DNA from: Holosporales bacterium
GTDB taxonomy: Bacteria; Pseudomonadota; Alphaproteobacteria; BNTO01
Direction: 5' to 3'
NCBI GenBank assembly: GCA_031258095.1
Contig: JAIRNK010000012.1
Coordinates: 1-47,403 of the forward strand
Length of the DNA stretch: 47,403 nucleotides
The position numbers and the translations under genes were made by a program. The notes under the pieces are model-generated. The model was not told the origin of the DNA. It worked only from the letters and a program-made list of their open reading frames with translations, and did not search any database. The stretch's first letter is position 1. Each line of letters begins with the position of its first letter. Positions 1 to 47,403 of this stretch are shown here, in pieces.

Positions 1-410
1 ATAGAGTTGTGTGCGGCCCCCCCAGCGATTAACACTGGGGGTAGTGTGCCTTATTGCTCGTTACCTTGCACATTCTGACATCGTACGCTCTGAACTAGCA
101 TTTATGCGGACGTGCCTGAGAATAGACTCCCCCCAGCTGAAACTCAGTCCGGGAACGCCCGAATCCAGTGAGAATGAACGACTGTCTAATCCCAACGTTT
201 CAGCCGGGAGCCCTGTAGATGGGGGAGTGGAAACGTGTATGTTGTCGGAAAAATATGTCGCTAGCTGAGTAGTAACGCACCAATACTGACTTTGTAAGGA
301 GACGCGGAGTAGGACGATCCGCTAATGATGGCATGATTGAACTCCGCCGCAAGGTCTGAAATGAGTACACAAAACGACCTTGCGTTGTTACAATCTGCTA
401 ACAAATTCGG

Positions 411-1382
411 ATGATTGGTGCATTGGTGATAATTTCTAAACAAGTCAGAGCCATTCTTGATAATTACGAAGGCGAACTTCCCAGCGTGCGGCTAAACCTT
501 GCTCGACTATTCATGCACGGGCGCCTCGGAGGAACTGGCCATATAATGATGCTGGCCGTCGACCAAGGATTCGAGCACGGGCCGACCACATTTTTGAGCA
601 ATCCAGAGGGCTTTTCGCCACATTACCACTTCGCCTTGGCCGCGGACGCCGGGCTATCCGGGTACACCGCCCCCGTGAGCTGGTTGCGCGCCGGCGTAGA
701 CTCCTACCTCGGTGCGGTGCCGATGATTTTAAAGGTGAATCACTCCAACAGGTTGCTGCCATCGTCGGATGATCCGGACCAGGCTCTGATCGCGTCCGTT
801 CAGGATGCGGTGGATTTAGGGTGCGTTGGAGTTGGTTTTACGCTGTACCCAGGGTCTGAGTTCTACTTGAGGCAGCTGCAGGAACTCAGCGACATCGTTG
901 CTCAAGCCAGGGAATGCGGACTATTTACGGTTGTCTGGGCCTATCCGCGCGGAAGCGGAATTTCCGCAACGCAATCCGATGCGTATGGAAACCAAGCAGC
1001 GACAGCTGACGACCCGCGACTGGCCCTGGACACAATTGCATACAGTGCACACATGGCATGTTTAGCTGGGGCCCACATTGTAAAGGTAAACTTGCCGCAA
1101 GAATCCATTGCGCGCGCAGATTCAGTTGAACCGTACAAGCACGTAAAGATGGATACAGCGGCGGACCGCGTCAAGCACGTCGTAAGTTGCTGCTTTAATG
1201 GGCGACGCGCCGTCATTTTTTCTGGGGGATCAACAAAAAATGCGGCTAAGGTGCTTGACGATGTGGCCGTCGTTAGGCAAGGAGGCGGGACGGGGTCTAT
1301 AATTGGGCGGAACATTTTCCAACGCCCTCGCGAAGAAGCCCTGCAGCTAATAGATAAAGCTGCGAAATTATACGCAGCATAA
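411..1382 (+). CDS. fbaB: class I fructose-bisphosphate aldolase (DhnA/FbaB type)
   Basis: 323-aa ORF; AVDQGFEHGP, KVNHSNRL, GCVGVGFTLYPGS, VWAYPRG, AHIVKVNLP, VIFSGGS and GGGTGSIIGRNIFQRP are typical of DhnA-type class I aldolases. Confidence 0.93.
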   Translation: MIGALVIISKQVRAILDNYEGELPSVRLNLARLFMHGRLGGTGHIMMLAVDQGFEHGPTTFLSNPEGFSPHYHFALAADAGLSGYTAPVSWLRAGVDSYLGAVPMILKVNHSNRLLPSSDDPDQALIASVQDAVDLGCVGVGFTLYPGSEFYLRQLQELSDIVAQARECGLFTVVWAYPRGSGISATQSDAYGNQAATADDPRLALDTIAYSAHMACLAGAHIVKVNLPQESIARADSVEPYKHVKMDTAADRVKHVVSCCFNGRRAVIFSGGSTKNAAKVLDDVAVVRQGGGTGSIIGRNIFQRPREEALQLIDKAAKLYAA

Positions 1383-1413
1383 GGGGATTTCGGACAATTT
1401 TGATGCAACCATA

Positions 1414-2229
1414 TCACGCTGATTTGGCGGATTTGCGGAGGAAATAGCTCAGTAAAATTCCGCCAAAGACCATTATTAAGGACAGCCATTGTCCCATGGT
1501 AAGCCCACAATAATGGCGTGAGTCCTTTAAGAAATCTATTAAAAATCTGGATGTTCCATAGCACAGCAAAAATAACACGGATATGTCTCCTGGTTGTCTT
1601 CGCTTTCGGCAACAGTAAAAGAGAGCCAGGATAGACAACGTAAGAACTCCCTCCGTTAGTGCTTCATATATCTGTGTTGGGTGTCTTGGCTCAAGCGTGC
1701 CGTGAAACAAAACGCCCCATGGTAGGTTGGTCGGAACCCCGTACAATTCGCTGTTCACGAAATTGGCAAGCCTCCCAATGCCCAGGCCAATTGGCGCAAC
1801 CATTGAAATCAGGTCAAAATAGCTAATTAGCTGAATTTGCTCCTTACGACAAAACCACGCTGCGACGGCGATTATACCGAGCAGGCCGCCATGAAAAGAC
1901 ATTCCCCCGTCCCTAATGAACAATATTTTTCGCAAATCGTGAAAATAGTACGACATGTCAAAAAAAAGTACGTGTCCTAAACGCCCACCAATGATAATCC
2001 CAATGCACGCCAGCGGCAGGAACGAGTCCACATATCGCTTAACCTGTGAGCTCGTGATTTGTTGAAACGCGCCGATCTCGGTCGACCGAAGCACGCCCCC
2101 GGCTACCCTTTTCGCGTAAAACAGCGCTAACCAAAGGCTCACAACATACGCAACACCATACCAGTAGACATCAAGGCCAAAAACGCTAACGCAAACTGGG
2201 GAAACTGACGTTACAGAAAAGAACGGCAT
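1414..2229 (-). CDS. lgt: prolipoprotein diacylglyceryl transferase
   Basis: GGRLGHVLFFD, RDGGMSFHGGLLG, GRLANFVNSELYG and RHPTQIYEA are Lgt signature motifs. Confidence 0.95.
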   Translation of the reverse strand: MPFFSVTSVSPVCVSVFGLDVYWYGVAYVVSLWLALFYAKRVAGGVLRSTEIGAFQQITSSQVKRYVDSFLPLACIGIIIGGRLGHVLFFDMSYYFHDLRKILFIRDGGMSFHGGLLGIIAVAAWFCRKEQIQLISYFDLISMVAPIGLGIGRLANFVNSELYGVPTNLPWGVLFHGTLEPRHPTQIYEALTEGVLTLSILALFYCCRKRRQPGDISVLFLLCYGTSRFLIDFLKDSRHYCGLTMGQWLSLIMVFGGILLSYFLRKSAKSA

Positions 2230-2250
2230 ATAACAGGCTACACAAGGGCG

Positions 2251-2661
2251 CTACAAACGCTCGGAGTCAGCGTGGGGGACGTTGTTTTGCTTGCTTTTGT
2301 AATTATCTATTGCATCCTTGATCGCGCTTTCGGCTAAAACAGAACAGTGCAGTTTTATTGGCGGCAACGCGAGGTGTTCAGCGATTTCGTCATTTTTTAT
2401 AGAGTTCGCCTGCTCCAACGTCTTTCCTTTCATCCACTCTGTCGCTAGCGCAGACGCCGCGATCGCAGAGCCACAACCGAACGTCTTGAACTTCGCGTCC
2501 TGAATAATCCCTTGTTTGTCCACAAGAATCTGCAGGCGCAGGACATCACCGCACGCAGGGGACCCCACGAGCCCAGTTCCTACGTTTTGATCCGCTTCAT
2601 CCAGTGTTCCGATATTCGATGTGTCATGACACAATTCAACGACTTTGCGACTATACTGCAT
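2251..2661 (-). CDS. iscU: Fe-S cluster assembly scaffold IscU-like
   Basis: NVGTGLVGSPACGDVLRLQI, FKTFGCGSAIAASALATEWMKGK and LPPIKLHCSVLAE hold the three conserved Cys motifs; start placed at the internal MQYSRKV. Confidence 0.9.
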   Translation of the reverse strand: MQYSRKVVELCHDTSNIGTLDEADQNVGTGLVGSPACGDVLRLQILVDKQGIIQDAKFKTFGCGSAIAASALATEWMKGKTLEQANSIKNDEIAEHLALPPIKLHCSVLAESAIKDAIDNYKSKQNNVPHADSERL

Positions 2662-2919
2662 GAGCGCCTCACAGGAACAACAAACCCACCCGATTGTATG
2701 ACAGAAAGGACGTTGGGAAAAACACAAAATATTCCTTGTCAGCGCAATTTAGAAATGTCCGCTTTGTGCAAACGCATTTTGTGTTATGTGCTCATTTCGT
2801 CACATTATTAGCAAGAATTGGTATAAGCCCTGGAACCTCTCACCTTCGGACAAGGATGTTGACGAACCGGGTGGACTTTGCAACAGTTACACCCTAGCAA
2901 ATTGATTTTAGGAGTTGGG

Positions 2920-4437
2920 ATGAAGGACTTATTTGAAAATACAAAAAATGATGACGCTCGCGCTGGTTTTTCTAGTGCGCAAGAAACCAAACGTTCGTGT
3001 TCTTTAGGTTTGGAATTTTTACTAAAAAAGGGGACCCCAAAGTGCATATCAGACGATGGGACGCCGTGTTTTCCCGGAAAGCAGGATCTCAGCGTTTTTC
3101 TCATAGATTATGCGGGGAACGAAGATGACATTTTGCCGTCCAAAGATGCAGATAAGTGGTTTGACAAACAACTAAACCATATGTTACCAAGATGTTCTGA
3201 TTTGGACCGCTTGGTGCTGCTGTTTCATTGCAAAAATTTCCCAATTGCGAGCACGGTCCCTTGCATGCTTAATGGCGGGGCTGGCGTCAACGAGTTTTCG
3301 GGAAGATACGCAGAGTTGCCAGATGTGTGCGTTTCGGAAGATACGTTGACCAACATGTTTGGCGCTTCTGCAAGTGCTAACCATAAGTTGATTAGCAGCT
3401 TTTATGGAGACAGATATAACGAGTACAGGGAACTAATTGATTCTGGCGTATCTAGAGAATTAAGCCGTGGGATACTGCCAGCTGGGCAATACACGGAATT
3501 TTTTACCCGACTAACCTTGTTTAATCTTATTAAATTTATAGAATTCTATGACAACGAAGATGATGCGTTAATGAAGCCCGTTATTGAACAAATGAAAGTT
3601 GTGTTTCAATTGGGCTTTCCGAAACTATACACCTTGTTTAAGAAAAGCCAATTAAGTTCCCAAGAAAAACTGTGGGAAAAGTTCTTGAAAACAGGCTCGA
3701 ACGCAAAGAACAAGACCTATCGCCGCAATTCTCCAAAACTAGAAGAATCCTGGGGAAAAAAGCACATCGTTCAGAACGAAAACGGGACTCCATTGGACGG
3801 CGACAAATGTTGGGTAAAAGTCATCGATTATTCTGGAACAGATAAGACGCCGCATGACGCGGTCGGAATGTCCATGGGCAATTTGACGTCTCCTACGTCG
3901 ATCGATAGTTTGGTCAATTTGCTAATTAGCTTAGGGCACTGTTCTCCATTTGAATTAACGACGCTCTATTTTGAGTCTCACGTGCCATTTTTCGTGTTTC
4001 GCCACATAATTCGTCATCGTTCGATGGGGATATACGACTGGAAGTTTTTGGATGAGGTGTTCGTTCCAGGCATTAGGCCAGAAGAAGGAAAGACGTTAGC
4101 GCCGGACGCGCATGCCAAGCTAAAGGCTTACACCGAAGCTGCATACAAAAAGTCGCTAGACGCGCGGGCCAGCATAAAGCATGATTCGCACGAAGCTGAT
4201 GTGCAATATATGATTTCGCCGGTAAGCCAATACGTTAGCTTCTTGGGCAGGATAGATATACACAATTTGGTGCACATTTTGAACTTGAGAAAGCATCCAG
4301 CCGCTCAATTCGAGACGAGAATGCTGGCACACACGTTGCAGAAAATTCTGGCTGACTGGGTTCCGGTTGTTTACAACGCGTTTATCTCCAACAACAAATT
4401 GGATGCCTTGCCCGGCAAATATAGCGAGGCGGCATAG
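2920..4437 (+). CDS. thyX: FAD-dependent thymidylate synthase-like protein, tandem ThyX domains in one chain
   Basis: N-half has NEFSGRYAELPD and GVSRELSRGILPAGQYTEFF; C-half has FRHIIRHRSM and LRKHPAAQFETRMLA. Start at 2920 follows a TAGGAG ribosome-binding site. Confidence 0.85.
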   Translation: MKDLFENTKNDDARAGFSSAQETKRSCSLGLEFLLKKGTPKCISDDGTPCFPGKQDLSVFLIDYAGNEDDILPSKDADKWFDKQLNHMLPRCSDLDRLVLLFHCKNFPIASTVPCMLNGGAGVNEFSGRYAELPDVCVSEDTLTNMFGASASANHKLISSFYGDRYNEYRELIDSGVSRELSRGILPAGQYTEFFTRLTLFNLIKFIEFYDNEDDALMKPVIEQMKVVFQLGFPKLYTLFKKSQLSSQEKLWEKFLKTGSNAKNKTYRRNSPKLEESWGKKHIVQNENGTPLDGDKCWVKVIDYSGTDKTPHDAVGMSMGNLTSPTSIDSLVNLLISLGHCSPFELTTLYFESHVPFFVFRHIIRHRSMGIYDWKFLDEVFVPGIRPEEGKTLAPDAHAKLKAYTEAAYKKSLDARASIKHDSHEADVQYMISPVSQYVSFLGRIDIHNLVHILNLRKHPAAQFETRMLAHTLQKILADWVPVVYNAFISNNKLDALPGKYSEAA

Positions 4438-4448
4438 TTATAGACGTG

Positions 4449-4543
4449 TATAGGGATCCCGACTGACGTTCCGGGGGACAAATTCTGATTTTACAAGGGT
4501 TTGAGCCTTCAATGAAACCGGAGCGTCAAGTGGGATATGTATA
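4449..4543 (+). repeat. ~95-bp palindromic element, copy 1
   Basis: TATAGGGATCCCGACTGACGTTCCGGGGG...ACCGGAGCGTCAAGTGGGATATGTATA; terminal inverted repeats, TATA at both ends; 12 bp after the thyX stop. Confidence 0.9.
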
Positions 4544-4632
4544 GATAAAGATACGACCTGTGCAATTGAGTTGTGGTACGCACAGTAAGGAAATGTTAGA
4601 GTCACGCTGGTTGGTCGCACAGGTTGCGTGTT

Positions 4633-5085
4633 ATGAGCTTCAGGTTACTCCTTATTACACTTTTTCCATTAGTCCTTCTTGGCGCTTGTACGGTGGCTGT
4701 GCAACAGCAGGGCAGCGTCATAAAGAGAATCACTGAAGAAGACATCAAGCCTGGAGTAGATACCAAGGAATCAGTACAGAAGCGTTGTGGTCCCCCCAAC
4801 GCCGTCTCGGCGCTGCCTGATGCGGCCGGGACTATTCGTTGGTATTACATCCATCGAATTGTTTCGGCGTCCCCGGTTCGTGGGCAACGCGGCTTAATGA
4901 ACGCTGTCGTTATGATTGTTTTTGATAAAAACGGCATAGTCACAGATAGGCAATTATTTGCGGGAGAGTCGAAGATGCCATTCACCTCGAAAAGAACGAG
5001 AGAGCCGGGTTTCAAATCTACGTTATGGCACGAGGCATTTGCGAATATTGGCCGTTTCGGACAGTCAAAAGCAGATGGCAAGTGA
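4633..5085 (+). CDS. bamE: outer membrane assembly lipoprotein BamE (SmpA/OmlA family)
   Basis: Lipoprotein signal LVLLGAC, then GVDTKESVQKRCGPPNAV, WYYI and VMIVFDKNGIVTD. Confidence 0.8.
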   Translation: MSFRLLLITLFPLVLLGACTVAVQQQGSVIKRITEEDIKPGVDTKESVQKRCGPPNAVSALPDAAGTIRWYYIHRIVSASPVRGQRGLMNAVVMIVFDKNGIVTDRQLFAGESKMPFTSKRTREPGFKSTLWHEAFANIGRFGQSKADGK

Positions 5086-5768
5086 TGAGCGAAGACAAAT
5101 TTAATGACAATGACAATCACAATCGTATTGACGGGAGCGGTGCGAATGGAGAGGGCGCTGTGGGGCATGACGATGGGCGTGCGACGTGTACTCGCCAGGG
5201 ACTTATTTTTTCTTTGTCGGCACCATCCGGAACCGGTAAATCAACGGTTGCTGATCTTGTAGTTGGGCAAACCCCAGGTATAGTACGTTCTATTTCATTA
5301 AACACGCGCCTAAAAAGGTCAAACGAAGTGGATGGGCGTGATTACAAGTTTGTATCCAACGAAGAGTTTTATCAGCACGTGAACGCTGGGGATCTAATAG
5401 AATTCGTGGAAGTATACGGTTCGAAAAGGGGTACACCTGTGGGGCCGTTGCAATCGAATCAGAAACAAGGAATTGATACCCTTTGTGTCGTAGAGTGGAA
5501 CGGAACGCGGCGCTTAAAAAGCATATTTGGGGGGGCCGTAATTGCTATTTACCTGAAGCCTCCGTCCATAGAGACGTTGAAAAAGAGACTAATTAGTAGG
5601 AACCAAGACTCCGCGGAAGAAATTGCGTTGAGATTGGCCAGCATTGAAGAAGAAATGACGTTTGCGTCTGAATATGACTATTGTGTTGTAAATGACGACT
5701 TAGCCGAGTGCGCGTTGAACGTGGCTAGCATAATTAGAGCTGAGCGCTGCCGCGTCCGGCAGTGGTGA
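5085..5768 (+). CDS. gmk: guanylate kinase
   Basis: FSLSAPSGTGKSTVADLV (P-loop), EVDGRDYKFVSNEEF, FVEVYG; overlaps the bamE stop. N-terminal extension is unusual. Confidence 0.85.
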   Translation: MSEDKFNDNDNHNRIDGSGANGEGAVGHDDGRATCTRQGLIFSLSAPSGTGKSTVADLVVGQTPGIVRSISLNTRLKRSNEVDGRDYKFVSNEEFYQHVNAGDLIEFVEVYGSKRGTPVGPLQSNQKQGIDTLCVVEWNGTRRLKSIFGGAVIAIYLKPPSIETLKKRLISRNQDSAEEIALRLASIEEEMTFASEYDYCVVNDDLAECALNVASIIRAERCRVRQW

Positions 5769-5805
5769 AAGCGAAGCGCTGGTGTGTATGTCTCGGGGCG
5801 CATAA

Positions 5806-5894
5806 AGGGCTCCCATGTGAAATGTTGGGATTCGGCAGTCGTTCGTCCTTACTGGCGCTTGGGTTTTGTTCAATGCATTTCAAATGGGAGCCCT
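5806..5894. repeat. palindromic element, second type
   Basis: AGGGCTCCCATgTGAAATG ... CATTTCAaATGGGAGCCCT: 19-nt terminal inverted repeats with one mismatch; shares the AGGGCTCCC end with the main family. Confidence 0.7.
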
Positions 5895-6194
5895 TGTAGA
5901 GATACGCGAAAGGCGCGACGAACGCTTGCTTTTGGGGGCAATGGGCTGACGCTATGACTGGTGATTGGAAAAATGTTTTTATTATTAAGAAAATCTTAAG
6001 TGTTCATGGGTTGACTTGCTAAGTATTTGCCGGATATTTTTAATATTGAGGTGTGCGGTGGGCAAAACCGCTTGCGCGCTGACCTCAGCCCCAGAATGAG
6101 GGTGGGTGGGGGTTTGTGGATGGTAGACCCCGTCAAAAGTGTTAAAACTCCGTTAATGCCCGGCTTTTTAGGTGGATTTCAACAAAAAGCAGCA

Positions 6195-6288
6195 TATACA
6201 TATCCCGCCTGACGCTCCGGTTTCATTGAAGGCTCAAGGCCTTGTATCAGCAGGATTGGTCCCCCGGAACTTCAGTCGGGAGCCCATA
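6195..6288 (-). repeat. ~95-bp palindromic element, copy 2 (reverse)
   Basis: TATACATATCCCGCCTGACGCTCCGG...CCGGAACTTCAGTCGGGAGCCCATA. Confidence 0.88.
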
Positions 6289-6321
6289 GACTAGTGGGGA
6301 ACTTGTCCTATTGCAACGCCT

Positions 6322-7782
6322 TTGGCATTATCGTCATATGGGCTTCGTTTTTGGCCGCCTGGGGGAACCGTGCGAAGACGCTTGACGCCAGCTGCATCTG
6401 TTTCACACTGTAGGAGTTGTGGTTCCTGTAAAGGTGGACGCGTCCTCTCGGATTTTGTTCGCTTGGCATTACGCTTGTCTTTTGCAAAACATTTGAGTCT
6501 TATTGTGGTTAATCTGGGCTTTTTAAGCTGTGGGTACGCGGAAAAGGCGATTCTTTTTCCTACATCGCCAGAGGCTTTAAAGAAAGAAGATAAATTTTTA
6601 CGCAAGCTTGAGCTCAGAGCGTTTGGCGAGCAACAAAGCAATAAGGACAAACGTGATGAAACAGAAGGGCAGGGGGAGAGGGCGTCCGATACAGGCCGGC
6701 GCGCGGCCCTTTCGCCACCAAGCGAGCCACCGAAGCATGTGCTTACGGCAAAAAAAGTTATCGAAAATCGTGCAGTTACGGTAACCGTTTCACACGATGA
6801 CATTGAAGCTTCAAACGCGCCACCATTGCAGGCTGGTGTAGATTACAGCGTGAATGTCGGTCGACCACCTGTCATATCTTCTCCTTCCTCCCAACCTTCC
6901 CCCGCAAAGGGAGTGTCAACACAGAAACCGAAAAATATTTCAGAGCGTGCGCCCACAACGGAGCCAAAAATAAAGCGCGTGTTTGTTGGATTTTATTGCG
7001 GAACGGATGGCAGTATCACAAGCGTCTACCCCAAGGCTGAGATGTGGAGCAAGAGGTATGCCCCTGTGTTTCCTGATTTCACTGATGGGCTAGGGGAGGG
7101 CCCTAAATTTAAAGAGATTGCCAGTATTTTTTATGGTTCGTATGCGTATAACAACAATAGTGTTTTGGTTAAAGGAAAGCTATTTGCGGGGTACGACCTT
7201 TCTATTAGCAACGTGCTTCGTTTGGGAATCGAAATCCAGGGGGGGCTCGGGTGGCGCGAATGCGAAGTTACGTCCAGTGGGGTATATGCACAACGCTCCG
7301 AGCTAGCCGCGACAGATACGATTCGTTTCAAGTCGCAAGACGCCAAAGAAATAGATTTCGCATATATCCGCCAAACAATAGGTTATCCGTATGTTTGGTC
7401 TCTTTTACAAAAGTTCGGGGTTACCCTGTCTAAGGGAGCGTTGTTATACACGAAACTGGGCTTTTCATACGAAAATTTGAAAATAACCGATCATCCCGAA
7501 AAAATAGACGTGGTCACGCAAAATTTCCCCAAAAAAGAAGCCGATGTGATATTCAAAGCCAGTAAGCCAACATTTGTTGCAGGCGTTGGCTTGGAGGCAA
7601 CCCTTCGCAATCATTCATTTTTTAGAATGGAACTTTCTGTATCGAAGGGTCCAACCATAGACCTGCAAAAGGACAATCTACTGGACGCCAACAATTCAAA
7701 AAACGCAGATCGCACACTCGAAAGATTTAAAGTGAGTGCTAGCAGCCTATCTCTTGGACTTGGGGGCGGATTTCGTTTCTAA
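6322..7782 (+). CDS. outer membrane beta-barrel protein (opacity/porin-like); start uncertain
   Basis: Hydrophobic segment LSLIVVNLGFLSCGYAEK, low-complexity linker, then alternating strands (VGFYCG, KLFAGYDLSISNVLRLGIEIQGGLG, KLGFSYENL) ending in the C-terminal Phe of SLGLGGGFRF. Confidence 0.65.
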   Translation: MALSSYGLRFWPPGGTVRRRLTPAASVSHCRSCGSCKGGRVLSDFVRLALRLSFAKHLSLIVVNLGFLSCGYAEKAILFPTSPEALKKEDKFLRKLELRAFGEQQSNKDKRDETEGQGERASDTGRRAALSPPSEPPKHVLTAKKVIENRAVTVTVSHDDIEASNAPPLQAGVDYSVNVGRPPVISSPSSQPSPAKGVSTQKPKNISERAPTTEPKIKRVFVGFYCGTDGSITSVYPKAEMWSKRYAPVFPDFTDGLGEGPKFKEIASIFYGSYAYNNNSVLVKGKLFAGYDLSISNVLRLGIEIQGGLGWRECEVTSSGVYAQRSELAATDTIRFKSQDAKEIDFAYIRQTIGYPYVWSLLQKFGVTLSKGALLYTKLGFSYENLKITDHPEKIDVVTQNFPKKEADVIFKASKPTFVAGVGLEATLRNHSFFRMELSVSKGPTIDLQKDNLLDANNSKNADRTLERFKVSASSLSLGLGGGFRF

Positions 7783-7791
7783 CGAGAAACG

Positions 7792-7883
7792 ATAGGGCTC
7801 CCGACTGACGTTCCGGGTTTCTTGAGGGCTCAAGGCATTGAAACATAAGGATTGGTTCCCCAGAGGGTCAGTCGATCCCTATA
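7792..7883 (+). repeat. ~95-bp palindromic element, copy 3 (termini and loop rearranged)
   Basis: ATAGGGCTCCCGACTGACGTTCCGGG + inverted loop TTTCTTGAGGGCTCAAGGCATTGAAACATAAGGATTGGTTCCCC + AGAGGGTCAGTCGATCCCTATA; 10 bp after the omp stop. Confidence 0.88.
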
Positions 7884-7932
7884 GAACCGACAATGCCACC
7901 TTCAATTGATTGACCGCGGCGCGTCAGACACA

Positions 7933-8217
7933 TTAGGTCTTTCCAACGTAAAAGACTCGGGGAACAGGTACTTCATTCGCAACAACGATATCCGTCCTCA
8001 ATACGTCGGGCGTGTTATTTTTGTAAAAATTGAACACCGAGAACGGAATTCCATTTATAGCAAAAATCGTCATTAAAAGCGCAATTCTTGCGGGTATGAA
8101 TGCATCGCAACGCGAGAACGCACTTGCTCGCGTAATGCCGCGCGCTGTAGAAGGTCCAAACGCGACCTCCAACAGACTTGCTGCCGTGCGCCCTTCTGCG
8201 TTGTTCCCTCCGAGCAT
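7933..8217 (-). CDS. hypothetical membrane protein
   Basis: 94-aa ORF with one hydrophobic segment (RIALLMTIFAINGIPFSVF); no family recognised. Confidence 0.35.
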   Translation of the reverse strand: MLGGNNAEGRTAASLLEVAFGPSTARGITRASAFSRCDAFIPARIALLMTIFAINGIPFSVFNFYKNNTPDVLRTDIVVANEVPVPRVFYVGKT

Positions 8218-8316
8218 CTGTTTCCTACATCCTTAACCATTCTTTAAAGTATGGTACCAGATGTCCCCCCCTCGACACAAGGCATTTTCGCTATACCGTT
8301 TAGCAACGGAACCTTG

Positions 8317-9279
8317 TTAGTTAGACCATGGCCCCCACTGCGGCATTTGCGGCATTTGCTGGCCGCTCCCAGGTTGTCCAATATACTGCTGCGGCATTGG
8401 CGGCATTTGCTGGCCGCTCCCAGGTTGTCCAATATACTGCTGCGGCATTGGCAGCATTTGCTGGCTGCTCCCAGGTTGTCCAATATACTGCGGCGGCATT
8501 GGCAGCATTTGCTGGCTGCTCCCAGGCTGTCTAATATACGGCTGCAGTTCGTTTAGCGCTGCGGAAGCGATAGGAATGTCGATGCTATATCCCATCAACT
8601 TCAATCGTTCTAGCCAGAAATACGTGATAAGGACCCACCTCAAACCTGCTTTTGATTTATCAAACATTTCAGCTAGTGATTTTTTAGCATCTGCATACTT
8701 TTGATCAGATGGTTGGGTCGTCTGTAAAGTTTGTGTAAATTGAAATAAGGTCCCCACTATTTCTTGCACATAAGAAACCAGCTGACTGAATTTAGGCGTA
8801 CCATTGAGCATTTTTATTGATGTGATACACTGCGCTAGGACGTATAGAATATCTTCCGCACCGAAGTTCTGCGACATACACTCGCAGATTTGGGCTTCTA
8901 CTGCGTCGCTGACGGATTGAACGGCCAAACGTGGAGGTTGTATTTGATATGGAGCAAATCCACCGCCATCTCCTTGCCCCCCCTGTGGAAATTGTGTTGG
9001 AAATTGAGGCGCTCCACCGCCACCTCCCTGCCACCACTGTGGAAATTGAGGAGCTCCCCCGCCACCTCCTTGCCCCCCCTGACCAAAGAACGTTTGTCCT
9101 ATTGATTTCAACACGTTTCCCGAGGAGTTATCTGGTGTTTTATTTGTTGGTCCAGCGTTGGGTGTTGTTGGGGAGGGTGTTGGAGGTTTAAGCTTTTGAC
9201 CACGTCCTTCAGCAAATTGCCCTCCTAATAGGCAAAAGGAAACGACGCTAAATATTGTTGCTTTATTGGAACGAAACAT
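8317..9279 (-). CDS. secreted low-complexity protein with C-terminal Gln/Pro/Met/Gly-rich tandem repeats
   Basis: Signal-like N-terminus MFRSNKATIFSVVSFCLLGGQFAEG; Gly-rich block GQGGQGGGGGAPQFPQWWQGGGGGAPQFP; C-terminal QQYIGQPGSGQQMPPMP repeats. Confidence 0.7.
   Translation of the reverse strand: MFRSNKATIFSVVSFCLLGGQFAEGRGQKLKPPTPSPTTPNAGPTNKTPDNSSGNVLKSIGQTFFGQGGQGGGGGAPQFPQWWQGGGGGAPQFPTQFPQGGQGDGGGFAPYQIQPPRLAVQSVSDAVEAQICECMSQNFGAEDILYVLAQCITSIKMLNGTPKFSQLVSYVQEIVGTLFQFTQTLQTTQPSDQKYADAKKSLAEMFDKSKAGLRWVLITYFWLERLKLMGYSIDIPIASAALNELQPYIRQPGSSQQMLPMPPQYIGQPGSSQQMLPMPQQYIGQPGSGQQMPPMPQQYIGQPGSGQQMPQMPQWGPWSN
8339..8543. repeat. 51-bp tandem repeat, about 4 units
   Basis: GGCATTTGCTGGC(C/T)GCTCCCAGG(T/C)TGTC(C/T)AATATA recurs at 51-bp spacing; 17 aa per unit. 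Confidence 0.9.
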
Positions 9280-9373
9280 AGAACGCCTAAATAGATATGG
9301 TGTGTATACTGTTATGATAACGTTCATTTAACCGGCAAGTCAATCGTGCCAAGATTAATTGTTATTATTGGAT

Positions 9374-10279
9374 CTAATCAGCAAGTACATTTGCACTTAT
9401 TACTACAGTTATGTAATTTACGTGTGAATCAATCAGCCACTGTGCCTTCGCCACCCCATCTCGCATTACGACCTTCGCCACCGGAAGCTCTGCTCCATTG
9501 CAAAGAAGCATCAGCGTCTCCCCCTCTTTGAAGAGCGACGCCCCCCCGCCGATAAACGGCTTACTTTCTGCGTCCTTACTTGCCGCGTCATCATTATCTG
9601 GTTGGACATGTTTTATTGCCATCAACGGGGAATTTTGGCCATTCAGAATCGCTTTGTGACGACTTTCTTTTGAAATTACTGGTAGACGCGATTGAATGTG
9701 CGTTGCCAATAAAACAGAGACTTCGCCGAAGTTTCGCTTCTTTTGCTTAGATATAACTCGTCCAATGGCGCCCTGCGGGGCAATGACAACGTTTCCAACT
9801 TTTATTTTGTCGTAAACGTGCAGCGACGTGTATAGTAACACGAGAAGCGGCGTTCGTGGGTTTATCTGTGGAACAACAGTTAGCGTGTCCAGGTTTTGTT
9901 CATTTACAATGGGCAGAAGTGCTCGCATGTACGCGTTCTCGAATTTTAGCCGTTCGTAATCAAATAGCGCCTTCTCATGCTCGATGATGCATTCACGAGC
10001 ATCTTTAAGCTCTCGCATTAGCGTATTTCGGTCTGCCACGTACCCAGTTAGTGTTTTGACACAGTTGGAGCATGCGATTGTCGCGCACTGGCAAAATCTT
10101 TCTATTTGGGTCAACCAATAAATGGCTTTATATTCTGGCTTATATGTGAAATAAGAAAACGTGCAAGCGGATGCGATAAGTAGAAGTTTCCAGGTGGCAA
10201 AACCAAACACAGATTTCAGCTTGCGGAACAGGCGTTGGCGGGATGGATTGAATTCAGGGGTACCGTGGTCTTTCGGCAT
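9374..10279 (-). CDS. mreC: rod shape-determining protein MreC
   Basis: ARECIIEHEKALFDYERLKFENAYMRALL coiled coil, VVIAPQGAIGRVISKQKKRNFGEVSVLLATHIQSRLPV; N-terminal TM segment. Confidence 0.85.
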   Translation of the reverse strand: MPKDHGTPEFNPSRQRLFRKLKSVFGFATWKLLLIASACTFSYFTYKPEYKAIYWLTQIERFCQCATIACSNCVKTLTGYVADRNTLMRELKDARECIIEHEKALFDYERLKFENAYMRALLPIVNEQNLDTLTVVPQINPRTPLLVLLYTSLHVYDKIKVGNVVIAPQGAIGRVISKQKKRNFGEVSVLLATHIQSRLPVISKESRHKAILNGQNSPLMAIKHVQPDNDDAASKDAESKPFIGGGASLFKEGETLMLLCNGAELPVAKVVMRDGVAKAQWLIDSHVNYITVVISANVLAD

Positions 10280-10382
10280 ACAAACACGAACTACGCGAGT
10301 TACACCGCCATCATAATTAACTATAAATGCGCTCGTAAAACATTTTCGATGATTTTTTTAGGGTAAAACTCCTCAGGACGCA

Positions 10383-11042
10383 ATGATTTCGTTGAAAAGT
10401 AAAAAAAAACGTTCAAATTCTTCACGTGCTTGGCTTACGCGGCAATTGAACGATCCGTATGTAATCAAAGCTAAGGAGGATGGGTACAGATCGCGATCGG
10501 CGTATAAATTAAAGGAAATTGACAAAAAGTTTAAGCTGCTGAAGCCTGGTCAAGTCGTGGTCGACCTTGGATGCGCTCCCGGGGGATGGTTACAAGTTGT
10601 CACGGAGAGAGTCATTGGCGGTGCCGTATTCGGCGTGGATTTGCAAGAGGTTGCACCAGTCGGAGACGTAGCGTTTTTACAGGGGGATTTTACCGATCAG
10701 CGAGTCGTGGATTCATTATTGGAGCAGTTAAATGGGCGACTTGTCGACGTTGTACTTAGCGATGTGGCCGCAGCAGCATGTGGCATTCCCGCAGTGGACT
10801 CCTTGCGAATTACAGTTCTGGTGCAACACGTAGCAGAGTTCTGTGACCAGGTTTTGCGCCCAGGGGGGAGTCTGGTTGCAAAAGTATTGCGCGGAGGAAC
10901 AGAAAAAGAGATTCTGGTCGGCTTGAAGCGCAAATTTTCAAAAGTAGTCCACTTTAAGCCGGAATCCAGTCGGTCTGACTCGGCTGAGATGTTCGTTATC
11001 GCTTTAGGGAGAAAGAACACGCAAACTGATCCGCACAAGTAA
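10383..11042 (+). CDS. rlmE: 23S rRNA 2'-O-methyltransferase RlmE (FtsJ/RrmJ)
   Basis: DPYVIKAKEDGYRSRSAYKLKEID, VVDLGCAPGGWLQV, FGVDLQEV, FLQGDFTD, VLSDVAA, FKPESSRSDSAEMFVIALG. Confidence 0.95.
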   Translation: MISLKSKKKRSNSSRAWLTRQLNDPYVIKAKEDGYRSRSAYKLKEIDKKFKLLKPGQVVVDLGCAPGGWLQVVTERVIGGAVFGVDLQEVAPVGDVAFLQGDFTDQRVVDSLLEQLNGRLVDVVLSDVAAAACGIPAVDSLRITVLVQHVAEFCDQVLRPGGSLVAKVLRGGTEKEILVGLKRKFSKVVHFKPESSRSDSAEMFVIALGRKNTQTDPHK

Positions 11043-11095
11043 CGAGCCACACTTCGCGCTCAATTTTCGGGCGCTCAATTTTCGGAACGGTACAC

Positions 11096-11169
11096 TGGAG
11101 CGGGTGAGGAGAATCGGACTCCCGTCTTAAGCTTGGGAAGCTTCTGCTCTACCATTGAGCTACACCCGC
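11096..11169 (-). tRNA. tRNA-Gly (anticodon CCC), CCA encoded
   Basis: Reverse complement GCGGGTGTAGCTCAATGGTAGAGCAGAAGCTTCCCAAGCTTAAGACGGGAGTCCGATTCTCCTCACCCGCTCCA folds as a cloverleaf; anticodon loop TTCCCAA. Confidence 0.93.
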
Positions 11170-11389
11170 ATCTTTCATCACTTCTAGTCTTTCATCACTT
11201 CTAGCGTAAAAACGGTATGCTAGACAACCGTCTTTTATGTTTGATAGGCTCGCCCTGGTCCTCGGTGAGTAGAGGCTAGCGCAACGGGTCAGATTTGAGA
11301 GGAAGCAGCCCACGCTATATATCTGCGTTGCCGCGGATCTTCTCTTTTTGTCGTAATGCGCGAAGTGAGTAAGCCAAAGAGGTCGTGAA

Positions 11390-13126
11390 ATGGATTTGAA
11401 TAGCTCCACGAAGGCGCGGCGTGTTCTGGCAAGAAAATACAGACCAAAGGACTTAAAAGACGTAATAGGGCAGGGCGTCATTGTACAGGCGCTGTCTAAG
11501 GGAGTCGCGGAATCCCATCTACCACAAGCAATATTATTCAATGGCATTCGCGGGACGGGTAAGACCACCGCTGCACGAATTTTAGCCCGGCTTGTGAACT
11601 GCGAAAACGTGTCGTTCGAAGGAACTGGATGTGAAAAATCTCCCGTTGCTTGCGGAGCGTGCCGTTCATGTTGTGCACTGGCTGAAGATCGCCACCCAGA
11701 TATACTTGAAATGGATGCAGCGAGCCACACGGGCGTTGACGATATTAGAGAAATAATCGACTCAGTACAGTATCGGGCTATATACGGGCGTTACAAAGTG
11801 TTCATCATCGATGAAGTCCACATGTTGTCGAAAAGCGCGTTTAACGCATTACTAAAAACCCTAGAGGAACCACCAAGTCATGTTCTGTTCATATTTGCAA
11901 CGACTGAAGTCGCAAAGGTTCCGGAAACAATATTGTCCAGGTGCGCTCGTTTTGATCTGAAGCGGATCGAATCGCGCCTTTTGATAGACCATTTTCAAAG
12001 CATTGCTAAAAAAGAAGGGTACGATATCGAGCAAGATGCCCTCGCGCTGTTGGCACGAGCGGCTGACGGGTCCGCGAGAGATGGTCTGACTTTGTTGGAT
12101 CAGGCCATGAACCTGACGGATGCAGCCGGCGTATCGGTGATATCTGGCTCAATAGTTGAATCAATGACAGGGGCGGCTGACCGTCGGCGCCTGTACTGCC
12201 TCCTTGAGTTTATTATCAAACGACAACATGATGACGCAGTCTCGCAGGTGCGACAGATTGTGAGTGACGGCGCAGACCCGGTTGCGATTATGCAGGACCT
12301 ACTTGAGTGCGTATATCGAGTGGCCTGTTTTAAGGTTACGCCAAAGCTGGCTGTTGATGCGACTATTCCTGAATTTGAGCGATCTATTGCAACTTCGATC
12401 TCCTCAGTCGTCGAATCTATGCAGATTTTAAGTTTGTGGAAAAAGCTATTAAAAGGGTTTGAAGACGTAAAAAAGGCGCCGTATGCAGTCCAAGCTATAG
12501 AGATGGTGGTTCTTCGGCTGTGTTTTGCTGCGGCGATTCCGTCGTTGGATGAGTGGATTAGTAATTGCAGTTCTTTACCGACAGCCGTACACACCGCTGA
12601 ACAAAAGAACAACGCGCTTATCGATCAGGTAAAAAGTGACGACATTGACGGCTACTCAACAGATCCTATTCCAATTCACGCAACAGCCCCCATTCTTGCG
12701 GAACATTCTTATTCTGGGCAAACTTCCGGCTCGTCACAGGAACGACCTTCGATTCATTCGGTGGACGATTTGATGCGTGCGTTGGACCAATATCGGGAGG
12801 CGCTGCTGTCCGAATCTCTAATGAAGGATTTCGCGTTCATTAACTTTTCACCAGGGCACATTACTGTTCATCTGAAGAATCCTGCTGCGGAGAACGTTGT
12901 TTCGCTATTGAAGCAATTTCTGTTTAAGTTGACAGGTGACCGCTGGGCAATTGAATTGTCTTCGCAGGACGATACGCCGTCTTTGCATGACGTCCACACA
13001 GCTGAGTGTCGAACTAAAGAACAAGCCATCTTGCAGCGTCCATTTATTCAATCAATCCAAGAAGAGTTTCCTGGGGCTAGCGTTGAGTTTGCTCACAAAC
13101 CGCTATTCGATTCCTCGGATAAGTGA
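11390..13126 (+). CDS. dnaX: DNA polymerase III subunits gamma/tau
   Basis: VLARKYRPKDLKDVIGQ, FNGIRGTGKTTAARILAR, CGACRSC, EMDAASHTGVDDIREII, DEVHMLSKSAFNALLKTLEEPP. Confidence 0.96.
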   Translation: MDLNSSTKARRVLARKYRPKDLKDVIGQGVIVQALSKGVAESHLPQAILFNGIRGTGKTTAARILARLVNCENVSFEGTGCEKSPVACGACRSCCALAEDRHPDILEMDAASHTGVDDIREIIDSVQYRAIYGRYKVFIIDEVHMLSKSAFNALLKTLEEPPSHVLFIFATTEVAKVPETILSRCARFDLKRIESRLLIDHFQSIAKKEGYDIEQDALALLARAADGSARDGLTLLDQAMNLTDAAGVSVISGSIVESMTGAADRRRLYCLLEFIIKRQHDDAVSQVRQIVSDGADPVAIMQDLLECVYRVACFKVTPKLAVDATIPEFERSIATSISSVVESMQILSLWKKLLKGFEDVKKAPYAVQAIEMVVLRLCFAAAIPSLDEWISNCSSLPTAVHTAEQKNNALIDQVKSDDIDGYSTDPIPIHATAPILAEHSYSGQTSGSSQERPSIHSVDDLMRALDQYREALLSESLMKDFAFINFSPGHITVHLKNPAAENVVSLLKQFLFKLTGDRWAIELSSQDDTPSLHDVHTAECRTKEQAILQRPFIQSIQEEFPGASVEFAHKPLFDSSDK

Positions 13127-13347
13127 GGCCTGCGTCGGATTATGCTTTGCCGTGCTGAATTTACGCATTTTTCCATAATATTCCTTATTGAAGCCATCCG
13201 AGGTATGATCATCCGTGAAAGCGCTCGATATCCCGGTCCAAAATGGCAAATGCATTCGGCCTTTAATCAGCCCATCGCCACCTCAATACGATGTGCTATA
13301 CTGTGGGGGTTCGTGGGTCTGAGCTAAGTAGAAGGGAGGTGATTAAA

Positions 13348-13545
13348 GTGGAAGTTTCAGTAAGAGACAACAACGTGGAACAAGCCTTGCGTATTTTAAA
13401 GAAAAAAATGCAGCGAGAGGGAGTTTACCGTATCATGAAACTGAAGCGTTCGTACGAGAAACCTTCCGTTCGAAAAGCACGTGAAGCCGCAGAGTCGTTG
13501 CGACGCGCGAGAAAGCTGTGTAGACGACGCTTTGGCCTTGCATAG
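13348..13545 (+). CDS. rpsU: 30S ribosomal protein S21
   Basis: [59 protein letters not shown] start after GGGAGGTGATT. Confidence 0.95.
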
Positions 13546-13596
13546 CTGCGACCTCGTGGCATGAAGACATAGCCTTAATGAGGCTGATGACAAGAC

Positions 13597-13625
13597 AAAG
13601 GGATGCTTTTGAGCGTCCCTTTTTC
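13597..13625 (+). terminator. Rho-independent terminator downstream of rpsU
   Basis: AAAGGGATGCT TTTG AGCGTCCCTTTTT: stem-loop followed by a T-run. Confidence 0.75.
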
Positions 13626-13717
13626 ATATGTGTTTTTAACGCGCGCGCGTTGATTTTTGTCTTTGGCGTAAGATGTTGTATGGTGATCTGAAGCTATGCC
13701 ATGCCATTAAGGTGCGA

Positions 13718-15094
13718 ATGAATCACGGCCGGAATGTTGCAATTGCGTTTGCAGCTGTGTTCTCTGTCGTATTAGCGATCAGTCCGCAAGCCAGTATCAA
13801 ACCCAAGGCGTTATTATCTCAATCGGCATCTAAATCGGAGGCCCCCAAGGAAGACGCGAAGAAAGATACAAAAACGCCCTCCTCTGCAGACACCGCGCAT
13901 TCCACAACGGCATCTCCATCGGACGCAGATGCCGGCGCCCCCTTGGTCATCCACCCACAGGACTTAATTACCAGTGAGCGCTTCGTCGCCGAACTAAAAA
14001 ATAGTGCGTCGGAGTCTGTTTGTTTGTATAAGGACGGCGCAATCATCTGCGTCAACAGGTCGAATAAGGATGCCGTAACTCAAGACGGCGTTACGTTCGA
14101 CTGCTTATCCACGTCAGTCGACGACAATTCAATAATGATTTCTCCGCCAGAGTCGGCAACGATAACTGGTTATTACGTAAGTGGCGACGCTGAAAAACGA
14201 CGGGATCTGCACGTCCGAACGCTCGGTGAATCTGATAAAGACGATACATGGCGCGTTCAATTTTCAGTGACAGATGTAAGCTGGGACGCGCATTCCCAGA
14301 TTCTGATGTTAGATGATGAATACATTGTGTTTGTTTGCCTCATTCGAATAACAAATAATTCTGGTGTTGACATTAGAAATGCAAAACTTCTGTTTTTAGC
14401 CGATAAAATGTTCGAACCGAATGAGGTTTCGGATGTTGATCACTACAGATCAAAATACAGATACACACACGATACGGAGGAAAGTATCCATTCAGGACAA
14501 GTGCGCACAATCGTTGTAGCAAGTAGTAAACGAATTCCCGTTTCACGCAGCAGTGGGCTATTTCTCGGAGGGGAGAGTCTGTGCCAGATGAAGGCGGTTA
14601 AGCACCTCCAAATTGAAAATTGGATAACATTTCCAAATACGGCGGAGGTGTCACTAAACAAAAACCTCCCCAGCGGGCCAGTCTACGTATATCACACGCG
14701 CGGGGAGTTTGTTTGTCTTGATGGCATATCTAAGATGCATAGCGTCACAGCTGGAGGGGACGTGACGATTCGGATGCCATCCCAATCACACAACAATGTG
14801 GATTACTCTAGTCTCGACGCGCAACTCTCGCAGGAGTCGTATAGGATTTTGTCGCCAACATTTTCGGAGGCGGATTATCGACTGGTGGTAAAAAATCCAA
14901 AGGATGTCCCCGTTTTGTTAAAGGTTACAATAGACGCGACTCCACCTGTTGCATACTCTGTTGAGCGATCTAGCATGAAATTTGAGAAGAACAAAAAAGG
15001 CGAAGCATATTGGGTGATAGAAATTCCAGCTCGTGGAACAAAGGAACTCCGATATAAGCTAACAATACGGACGCCACAAGCATCAACAGCCTAG
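13718..15094 (+). CDS. exported DUF4139-like domain protein
   Basis: N-terminal signal segment; VSWDAHSQILML..YIVFVCLIRITNNSGVDIRNAKLLFLADK and LPSGPVYVYHTRGEFVCLDGISKMHSVTAGGDVTIRM resemble the DUF4139 pattern. Confidence 0.5.
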   Translation: MNHGRNVAIAFAAVFSVVLAISPQASIKPKALLSQSASKSEAPKEDAKKDTKTPSSADTAHSTTASPSDADAGAPLVIHPQDLITSERFVAELKNSASESVCLYKDGAIICVNRSNKDAVTQDGVTFDCLSTSVDDNSIMISPPESATITGYYVSGDAEKRRDLHVRTLGESDKDDTWRVQFSVTDVSWDAHSQILMLDDEYIVFVCLIRITNNSGVDIRNAKLLFLADKMFEPNEVSDVDHYRSKYRYTHDTEESIHSGQVRTIVVASSKRIPVSRSSGLFLGGESLCQMKAVKHLQIENWITFPNTAEVSLNKNLPSGPVYVYHTRGEFVCLDGISKMHSVTAGGDVTIRMPSQSHNNVDYSSLDAQLSQESYRILSPTFSEADYRLVVKNPKDVPVLLKVTIDATPPVAYSVERSSMKFEKNKKGEAYWVIEIPARGTKELRYKLTIRTPQASTA

Positions 15095-15116
15095 CAGACG
15101 TGTTAATTTTGTTGGA

Positions 15117-15464
15117 TCACATCCACCGAAACGGAAAGTTATATCGCGATTGGTCGTACGTTAATGGCTCGCGCTTCTTTTGCTCTACGCTGGCAGACGG
15201 AGCCCTAGTCACCCTTTTGGAGGACATTCCTGACAAGCTTTCCAAGCTGTTGAACGCAAAATCGTCTGGAACTTCACTCAAATCAGTTACACCGTGAGTT
15301 GAAATCATTTCATCAACGTCAAAGCTTGGCTCTCTAGAGTGTTTTCCCAATTGTGGTAGCTGGGCATGTAGCAAGGCACGCGACATCATGTAGCCACTAG
15401 CAAAAAATAAAGCGCCGACGAGGGCTAAGCTTATCGACAGCGCAAGTGTTGCAAAGCGGCTCAT
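15117..15464 (-). CDS. hypothetical small protein with N-terminal TM segment
   Basis: MSRFATLALSISLALVGALFFASGYMMSRALL; lies in an otherwise empty gap. Confidence 0.4.
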   Translation of the reverse strand: MSRFATLALSISLALVGALFFASGYMMSRALLHAQLPQLGKHSREPSFDVDEMISTHGVTDLSEVPDDFAFNSLESLSGMSSKRVTRAPSASVEQKKREPLTYDQSRYNFPFRWM

Positions 15465-15642
15465 AGTCTGCCGACGTTTTCCATGATATGTTTATTGTGC
15501 GATACTTTTCTCGGTGCAATCAACTGGGGGCAAATACGTCAGAGCTTTCAAAATTTAAGCACGTTGTTTTAAAAAGCATTGAACGTCGGGGGAATAATAT
15601 GTACCTTCTATGTGAAGTTTTAGTTAGATCACTTGGGATTAT

Positions 15643-16023
15643 ATGCCTGTAGCTTATGCCGCTCCTGCTCAGCAAGGTTCAAACATGCTGATGACGATGC
15701 TTCCGTTGTTGTTGGTTTTTGTTGTTATGTATTTTTTAATGATTCGCCCACAGCAAAAGCGAGCCGCGGAACATCAAAAGCTTGTAAACTCAATGAAGCG
15801 AGGCGACAAAGTTGTGACAAACTCAGGGCTCATCGGCGTAATAACGCGTGTCAAGGACTCAGAGTTCGTGATTGAATTGGCGGAGAACGTAGATGTGTCC
15901 ATCCTGAAGAGTGCGATCGCCGGTCCATACAAGGGGGATGGCAAGGAAGACGCTGTTAAACCTGTTGCGCCGGAAGGGTCCCCTGCCCCATCAAAAAAGG
16001 GGAAAAGCTCTAAGCGGAAATGA
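15643..16023 (+). CDS. yajC: preprotein translocase subunit YajC
   Basis: MLPLLLVFVVMYFLMIRPQQKRAAEHQKLVNSMKRGDKVVTNSGLIGVI; followed by secD-secF. Confidence 0.95.
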   Translation: MPVAYAAPAQQGSNMLMTMLPLLLVFVVMYFLMIRPQQKRAAEHQKLVNSMKRGDKVVTNSGLIGVITRVKDSEFVIELAENVDVSILKSAIAGPYKGDGKEDAVKPVAPEGSPAPSKKGKSSKRK

Positions 16024-16133
16024 TTTTACAAGTCACATGTAACCAGGTGCAATCTTTTCGTGTTGTGGACACAGTTGTCGCCGCGCGAAGCCTCAATGTT
16101 GTGTCAAGGGTCTAGGAAAGCAAGAGACTGGCT

Positions 16134-17729
16134 ATGATAAGTTTTTCACGATTTAGGATTTTTTCGATCATAGCAATATGTTTGGCTGGGCTGCTTGTGG
16201 TTATGCCAAATTTTGTGTCAGACAATACGCTGGAGGCACTCCCAAAATGGATGCAACGAACGGTGAATCTTGGGCTGGATTTGCGCGGAGGGTCATTGCT
16301 TCAGCTTCAAGTGGATATTCGCGCCGCTACAAAAGAGCACTTGGCCAACATATTGAGCGAGATGCGGAAGAATCTGCGCCGACAGCAGGTCAAGTATTCT
16401 TCGCTAAAGTTGACATCAAAAGATAAGCAAAACTGCCTAGAAATTGTTCTATTGGACGCGTCAAGCTGTGATACGGTGCGAGACATCGTCAAGAAAGTGG
16501 ACAAAGACCTCGTTGTGGAAGTGTGTGATGGCAAAACAGTGCTGGCAACATTAGGGGCGCAGTCAATTTTAAAGAGGAATAATGAAATAATAGAGCAGTC
16601 AATTGAAGTTGTTCGGCGCCGAATTGATTCAAGCGGAACTAAAGAACCCAATATTCAGCGGCAAGGTAGCGATCGAATTGTCGTGCAATTGCCGGGGGTG
16701 AATGACCCCGCGGAGGTGCGTCGCCTTCTTGGTACAACAGCGAAGTTGTCATTCCAATGGGTGGATGAATCTCTTCAGCCAATAGCTGAGGCAAAGGGGT
16801 CTCATGTGTACCTGCCCCCTGCCCCAGTCGGCGTCACATATCTTCCCGAGGAACGGTCTGATGGAATGGTGACGTATTTACCGATAAAGAATGAGATAAT
16901 CATCCAAGGGGATACATTAGTAGACGCACGTGCGTCGTTTGATAAAAACGGGCGCCCCGTAGTCAGCATCAAATTTAACAATGTTGGGCGCCAGCAGATG
17001 GAGGAAGCGTCGCAACACGTGCACAAGCGGTTCGCAATTGTTCTCGACTCAAAAGTGATCAGCGCCCCGATCTTTAATGAACCAATCCCTGACGGGAACG
17101 CCCAGATTATTGGCCATTTTACCGTAACGGAGGCGAACGAACTGGCGCTGTTGCTGCGAGCAGGAGCTCTGCCAGCCCCGCTAAACATTGTTGAGGAATG
17201 CGTCGTTGGCCCAAGTTTGGGCGCAGACTCGATTTCGTACGGGAAAAATGCCACGCTCATCGCATTTATAATGATCGTGATATTTATGTATCTTGTTTAC
17301 TCATACCTTGGGTTACTGGCAGATGTTGCGCTGGTTGTGAACATCGTTTTAACGTTTGCCGCCCTGTCGTTACTTGGCGCCACGCTGACATTACCGGGTA
17401 TTGCCGGAATTGCGTTAACCATCGGCATGGCTGTTGACGCCAACGTGTTGATCTTTGAACGGATTCGAGAAGAGTATCGTGCGGGTATGCGAGTGTTGAA
17501 CGCAATCGACCAGGGGTATAAGCGGGCGATGACGGCCATTTTAGACTCAAACTTGACGACGCTAATTGGCGCGTGGATCCTCTATTATTTTGGAACCGGG
17601 TCAGTAAAGGGATTCGCCGTGACGTTGGCGCTGGGTGTCATAATATCAATGTTCACGGCGTTGACGTTGACCCAGTTATTATTGGTCTCCGTTGTGAAAG
17701 TTCGGAAGACCCGGACCCTTCCCCTGTAG
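16134..17729 (+). CDS. secD: protein translocase subunit SecD
   Basis: LGLDLRGGSLLQLQVD, VVRRRIDSSGTKEPNIQRQGSDRIVVQLPGV, AGIALTIGMAVDANVLIFERIREE. Confidence 0.96.
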   Translation: MISFSRFRIFSIIAICLAGLLVVMPNFVSDNTLEALPKWMQRTVNLGLDLRGGSLLQLQVDIRAATKEHLANILSEMRKNLRRQQVKYSSLKLTSKDKQNCLEIVLLDASSCDTVRDIVKKVDKDLVVEVCDGKTVLATLGAQSILKRNNEIIEQSIEVVRRRIDSSGTKEPNIQRQGSDRIVVQLPGVNDPAEVRRLLGTTAKLSFQWVDESLQPIAEAKGSHVYLPPAPVGVTYLPEERSDGMVTYLPIKNEIIIQGDTLVDARASFDKNGRPVVSIKFNNVGRQQMEEASQHVHKRFAIVLDSKVISAPIFNEPIPDGNAQIIGHFTVTEANELALLLRAGALPAPLNIVEECVVGPSLGADSISYGKNATLIAFIMIVIFMYLVYSYLGLLADVALVVNIVLTFAALSLLGATLTLPGIAGIALTIGMAVDANVLIFERIREEYRAGMRVLNAIDQGYKRAMTAILDSNLTTLIGAWILYYFGTGSVKGFAVTLALGVIISMFTALTLTQLLLVSVVKVRKTRTLPL

Positions 17730-17764
17730 AAGACGCATATGTTTAGTGTTGGAGCAACGTTCGA

Positions 17765-18760
17765 ATGATTAAGATAATTCCCGACAATGTAAATATCAAT
17801 TTTATTGGTCAAAAGAACAAAGTGTTTATACTGTCTTTTATCGTCATCCTAGTGTCGATGTTGTCGGTGCTCGTGACTGGTTTGAACTATGGCATAGACT
17901 TCAAGGGCGGATACGTTGTCGAAGCACGATTCCCCGTGGAGCAAAGTTTAGAAAACCTTAGACAAAAATTCGCGGCGAGCTCATTTGGAGACTTTTCGTT
18001 GCAGCAACTCGGCAAAGACGGCCGCGACATTGTGATGAAGCTCCAGAGCACAGACACCGATACAGATGCAATTGCTGATCAGCCCGAAGACCAAGCTGGT
18101 CAAACGGATTCGACAGAGGGGAATTCACGCTCAGAGAACAAGGTGATTGAACAAGTAAAGGCCGTGCTGGGAGAAGGCGTTGTCTACCGGCGCATTGAAA
18201 CGATTGGGCCAACGGTGGGCGCGGAACTCATACACAACGCAATAATAGCTGTTGTTTTGTCCATATTGGCCATTGCTATTTATATCGCCATTCGATTCGA
18301 GTGGCAATTTGCCGTGTGCGGAATGATTGCATTGGCCCAGGACTGCATTGGAGTTGTCGGTGCTTATTCTCTTCTAAAAATGGAATTTAACGCATCCGCG
18401 ATTGTTGCAATATTGACAACCGCGTCGTATTCGGTAAATGACTCAATCGTTATCTTTGACCGAATTCGCGAGAACATAAAGCGCCATCGCAAGATGCCAA
18501 TGCCGGAGCTGATAAATCGAAGCATAAACGAGACACTGTCACGAACGGTCCTAACTGCGGGGTCGACGCTGCTTGCAGTTTTGGCGCTCTGTTTATTTGG
18601 AGGAGAGGTCATTTCGGCCTTCAGCACGCCAATATTTATCGGCATCAGCCTTGGAACATTTTCATCGATTGCTTTGTCTGCGCCGTTGCTACTCCTGTTT
18701 AATTTGGACAGGGATAAGATTGCGGGAACACCAAAAGTCGTGGCAGGAACGGCGACCTAG
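17765..18760 (+). CDS. secF: protein translocase subunit SecF
   Basis: GLNYGIDFKGGYVVE, IGPTVGAELIHNAI, YSVNDSIVIFDRIREN. Confidence 0.95.
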   Translation: MIKIIPDNVNINFIGQKNKVFILSFIVILVSMLSVLVTGLNYGIDFKGGYVVEARFPVEQSLENLRQKFAASSFGDFSLQQLGKDGRDIVMKLQSTDTDTDAIADQPEDQAGQTDSTEGNSRSENKVIEQVKAVLGEGVVYRRIETIGPTVGAELIHNAIIAVVLSILAIAIYIAIRFEWQFAVCGMIALAQDCIGVVGAYSLLKMEFNASAIVAILTTASYSVNDSIVIFDRIRENIKRHRKMPMPELINRSINETLSRTVLTAGSTLLAVLALCLFGGEVISAFSTPIFIGISLGTFSSIALSAPLLLLFNLDRDKIAGTPKVVAGTAT

Positions 18761-18773
18761 TACATGGCGCGAC

Positions 18774-19613
18774 ATGTTGTTAAAAGCTCCAATAGCGCTG
18801 GTTGATGCCTTTGCAGATGTGCCGTTTAGTGGTAATCCTGCAGGCATTTGCTTAGTTGACGAATTCCCCGCTGACGTGTTGATGCAAAGTGTCGCATTTG
18901 AGTTCAATTGGTCGGAGACTGCATTTCTGGTTAGGCTGGAGCCGTCCTTCTATCACATCCGTTGGTTCTCTCCCTTGGACGAAGCCCCAATGTGTGGGCA
19001 TGCGACCTTGGCGGCTGCTCACTTTTTGTTTGAATACAATTATGTGATAGGATCATCCGTTGAATTTCAGTCGCTGTCTGGTCAATTAATAGTGACAAAA
19101 CAAACGAATGAAAATGGCGAATCCTGGCTTGTGATGGACTTTCCAGCCATCAGTGTGAAAGATTGCACTGATGCGGCGGAGGTTGAGTCGATCCAAGATG
19201 TGTTTGACGACGACAATATGACGGTCAATATAAAGAGTATATTAAAAGATTCAATACTCTACATTGTCGTGCTTGCAAATGAAGATGAAGTCCGGCGTTG
19301 CCGCCCGAATCTTGCAAAATTAAAAAAATTGCCGTGTAGGGCGATCTCCGTGACCGCCCAGTCGTCAAATGGGTGCGACTTCGTTTCTCGATACTTTGCT
19401 CCTCAAGTGGGGATTCCCGAAGACCCGGTCTGTGGATCATCTCATTGCCGGCTAGCACCGTTTTGGGCCAAGGCTTTGGGTAAGGACACGCTGGTTGCGA
19501 AGCAGCTTTCTCAGCGAGGGGGCGTATTGCACTTGTCACTGTGCCCGCAAACTAACCGTGTTAGCATCGCAGGACAAGCAAGAACGATATTAACGGGGCA
19601 AATGGCAATTTGA
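18774..19613 (+). CDS. PhzF family isomerase-like protein
   Basis: LVDAFADVPFSGNPAGICLV, FNWSETAFL, PMCGHATLAAAH, ISRYFAP-type motif, EDPVCGSSHCRLAPFWA, QRGGVL. Confidence 0.88.
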   Translation: MLLKAPIALVDAFADVPFSGNPAGICLVDEFPADVLMQSVAFEFNWSETAFLVRLEPSFYHIRWFSPLDEAPMCGHATLAAAHFLFEYNYVIGSSVEFQSLSGQLIVTKQTNENGESWLVMDFPAISVKDCTDAAEVESIQDVFDDDNMTVNIKSILKDSILYIVVLANEDEVRRCRPNLAKLKKLPCRAISVTAQSSNGCDFVSRYFAPQVGIPEDPVCGSSHCRLAPFWAKALGKDTLVAKQLSQRGGVLHLSLCPQTNRVSIAGQARTILTGQMAI

Positions 19614-19629
19614 TGGCAACGCTTAAATA

Positions 19630-19723
19630 TATAGGCTCCCGACTGACGCTCCGGGGAACAAATGCTGATGTTTCAATGCCTTGAGCCCTCAATAACCCCG
19701 GAACGTCAGATGGGATGTGTATA
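19630..19723 (+). repeat. ~95-bp palindromic element, copy 4
   Basis: TATAGGCTCCCGACTGACGCTCCGGGGAAC...CCCCGGAACGTCAGATGGGATGTGTATA; 17 bp after the phzF stop. Confidence 0.9.
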
Positions 19724-19907
19724 GACGCGAGGCGCCCTCCCCTACTCCACATTTATTCGTCATCAGAATAGTCTGATCGCTCAGCAGGAGGTGGAACATG
19801 AGCTGTCACATCGACTGTTGGGACGTAATTCGAGAGGTTTTCAATTGAGCTCCGTTTATTGTAATCTTCGTATCGGTGGAGAAGTTATCAAGCGTCGTGG
19901 AGTATAC

Positions 19908-20783
19908 ATGAATCGTGAGTCAGACAAACAATCAGGGAAAAGCACTCTGCTTGGGTATGTTTGGGCGATACTAGCCGTAATTGGGATACATACATTTCTG
20001 TACCAGCCATACTCGATACCCTCTGGGTCGATGATGCCGACGTTGTTAGTCGGAGATTTTTTGTTCGTTAATAAATTTTCGTATGGATATTCCCGCTATT
20101 CGGCATTTTTGCAGCCAAAGTTCATAAAAGGGCGCATAAATATCGGGACACCAAATAGAGGAGACGTGGCTGTGTTTTTTCACGAATTTACGTACGAAAA
20201 TGAGGCAGAGCACTATGACCATGGCGTGTTGAACGGCCTCTTTTCTAGAACGTGGCGTAGGATACGCAGTGCTATCGGCTGTCCACTAGAAGGCGTGAAC
20301 TATGTTAAGCGCGTGATTGGGCTGCCAGGAGATCGGATACAAATGAAGGAAGGAAAGCTATACATCAATGGAGAAGAGGTGAAGCTCGAGTACGTTGATA
20401 CGTATCCGTTGAACGAGCCAAATATGCCCCCAATTGCGAAACGCTACATAGAGACGCTGCCGAATGGGGTTCGACACTATATTCTGAAAGCTTTTCCGTT
20501 TGGGAAGGCTCATCTCGACAATACGGAGGAGTTTGTTGTGCCAGAGGGCCATTATTTTATGATGGGAGACAACAGGGACAACTCGTGTGATAGCCGAGAA
20601 CGAAACATTGTAGGGGACATACCAAATGGTCGGTTTATTGGAGTGCCTTCGTTTTTATACTTTTCAACGGAAGCGACTTTGTTTCAGCCCCACAAATGGA
20701 TATTTCTCATCCGTTGGCAGCGCTTGTTTGATGCTTACATAAAGAAATTACGTCGTCCGTTTCAAGCCAATCTTTATGTATGA
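19908..20783 (+). CDS. lepB: signal peptidase I
   Basis: YSIPSGSMMPTLLVGDFLFVNKFSYG, GVNYVKRVIGLPGDRI, FMMGDNRDNSCDSR. Confidence 0.95.
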   Translation: MNRESDKQSGKSTLLGYVWAILAVIGIHTFLYQPYSIPSGSMMPTLLVGDFLFVNKFSYGYSRYSAFLQPKFIKGRINIGTPNRGDVAVFFHEFTYENEAEHYDHGVLNGLFSRTWRRIRSAIGCPLEGVNYVKRVIGLPGDRIQMKEGKLYINGEEVKLEYVDTYPLNEPNMPPIAKRYIETLPNGVRHYILKAFPFGKAHLDNTEEFVVPEGHYFMMGDNRDNSCDSRERNIVGDIPNGRFIGVPSFLYFSTEATLFQPHKWIFLIRWQRLFDAYIKKLRRPFQANLYV

Positions 20784-21472
20784 TCGACGATCATGTAATG
20801 AAAAATATCCAGGCGCTTCAATTAAATCTAAAGTACACATTTAGGGATACTTCATTGCTTGTTCGTGCGCTGCGGCATTCTAGCGTGGCACCCAAAGTTG
20901 GAAATCAGGTAGACCGTAGCTTTGACCGCTTGGAGTTCTTGGGAGACAGAGTATTAAACCTTATCGTTGCAGAGTTTTTATACAAGCACTTTGACAAGGA
21001 ATCAGAGGGAGATTTAGCGCATAGATATTCGGCGTTAGTTTGCAGCCAAACGTGTGCAGATGTGGCACGACGAGTTAAAATCGACGAATATCTTGACGTG
21101 GCAACTGGAACATCGTTCGATGATTTGCGAATTTTGTGCGACGCCTTGGAGGCCGTTGTTGCGGCAATGTATTTAGATGGAGGATATGAGCCGTGTAAGA
21201 CGTTCGTTGAAAGAAACTGGCGCGACCTATTTTTTTCTTCAATAGAGCCTCCGAGCGACCCCAAGTCCGTTCTTCAAGAGCTTATTCAGTCAAAAGGGTG
21301 TCCGCTTCCAGAATATGTCGTTATGAACAAAGCAGGAAGCGATCATAGTCCCACGTTTACGGTATCGGTGACCGTTCCGGGGTGGGCGCCTGTAACCGGA
21401 GTAGGGCAGTCAAAAAAGGCAGCCGAAAAGGAAGCGGCATCAAAATTGCTGATTTTAATGCAATATGCCTGA
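20780..21472 (+). CDS. rnc: ribonuclease III
   Basis: DRLEFLGDRVLNLIVAEFLY, EGDLAHRYSALV, DALEAVVAAMYLDGGY, C-terminal dsRBD (GVGQSKKAAEKEAASKLL). Confidence 0.95.
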   Translation: MIDDHVMKNIQALQLNLKYTFRDTSLLVRALRHSSVAPKVGNQVDRSFDRLEFLGDRVLNLIVAEFLYKHFDKESEGDLAHRYSALVCSQTCADVARRVKIDEYLDVATGTSFDDLRILCDALEAVVAAMYLDGGYEPCKTFVERNWRDLFFSSIEPPSDPKSVLQELIQSKGCPLPEYVVMNKAGSDHSPTFTVSVTVPGWAPVTGVGQSKKAAEKEAASKLLILMQYA

Positions 21473-22883
21473 GTTATTTTTAATATTTATTCCTGCTGCC
21501 CCTGAAATGCTGTTAATGATTGGCGCGGCTTGTCTGTTTGTCGTGCCAAGGATGGCGCAACGTGCGTATTTCTACGTGTTATTCAGCTGCGTGTTAGTCT
21601 TACTTTTGCAAGATAGGAACATTGGATTAAACGTCATTGAAGGGAAATTGGATCCGACGGCAAGTTCGACAACATTTTCTGGAATGTTCATTGTTGACTG
21701 TTTTACTAAAATTCAAAAGCTTACAGTTTGCGCTTGGACGCTGCTTTATGTATTGATCACGTCAAAATTTAAAAAATTTTGTGGGGATGAATTGTTCGGC
21801 ATTGCGACTATCGTTTTTGGAAGCATGTTGGCAATTTCGGCAAACGACTTCATGCTGTTGTTTTTGGGATATGAATTTATAAGTTTTGGAACCATTGTTT
21901 TTTTGAAGTCGAATGACAAAGAAATACTCATAAACGTTTTCACTATGTTAGGCATAGGGACAGCATTAATTCTCTTTGGGACGTCAATATTTTACGGCGT
22001 GTTTGGCACTACGGATTTCTCGGTATTGTCTACGAACATGGCTGAGAAGCAACCATTCACGAACGTTGCTGTCGTTTTGCTGCTGATGGGGCTGTTCGCG
22101 AAATCATTGTACCTACCTGCTCATGGTTTGTGCATAGAAGCAGCAGAAAAAACAGACTTATCAGCGTTCATATTAGTTAGCTTTGTTTCAAATCTGACGA
22201 CCTTTTCAACGATGGGACGCATCGTAACATTGTTTAGGAGTGAACCAGTTGTACACGCGTTACTTCTGTTCGGATTCTTTGGAATGGCGCTAGGCTTGTT
22301 AGGAGTAATTAGACACTCTCAAATAAAAAACATACTAGCATGCCATTTAATTGGAACGGTAGGAATGCTTCATTTCGGGCTAGGAGCGCTGCGGTTGAGT
22401 TCTATCTCAAGCAGTCTGACATTGCTCGCTGTTTACGGTCTGTCACTGTTGGTCTTTTTGGGCGGGACTTTGCTTATTGAGCGACAATGTGGAAAGATCG
22501 TCACGCTGAACGACCTGCTTCGGATTCACAACAAATCTCCGTGGGGAATGTTTTTATTAGTCTTTGGTATTTTAAATTTGTTCAATGTGCTCCCTACGCC
22601 AGGATTTATTCATTTTTTCACGTTCACCATGAATTTTGTCGATAGCGAAGCGTTTGCGCCCTTATGGATTGTGCTTACGCTAAAAACTATATCCATGGCC
22701 GCTGGCTTGAAATTTGTTCAAGCGTTGGTCATTCGCTCTGGAGATGCCCCTCACGCGAATGCGACCCCCTTCCCTACCCTAGCGGTGGTCATTAGCCTGG
22801 CGTTAGTCGTGTGGGCCGTGTACTCTGACAGTATTTCCAACGTTTTCATGCTAGCTGAGACTACGCTGAAGTGCTTCCTATAG
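21465..22883 (+). CDS. nuoN: NADH-quinone oxidoreductase subunit N-like (divergent)
   Basis: Multi-TM protein with FLGYEFISFGTIVFLKSN, LFAKSLYLPAHGLCIEAAEKTDLSAFI, SQIKNILACHLIGTVGML; overlaps the rnc end. Confidence 0.7.
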   Translation: MPELFLIFIPAAPEMLLMIGAACLFVVPRMAQRAYFYVLFSCVLVLLLQDRNIGLNVIEGKLDPTASSTTFSGMFIVDCFTKIQKLTVCAWTLLYVLITSKFKKFCGDELFGIATIVFGSMLAISANDFMLLFLGYEFISFGTIVFLKSNDKEILINVFTMLGIGTALILFGTSIFYGVFGTTDFSVLSTNMAEKQPFTNVAVVLLLMGLFAKSLYLPAHGLCIEAAEKTDLSAFILVSFVSNLTTFSTMGRIVTLFRSEPVVHALLLFGFFGMALGLLGVIRHSQIKNILACHLIGTVGMLHFGLGALRLSSISSSLTLLAVYGLSLLVFLGGTLLIERQCGKIVTLNDLLRIHNKSPWGMFLLVFGILNLFNVLPTPGFIHFFTFTMNFVDSEAFAPLWIVLTLKTISMAAGLKFVQALVIRSGDAPHANATPFPTLAVVISLALVVWAVYSDSISNVFMLAETTLKCFL

Positions 22884-22894
22884 GATTCGATTGT

Positions 22895-25012
22895 TCAACT
22901 TTGCCGTTTTAACAAACCGACTTTTAGAATGTCGAGCCATTCATATTCGCCAATGATTTTTATTCCCAGATGAGCAGCCTTGTCTCTATTGCTTCCCGGC
23001 TCATCCCCGGCAACCACGAGGGTTGTAGATTTTGACACAGTAGACGCAATTTGCGCGCCCAGTCTGGCAGCCTGTGCTTTACCCTCATTGCGGGTAAACG
23101 CACGAAAGCGTCCGGTGAAAACGATTTGCTGCCCGGACAATACGCTTGTGTCAGATGCGTCTTTGAATAACGTGACGTATTCTAGCAATCGCAGGAGCAC
23201 ATCGCGTTGTTCGGACAAGTATGAAACAATTCCTTCTGCCGTTATCTCGCCAATCCCGTCAATTTGCACAAGCTGGTCAGCACTACAATTTAGTAGCTCT
23301 TCGAACGAATTAAAATGTTTGCTCAATAGTGTACTCATCTGTCTTCCTACTTGCGGAATCCCCAATGAATATATGAATTTGTCCAACGCAACCGACCGAC
23401 ATGCGTCAATTGCTTTGAATAGATTCTTAACGGAAAGGCTTCCCCACCCAATTTCATTTTCTAGGGTCTGTTTGTTGAAGAAATTCCTATCTCGTTCCTT
23501 ATCGGATATTTGGGGGGGGGCAACAGACGCAAACAAGTCCCCATGCCGTCGACATTGCATATCACGTTGTTGTAGGACAAATATATCAACGAAATCGCGA
23601 ATTCTTCCGGTGTCATATAAAAATTCTATGTTGCGGCTCCCCAAACCGTCAATTTCCAGCGCATCGACAAAGTGAGACAAACGCTCAATTGCCTGATCTT
23701 TGCAATTAAACCCCGCTGTGCAACGACTGTCTTGTAGTAGCTTTCCGCATGACGGACAGGTCGTCGGAAAACGAAACGGCATGGCGTCCAGCCGCCTCCT
23801 ATCCTCTAACGTGCTCACAATTTGAGGGATCACGTCCCCAGCGCGTTGCAGCACGACCGTGTCACCCACGCGAACGTCAAGCCGCGCCAGCTCATCGCCA
23901 TTGTGTAAGGTCGCTCTACTGACGACTGCGCCACCGACATTAACCGGGACTAACTCCGCAACGGGCGTTAAGGCGCCAGTGCGGCCGACTTGAATAGATA
24001 TGCCCAAAACTTGAGTTTCAACCTGCTCTGCCCTGAATTTGTGTGCGACAGAGTGACGCGGCACACGTCCAACGATTCCTAGGCGCGCTTGCAATTTTCG
24101 GTCGTTTACCTTGTAGACAACGCCGTCAATTTCGTACGGAATTTGCTCTCTGTTCGTTTCTACGTAGTGGTAATAGTCCAACAACTCTTGTACGGAACTA
24201 CATAACCTGGCGGGAGATACTGTGACAAAACCACATTTGTTCAAATATTCGACCACGCTGTCTTGTGTATCGAAGCGATCGTCGACAACGTCATATGCCA
24301 AAAAGCGAAGACGACGCGCTTGCGTTATTTTTGCATCAAGTAGTCGCAATGAACCAGAGGCTGCATTTCGGGGATTAGCGAATAGGCGCTCGTGCTTATC
24401 GGCTTGATCTTTATTTATACGCACGAAATCTTCTTTGTTTATATAAACTTCGCCGCGAATTTCCATTCGCTGTGGAACTTGTTCTTCTTTGCTTGGAATG
24501 GCAACCCGCGGAAGCACAAGCGGAATATCTCTGACCATTTTTATGTTCTGGGTAACGTCCTCACCAACTGTCCCATTCCCTCGAGTTGCCCCACGAACAA
24601 GAATGCCGTTCTCGTAGACGAGCGACGCTGACAGTCCATCAATTTTGAGTTCTGCCCACATCTGTCGGTCGTAGCAAACAAATTGTTCGTTTGGAACGTT
24701 AAGAAATCGCGAAACTTTTTCAAAGAAACGACACAACTCGTCGACGGAGAATACGTCTTCTAATGAAGTCATGGGGGTTTCATGATTTACTTTCTGAAAA
24801 TCCAGTTGCGGCAATGCTCCAACATGCTGAGACGGGCTGTCGGCCCTTATAAGGTCTGGATATTCGCTCTCCAACGCTGCATTTCGCCGTCGCAAATCGT
24901 CATATTCTCGATCCGATATCTCCGGTTGTGCGAGGTTGTAGTAAAGATGGTCATGTTTGGCTATTTCTTTTGCCAACCGTTCAAGCTCTTTGGCGGCTTC
25001 ACTTCTGTCCAT
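22895..25012 (-). CDS. ligA: NAD-dependent DNA ligase
   Basis: AELKIDGLSASLVYENG, ATRGNGTVGEDVTQNI, EIRGEVYI, FANPRNAASGSLRLLD, C4 zinc motif CPSCGKLLQDSRCTAGFNC, C-terminal BRCT. Confidence 0.96.
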   Translation of the reverse strand: MDRSEAAKELERLAKEIAKHDHLYYNLAQPEISDREYDDLRRRNAALESEYPDLIRADSPSQHVGALPQLDFQKVNHETPMTSLEDVFSVDELCRFFEKVSRFLNVPNEQFVCYDRQMWAELKIDGLSASLVYENGILVRGATRGNGTVGEDVTQNIKMVRDIPLVLPRVAIPSKEEQVPQRMEIRGEVYINKEDFVRINKDQADKHERLFANPRNAASGSLRLLDAKITQARRLRFLAYDVVDDRFDTQDSVVEYLNKCGFVTVSPARLCSSVQELLDYYHYVETNREQIPYEIDGVVYKVNDRKLQARLGIVGRVPRHSVAHKFRAEQVETQVLGISIQVGRTGALTPVAELVPVNVGGAVVSRATLHNGDELARLDVRVGDTVVLQRAGDVIPQIVSTLEDRRRLDAMPFRFPTTCPSCGKLLQDSRCTAGFNCKDQAIERLSHFVDALEIDGLGSRNIEFLYDTGRIRDFVDIFVLQQRDMQCRRHGDLFASVAPPQISDKERDRNFFNKQTLENEIGWGSLSVKNLFKAIDACRSVALDKFIYSLGIPQVGRQMSTLLSKHFNSFEELLNCSADQLVQIDGIGEITAEGIVSYLSEQRDVLLRLLEYVTLFKDASDTSVLSGQQIVFTGRFRAFTRNEGKAQAARLGAQIASTVSKSTTLVVAGDEPGSNRDKAAHLGIKIIGEYEWLDILKVGLLKRQS

Positions 25013-25321
25013 TACCTTCTCGCGAATGACGGCGACGGGTCAGTGTACCAGAACGCTATCCCTTTGAGGACATTTGCGACAAATGGTGCCGCGATACCCC
25101 TTTGGTTATCGCGAGTTCGTATAAAAAGCGGGCATTACTCATGGCAAAGGTTTTTGCTGAGCCTAAGCAAAGCTAGCAATTGATGGGATTAAAAATCCCA
25201 CAACGTACAGCACAATGTCTGCCAACACATAACCTATTAATCTTCATTAATCATTATTTAATTCTTTAGTTATACACTGTATTCAGACAGTAATAACTTA
25301 CAATAACACTGTGAGAACACT

Positions 25322-25879
25322 ATGAAGAAACAGCTTCTTGTATTTGGCGCGTTAGTTGCATCGACAGCTGGGCATACGATGATGATGAATCCCATGATGA
25401 ATATGGGCATGGGGGGAGGAACGGGCGGCATGGCTTCCATGCTTCCTATGATGATGGGGATGATGGGAGGCATGGGAGGCATGGGGGGCATGGGCGGCAT
25501 GGGCGGCATGGGTAACATGATGGGCGGCATGATGAACCCAATGATGATGGGAATGATGGGCGGCGGAGAATCGCTAGACACATGGACTGCCTTACTAAAA
25601 CAAATTGATAACGAAAATATAAAGGACCTTGGCAAAGCGCTGTTGACTGCAGTTTTTGCCGTATATTCCATGCTGCGGCAGCTGGTGCAAATGCAACAAA
25701 TGCAGCAAATGATGGATCAACAGAGACAGATGCAGCAAATGCAGTACGGTGCGAATCCAACAGTTGGCTACGCAGCACAACCGGCGTACGCAGCACAACC
25801 GGCGTATGCAGCACAATCGGCGTACGCCGCAGCACCAGCAGCAGCCGCCGCAGCACCAGTAGTGAGATCTGGACGTTAA
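25322..25879 (+). CDS. secreted Met/Gly-rich, Gln- and Ala-rich low-complexity protein
   Basis: MKKQLLVFGALVASTAGHTMMMNPMMNMGMGGG... GGMGGMGGMGGMGGMG... QMQQMQQMMDQQRQMQQMQ ... AYAAQPAYAAQPAYAAQ; signal-peptide-like start. Confidence 0.65.
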   Translation: MKKQLLVFGALVASTAGHTMMMNPMMNMGMGGGTGGMASMLPMMMGMMGGMGGMGGMGGMGGMGNMMGGMMNPMMMGMMGGGESLDTWTALLKQIDNENIKDLGKALLTAVFAVYSMLRQLVQMQQMQQMMDQQRQMQQMQYGANPTVGYAAQPAYAAQPAYAAQSAYAAAPAAAAAAPVVRSGR

Positions 25880-26112
25880 GCCCTGTTGTGTTTGTTTAGC
25901 TGCTTTAATCAATAAGGTTCTCGCCTAAAAACCGGATTGGAAGACAGCCTGAGCCACGGGCTTTCGTCTTTTCCGGTAGAACGTGTGTTTTGCTGAAAAA
26001 CCAAGTTATGCGTTTCAAACGAAACATAGAGTGTTACTAAGACGTAAATAGTTAGATATTGTTTCGCAATACTTTTAAATAGGCCCCACAAAACTCTTTT
26101 GGGCACGCGCTT

Positions 26113-27594
26113 ATGTTAAGCAAACTATCTACCGTCGCATTTAACGGCATCGAAACAAAAGATGTTTCAGTCGAAGTCCAAATAGCGTCGGGTCTGCCGA
26201 ACTTTGTCATCGTGGGGTTGCCAGATAAATCAATTGCGGAATCGAAAGAACGCATCCGGGCCAGTTTTTCTCATGTTGGCTTAACACTCCCCCCCCGACG
26301 CATTATTGTGAATTTGGCCCCCTCCGATTTGCAGAAAGAGGGCGCGCACTATGATCTGCCCATCGCCCTTGGAATATTAGCTGCACTCGACGCTTTTGAT
26401 AAAAGTCAGCTTCAAGAGTACGTGATTCTCGGTGGATTGAGTCTGGATGCATTAATTGCACCTGTTGTCGGGATTCTGGCTGCGGCACTAATGGCATCAT
26501 CCACCGACAGAGGTTTGATTTGCCCAGCGGCCAACTGCAACGAGGCGTCGTGGGCGGGGAATCACCTTCATGTGCTAGCCGCTCCTGATTTAGTGTCACT
26601 TGTCGCTCACTTCAAGGGCGAAACGCAGCTAGCCTCGCCTGTTACGCCGTCCATCAAAGCAATCGCAACGCCGAATTATGGGGATATGCAAGACGTACGC
26701 GGGCAATCATTGCTTAAGCGAGCATTTGAAATAGCAGCTGTGGGGCACCATAACGTGTTGATGATTGGTCCTCCAGGCGCAGGCAAGTCAATGATTTCGC
26801 AGCGGTTGATGGGGATTTTGCCTCCTCTGAGCCCAAGCGAAGCCATAGAAACCACAATGATATATAGCTTGGCGGGCATGCTTCCTGACGAAGGGCTAAT
26901 GGCACAGCGCCCATTTCGCGCACCGCACCACTCTGCGTCATTGGTCGCGCTTATTGGCGGAGGAATACACGCCAAGCCCGGAGAAGTATCTTTGGCTCAC
27001 AATGGCGTGCTGTTTTTGGACGAACTGCCGGAGTTTTCGCGCGCCGCGTTGGAATCTTTGCGGCAGCCGCTTGAATCGAACGTCATTACGGTTTCGCGCG
27101 CCAACCAGCACGTTACATATCCAGCCAAAATTCAGCTCGTTGCAGCAATGAACCCTTGCAGATGCGGATACTATGGAGTGACACATAAGGAGTGCTCCCG
27201 CGCGCCAAGGTGTGCGTCGGATTATCAATCTAAAATTTCGGGGCCGCTTTTTGATCGTTTCGATTTGGTTATATATGTGCCACAAGTGCCTGTCGATGAT
27301 TTATTGCCTCGATCGCCAAAATTGGCAGCAGATAAGTCGGCTGATATACAACGGCGGGTGCTCGCCGCGCTGGAATTTCGTGGGCAATTTCCAATAAACG
27401 AAGACAATCAATTGCGGCCTGAAACACAAAAATGCGTGCGAGTCTTTGCCGAAAAACGAGACCTGTCCGCCCGAAGCTGTACTCGGCTGTTGAAGGTCGC
27501 GCTTAGCATTGCGAGTTTAGACAGGTCTGAAGAAATAAAAGAGCACCACGTTGAGGAAGCAATTCACTACAGGTTCAACAGCCCGTATATGTAG
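26113..27594 (+). CDS. comM: YifB/ComM family Mg-chelatase-like AAA ATPase
   Basis: SKLSTVAFNGIETKDVSVEVQIASGLPNFVIVGLPDKSIAESKERIRA, MIGPPGAGKSMISQRL, AMNPCRCGYYG. Confidence 0.95.
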   Translation: MLSKLSTVAFNGIETKDVSVEVQIASGLPNFVIVGLPDKSIAESKERIRASFSHVGLTLPPRRIIVNLAPSDLQKEGAHYDLPIALGILAALDAFDKSQLQEYVILGGLSLDALIAPVVGILAAALMASSTDRGLICPAANCNEASWAGNHLHVLAAPDLVSLVAHFKGETQLASPVTPSIKAIATPNYGDMQDVRGQSLLKRAFEIAAVGHHNVLMIGPPGAGKSMISQRLMGILPPLSPSEAIETTMIYSLAGMLPDEGLMAQRPFRAPHHSASLVALIGGGIHAKPGEVSLAHNGVLFLDELPEFSRAALESLRQPLESNVITVSRANQHVTYPAKIQLVAAMNPCRCGYYGVTHKECSRAPRCASDYQSKISGPLFDRFDLVIYVPQVPVDDLLPRSPKLAADKSADIQRRVLAALEFRGQFPINEDNQLRPETQKCVRVFAEKRDLSARSCTRLLKVALSIASLDRSEEIKEHHVEEAIHYRFNSPYM

Positions 27595-27643
27595 ATTATA
27601 GTATGAAGAGACGTAATTGACGGGAATAATCCGCGTCGTCAGA

Positions 27644-29026
27644 TCATCCAAGGCGGCTTAATTCCTTCACAAGGCCTTCGCAAACTTTTTTTGCATCCCC
27701 TATTATCATCATGGTGTTCGCCCTGTAAAACAAATCATTGTCCACTCCCGCATATCCAACCCCGAGGGAGCGCTTTATGAATAGCACCGTTTTGGAATTT
27801 TCTACACGCAGAATCGGCATCCCAAAAATTGGCGACTGCGGATCGTTGTCGGCCGCGGGGTTGGTTACGTCATTCGCGCCAACAACCAGTGTTACATCCG
27901 TTAACGCAAAATCTCCGTTAATGTCATCAAGCTCAAACACGTCTTCGTACGGCACATTCGCTTCAGCCAACAACACATTCATGTGTCCAGGCATCCGCCC
28001 AGCGACGGGGTGAATCGCATACCGAACCTTTGTCTCCCGTTTCCGAAGGAGTTCTGCAACCTCACACACAGCCCTCTGTGCTTGCGCAACTGCCATGCCA
28101 TACCCAGGGACGATAATCACCGTGGATGCATTTGCCAACAGGAACGCAGCATCTTCAGGTGTTCCAACAGTTGCCGATTTTTCGTTTTTTGCCGTGATCG
28201 AAAGTTGTGAATGCTCCATTTGCCCAAAGATCACTTTAAAAATCGATCGGTTCATGTTTTTGCACATTATGTAGCTCAGTATCGCCCCAGAAGAACCAAC
28301 GATTGCGCCCGTGATAATTAGCAAATAGTTGCCTAGCGTGAACCCCGTTGCAGCAGTCGCCCAACCAGAGTATGAATTCAGCAAAGAGACGACAACCGGC
28401 ATGTCTGATCCGCCAATGGGTATTACCAAACATACGCCCAGAGCAAGAGACAACGGCACAACAAACCAAAACAACGTGTCGAAATTGCTTAGTGAAAACA
28501 ACATCAGAAGAAAAAGACAAACGGCACCTAGCACGCCGTTTACAATGTTCGGTTTCGGCAGAGATAGTTTTTTGCCGAGCCCCTGTAATTTACAAAAGGC
28601 CAGAACAGAGCCAGCGAATGTAATGGCGCCAATAAAGGCTTCGATTCCGATTTCGATACGCATTTGGCAACCAAGCTTGCTCGTCTGAAGCAATTGTGGA
28701 GAACACAAAGTCACCCAAGAAATGAGGACAGCCGCCGCGCCAACCAAGCTATGGAAGGCCGCAACAAGCTGGGGCAGAGCAGTCATTTTGATGTTTTTTG
28801 CAACAACGACTCCGACGCCCCCTCCTAGGGCAATCGCCAACGCCGCGTATTCGTACCTGCGAGAAAGAGAAAGCGATACTGCAACCGCAACTCCCATTCC
28901 GCACATGCCAAGAGTGTTGCCTAGGCGTGCTGTTTGGGGGGAAGACAACCCTTTTAGCGACAAAATAAAGCAAATTGCTGCAATCAAGTACAATAGTTGT
29001 GCGATTGGCAACGGTAACTGATTCAT
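27644..29026 (-). CDS. pntB: NAD(P) transhydrogenase subunit beta
   Basis: GMPVVVSLLNSYSGWATAATGFTLGN-type segment, VIIVPGYGMAVAQAQ, AIHPVAGRMPGHMNVLLAEANVPY, VVGANDVTNPAADNDPQSPIFGMPILRVENSKTVLFIKRSLGVGYAG. Confidence 0.96.
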   Translation of the reverse strand: MNQLPLPIAQLLYLIAAICFILSLKGLSSPQTARLGNTLGMCGMGVAVAVSLSLSRRYEYAALAIALGGGVGVVVAKNIKMTALPQLVAAFHSLVGAAAVLISWVTLCSPQLLQTSKLGCQMRIEIGIEAFIGAITFAGSVLAFCKLQGLGKKLSLPKPNIVNGVLGAVCLFLLMLFSLSNFDTLFWFVVPLSLALGVCLVIPIGGSDMPVVVSLLNSYSGWATAATGFTLGNYLLIITGAIVGSSGAILSYIMCKNMNRSIFKVIFGQMEHSQLSITAKNEKSATVGTPEDAAFLLANASTVIIVPGYGMAVAQAQRAVCEVAELLRKRETKVRYAIHPVAGRMPGHMNVLLAEANVPYEDVFELDDINGDFALTDVTLVVGANDVTNPAADNDPQSPIFGMPILRVENSKTVLFIKRSLGVGYAGVDNDLFYRANTMMIIGDAKKVCEGLVKELSRLG

Positions 29027-29164
29027 GACCTTTCTCCTAGGACGAACGTAACAATGAGCTTTGCTGTTAGACACTATACCCAATTAATATGAGCTTCGTC
29101 ATTGCACGCGTGGAAAAAACGACCACAGTGCCTGTCTCTTTGTCGCAGTATCAACTCGTCCCAA

Positions 29165-29259
29165 TATAGGGTTCCCGACTGACACTCCGGGTGGATTTTT
29201 GTAGTTTTACAATGCGTTGAGCTTCAATAAAACCCGAAGAGTCAGATGGGATATGTATA
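29165..29259 (+). repeat. ~95-bp palindromic element, copy 5 (subfamily B loop)
   Basis: TATAGGGTTCCCGACTGACACTCCGGGTGGATTTTTGTAGTTTTACAATGCGTTGAGCTTCAATAAAACCCGAAGAGTCAGATGGGATATGTATA. Confidence 0.9.
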
Positions 29260-31221
29260 TCCATCCCGACTGACATTGCGGGGGCCAAATTCTGATTTTA
29301 CAAGGGTTTGAGCCTTCAATGAACCCGGAGCGTCAGGTGGGATATGTATAAATGGCTGACAGGCCTGGGTTAGCCAATACATTGCCGTCTTATCCAAGTG
29401 GGATGTCATCTGACGAAGTATTCGTGTGTGATATGCATTGAGCCAGTCTTTCTCGTCATCTGTTAGAACCGAAAAATCAACGAGCTGTGAACAAAATGGA
29501 ATCAACGTCAATGTCTCGAACCTCAAAAATCCCCCAAGATCTTCGCGAACGCACATCATGTTTTCCAGACGAACGCCATATAGCCCTTCCTTATAAAAGC
29601 CCGGTTCGTTCGACAAAATCATCCCAGGTTTTAATGGATACATATTTTTCTGTGATATCCCACACGGTCCTTCATGAACAGATAAATAGCTACCAATTCC
29701 GTGCCCAGTACCGTGTTCATAGTTTTGACGGTTGTTCCATAAAAATTGCCGAGCCACGACATCTAAGTTGGCTCCCGCGGTCCCTTCTGGAAATATTATC
29801 TTGGCCAATGCGACGTGCCCACGGAGTACGCGCGTGTACACGCCAACGAACTCGGGAAACCAATCAACTTCGTTTCGTTTTGAATCATCGCACTTTTTGC
29901 CTGATGTTTGCTTGACCGCCTTCGTCTGTGGGGATTTGCCGATCCAAATCGTCCTTGTTTGGTCTGTTGTTCCACCATAATACTGTCCACCGACGTCAAT
30001 AAGGACGCTCCGTTGAGCAATCGCATCTGTGGGATGGTGATGTACTATCGCGGCATTCTTACCAGTAGCAACAATGGAATGAAAGCTTGGACCTTTATAG
30101 CGGCTGTTTTGCTGACGAAATTCTTCCAATTTTGATGCAATGTCGCGTTCCGTTACGGAAACGTCACAATTATCGAGCCAAGCTATAAGCTTAATAACTG
30201 CCGCGCTATCAATTTCGCACACGATCTTAGCATTAGCGATCTCCGTTTCGTTTTTTATGCAGCGCCGCTCCGGGGTTCGGTCTTGCGCTCTTCTGATTGG
30301 CACGCTGGGCAAATGATCAATCAGAAGTTGCGGTGTTTGTGAATCATCTAACACGAGTCTGGATAGTTTTAGTTCTCCGATTAATTTGCCAATAGCAGAA
30401 TAAAATTTACCGCATGGAATTTGCACAAACGTAATGTATGAAAATTGGTTTAAGGTTTCGTCAAACGAGTCCGCTGGAATGAATAAATATGTGCGAGTGT
30501 ACGTAGCCAAACCTAAGCAAGGGAATGTAGGCGCGTGATTGTTTAGCGCCTTGGCTCGCAAATTGTATATCCACGCGATCGATTCTGGAGATGAAAGCAG
30601 TAGCGCTCCGCGTTGCGACATGTGCGCGTACAAATGATTTGTCTCTGGGCAATCTCTTCCGCAATACTTCGGGTCATATATTTCAATTTCGCCCTGTGTG
30701 CTGTGCTCGATTTGCATTGATGAAAAATCAACGTACGAAAGCGATTTCTGCAGCAACTCGAAATCGTGCATCGATAAGTTGACGTGGTACCCTTTCGTCT
30801 CTGGCATGAAGCGTTCGTCACACCAATCCCGAATCGCACTGTTACGCGAATCGGTGCCTTTGCACTCAATTACGTCAAAATCTGGGCCCTCTTGTTGCGC
30901 TTGGATGGTGTAGCGGGCATCGACAAAAATGGCGTTGAGTATATGCCCTTCTCCGTCGGAGTACACAATCAAAAATCCGGACGATCCTGTGAAGCCCGAG
31001 CAAGTCTCTACAAACTGAGATACATCACACAAGGGATTCCTGTCTATTTTTACGAAAAGGGCCTGAGGAAACGAATCTTCAAATATCTTTCTGTAAAAAA
31101 GGGCGCGTGACGCTTCAGGTGAATCATTGGGGGCTCGAGACGCGCTATTTTCACTATTTTCACGCTGGGCATTTTTTCGCATAGAGTACACCACGGCAAC
31201 GCAATCGCGTAAGGATATCAC
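29242..31221 (-). CDS. aminopeptidase P family (Xaa-Pro aminopeptidase) with repeat-encoded C-terminal tail
   Basis: ALFVKIDRN, SFHSIVATGKNAAIVHHHPT, DVGGQYYGGTTDQTRTIW, YEHGTGHGIGSYLSVHEGP, MILSNEPGFYKEGLYGVRLENM. Last ~36 residues are translated from palindromic copies 6 and 5. Confidence 0.92.
   Translation of the reverse strand: MISLRDCVAVVYSMRKNAQRENSENSASRAPNDSPEASRALFYRKIFEDSFPQALFVKIDRNPLCDVSQFVETCSGFTGSSGFLIVYSDGEGHILNAIFVDARYTIQAQQEGPDFDVIECKGTDSRNSAIRDWCDERFMPETKGYHVNLSMHDFELLQKSLSYVDFSSMQIEHSTQGEIEIYDPKYCGRDCPETNHLYAHMSQRGALLLSSPESIAWIYNLRAKALNNHAPTFPCLGLATYTRTYLFIPADSFDETLNQFSYITFVQIPCGKFYSAIGKLIGELKLSRLVLDDSQTPQLLIDHLPSVPIRRAQDRTPERRCIKNETEIANAKIVCEIDSAAVIKLIAWLDNCDVSVTERDIASKLEEFRQQNSRYKGPSFHSIVATGKNAAIVHHHPTDAIAQRSVLIDVGGQYYGGTTDQTRTIWIGKSPQTKAVKQTSGKKCDDSKRNEVDWFPEFVGVYTRVLRGHVALAKIIFPEGTAGANLDVVARQFLWNNRQNYEHGTGHGIGSYLSVHEGPCGISQKNMYPLKPGMILSNEPGFYKEGLYGVRLENMMCVREDLGGFLRFETLTLIPFCSQLVDFSVLTDDEKDWLNAYHTRILRQMTSHLDKTAMYWLTQACQPFIHIPPDAPGSLKAQTLVKSEFGPRNVSRDGYTYPI
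29256..29350 (+). repeat. ~95-bp palindromic element, copy 6 (tandem with copy 5)
   Basis: TATATCCATCCCGACTGACATTGCGGGGG...ACCCGGAGCGTCAGGTGGGATATGTATA; shares the TATA boundary with copy 5. Confidence 0.9.
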
Positions 31222-31349
31222 ACGATTATTGCGAAGTGCAGATCCCCTGCCCTGCTTGTTTTTTTACGTTTGTAACAGGCCCGTTGTTTTTCCGTTTTGT
31301 TTGTGAGGCGCAATATAGGGCTTATTTTGTGATGAACATCAAATATCAA

Positions 31350-31913
31350 CTAGCCTTCGACCATCCCCTGGATGTAATTCACCTCGCTGACCATCTGTCC
31401 TGTGTTGGCGCCAGAGTTGTCGAACACGTATACAGTATTCTTTTTAATGGAAATTGATACGGTGACAATCACGCGATCGAGCTGTTGTTGGAATGACTGG
31501 ATCCAACAAGTGTGGTACTCAAGAATTTGCAGTTTAACTTTAGAATCCTGAATATTTCCCAATCTTACGATCTCAATCAGGTCAAGCGGAATCCCTCGAT
31601 TCATTTTCAGTTCAATTTGTGCGCTATGTCCGCCATTTGAAATCAAGACTGTTAGCCCGGAGTGTTTTAGTGTTGCGGAGCCCAAAAGCTGGTTACTTAA
31701 ATTCCCCGGCGTAAAGCGCGATGATTCTTCGTTCCAGCCAAAGATTTCTGAGTAATCTTCGAACCCGCTCAGGTTTGAGCTAAGCAAATCATCGATTTTT
31801 ATCATCCATTCAGGAGATCGTACAGTTATATCATCTAACGGAGCAACGTCCGTTGTCGCCATTTTTACTGGCTTTTTCCCAGGAAGGTCTGTTATCACGT
31901 ACGACTGCGGCAT
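31350..31913 (-). CDS. possible T6SS tube protein (Hcp-like), low-similarity call
   Basis: Immediately downstream of tssB-tssC on the same strand, the usual hcp position; 187 aa, beta-rich C-terminal half. Confidence 0.4.
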   Translation of the reverse strand: MPQSYVITDLPGKKPVKMATTDVAPLDDITVRSPEWMIKIDDLLSSNLSGFEDYSEIFGWNEESSRFTPGNLSNQLLGSATLKHSGLTVLISNGGHSAQIELKMNRGIPLDLIEIVRLGNIQDSKVKLQILEYHTCWIQSFQQQLDRVIVTVSISIKKNTVYVFDNSGANTGQMVSEVNYIQGMVEG

Positions 31914-32041
31914 TTTATATATCCTCGCGTTTGCTACCTATTAATCTTGTAAAAATCCCACGCGGCAAAGTTTACGCAATTATTCTCAAGTTCTCCTTAA
32001 CGTGCCAGTCGCGAGAAAGCCCTCAACTAGCGAAAAATCCC

Positions 32042-33514
32042 TTAGCCAGCTGGCGGCGGTAATGTTGCAACAAGCCTTATTGACGCAGTTAATTCTTCCA
32101 TCTGGAAATGAGGACGCAGGTACACAACTGATCGATATGACCCCGGCTTACCTGGAATGTCGTAAACGTCAATGCGCGCCTCCCGTAGCGGGTACTTAGC
32201 CTTCACATTCTGTGGTGCGTCATCATTAAGTAAAATATAGTTAGCGATCCATGTATTTAAATAGTTAGAGATTGCGTCCTTTGTTAAGAAACTACCGATT
32301 TTATCGCGCATTATGACTTTTATGTAATGTGCAAAGCGCGATGCAGCCAACATGTACGGTAAACGAGCAGATAGACTGGCGTTCGCGTTCGCATCGTCTA
32401 AATTGTACACTTTAGGCCGCTGCGTTGTTTGCCCGCCGAAAAACGCGGCGTAGTCGGTACCCTTACAATGGCACAGTGCAATGAAGCCCAAGTCGCTTAA
32501 TTCTTTTTCTCGACGATCCGTGATAGCCGTTTCGGTCGGACACTTGAGAGCAATGTCCCCATCCGTTGTTTTAAACGTAAACGATGGTAAGCCTTTGACA
32601 ATCCCACCGCCCTCGACGCCTCTTATTGCTGCTGTCCACCCAAACAGGGCAAACGCGTTTGTGATTCTTTGGCTTAATATATACGCGGGGTTTGTCCAGC
32701 AAAACTTAGAGCTATCGGCTCCAGACACGTCTTCTTCAAAATTAAGGCCCTCAGCCGGCAGTGTATCCGCTCCGTATGGCAGGCGGATGAGGACTCGCGG
32801 CATTGTAAGCGCGATATAGCGTGACTCTTCTGTGTTGCGGAACGAATTCCATTTTATGAGTTCTAGGCTCTCAAACACTTTGTTCAAATCCCTTGGGACT
32901 CCAAGTTGTTCGAACGAATCTAGATCAAATAGCTTGGGATGAGCCGCCGCAATAAACGGCGCGTGCGCAGCCGCTGCAACCTCTGACATTTTAATCAAAA
33001 ACTCAACGTCCTGAGGGTGTCTGGTAAAGTAATAGTCGCCGAGCAAACACGAATATGGGTGTCCACCAAAGGTCCCGTACTCTTCTTCGTAGATTTTCTT
33101 AAAGAGCTGGCTTTGGTCGAACTCAACCGCAGTTTCCAAATCCGTCAGCAACTCCTTTTTCGTAGCATTAAACAATCGCAACTTAAGGTGAGTGCTCGTT
33201 TCCGTTTTCGACACAAGATAGTGCAGGCCTCGCCAAGATCCCTCAAGCGCCTGAAACGCTTCATGATGCATCACAACATTCAGCTGGCCCTGAATTTTTT
33301 CATCTATTTGGGCGATTATTGTGTTTATGAACGCTGCTGGATTGCTTCCAACCTCATCAGGATTTTCCTCTATCTGCGTGATGAACTCGCGAATTAAGTC
33401 TTCTGCAAAGGGGCGTTGCGTTTCGTCGCGAACTAACTTTCCGTCCTCAAACAAAACGTCTAGGGGCGACCGCGCACTGGCTTCAGTTGCTTCATTTGTT
33501 TCGTTGTCAGCCAT
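32042..33514 (-). CDS. tssC: type VI secretion system sheath large subunit TssC (VipB/IglB)
   Basis: ALEGSWRGLHYLVSKTETSTHLKLRLFNATKKELLTDL, FGGHPYSCLLGDYYF, MPRVLIRLPYG, PGSYRSVVYLRPHFQMEELTASIRLVATLP. Confidence 0.96.
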   Translation of the reverse strand: MADNETNEATEASARSPLDVLFEDGKLVRDETQRPFAEDLIREFITQIEENPDEVGSNPAAFINTIIAQIDEKIQGQLNVVMHHEAFQALEGSWRGLHYLVSKTETSTHLKLRLFNATKKELLTDLETAVEFDQSQLFKKIYEEEYGTFGGHPYSCLLGDYYFTRHPQDVEFLIKMSEVAAAAHAPFIAAAHPKLFDLDSFEQLGVPRDLNKVFESLELIKWNSFRNTEESRYIALTMPRVLIRLPYGADTLPAEGLNFEEDVSGADSSKFCWTNPAYILSQRITNAFALFGWTAAIRGVEGGGIVKGLPSFTFKTTDGDIALKCPTETAITDRREKELSDLGFIALCHCKGTDYAAFFGGQTTQRPKVYNLDDANANASLSARLPYMLAASRFAHYIKVIMRDKIGSFLTKDAISNYLNTWIANYILLNDDAPQNVKAKYPLREARIDVYDIPGKPGSYRSVVYLRPHFQMEELTASIRLVATLPPPAG

Positions 33515-33546
33515 TTGCTACTCCTTGCGTTTGCGCATCATCACAC

Positions 33547-34059
33547 TTAACTTGCGTCTTCGACTTGTGGTAACAGCCCCTTTATTGCGTCCTTTTGCGC
33601 GCCGTCCGTCATAATCTTTTTTAGGCCTTCTTCTAAGTCGTCATTCCCGTCGAGTTTTGTAAGTAAATCCTTCAAACGAGAACGAATTCCGTATAGTTGA
33701 TTCAAGGCAGGAATCTGTTTCACCACATTAAGCGGCGTAAAATCGTCCATAGTGTTAAAATGTAGCTCAACGTTTGTTTCAGAATCGTCATCGAGCAGTG
33801 TGTTTCTAACGCGCAACGCCAATCTCGGATGAAACGACGCCATTATCCCGTCAAAGCTTTCGCCATCTATCTCTACGAACTTACGCTCCTTGAGCTTCGG
33901 AAGTGGAATGTCCGGCATACCAGACAAATCTGCTAGAATGCCAAAGACAAATGGCAGCTCCTTCATCTCAATAGCGTTTCCGATTTCGACGTCATATGTA
34001 ATCTGAACGCGTGGTGATCGCACACGGCCTAGCTTATGCTGGGTACTATCGGCTGCCAT
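33547..34059 (-). CDS. tssB: type VI secretion system sheath small subunit TssB (VipA/IglA)
   Basis: RSPRVQITYDVEIGNAIEMKELPFVFGILADLSG, FVEIDGESFDGIMASFHPRLALRV, FNTMDDFTPLNVVKQIPAL. Confidence 0.95.
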   Translation of the reverse strand: MAADSTQHKLGRVRSPRVQITYDVEIGNAIEMKELPFVFGILADLSGMPDIPLPKLKERKFVEIDGESFDGIMASFHPRLALRVRNTLLDDDSETNVELHFNTMDDFTPLNVVKQIPALNQLYGIRSRLKDLLTKLDGNDDLEEGLKKIMTDGAQKDAIKGLLPQVEDAS

Positions 34060-34165
34060 TCTCCCTCACTGCTACTTGCAACATATGCCACTACTCTCAC
34101 CTTCTAATGTATCGAATAAATAGTTAAATTAACGTTAAGCCAAGCGAATAGACTGATAACTGCGC

Positions 34166-35260
34166 ATGCAACACCTTAACTTTTTTGGAAAAAGTGTTAC
34201 GCTAATGTTCCAAGATGAACAGATTCAACGTTTACGCATAAACGCAAACAGCCATCCATTCTGGATCGAACGGCAATTAGAATCGCAAAATTTAATAGAA
34301 AACATAAAAACGATAGGAATGTTTTTCGATAACGCTCCGTTTTGTCACACCCTAGCCTTTCTGCAGGGAATAGAGCACTTATTCGATGTACACGTCTCTC
34401 CCAGGTCGCAGTACATAAGAGTGATTATGTGCGAAGGGGAACGCATAATCGAACACATTGACACCTTGGGAAGAATTGCGAACAGTGTTGGAGTTGTCCC
34501 GCTTTTTATGCGCACGCAACACATCCGAGAGCAATATCGACAACTTTGTCTGGAGTTGGGGGCGAGCGTAGACTTTTTCATTCCTGGTGGGGAGACTGTA
34601 GACGTTAACGCGGAGTTTATTGCGCAATATACGCACTTTTTTGAGAGGATCCCTCCGATATGTGACAGAATTCGTTCCATTCTGTTGAATAGTCGAATTT
34701 TTGCGAACAGGGCAACCAAAACAGCGCACATTTCGGCGAATAATGTAAGCGCACTAAGCCTTACCGGACCGAATGCCCGAGCATCTGGTGTTCCCTTTGA
34801 CGTTCGAAGATTGGCGGAGAGTGAAATCTATTCACACTTTCCTTTAATTACTAGTCATAACGGAGACGTTTACGCAAGGACCAGCGTCCGTTTGGATGAA
34901 GTCCGACAAAGCCTGGATATCATAAACGAATGCATAAGAAATCTTCCAGCCGAAGACACATCTTGCAAATCCGATGTTATTTCAGATGGTTGTGGTCAGC
35001 CCATGCTTTTTCCCAAAGGAAACATCGATCTAGAACAAATTGAGGCTGGCATATATCCAATAATGCACGAATATAGCGCAGTTGAAGCGCCAAATGGAGA
35101 ATTTGGTGCTTTTCTAGTCGGAAATGGTAGAAATCGATTGCAGCGTTGTAAGCTGAACATGCCATCCTTCTGCGCGATGCAGGCCTTTGAAGAGATTGCT
35201 GTGGAGCAAGACCCCATGGACATCGAATTAATAGTGGCATCTCTGGGCATAACCCTTTAG
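34166..35260 (+). CDS. NADH-quinone oxidoreductase subunit D-like protein, strongly divergent
   Basis: SPRSQYIRVIMCEGERIIEHI, NSRIFANRA, LTGPNARASGVPFDVRR, GDVYARTSVRLDEVRQSLDIINECI match the NuoD/49-kDa pattern; N-terminal GPQHPAAHG is absent. Confidence 0.75.
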   Translation: MQHLNFFGKSVTLMFQDEQIQRLRINANSHPFWIERQLESQNLIENIKTIGMFFDNAPFCHTLAFLQGIEHLFDVHVSPRSQYIRVIMCEGERIIEHIDTLGRIANSVGVVPLFMRTQHIREQYRQLCLELGASVDFFIPGGETVDVNAEFIAQYTHFFERIPPICDRIRSILLNSRIFANRATKTAHISANNVSALSLTGPNARASGVPFDVRRLAESEIYSHFPLITSHNGDVYARTSVRLDEVRQSLDIINECIRNLPAEDTSCKSDVISDGCGQPMLFPKGNIDLEQIEAGIYPIMHEYSAVEAPNGEFGAFLVGNGRNRLQRCKLNMPSFCAMQAFEEIAVEQDPMDIELIVASLGITL

Positions 35261-35374
35261 AACTGGCAGTTGAAACACTTGCTTCGCGAACGTGCCCCAA
35301 AAAACGTTCCATATTTACAACAAACGCTTGCATTCGTTACACTCTTAACAGGGACAATGGCTCCGTGGGTCAGC

Positions 35375-35791
35375 ATGACATCAGATCCGTCGTTGGGTAT
35401 TCGTCTAGGCGCGTTTATTCGACACAGAAGAATGCAGCTTGGCATGACTCAGCGGGACTTAGCAAAATCCGTTGGAATTACTGCTCAGCAAGTTCAAAAA
35501 TACGAATCAGGCGCGAATGCCTTGAGAGTGTCGCGATTGATGCAATTTAGCCACGCGTTAAACTGTCCATTGGGAAACTTCCTGCTGGTGTTCGATAAAA
35601 CACACGTGTCTCCAGAGGGAACGTTACAAGAGAGCGCGTCAACGTTTTCTGTGCCACCTCCGACTAAACAAGATTTGGAACTTTCTTCTGAAGAAATAGA
35701 TAAATTTTTGGTGGAATTCTTTTCGCTAAGCCGTGAGAATCAAAATAACGTAATCAAAATTGTAAAAGCGCTAGCTTCCCAGGGTTCATAG
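35375..35791 (+). CDS. XRE-family helix-turn-helix regulator
   Basis: LGAFIRHRRMQLGMTQRDLAKSVGITAQQVQKYESGANALRVSRLMQFSHALNCPL. Confidence 0.88.
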   Translation: MTSDPSLGIRLGAFIRHRRMQLGMTQRDLAKSVGITAQQVQKYESGANALRVSRLMQFSHALNCPLGNFLLVFDKTHVSPEGTLQESASTFSVPPPTKQDLELSSEEIDKFLVEFFSLSRENQNNVIKIVKALASQGS

Positions 35792-36000
35792 CTGGCCAAG
35801 GTTCATAGCTGGCAAGAGATTCGCGTTCGGACGCATTCTTCGCGATCATATCCGTTAGCATTGGATCGTTGCCTCCTTATGCGCACCTGCTCACCCCCCA
35901 GCGTTGCCGTGAAAAGCGAAGCGCGGCCACGTGCACACTGTTTTCCCCGCTGGTAATTATGATAGACTACACACTGTTCAAAGGGTGTTGCGGAGCAGAT

Positions 36001-36852
36001 ATGGATTTTTGGGTGGTGGACACGTTTGCCAGCGTCGTCTTCGAAGGGAACCCTGCAGTTGTGTGCCTATTGGAAAAGGATTTATCCACCAATGTCATGC
36101 AGAATATCGCCAGAGAATTCAACGTTCATGAAACGGTATTCGTCACACCATTGCAAAATCAACACTTCAAAATTCAAATTTTTTCTCCTTGGTCGAATGA
36201 ACCTGTCTGTGGACATGGATTGATTGCAGCAGGGCACGTGTTATGGAACGAATTGAAGCTTCCAGGAATTGACCCTGATATCATATATTTCGACCTGCCA
36301 GCAGGAATTTTCATGATTTCGAACAGAAAAGATAAGATAACTGTCCACGCCCCTGCGAAGACAGCAGAACCTGCGCCGGCCCCCGATCGTCTAATAAACG
36401 CATTAGGAGCGCCTCCAATAGCTGTGAGCAGATGTGGCCAAATCTATGTGGTCGAAATGTTTAACCCCCGGCACGTCCTCAAACTGGAGCCAGATATCGC
36501 TAAGCTGGAAAAAATCCCATGTACCGGAGTCGTTGTTACGGCAGAAGGAGGAGGAGATGCACAGTACGACTTCATCTCAAGGTTTTTTGCTCCATCGCAA
36601 GGGTTCAAGGAGGATCCCGTCACGTTATGGAACCACTGCTTTTTGGCAACATACTGGGCTCACCGATTGGCTCGTAGCTCACTTGTTGCACATCAAAAAG
36701 CGAATAGAGGGGGCGATCTCTTCATCGAGTGCGTGCAGGAACAAGTTTTGATTTCTGGCAGTTGCATATCTTCAATGAAGGGGTCTACGTGTAATTGCTC
36801 AAACTGGTCAGGCATTAGCTTTAAACAGATGAGTCAAGAACGTGTTTTTTGA
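36001..36852 (+). CDS. PhzF family protein, second and divergent paralogue
   Basis: MDFWVVDTFASVVFEGNPAVVCLL, FNVHETVFVT, EPVCGHGLIAAGH, FISRFFAPSQGFKEDPVTLWNHCFLATYWAHRL, NRGGDLF. Confidence 0.82.
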   Translation: MDFWVVDTFASVVFEGNPAVVCLLEKDLSTNVMQNIAREFNVHETVFVTPLQNQHFKIQIFSPWSNEPVCGHGLIAAGHVLWNELKLPGIDPDIIYFDLPAGIFMISNRKDKITVHAPAKTAEPAPAPDRLINALGAPPIAVSRCGQIYVVEMFNPRHVLKLEPDIAKLEKIPCTGVVVTAEGGGDAQYDFISRFFAPSQGFKEDPVTLWNHCFLATYWAHRLARSSLVAHQKANRGGDLFIECVQEQVLISGSCISSMKGSTCNCSNWSGISFKQMSQERVF

Positions 36853-37810
36853 TAATAAAACCATAATTTTACTTGGTGGCGCGACCGCAAGTGGGAAGAC
36901 ATCGGTTGCAATAGAGCTTGCCACTGCAATCGAGGCAGAAGTCGTGAATGCAGATAGCATTCAGCTTTATAAAGACTTGCCAATATTGACCGCAGTGCCA
37001 ACGAAAACCCACAACATTCCGCATCATCTGTATTGTGCGCTGAATTGGAACGAGAGCACATCAGCCGCGAGCTGGCTCGATATGTTTGAACAGTGCGTAG
37101 ACAATGTTGACTCGACAAGCGCATTCATTGCCACTGGAGGCACAGGCCTGTATTTGAGCTCCTTGTTGTACGGCTTGTCGCCAATGCCGGAAGTGTCAGA
37201 ATCTGTCAGGCAGCATGTTCAGCAGCAAGGACGCGCATTGATCAATTCGTCAGGAACGGCCGCACTTTACGAATGTATTACGAAAAAAGACCCCCACATA
37301 AAGGGACGCATTCATCCAAACCACACGCAGCGATTGATCCGCGCGTGGGAGGTATTTGAACAAACAGGACGCTCCATCTTTTTATGGCAAAGAGAGCCAC
37401 GAGTGAAAAATCGCTACCCCAAATCGCAACTATTTGTGCTTGATGTAGATCGAGGGACGTTAGCTCGAAAGATAGAGGCCCGTTTCAGGGATATGCTGAA
37501 CGAAGGGGTCGTCGAAGAAGTAAAGGCGTTTATAGAAAAAACCAAGGGGGCTCCTTCTACACTGAACAAGGCACTCGGTTTTGCCGAGATAAAACGTTAC
37601 ATAGATGGAGACCTCTCGCTCGAGGACGCGATTTCGTGTGCCGTCGCGGCCACAAAGCAGTACGCCAAAAGGCAGCAGACATGGTTTAGAACGCAGTATG
37701 CCGCCAACGATGTCTTTGTTATCCCAAACGCATCTCCTGCAGAGCAAGCCTCAATGATCGTGAAACATTTGTATTCGATAAACTCGGAAATGTGTGTAAA
37801 CGCGCGGTAA
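36842..37810 (+). CDS. miaA: tRNA dimethylallyltransferase
   Basis: LLGGATASGKTSVAIELATAIEAEVVNADSIQLYKDLPILTAVPT, ATGGTGLYLSSLLYG, HPNHTQRLIRAWEV; probable GTG start. Confidence 0.94.
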   Translation: MFFDNKTIILLGGATASGKTSVAIELATAIEAEVVNADSIQLYKDLPILTAVPTKTHNIPHHLYCALNWNESTSAASWLDMFEQCVDNVDSTSAFIATGGTGLYLSSLLYGLSPMPEVSESVRQHVQQQGRALINSSGTAALYECITKKDPHIKGRIHPNHTQRLIRAWEVFEQTGRSIFLWQREPRVKNRYPKSQLFVLDVDRGTLARKIEARFRDMLNEGVVEEVKAFIEKTKGAPSTLNKALGFAEIKRYIDGDLSLEDAISCAVAATKQYAKRQQTWFRTQYAANDVFVIPNASPAEQASMIVKHLYSINSEMCVNAR

Positions 37811-37869
37811 TAAAATGCCAGAGGAATCTTTCAAAATAGTCAATTTATTGTGAATAAAGATTTGCCGTC

Positions 37870-40128
37870 ATGTCAGCAAAAAAGGATAAACCAAAGCTTC
37901 CGCCTTCATTCCACCCAATCGCGTATTTCATAAAGTCTTTTTCGTCGTTATTCATCGGCGCTGGAATATTGCTGACCGCCGGTGGACTGGCTCTGTTTTT
38001 GTGGTTAAACGCCTCGATTCCATCAATAAACAGTTTTACATCACGAGTTCGTACGCCTAGTGTGGTGATTCAGGCAGCAGATGGCACAGTAATCGCTAAT
38101 TACGGAGAATTTTTTGAGGAATTCGTTAGCGTAACGGACCTGCCGCCACATGTCGTAAATGCATTGCTAGCAGTCGAAGATCGGCGATTTTACGCGCACA
38201 ACGGCATCGACATAATCGGACTCGTTCGTGCAATGCTGCAAAATCTCAGAGCTCATAGAATTGTCCAGGGGGGGTCAACGCTAACACAGCAACTTGCGAA
38301 AAACATGCTCATATCCAGTGGATTTTACGCTGTAGGCAACCGCTCCATTCGCCGAAAGCTACAAGAATTAATCTTGGCAGCAAAGCTTGAGGCACGTTTT
38401 TCCAAAAACGAAATTTTGACGCTTTATCTGAACAGAGTTTATTTTGGCGCAGCAACGTATGGAATAGATGCCGCGTCGCGAAGATATTTTCAGAAGACTG
38501 CGAAAGAGCTTACCCTTTTCGAATCGGCAATATTGGCTGGGATCCTTTGTGCGCCATCGAGGTACTCGCCAACGGCTCATCCTAAAAAATCTGTCGAACG
38601 AGCGAAAATTGCACTGAAATACATGGAATCTAGTGGTTTCATAGACGGATCCTGGCGCGACAACATAGACGAATGGGAAGCATCATTTATCCAGCAATCA
38701 CAAAATAAAACGGAAAAAGGAAGCAGATACTTTGCAGATTGGGTGTTTGAAAGCATCCCGTCAATTATTGGGCCAATAGATCAAGACTTAACAGTTGTAA
38801 CAACATTACATCCAGCAATGCAACGTCAATCAGAAGAAATTTGCCAGAAGTATTACGATGAATTCTATGAAGAATATAAATTTTCTCAAGCTGCTGTGAT
38901 TGCAATGACTCCAACAGGCGCTGTGCTAACCATGGTTGGCGGGCTAGACTACGGCAAAAGCCAATTCAACAGGGCAACACTTGCCCGGCGTCAACCAGGC
39001 TCCGCTTTTAAAACATTTGTGTATCTATCCGCGCTTGAAGCAGGAATAGATCGAGACGAAAAATTTGACGATTCAGCATTTCAGCAAGGAACATGGAAAC
39101 CGGGCAACTACAAATGGAAGGAACTGGGTGAAATTTCGCTGTTCGAGGCATATGTGTACTCCGTGAACAGCGTCTGTGTCCGAGTCGCGAAAAAGGTAGG
39201 CATACGAAATGTCATAAAGACAGCGAGACGTCTGGGAATAACGTCGCCGCTAAATGTGGACCTTACGCTGGCATTGGGCTCTCCCGACATTACTTTTCTT
39301 GAACTTGTGCGTGCCTACGCTCCGTTTTTCAATGGGGGTTTTTTATGCCAACCCTACGGAATTGTGGAAATACGCGATAAAAATGGCAATGTCCTGTACC
39401 AAAGGAGTGAGAACAAAAAGGTACGCGTGGTAAAAAGCGACCCACTGGAATATATGAAGGCAATGATGCGGGCGGTGATTGCTAGGGGGACGGGACGAGC
39501 GGCAAATGTGTCTCCGAATGTTATGGGAAAGACGGGATCAAATAGTTCAATAGATGCATGGTTCCTAGGGGGTTGGATTCGTTCACAAAAATCTGAGGAA
39601 AAAACAAATGGAAAATCCGATGACAAGGCGGATGGGAAGGCGGATGGTAAGACCGACGATAATGCAAATTATGACACAAAAGAAAAAGATGATCCCGATG
39701 CGGCCAAGCCCGATGATAAAGCAGATACAGAAGACACTTCCGAATTGTCGCCAGATCAAATCTTGTCTAAGTGTGGCGTTGTTTTGGGTGTCTGGATTGG
39801 AAATGATTCGCTCAGGCAAAAAATGGCGCCACATTCGACAGGAGGTCGCCTTCCCACCCGCATTGCCGGATCGATATTTAAGGCGTACGCAAATGCGCAA
39901 CAAGAGAATGAAGAACCGCAAATTGAAATGCTCGCATTGGGCTCGACTGTGGCAAGTTCAATGAACCAATATTTACAGGACAAAAACCCGCCTAGTCTGT
40001 TGCAACAAGAGCCAAACGACAGCATTTTTGAGGACAAACATCCACCGGAGCCTCCCGAGTTAACGGAAGAGCTATTTAACGAAAACCAAGCTATGTGGAT
40101 ACCTATGACTCCCTCGCAGGAACATTAA
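37870..40128 (+). CDS. penicillin-binding protein 1A (bifunctional class A PBP)
   Basis: LLAVEDRRFYAHNGID, QGGSTLTQQLAKNM, RKLQELILAAKLE (transglycosylase); QPGSAFK, SVNS, GKTGS (transpeptidase). Confidence 0.94.
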   Translation: MSAKKDKPKLPPSFHPIAYFIKSFSSLFIGAGILLTAGGLALFLWLNASIPSINSFTSRVRTPSVVIQAADGTVIANYGEFFEEFVSVTDLPPHVVNALLAVEDRRFYAHNGIDIIGLVRAMLQNLRAHRIVQGGSTLTQQLAKNMLISSGFYAVGNRSIRRKLQELILAAKLEARFSKNEILTLYLNRVYFGAATYGIDAASRRYFQKTAKELTLFESAILAGILCAPSRYSPTAHPKKSVERAKIALKYMESSGFIDGSWRDNIDEWEASFIQQSQNKTEKGSRYFADWVFESIPSIIGPIDQDLTVVTTLHPAMQRQSEEICQKYYDEFYEEYKFSQAAVIAMTPTGAVLTMVGGLDYGKSQFNRATLARRQPGSAFKTFVYLSALEAGIDRDEKFDDSAFQQGTWKPGNYKWKELGEISLFEAYVYSVNSVCVRVAKKVGIRNVIKTARRLGITSPLNVDLTLALGSPDITFLELVRAYAPFFNGGFLCQPYGIVEIRDKNGNVLYQRSENKKVRVVKSDPLEYMKAMMRAVIARGTGRAANVSPNVMGKTGSNSSIDAWFLGGWIRSQKSEEKTNGKSDDKADGKADGKTDDNANYDTKEKDDPDAAKPDDKADTEDTSELSPDQILSKCGVVLGVWIGNDSLRQKMAPHSTGGRLPTRIAGSIFKAYANAQQENEEPQIEMLALGSTVASSMNQYLQDKNPPSLLQQEPNDSIFEDKHPPEPPELTEELFNENQAMWIPMTPSQEH

Positions 40129-40160
40129 CGCATTAAACAGCGCCCACAAAGCAGTGCACC

Positions 40161-40255
40161 TAATGGGCTCCCGACTGACGCTCCGGGGAACAAGTCCTGA
40201 TGTCACAAGGCTTTGATCTCTCAAGAAACCCGGAGCGTCAGATGGGATGTGTATA
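40161..40255 (+). repeat. ~95-bp palindromic element, copy 7
   Basis: TAATGGGCTCCCGACTGACGCTCCGGGGAACAAGTCCTGATGTCACAAGGCTTTGATCTCTCAAGAAACCCGGAGCGTCAGATGGGATGTGTATA. Confidence 0.92.
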
Positions 40256-40478
40256 AACACGTCTGTCGGGCCTCCTGGTTTTCGTCAAGAAATACGTTCA
40301 CTTTTCGTGGCTTAACTTTTTTGAACGGCCGAATCACGGGTGCAATTTACTCCGCGGCGCCAAGTGTGAGATACTGCCGCAGTTGGCAAGCGCGTTTACC
40401 CTAAGGGGCGTCCGATTCGCTCAAGAATCAAGCCAGCGATGAAGGATCTCATGGCGCGTTCTGTTGTGGAGAGATGTT

Positions 40479-42377
40479 ATGGCGCATTTTGTACTGAAGA
40501 ACGACGAATCGTTACATTTCGAGGGGCCGGCTACGGGAAAAGATGTCGCCGTGCGCTTAGGGCTAGAGAAGACTGCGATCCTCGCTCAAGTAAACGGAGT
40601 CGTTTGCGATCTGTGCGCCGAAATCCCGACTGACACTCGTGTTGATATTTTGACAAAAAACTCCCCATTCGCCTTGGACGTCATACGCCATAGCACTGCC
40701 CACCTTTTGGCTCTTGTTGTTAAGATTCTATTCCCTAGCTCAAAGCTTGGCGTAGGACCAACGACCGAGAGCGGTTTTTTCTACGATTTTCAAATAGAGC
40801 AGCCATTTGCGCCGGAAGACTTAGATAACATCGAGAAAAAGATGCGTGAACTCGTCGAACGCGACATTAAGTTCGAACGGCTTCAGATGTCAAAGAACGA
40901 CGCGATAAAGATGTACGAAAAACTCGGGGAAATCTTCAAGATTGAACTACTGAATGGAATTGCGGACAACACAGTATCCGTCTATAAGCTCGGCGACATA
41001 TATGACTTATGTCGTGGGCCGCACCTTCCATCCACCAGGTTCATTGGATATGCCTTCAAAATAACGACATCATCTGGCTCGTACTGGAAAGGGGACAGCA
41101 ACAACGCTTCTCTACAGCGAATATCGGGCATCGCGTATCCAACCCAAGAAGAACTCGCCGCGCACTTCACGCGATTAGAAGAGGCTGCCAAGCGAGACCA
41201 TCGAAAAATTGGCGTCGAACTTGACTTATTCCACCTGCAGGACATTGCGCCAGGGGCTGTCTTTTGGCACACCAAAGGCTGGACGCTGTACAGAACATTG
41301 AAAAATTTTATTCGCAGCCAAATTGAGCAAGACGGGTACAAGGAAGTTAACACGCCAATGCTCGTTGACAGGGTTTTGTGGGAAAAATCTGGGCATTGGG
41401 AAAAGTTTCGCGAGACCATGTTTACCACAGAGTCTGCGGAAGAACGCGTGATGGCGTTAAAGCCAATGAACTGTCCCTGTCATGTTCAAATATTCAACCA
41501 GGGCGTTGTGAGCTATAGAGATTTGCCTTGGCGAATGGCGGAGTTTGGCTCCTGCCACAGATATGAGCCGTCGGGGGCGTTGCATGGCCTGATGCGCGTG
41601 CGCGGCTTCGTCCAAGATGACGCACACATTTTTTGCACCAAGGAACAAATCGTCAGCGAGACGAAGAAGTTTTGCGATTTACTCCGCAGGGTTTATACAG
41701 CATTGGGCTTCGATTCGTATTTCGTAAAGTTTTCCGATCGCCCAGCCAAGCGTGCGGGCAGTGACGAAATTTGGGATTTAGCCGAAAAATCTCTTCGGGA
41801 CGCAGCAACAGCAGCAGGGCTCGACTACGCATTAAACCCCGGGGAAGGGGCATTTTATGGTCCAAAGCTTGAGTTCGTTTTAAAAGATTGCATGGGGCGG
41901 GATTGGCAATGCGGGACGCTTCAGGTGGATTTCGTGCTACCTGAACGGCTAGAGGCGCACTACATCACAGAAAATGGGAACAAGGAGCATCCAGTCATGC
42001 TGCACAGAGCCGTTTTGGGGTCAATGGAACGGTTTATTGGAATTTTAATTGAGCAGTACGCCGGGAAATTTCCAACGTGGCTCGCTCCGGTGCAAGTCGT
42101 CGTCGCAACCATTACTGAAGAGGCAAACGATGCCGCAAAAACGTTGTTCGAAGCGCTGAAAAATAACGGAATTCGCGCTGCAATAGACGTTCGAAATGAG
42201 AAAATTTCATATAAAGTGCGAGAGCATGCCAGTCAGAAAATCCCCTACATATTTATTCTGGGGAAAAACGAGATGCAAAATGAGACAGTATCGGTTCGAG
42301 TTGGTTCAGATACGACCGTAATGCCAAGAAGCGAGGCAATTCGCCTGGTAAAAGATGATGGAAAAATGCCCGCCTGA
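40479..42377 (+). CDS. thrS: threonyl-tRNA synthetase
   Basis: DVIRHSTAHLLALVVKILFP, YDLCRGPHLPSTRFI, MNCPCHVQIFNQ, GSCHRYEPSGALHGLMRVRGFVQDDAHIFC, ENGNKEHPVMLHRAVLGSMERFIGILIEQYAG. Confidence 0.97.
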   Translation: MAHFVLKNDESLHFEGPATGKDVAVRLGLEKTAILAQVNGVVCDLCAEIPTDTRVDILTKNSPFALDVIRHSTAHLLALVVKILFPSSKLGVGPTTESGFFYDFQIEQPFAPEDLDNIEKKMRELVERDIKFERLQMSKNDAIKMYEKLGEIFKIELLNGIADNTVSVYKLGDIYDLCRGPHLPSTRFIGYAFKITTSSGSYWKGDSNNASLQRISGIAYPTQEELAAHFTRLEEAAKRDHRKIGVELDLFHLQDIAPGAVFWHTKGWTLYRTLKNFIRSQIEQDGYKEVNTPMLVDRVLWEKSGHWEKFRETMFTTESAEERVMALKPMNCPCHVQIFNQGVVSYRDLPWRMAEFGSCHRYEPSGALHGLMRVRGFVQDDAHIFCTKEQIVSETKKFCDLLRRVYTALGFDSYFVKFSDRPAKRAGSDEIWDLAEKSLRDAATAAGLDYALNPGEGAFYGPKLEFVLKDCMGRDWQCGTLQVDFVLPERLEAHYITENGNKEHPVMLHRAVLGSMERFIGILIEQYAGKFPTWLAPVQVVVATITEEANDAAKTLFEALKNNGIRAAIDVRNEKISYKVREHASQKIPYIFILGKNEMQNETVSVRVGSDTTVMPRSEAIRLVKDDGKMPA

Positions 42378-42424
42378 TGATCAGGTGACATTAGCGACAA
42401 AGGTGTATTCCATCACGGCATTGA

Positions 42425-42519
42425 TATAGGGCTCCCGACTGACGTTCCGGGGAACAAATCCTGCTTTTACAGGGAGTTAAGCCCTCAAGAAACCCAGAAC
42501 GTCAGGTGGGATATGTATA
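42425..42519 (+). repeat. ~95-bp palindromic element, copy 8
   Basis: TATAGGGCTCCCGACTGACGTTCCGGGGAACAAATCCTGC...GAAACCCAGAACGTCAGGTGGGATATGTATA. Confidence 0.92.
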
Positions 42520-42684
42520 TTCAATCCGGCAGGTCTACTGCCTGTTTAAACGGCGGAGCGTGTGAATGCTTGACTTGATGACCCAGATAAGGACGTTTGG
42601 ATACGTACGCCAGTTAAAAAACATGTGTTCCCGTAGCGCAAATAAATGCTACACTGATCGAGGTTGGAAGAATGGAGTTAATGT

Positions 42685-43386
42685 ATGTTGAAAAATATAA
42701 AACTTTGGAATTTGGCGTTCGTGATTGGATCCGCGGTTTCATGCGCGTCAGATGCAACGCAAGAAACGCTTCGTCTGGTTTTTCAAAAGGTGAACGGAAT
42801 GGGCGTGCAAGATCTAGGACGAGTCCTAAACAGTTATTCGACGAATTATTTACAAATCCCTACGGGCGCAGCTCCTCAGGGTGGACAACTTGTTGTCGAT
42901 GTCCAAGATCTGAGCGCCGGTCGTAGATTATGCGACTTTCAGGGGACGCAACTCACTATTGCCGATGCGCAGACCCAACAACGCGTAGCGCAAGTGCAAC
43001 GAATAGCGTCGTTGGACCTTTTGCCTAATGGGCAATACGTTCTTCGTGTTCAGAAATGGAATGGTAGCGACTGGGTGGATTCTAATATAGGGGAGGGGGA
43101 GCCGGAAAAATTATTAAAAGGCTCTAATTTCTGTGTCTTTTCGACTATCGCCGTAGGTGCTGTATTCGTTAATCAGATCTTCAATCGCAATAGGCAGGCG
43201 CGGACAGGTGCTACGAGTATGAACGATGTTGTACGAATTGCCGGAATAAATGTAAACGCCAAAGAATTATCGGATGATAATGTGCGGAGTGTCGCTCAAG
43301 CGTTGCAAAATGGCACCTTTATCCGGGCAGGAGGAAAATGGGCTGTGGACAACAACACAATTGATTATTTGAAGCGCCTTTTTTAG
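42685..43386 (+). CDS. exported protein of unknown function
   Basis: MLKNIKLWNLAFVIGSAVSCASDATQ signal (possible lipobox); 233 aa; no family recognised; flanked by palindromic copies 8 and 9. Confidence 0.65.
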   Translation: MLKNIKLWNLAFVIGSAVSCASDATQETLRLVFQKVNGMGVQDLGRVLNSYSTNYLQIPTGAAPQGGQLVVDVQDLSAGRRLCDFQGTQLTIADAQTQQRVAQVQRIASLDLLPNGQYVLRVQKWNGSDWVDSNIGEGEPEKLLKGSNFCVFSTIAVGAVFVNQIFNRNRQARTGATSMNDVVRIAGINVNAKELSDDNVRSVAQALQNGTFIRAGGKWAVDNNTIDYLKRLF

Positions 43387-43436
43387 AATCTTAATAGATC
43401 CTGCTCTGCCACAAAACGAGGAGCATGTTTGATGTA

Positions 43437-43531
43437 GACAGGGCTCTCGACTGACATTCCGGGGAACAAGTCCTGATATTATAAGGCTTTGAGCTCTAAA
43501 GAAACCCGGAACGTCAGATGGGATGTGTATA
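43437..43531 (+). repeat. ~95-bp palindromic element, copy 9
   Basis: GGGCTCTCGACTGACATTCCGGGGAACAAGTCCTGATATTATAAGGCTTTGAGCTCTAAAGAAACCCGGAACGTCAGATGGGATGTGTATA; between convergent 3' ends. Confidence 0.92.
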
Positions 43532-43539
43532 CAAGGTAC

Positions 43540-44940
43540 TTAATCCTTGTCGATGTCGTTCGCGTGAATCCCTAAGTTCCTCAGCTTTTTGTGCAGTGCG
43601 GTGCGGTCCATTCCTATAAATTTCGACATGTGAGAGATGTGCCCACCAAAGCGTTTGAGCTGCGCCAGTAAATACTCGCGCTCAAATGCATCTTTCGCCT
43701 CCTTAATCGGAAGGAATGCAATCGTTGGACCCTTCTTATCCCACTCCTGGCTAAATTCGTTGCCGAGCAAGATTTCGGCAGGAATGTCGTCGACGTTGAT
43801 TGAATTCGAGCCATTGTTTATGGCCAGGATCAAACTCCCTTCCAGCACATTTTTTAATTGCTGGACGTCCCCAGGCCAAGAATATGACTCCAGCAAGGCA
43901 AGGGCCTCTGCGCTCAAACTTTTAATTGGGATGTTTTGCGCCGCAGCAATTGCAGATAAAAAATGCTTCGACAGCAGTGCAATATCTTCTCGCCGCGAAG
44001 AGATTGGGGGAACCGACACCGACGTAACGTGAGTCCGGTGGTATAAGTCTGGAAAAAAATCATCGCTATTCAGTAATTCGCCCGGTGTGCGACTGGATCC
44101 CGTCAAGATTCGAACATTTACAGAAACCGGCGTTGATCCACCAGTTCTAGTAAATTCGGAGGTCTGAAGAAATTTTAGTAAGCGAGCCTGTGCGCCCATA
44201 GAAAGGTTCGAGATCTCGTCAATAAATAGCGTCCCGTTGTGGGCGTTCTCCAATAACCCAATTTTCCTTGGCGTGTGGTCGTCTGAACGAATCGTCTCTA
44301 ATCCAAACAATTCCACCTCAATTTGCTGTGGCGGAGACAGCAGGCAGTTCATGGAAAAAAAAGGTTGATCGGCCCGCAAAGATAAATTGTGGACGAACCG
44401 TGCAATATCCGCACGGTCGCAACCAACTGGGCCGTGGATGCACATTCGGCTGTTTGTCGGCGCGACAGCGTGAAGTTGCTGTTTGATTTCTTGAATTTCG
44501 TGACTCACGCCAATCAGAGAACAAAGGAAAGGCGCTCGGACCTTCAACTCATCGAGCTCGCGATGCAGTTTGGCGGCCTCAATCGCGCGCTTCACGACCA
44601 GCAACAGCCGATCAGATTGAAATGGCTTTTCAACAAAGTCATACGCGCCCATTTTTATGGCCGCAACGGCCGTCTCAACGGTGCTGTGCCCACTCATCAT
44701 GACCACTGGAACGTACGGATGGTCCCGCATTATTGTTTCCAAGATTTTTAAGCCATCCCGTGAGCCGTCACCAAGCCAAACGTCCAGGATCACAAGGCCA
44801 GGTTGACGCGCTTTTATCGACTCTAAGGCTTGAACTCCGTCTAAAACGAAACGTGCGTTGTATCCCTCATCAGTCAAAATCCCGCCAACTAATTCGCAAA
44901 TGTCAGCTTCATCATCAACAATTAATACGTCAACCGGCAT
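43540..44940 (-). CDS. ntrX: NtrX-like response regulator (receiver + sigma54-type AAA + Fis HTH)
   Basis: DVLIVDDEADICELVGGILTDEGY, VILDVWLGDGSRDGLKILE, VVMMSGHSTVETAVAAIKMGAYDFVEKPFQSDRLLL, GTLFIDEISNLSMGAQARLLKFLQTSEFTRTGG, Fis-type C-terminus. Confidence 0.88.
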   Translation of the reverse strand: MPVDVLIVDDEADICELVGGILTDEGYNARFVLDGVQALESIKARQPGLVILDVWLGDGSRDGLKILETIMRDHPYVPVVMMSGHSTVETAVAAIKMGAYDFVEKPFQSDRLLLVVKRAIEAAKLHRELDELKVRAPFLCSLIGVSHEIQEIKQQLHAVAPTNSRMCIHGPVGCDRADIARFVHNLSLRADQPFFSMNCLLSPPQQIEVELFGLETIRSDDHTPRKIGLLENAHNGTLFIDEISNLSMGAQARLLKFLQTSEFTRTGGSTPVSVNVRILTGSSRTPGELLNSDDFFPDLYHRTHVTSVSVPPISSRREDIALLSKHFLSAIAAAQNIPIKSLSAEALALLESYSWPGDVQQLKNVLEGSLILAINNGSNSINVDDIPAEILLGNEFSQEWDKKGPTIAFLPIKEAKDAFEREYLLAQLKRFGGHISHMSKFIGMDRTALHKKLRNLGIHANDIDKD

Positions 44941-45072
44941 GCGCCATGGTCTCCAACTAGCACGTACGCAACAAGATATCAAAAAACGCAATGTAACAAA
45001 AAGCGAGAGATGCAGGTAATCCAATGCAATACGCAAAAAGAGTTCACAGTGTGCGCCCTTTTACGCCTAACA

Positions 45073-45164
45073 TATAGGGCTCTCGACTGACTCGCCGAGG
45101 AATAAGTCCTGATGTTACAAGGCTTTGGCTCTCAAGAAACCCGGAACGTCAGATGGATGTGTAT
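45073..45164 (+). repeat. ~95-bp palindromic element, copy 10
   Basis: TATAGGGCTCTCGACTGACTCGCCGAGGAATAAGTCCTGATGTTACAAGGCTTTGGCTCTCAAGAAACCCGGAACGTCAGATGGATGTGTAT. Confidence 0.88.
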
Positions 45165-45296
45165 CGATACGGGCTGGTGGCTATCCTTTACCCGGTTGGC
45201 CTATCTCCAACTGTTACTCAACAGCTTACAAATAGTGATCTATCACTAAGTGAATTACTCGGATTTACATATTTCCTACTTTCGTTTCAAGTCACA

Positions 45297-45312
45297 CAGG
45301 GCCTACGCATGA
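45297..45312. repeat. possible solo IS terminus
   Basis: CAGGGCCTACGCATGA; 15/16 match to 47246..47261, next to a transposase fragment. Confidence 0.4.
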
Positions 45313-45459
45313 GCTTTTGCGGCTTGGCATGATCACCGCGACGGTTACCAAAGAAGAGAAAAACAACAACAGAGATAAGGTTTTATATATCATCGTTAAA
45401 ACTAAACGCGAATAAATAAAACGAGGTAGCAAGAGCTCATTGGGGAATCGAAAATGAGT

Positions 45460-45554
45460 TATACATATCCCGACTGACTCTTCTGTTTTTATTGAAGTTC
45501 AACGCATTGCAAAACCACAAAAATCCACCCGGCGAGTCAGTCGGGAGCCCTATA
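45460..45554 (-). repeat. ~95-bp palindromic element, copy 11 (reverse, subfamily B)
   Basis: TATACATATCCCGACTGACTCTTCTGTTTTTATTGAAGTTCAACGCATTGCAAAACCACAAAAATCCACCCGGCGAGTCAGTCGGGAGCCCTATA; loop matches copy 5. Confidence 0.9.
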
Positions 45555-45699
45555 TAACGTTGATTTTGCAAAACAGTCATCCCGTATTTTACGAGATTCG
45601 TTGATTGGGGGCAGCACACCGGGAGGTCGTATGCACAGAAAACTTTATTACAGATGTATCGTCTAAATTTTTCATACGTTTGACTCTGACCTATTTGGT

Positions 45700-47091
45700 C
45701 TAATCAAGATCATAATATTCCTCGATTTGTATTTCGCGTAAAAAATTTGAATCATGCGACACGACAAGCACTGCGCCAGGAAAATCGCGTAACACTTGCG
45801 TAACGTTGTCGCGCGTTTCAATGTCCAAATTGTTTGTAATTTCATCCAAGATGAGCAGCTTAGGCGGGTTTGCAGCAATTTGCGCAAGAGAAAGACGCGC
45901 ACGCTCGCCACCAGAAAGATTTTTCACCAAAGTGTTTACTTCCTCGTTTTTGCGAAAAAGAAAGTCATTGAGGTGGCGGCGCTTGACTGCATTGTCCCAC
46001 TGCGGTGCGGCATCTGCGATGATTTCAAGAGCGGATTTTTCTGGATTTAGCGTTTGGTAGTGCTGATCAAGGAAGCCAATACTCTGCGTCACGTACCAGT
46101 AACCAGCGCGCGTAACAGATTGGGCGTGGCTAGAATTATTGAGGATAGCTTTTAGTAGTGTCGTCTTCCCGCTACCGTTGCGTCCAGTGATCGCAAGCCT
46201 TTGCCCAGATTGAAGTGACAAGCTGATGTTCGTAAGAATGATTTTATCATCATATCCAACAGCTCCACCGCTAACTGATAAAACCGCGCCATCCGCAGCC
46301 TTTTGAGCTAGCAAATTGAATTTTGGAAAAATGACCTCAGGCACGCGCAGTTGTTGCATTTGCTCGGTTAATTCCTGCTTTCTCTTTTCAATAGAAAGTG
46401 ATTGTTTCCCCTGCGCGACCTCAGCCTTCATGCCTTTCAAGTCTCCGACCGACTTCATCCAGCGTTTGTTTTCAACCTTTTTGCGCCCTGAGGCTTTGCT
46501 TTTCGCGCTGCGCTCCCGCTGTTTCATGAGGTTTTGGTGAGCCTCTTCTTTTTGCCGATCCAGCGCATTTCGCTGCTTTTGCAGAGAATTATATTGAGCC
46601 TGCTTTTGGCGCATATAATCATCGTACTTGCCGTTGAATACAGTGATTTTCCCGTCATCAATGTGCCACAGAATATCCACGCAACGGCGTAAAACCTCCG
46701 GATCGTGAGTTACAACAAGCAGCATGCCGCGAAAATTTTGCAGATTGCGAATGAGGCTGCGCTTGTTTTCCGCGTCTAGATGATTCGTTGGCTCATCAAG
46801 CAATAGCAAGTCAGGGTGATTTGCCAGTGCGGAGGATAAAGCCTTGTTGAATTTCTCTCCTCCACTGCATGAATCAAAGTCCGTAATAATCTGCGGGATG
46901 TATGCAGTGCCTACGTTATCTGCAAAATCTCTGATAAGCCGCAACAAAGAAGACTTGCCACTTCCGTTACGCCCAATAATCGCAATGCGGTCTCCTGGAT
47001 AGACGATGCTCGAAAAGCCGTCGAAACATGTTTTGTGAGGGAACGATAGGGTCAAGTCGCAAAGACGAAGTATATTACTCATGAGATACAT
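45700..47091 (-). CDS. ABC-F family ATPase
   Basis: Two ABC cassettes: IIGRNGSGKSSLLRLI / SGGEKFNKALSSALANHPDLLLLDEPTNHLD and ITGRNGSGKTTLLKAIL / LSGGERARLSLAQIAANPPKLLILDEITNNLD; charged linker. Confidence 0.93.
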   Translation of the reverse strand: MYLMSNILRLCDLTLSFPHKTCFDGFSSIVYPGDRIAIIGRNGSGKSSLLRLIRDFADNVGTAYIPQIITDFDSCSGGEKFNKALSSALANHPDLLLLDEPTNHLDAENKRSLIRNLQNFRGMLLVVTHDPEVLRRCVDILWHIDDGKITVFNGKYDDYMRQKQAQYNSLQKQRNALDRQKEEAHQNLMKQRERSAKSKASGRKKVENKRWMKSVGDLKGMKAEVAQGKQSLSIEKRKQELTEQMQQLRVPEVIFPKFNLLAQKAADGAVLSVSGGAVGYDDKIILTNISLSLQSGQRLAITGRNGSGKTTLLKAILNNSSHAQSVTRAGYWYVTQSIGFLDQHYQTLNPEKSALEIIADAAPQWDNAVKRRHLNDFLFRKNEEVNTLVKNLSGGERARLSLAQIAANPPKLLILDEITNNLDIETRDNVTQVLRDFPGAVLVVSHDSNFLREIQIEEYYDLD

Positions 47092-47251
47092 CTCTTAAAA
47101 AACTAGGCACTCAATACTTAGACTGAATAAGACCCAGTCCAAGGCACTTAAGAGATAATTTTCACGGGTCGATCCATCGCTTGCAAAACCTGTCTTGAGT
47201 GTAGACATTTTTTAGTTTGGTCGCAATATTAGACCTGTTGCAAAACAGGGC

Positions 47252-47403
47252 CTACGCACGAAAAATTTGCGCCAAACAACTTGACAAATGGTTGAAAGAC
47301 ATCGCGTTCTTTCGCATCAAGGATTTTGTCGATTGCCCAGGTTTTCGCTGTACCCCTTTTAATGTAGCCAACGCCCATTTCCGTACAATATCCATGTTCT
47401 CTG
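47252..47403 (-). mobile_element. 3' end of an ISAs1-like (H-repeat-associated type) transposase, truncated by window edge
   Basis: Minus-strand frame ENMDIVRKWALATLKGVQRKPGQSTKSLMRKNAMSFNHLSSCLAQIFRA* resembles the ISAs1-family C-terminus (ENMA.LRH.ALNLLK...KGSIK.KR..A..). Confidence 0.55.

Follow-up and report, generated by a model that had tools for sequence, protein, structure and literature searches.

A tandem ThyX protein of a Holosporales bacterium whose two fused domains retain complementary sets of ligand-binding residues

In a 47,403-nt stretch of Holosporales DNA (hereafter the window), we found a gene encoding two fused ThyX domains, each of which keeps the ligand-binding residues that the other has lost. 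From this residue pattern it is highly probable, in our judgment, that the protein is a working half-site ThyX, a pseudo-heterodimer of two divergent domains predicted to synthesize dTMP; that it binds FAD and makes dTMP, how its chains assemble and with what stoichiometry are what we infer from the pattern. The observations themselves are the gene, its two domains, their residue pattern, the conservation of that pattern and the failure to detect thyA or folA in the genomes of the order.

Results

The gene encodes two ThyX domains

The initial annotation placed a fused tandem ThyX at 2920-4437, and this was borne out by an intact frame of 505 aa without an internal stop and by two matches to the Pfam Thy1 family (PF02511; E = 8.6e-28 for the whole protein, 97.9 bits against a cut-off of 24.8). 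Taken separately, the C part (residues ~301-483) matched Thy1 with E = 7.0e-18 and the N part (~93-209) with 5.5e-10, and the protein scored 100.3 for the NCBIfam thyX equivalog (TIGR02170, cut-off 87.9). The ATG start matches the invariant M1 of the relatives, and a TTG 42 bases upstream is a possible alternative. The best solved relatives are the ThyX proteins of T. thermophilus (6j61; phmmer 7e-19 for the C-domain) and T. maritima (TM0449), and the N-domain aligned to single-domain ThyX with an hhalign probability of 99.4. The architecture is as follows:

2920..4437, + strand: tandem ThyX gene (505 aa, ATG start, stop included)
2986..3039, + strand: N-terminal extension, residues 23-40 (TKRSCSLGLEFLLKKGTP), conserved and absent from single-domain ThyX
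3091..3639, + strand: N-terminal ThyX domain, residues ~58-240 (Pfam, hhalign and secondary structure)
3802..4389, + strand: C-terminal ThyX domain, residues ~295-490 (Pfam; phmmer to 6j61)

Within the extension, T23, R25, C27, S28, G30, E32, F33, L34, G38, T39 and P40 are invariant (7 sequences), and the pattern TxRxCSxGxEFLxxxGTP stands upstream of the N-domain in every homologue of the order.

AlphaFold modelled the full protein (mean pLDDT 74, pTM 0.67) with a similar order of secondary-structure elements in the N and C halves. The matches listed by Foldseek against the PDB were nearly all ThyX structures, the TM0449 entries reaching a TM-score (target) of 0.80 over one domain length. The pLDDT fell below 50 at residues 118-129, a part of the retained N-domain loop, and the N-domain modelled alone was poor (pLDDT 52).

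The two domains keep opposite sets of ligand residues

We aligned the window protein with TM0449, T. thermophilus ThyX and 26 alphaproteobacterial single-domain ThyX proteins, using the residue numbers of T. maritima (Tm), and an independent profile-profile alignment agreed. First, the N-domain retains the dUMP-loop residues N85, E86, S88, R90 and Y91 together with R147, and lacks R78-H79-R80, R174 and Q180/E182, the last three positions being occupied by Y, D and L. In both alignments MLNGGAG occupies the position of FRHRIAS and VNEFSGRY that of YNELSGRY, with no gap separating the two; RELSRGILP is intact and YDNEDDAL stands in place of the AQWEI stretch. Second, the C-domain is the exact reverse. 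It retains HCSPFE, FRHIIRHR, DIHNLVH, LNLR and AAQFETR, while a shorter IYDWK replaces the NExSxRY segment (YNELSGRY), VQYMISP replaces VARIVLP and R147 is Y. All the motif strings quoted for the two domains in the initial annotation are present and correctly placed. The segments concerned are:

3268..3276, + strand: L117 N118 G119, site of the lost RHR, N-domain (alignments)
3289..3309, + strand: N124-Y130 (NEFSGRY), retained predicted dUMP-binding loop (Tm N85-Y91), N-domain; N, E, S, R and Y invariant in 8/8
3454..3468, + strand: R179-R183 (RELSR), retained Arg segment (Tm R143-R147), N-domain; residue 179 is R or K
3937..3954, + strand: H340-E345 (HCSPFE), retained H53, T55 (as S) and E58, C-domain (alignments)
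4012..4020, + strand: R365 H366 R367, retained RHR, C-domain (alignments)
4027..4047, + strand: G370-F376, site of the lost NExSxRY loop, C-domain (alignments)
4255..4275, + strand: D446-H452 (DIHNLVH), retained predicted FAD-contact segment (Tm N163-N169), C-domain (alignments)
4288..4290, + strand: R457, equivalent of Tm R174 (dUMP), C-domain (alignments)
4306..4320, + strand: Q463-R467 (QFETR), equivalent of Tm Q180-Q184, C-domain (alignments)

Jointly the domains supply R78, H79, R80, S88, R90, Y91, R147 and R174, and neither contains the contiguous RHR...S motif of standard single-domain ThyX. Since RHR occurs only in the C-domain and SxRY only in the N-domain, the protein is a variant of ThyX and not a standard one. 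The split is identical in all eight distinct tandem sequences of the order, a set drawn from its genomes and four Holosporales bacterium records, with the window counted.

The split follows the subunit contributions to a ThyX site

In M. tuberculosis ThyX, subunit A contributes Arg95-97 (RHR) and Arg199 to a site, subunit B contributes Ser71 and Arg190, and subunit C contributes Ser105, Arg107 and Tyr108, the lid residue (PMC6514825, a structure review); in the PBCV-1 enzyme, monomer A provides Gln75 and Arg182, and monomer B provides Ser88 (PMC3498832). By our own mapping from motif spacing, Mtb 95/105/107/108 correspond to Tm 78/88/90/91, Mtb R199 to Tm R174, and Mtb S71 and R190 to about Tm T55 and R165. 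On this mapping the N-domain has none of the four subunit-A residues (R78, H79, R80, R174) and all four subunit-C residues (E86, S88, R90, Y91), while the C-domain has 4/4 and 0/4, respectively, and carries the B-type residues as well; in one alignment the N-domain also has Ser at the B-type T55 position. With position B set aside, we calculate the chance of such sorting under random loss as 1 in 70 per domain. The kept and lost residues thus sort exactly by donor subunit, which bears out the complementary active-site halves seen by the initial annotation and makes its hetero-type site across the domains the best-supported reading (PMC6514825, PMC3498832).

Over the 76 columns conserved in single-domain ThyX, 15 were lost in the N-domain only, 22 in the C-domain only, 5 in both and 34 in neither, and the losses were not found to be anticorrelated; the complementarity is therefore specific to the ligand-binding positions. 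Since the split mirrors the subunit division of the ThyX site, only one of the two reciprocal sites would bear the losses, and each chain should be left with one heterotypic site. Such a split would be the expected outcome of duplication, fusion and decay of a redundant site, and would be unexpected if one domain were merely dying.

We propose the following arrangement. Ordinary ThyX builds four sites from four identical subunits; subunit A gives each site its RHR and R174, B gives additional FAD contacts and C gives the S88-R90-Y91 dUMP loop, so that two adjacent subunits form two reciprocal sites. In the tandem protein, one of these would have decayed in both partner domains. At the site that is left, the part of subunit A (FAD, RHR and R174) may fall to the C-domain, and that of subunit C (dUMP loop and R147) to the N-domain. 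The B-type residues sit in the C-domain as well, so in a pair of chains the two FADs would be held by the two C-domains, with the two N-domains as caps, giving two sites per pseudo-tetramer and one FAD per chain.

Distant tandem ThyX proteins carry the same split

When viral contigs were searched with the alignment of the Holosporales tandems, there was no match, and every match that tblastn listed for the window protein in phages and plasmids was a ThyX of single-domain length. Distant tandems surfaced only through a viral fold search (Foldseek), among them BAF36111 of Microcystis phage LMM01. From the LMM01 protein, tblastn led to tandems of Microcoleus and Vibrio phages, of Tunturiibacter phage Tunturi_5 and of a Miltoncostaea plasmid; further tandems were found on Euzebya and Parabacteroides plasmids, in Yong phages and in 18 metagenomic viral contigs. 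Two of them, in Vibrio phage Yong MS32 (L162:1001-2386) and Microcoleus phage My-WqHQDG (L134:1501-3012), are annotated "hypothetical". A 508-aa match of the fold search in Roseobacter phage RD-1410W1-01 was rejected as a tandem, having one Thy1 domain with a complete RHR..SGRY.

In the common alignment of 15 distant tandems, the N halves all carry E-S-R-Y/F (Tm E86, S88, R90, Y91) and R147 but have lost RHR; the C halves all carry RHR and R174 but have lost R147 and the ExSxRY loop. The same split was seen when the 18 viral contigs were scanned for motifs, except in L172, without an SxRY match, and in L177, which is shorter and has no clear N-half motif. An apparent swap of H53-type residues between domains in the two tandem groups was dropped as alignment-dependent. 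Because phage, plasmid and metagenomic-virus tandems carry the same split, the half-site tandem is a recurring class and not peculiar to the window; the initial annotation, which had singled out the degree of complementarity in this gene, was not upheld on that point.

These data also bear on a rival view, in which the C-domain would form an enzyme by itself, a homo-oligomer where new residues take the place of the dUMP loop, and the N-domain would be a structural or regulatory pseudo-enzyme. The C-domain does retain the FAD contacts and gives the better alignment to solved ThyX, and its replacement loop, MGIxxWxF, is itself conserved. However, the dUMP loop missing from the C-domain is precisely what the N-domain holds, invariant in all eight sequences, the N-domain's own FAD residues being gone; distant tandems retain the same loop; and S88, R90 and Y91 would be needless in a merely structural partner. 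We therefore regard a self-sufficient C-domain as unlikely.

Thymidylate pathway genes in the order

The tandem ThyX is most likely the thymidylate synthase on which this organism relies, each pseudo-tetramer having two sites. Neither thyA nor a further ThyX, which the initial annotation had named as evidence against a shared site, was found in its own genome; that genome is ~75% complete, and a second synthase could be missing from it. Across the order, neither thyA nor DHFR (folA) was detected in any of nine genomes. All nine are metagenome-assembled and 74-91% complete, which makes single absences weak and joint absences stronger. ThyX is typical of genomes without folA (PMC1971073). A dUTPase was found in 6/9 genomes, and ribonucleotide reductase is represented by class III (NrdD) in eight and by class I/II in none, which suggests life without oxygen.

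Thymidine kinase is present in five of the nine genomes, the window's own among them, and a TLC-type nucleotide transporter in all nine, so dTMP synthesis may be non-essential here. The same genes would suit a tandem protein that no longer makes dTMP and catalyzes another flavin or nucleotide reaction in a cell living on salvaged or imported thymidine nucleotides; in two genomes (G007 and G004) the kinase was present and ThyX was not found in these searches, and G007 in particular fits such a cell. Against this, the two domains jointly hold the complete set of FAD and dUMP ligands, folA is undetected here, as is usual for bearers of ThyX (PMC1971073), and in four genomes the tandem ThyX is present with no kinase detected, so that ThyX is the sole dTMP route seen there. 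We consider the loss of dTMP synthesis improbable, more so than a C-domain acting alone.

Conservation and distribution within the order

The tandem gene is present in 7/9 genomes of the order, its homologues being 51-81% identical to the window protein. Both domains are conserved about equally (dN 0.13 for N and 0.09 for C in the nearest pair, with dS saturated), and selection on the gene is purifying, of a strength left unquantified by the saturated synonymous sites. Although the genome is reduced, host-associated and metagenome-assembled, a decaying gene or an assembly artefact is scarcely credible, given a frame intact in eight assemblies and strongly conserved amino acids beside saturated synonymous sites. 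Genome sets of the class (387) and of the phylum (399, partly the same genomes) showed no other tandem among the matches listed; these matches were mainly alignments to the C-domain, in open frames mostly of single-domain length.

The gene neighbours of the tandem ThyX differ among relatives, so its genomic context is uninformative. By reading, two ORFs of the window (18573-19613 and 35869-36852, + strand) resemble PhzF-type isomerases, and in L012 a PhzF-like ORF adjoins the tandem ThyX. Elsewhere in the window, a 490-aa ORF (32042-33514, - strand) resembles by reading the type VI secretion sheath protein TssC/VipB, and a repeat-rich protein with a signal-like N-terminus (8317-9327, - strand) contains a 51-base unit in 4 copies (8338-8545).

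One fusion or several

In trees of the domains with single-domain ThyX, a sister relationship of the two Holosporales domains was neither supported nor rejected (AU p = 0.43). A single fusion would predict that the N halves all group together and likewise the C halves. On 203 aligned columns, with very long branches, such a tree was rejected (AU p = 0.011), and separate duplications in the two tandem groups were allowed (AU p = 0.36). As the sequences are very divergent and poorly aligned, a single fusion is only weakly rejected, and long branches may have drawn the halves of one protein together. It is thus possible, though less likely than not, that half-site ThyX had repeated origins by fusion, one in Holosporales and others among phages or bacteria with plasmids, each time with the dUMP half as the N-domain and the FAD half as the C-domain. 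Such repetition would point to an order-specific route from a four-site homotetramer to a two-site pseudo-heterotetramer.

Discussion

If the fused half-site reading is correct, the tandem proteins offer a natural test of why the ThyX site is divided among subunits, and with one site per chain, domain-specific mutants would leave no second site affected. They also define a class of thymidylate synthase that a standard RHRx7S motif search misses, including genes annotated as hypothetical, in a family proposed as an antibacterial target. The literature searched, with most subscription journals outside its scope, yielded no description of a tandem or half-site ThyX; the split thus seems undescribed, and would be less novel if work on the chlamydial enzyme or subscription literature describes it. 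The ThyX of Chlamydia, the likeliest precedent, is presumably long, of double length. Chlamydiae have thyX and lack thyA (PMC5954106).

The window protein has precedent in long ThyX proteins that went unremarked. Those of phages (LMM01 BAF36111, 491 aa, PHROG 36506; Microcoleus, Tunturi_5, Vibrio BONAISHI and Yong) are tandems with the same domain order as the window protein, their N half having ExSTRY and R..LLP and their C half RHR and an R174-type LR. The LMM01 group is only ~14% identical to the window protein (Foldseek), neither appears among the other's tblastn matches, and hhalign showed no specific likeness between their N halves (probability 0.5). The plasmid proteins of Bacteroidota and Actinomycetota, from Parabacteroides distasonis (WP_009276148), Miltoncostaea oceani (WP_217924789) and Euzebya pacifica (WP_164711104), annotated as FAD-dependent thymidylate synthases, likewise have two Thy1 domains with the same split. 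Unlike the window protein, they score below the NCBIfam thyX cut-off (42-71 against 87.9), and their C-domains have motifs like NRRHKPGRALE where the window protein has HCSPFE.

With the single-domain, homotetrameric ThyX (FDTS) of TM0449, M. tuberculosis and PBCV-1, the window protein has its fold in common and, taken as a whole, matches their FAD, dUMP and catalytic residues; their site is shared between subunits, and we propose the same for the window protein. It differs from them in that its domains are fused and neither has a complete RHRx7S, and two sites rather than four would be expected per four domains.
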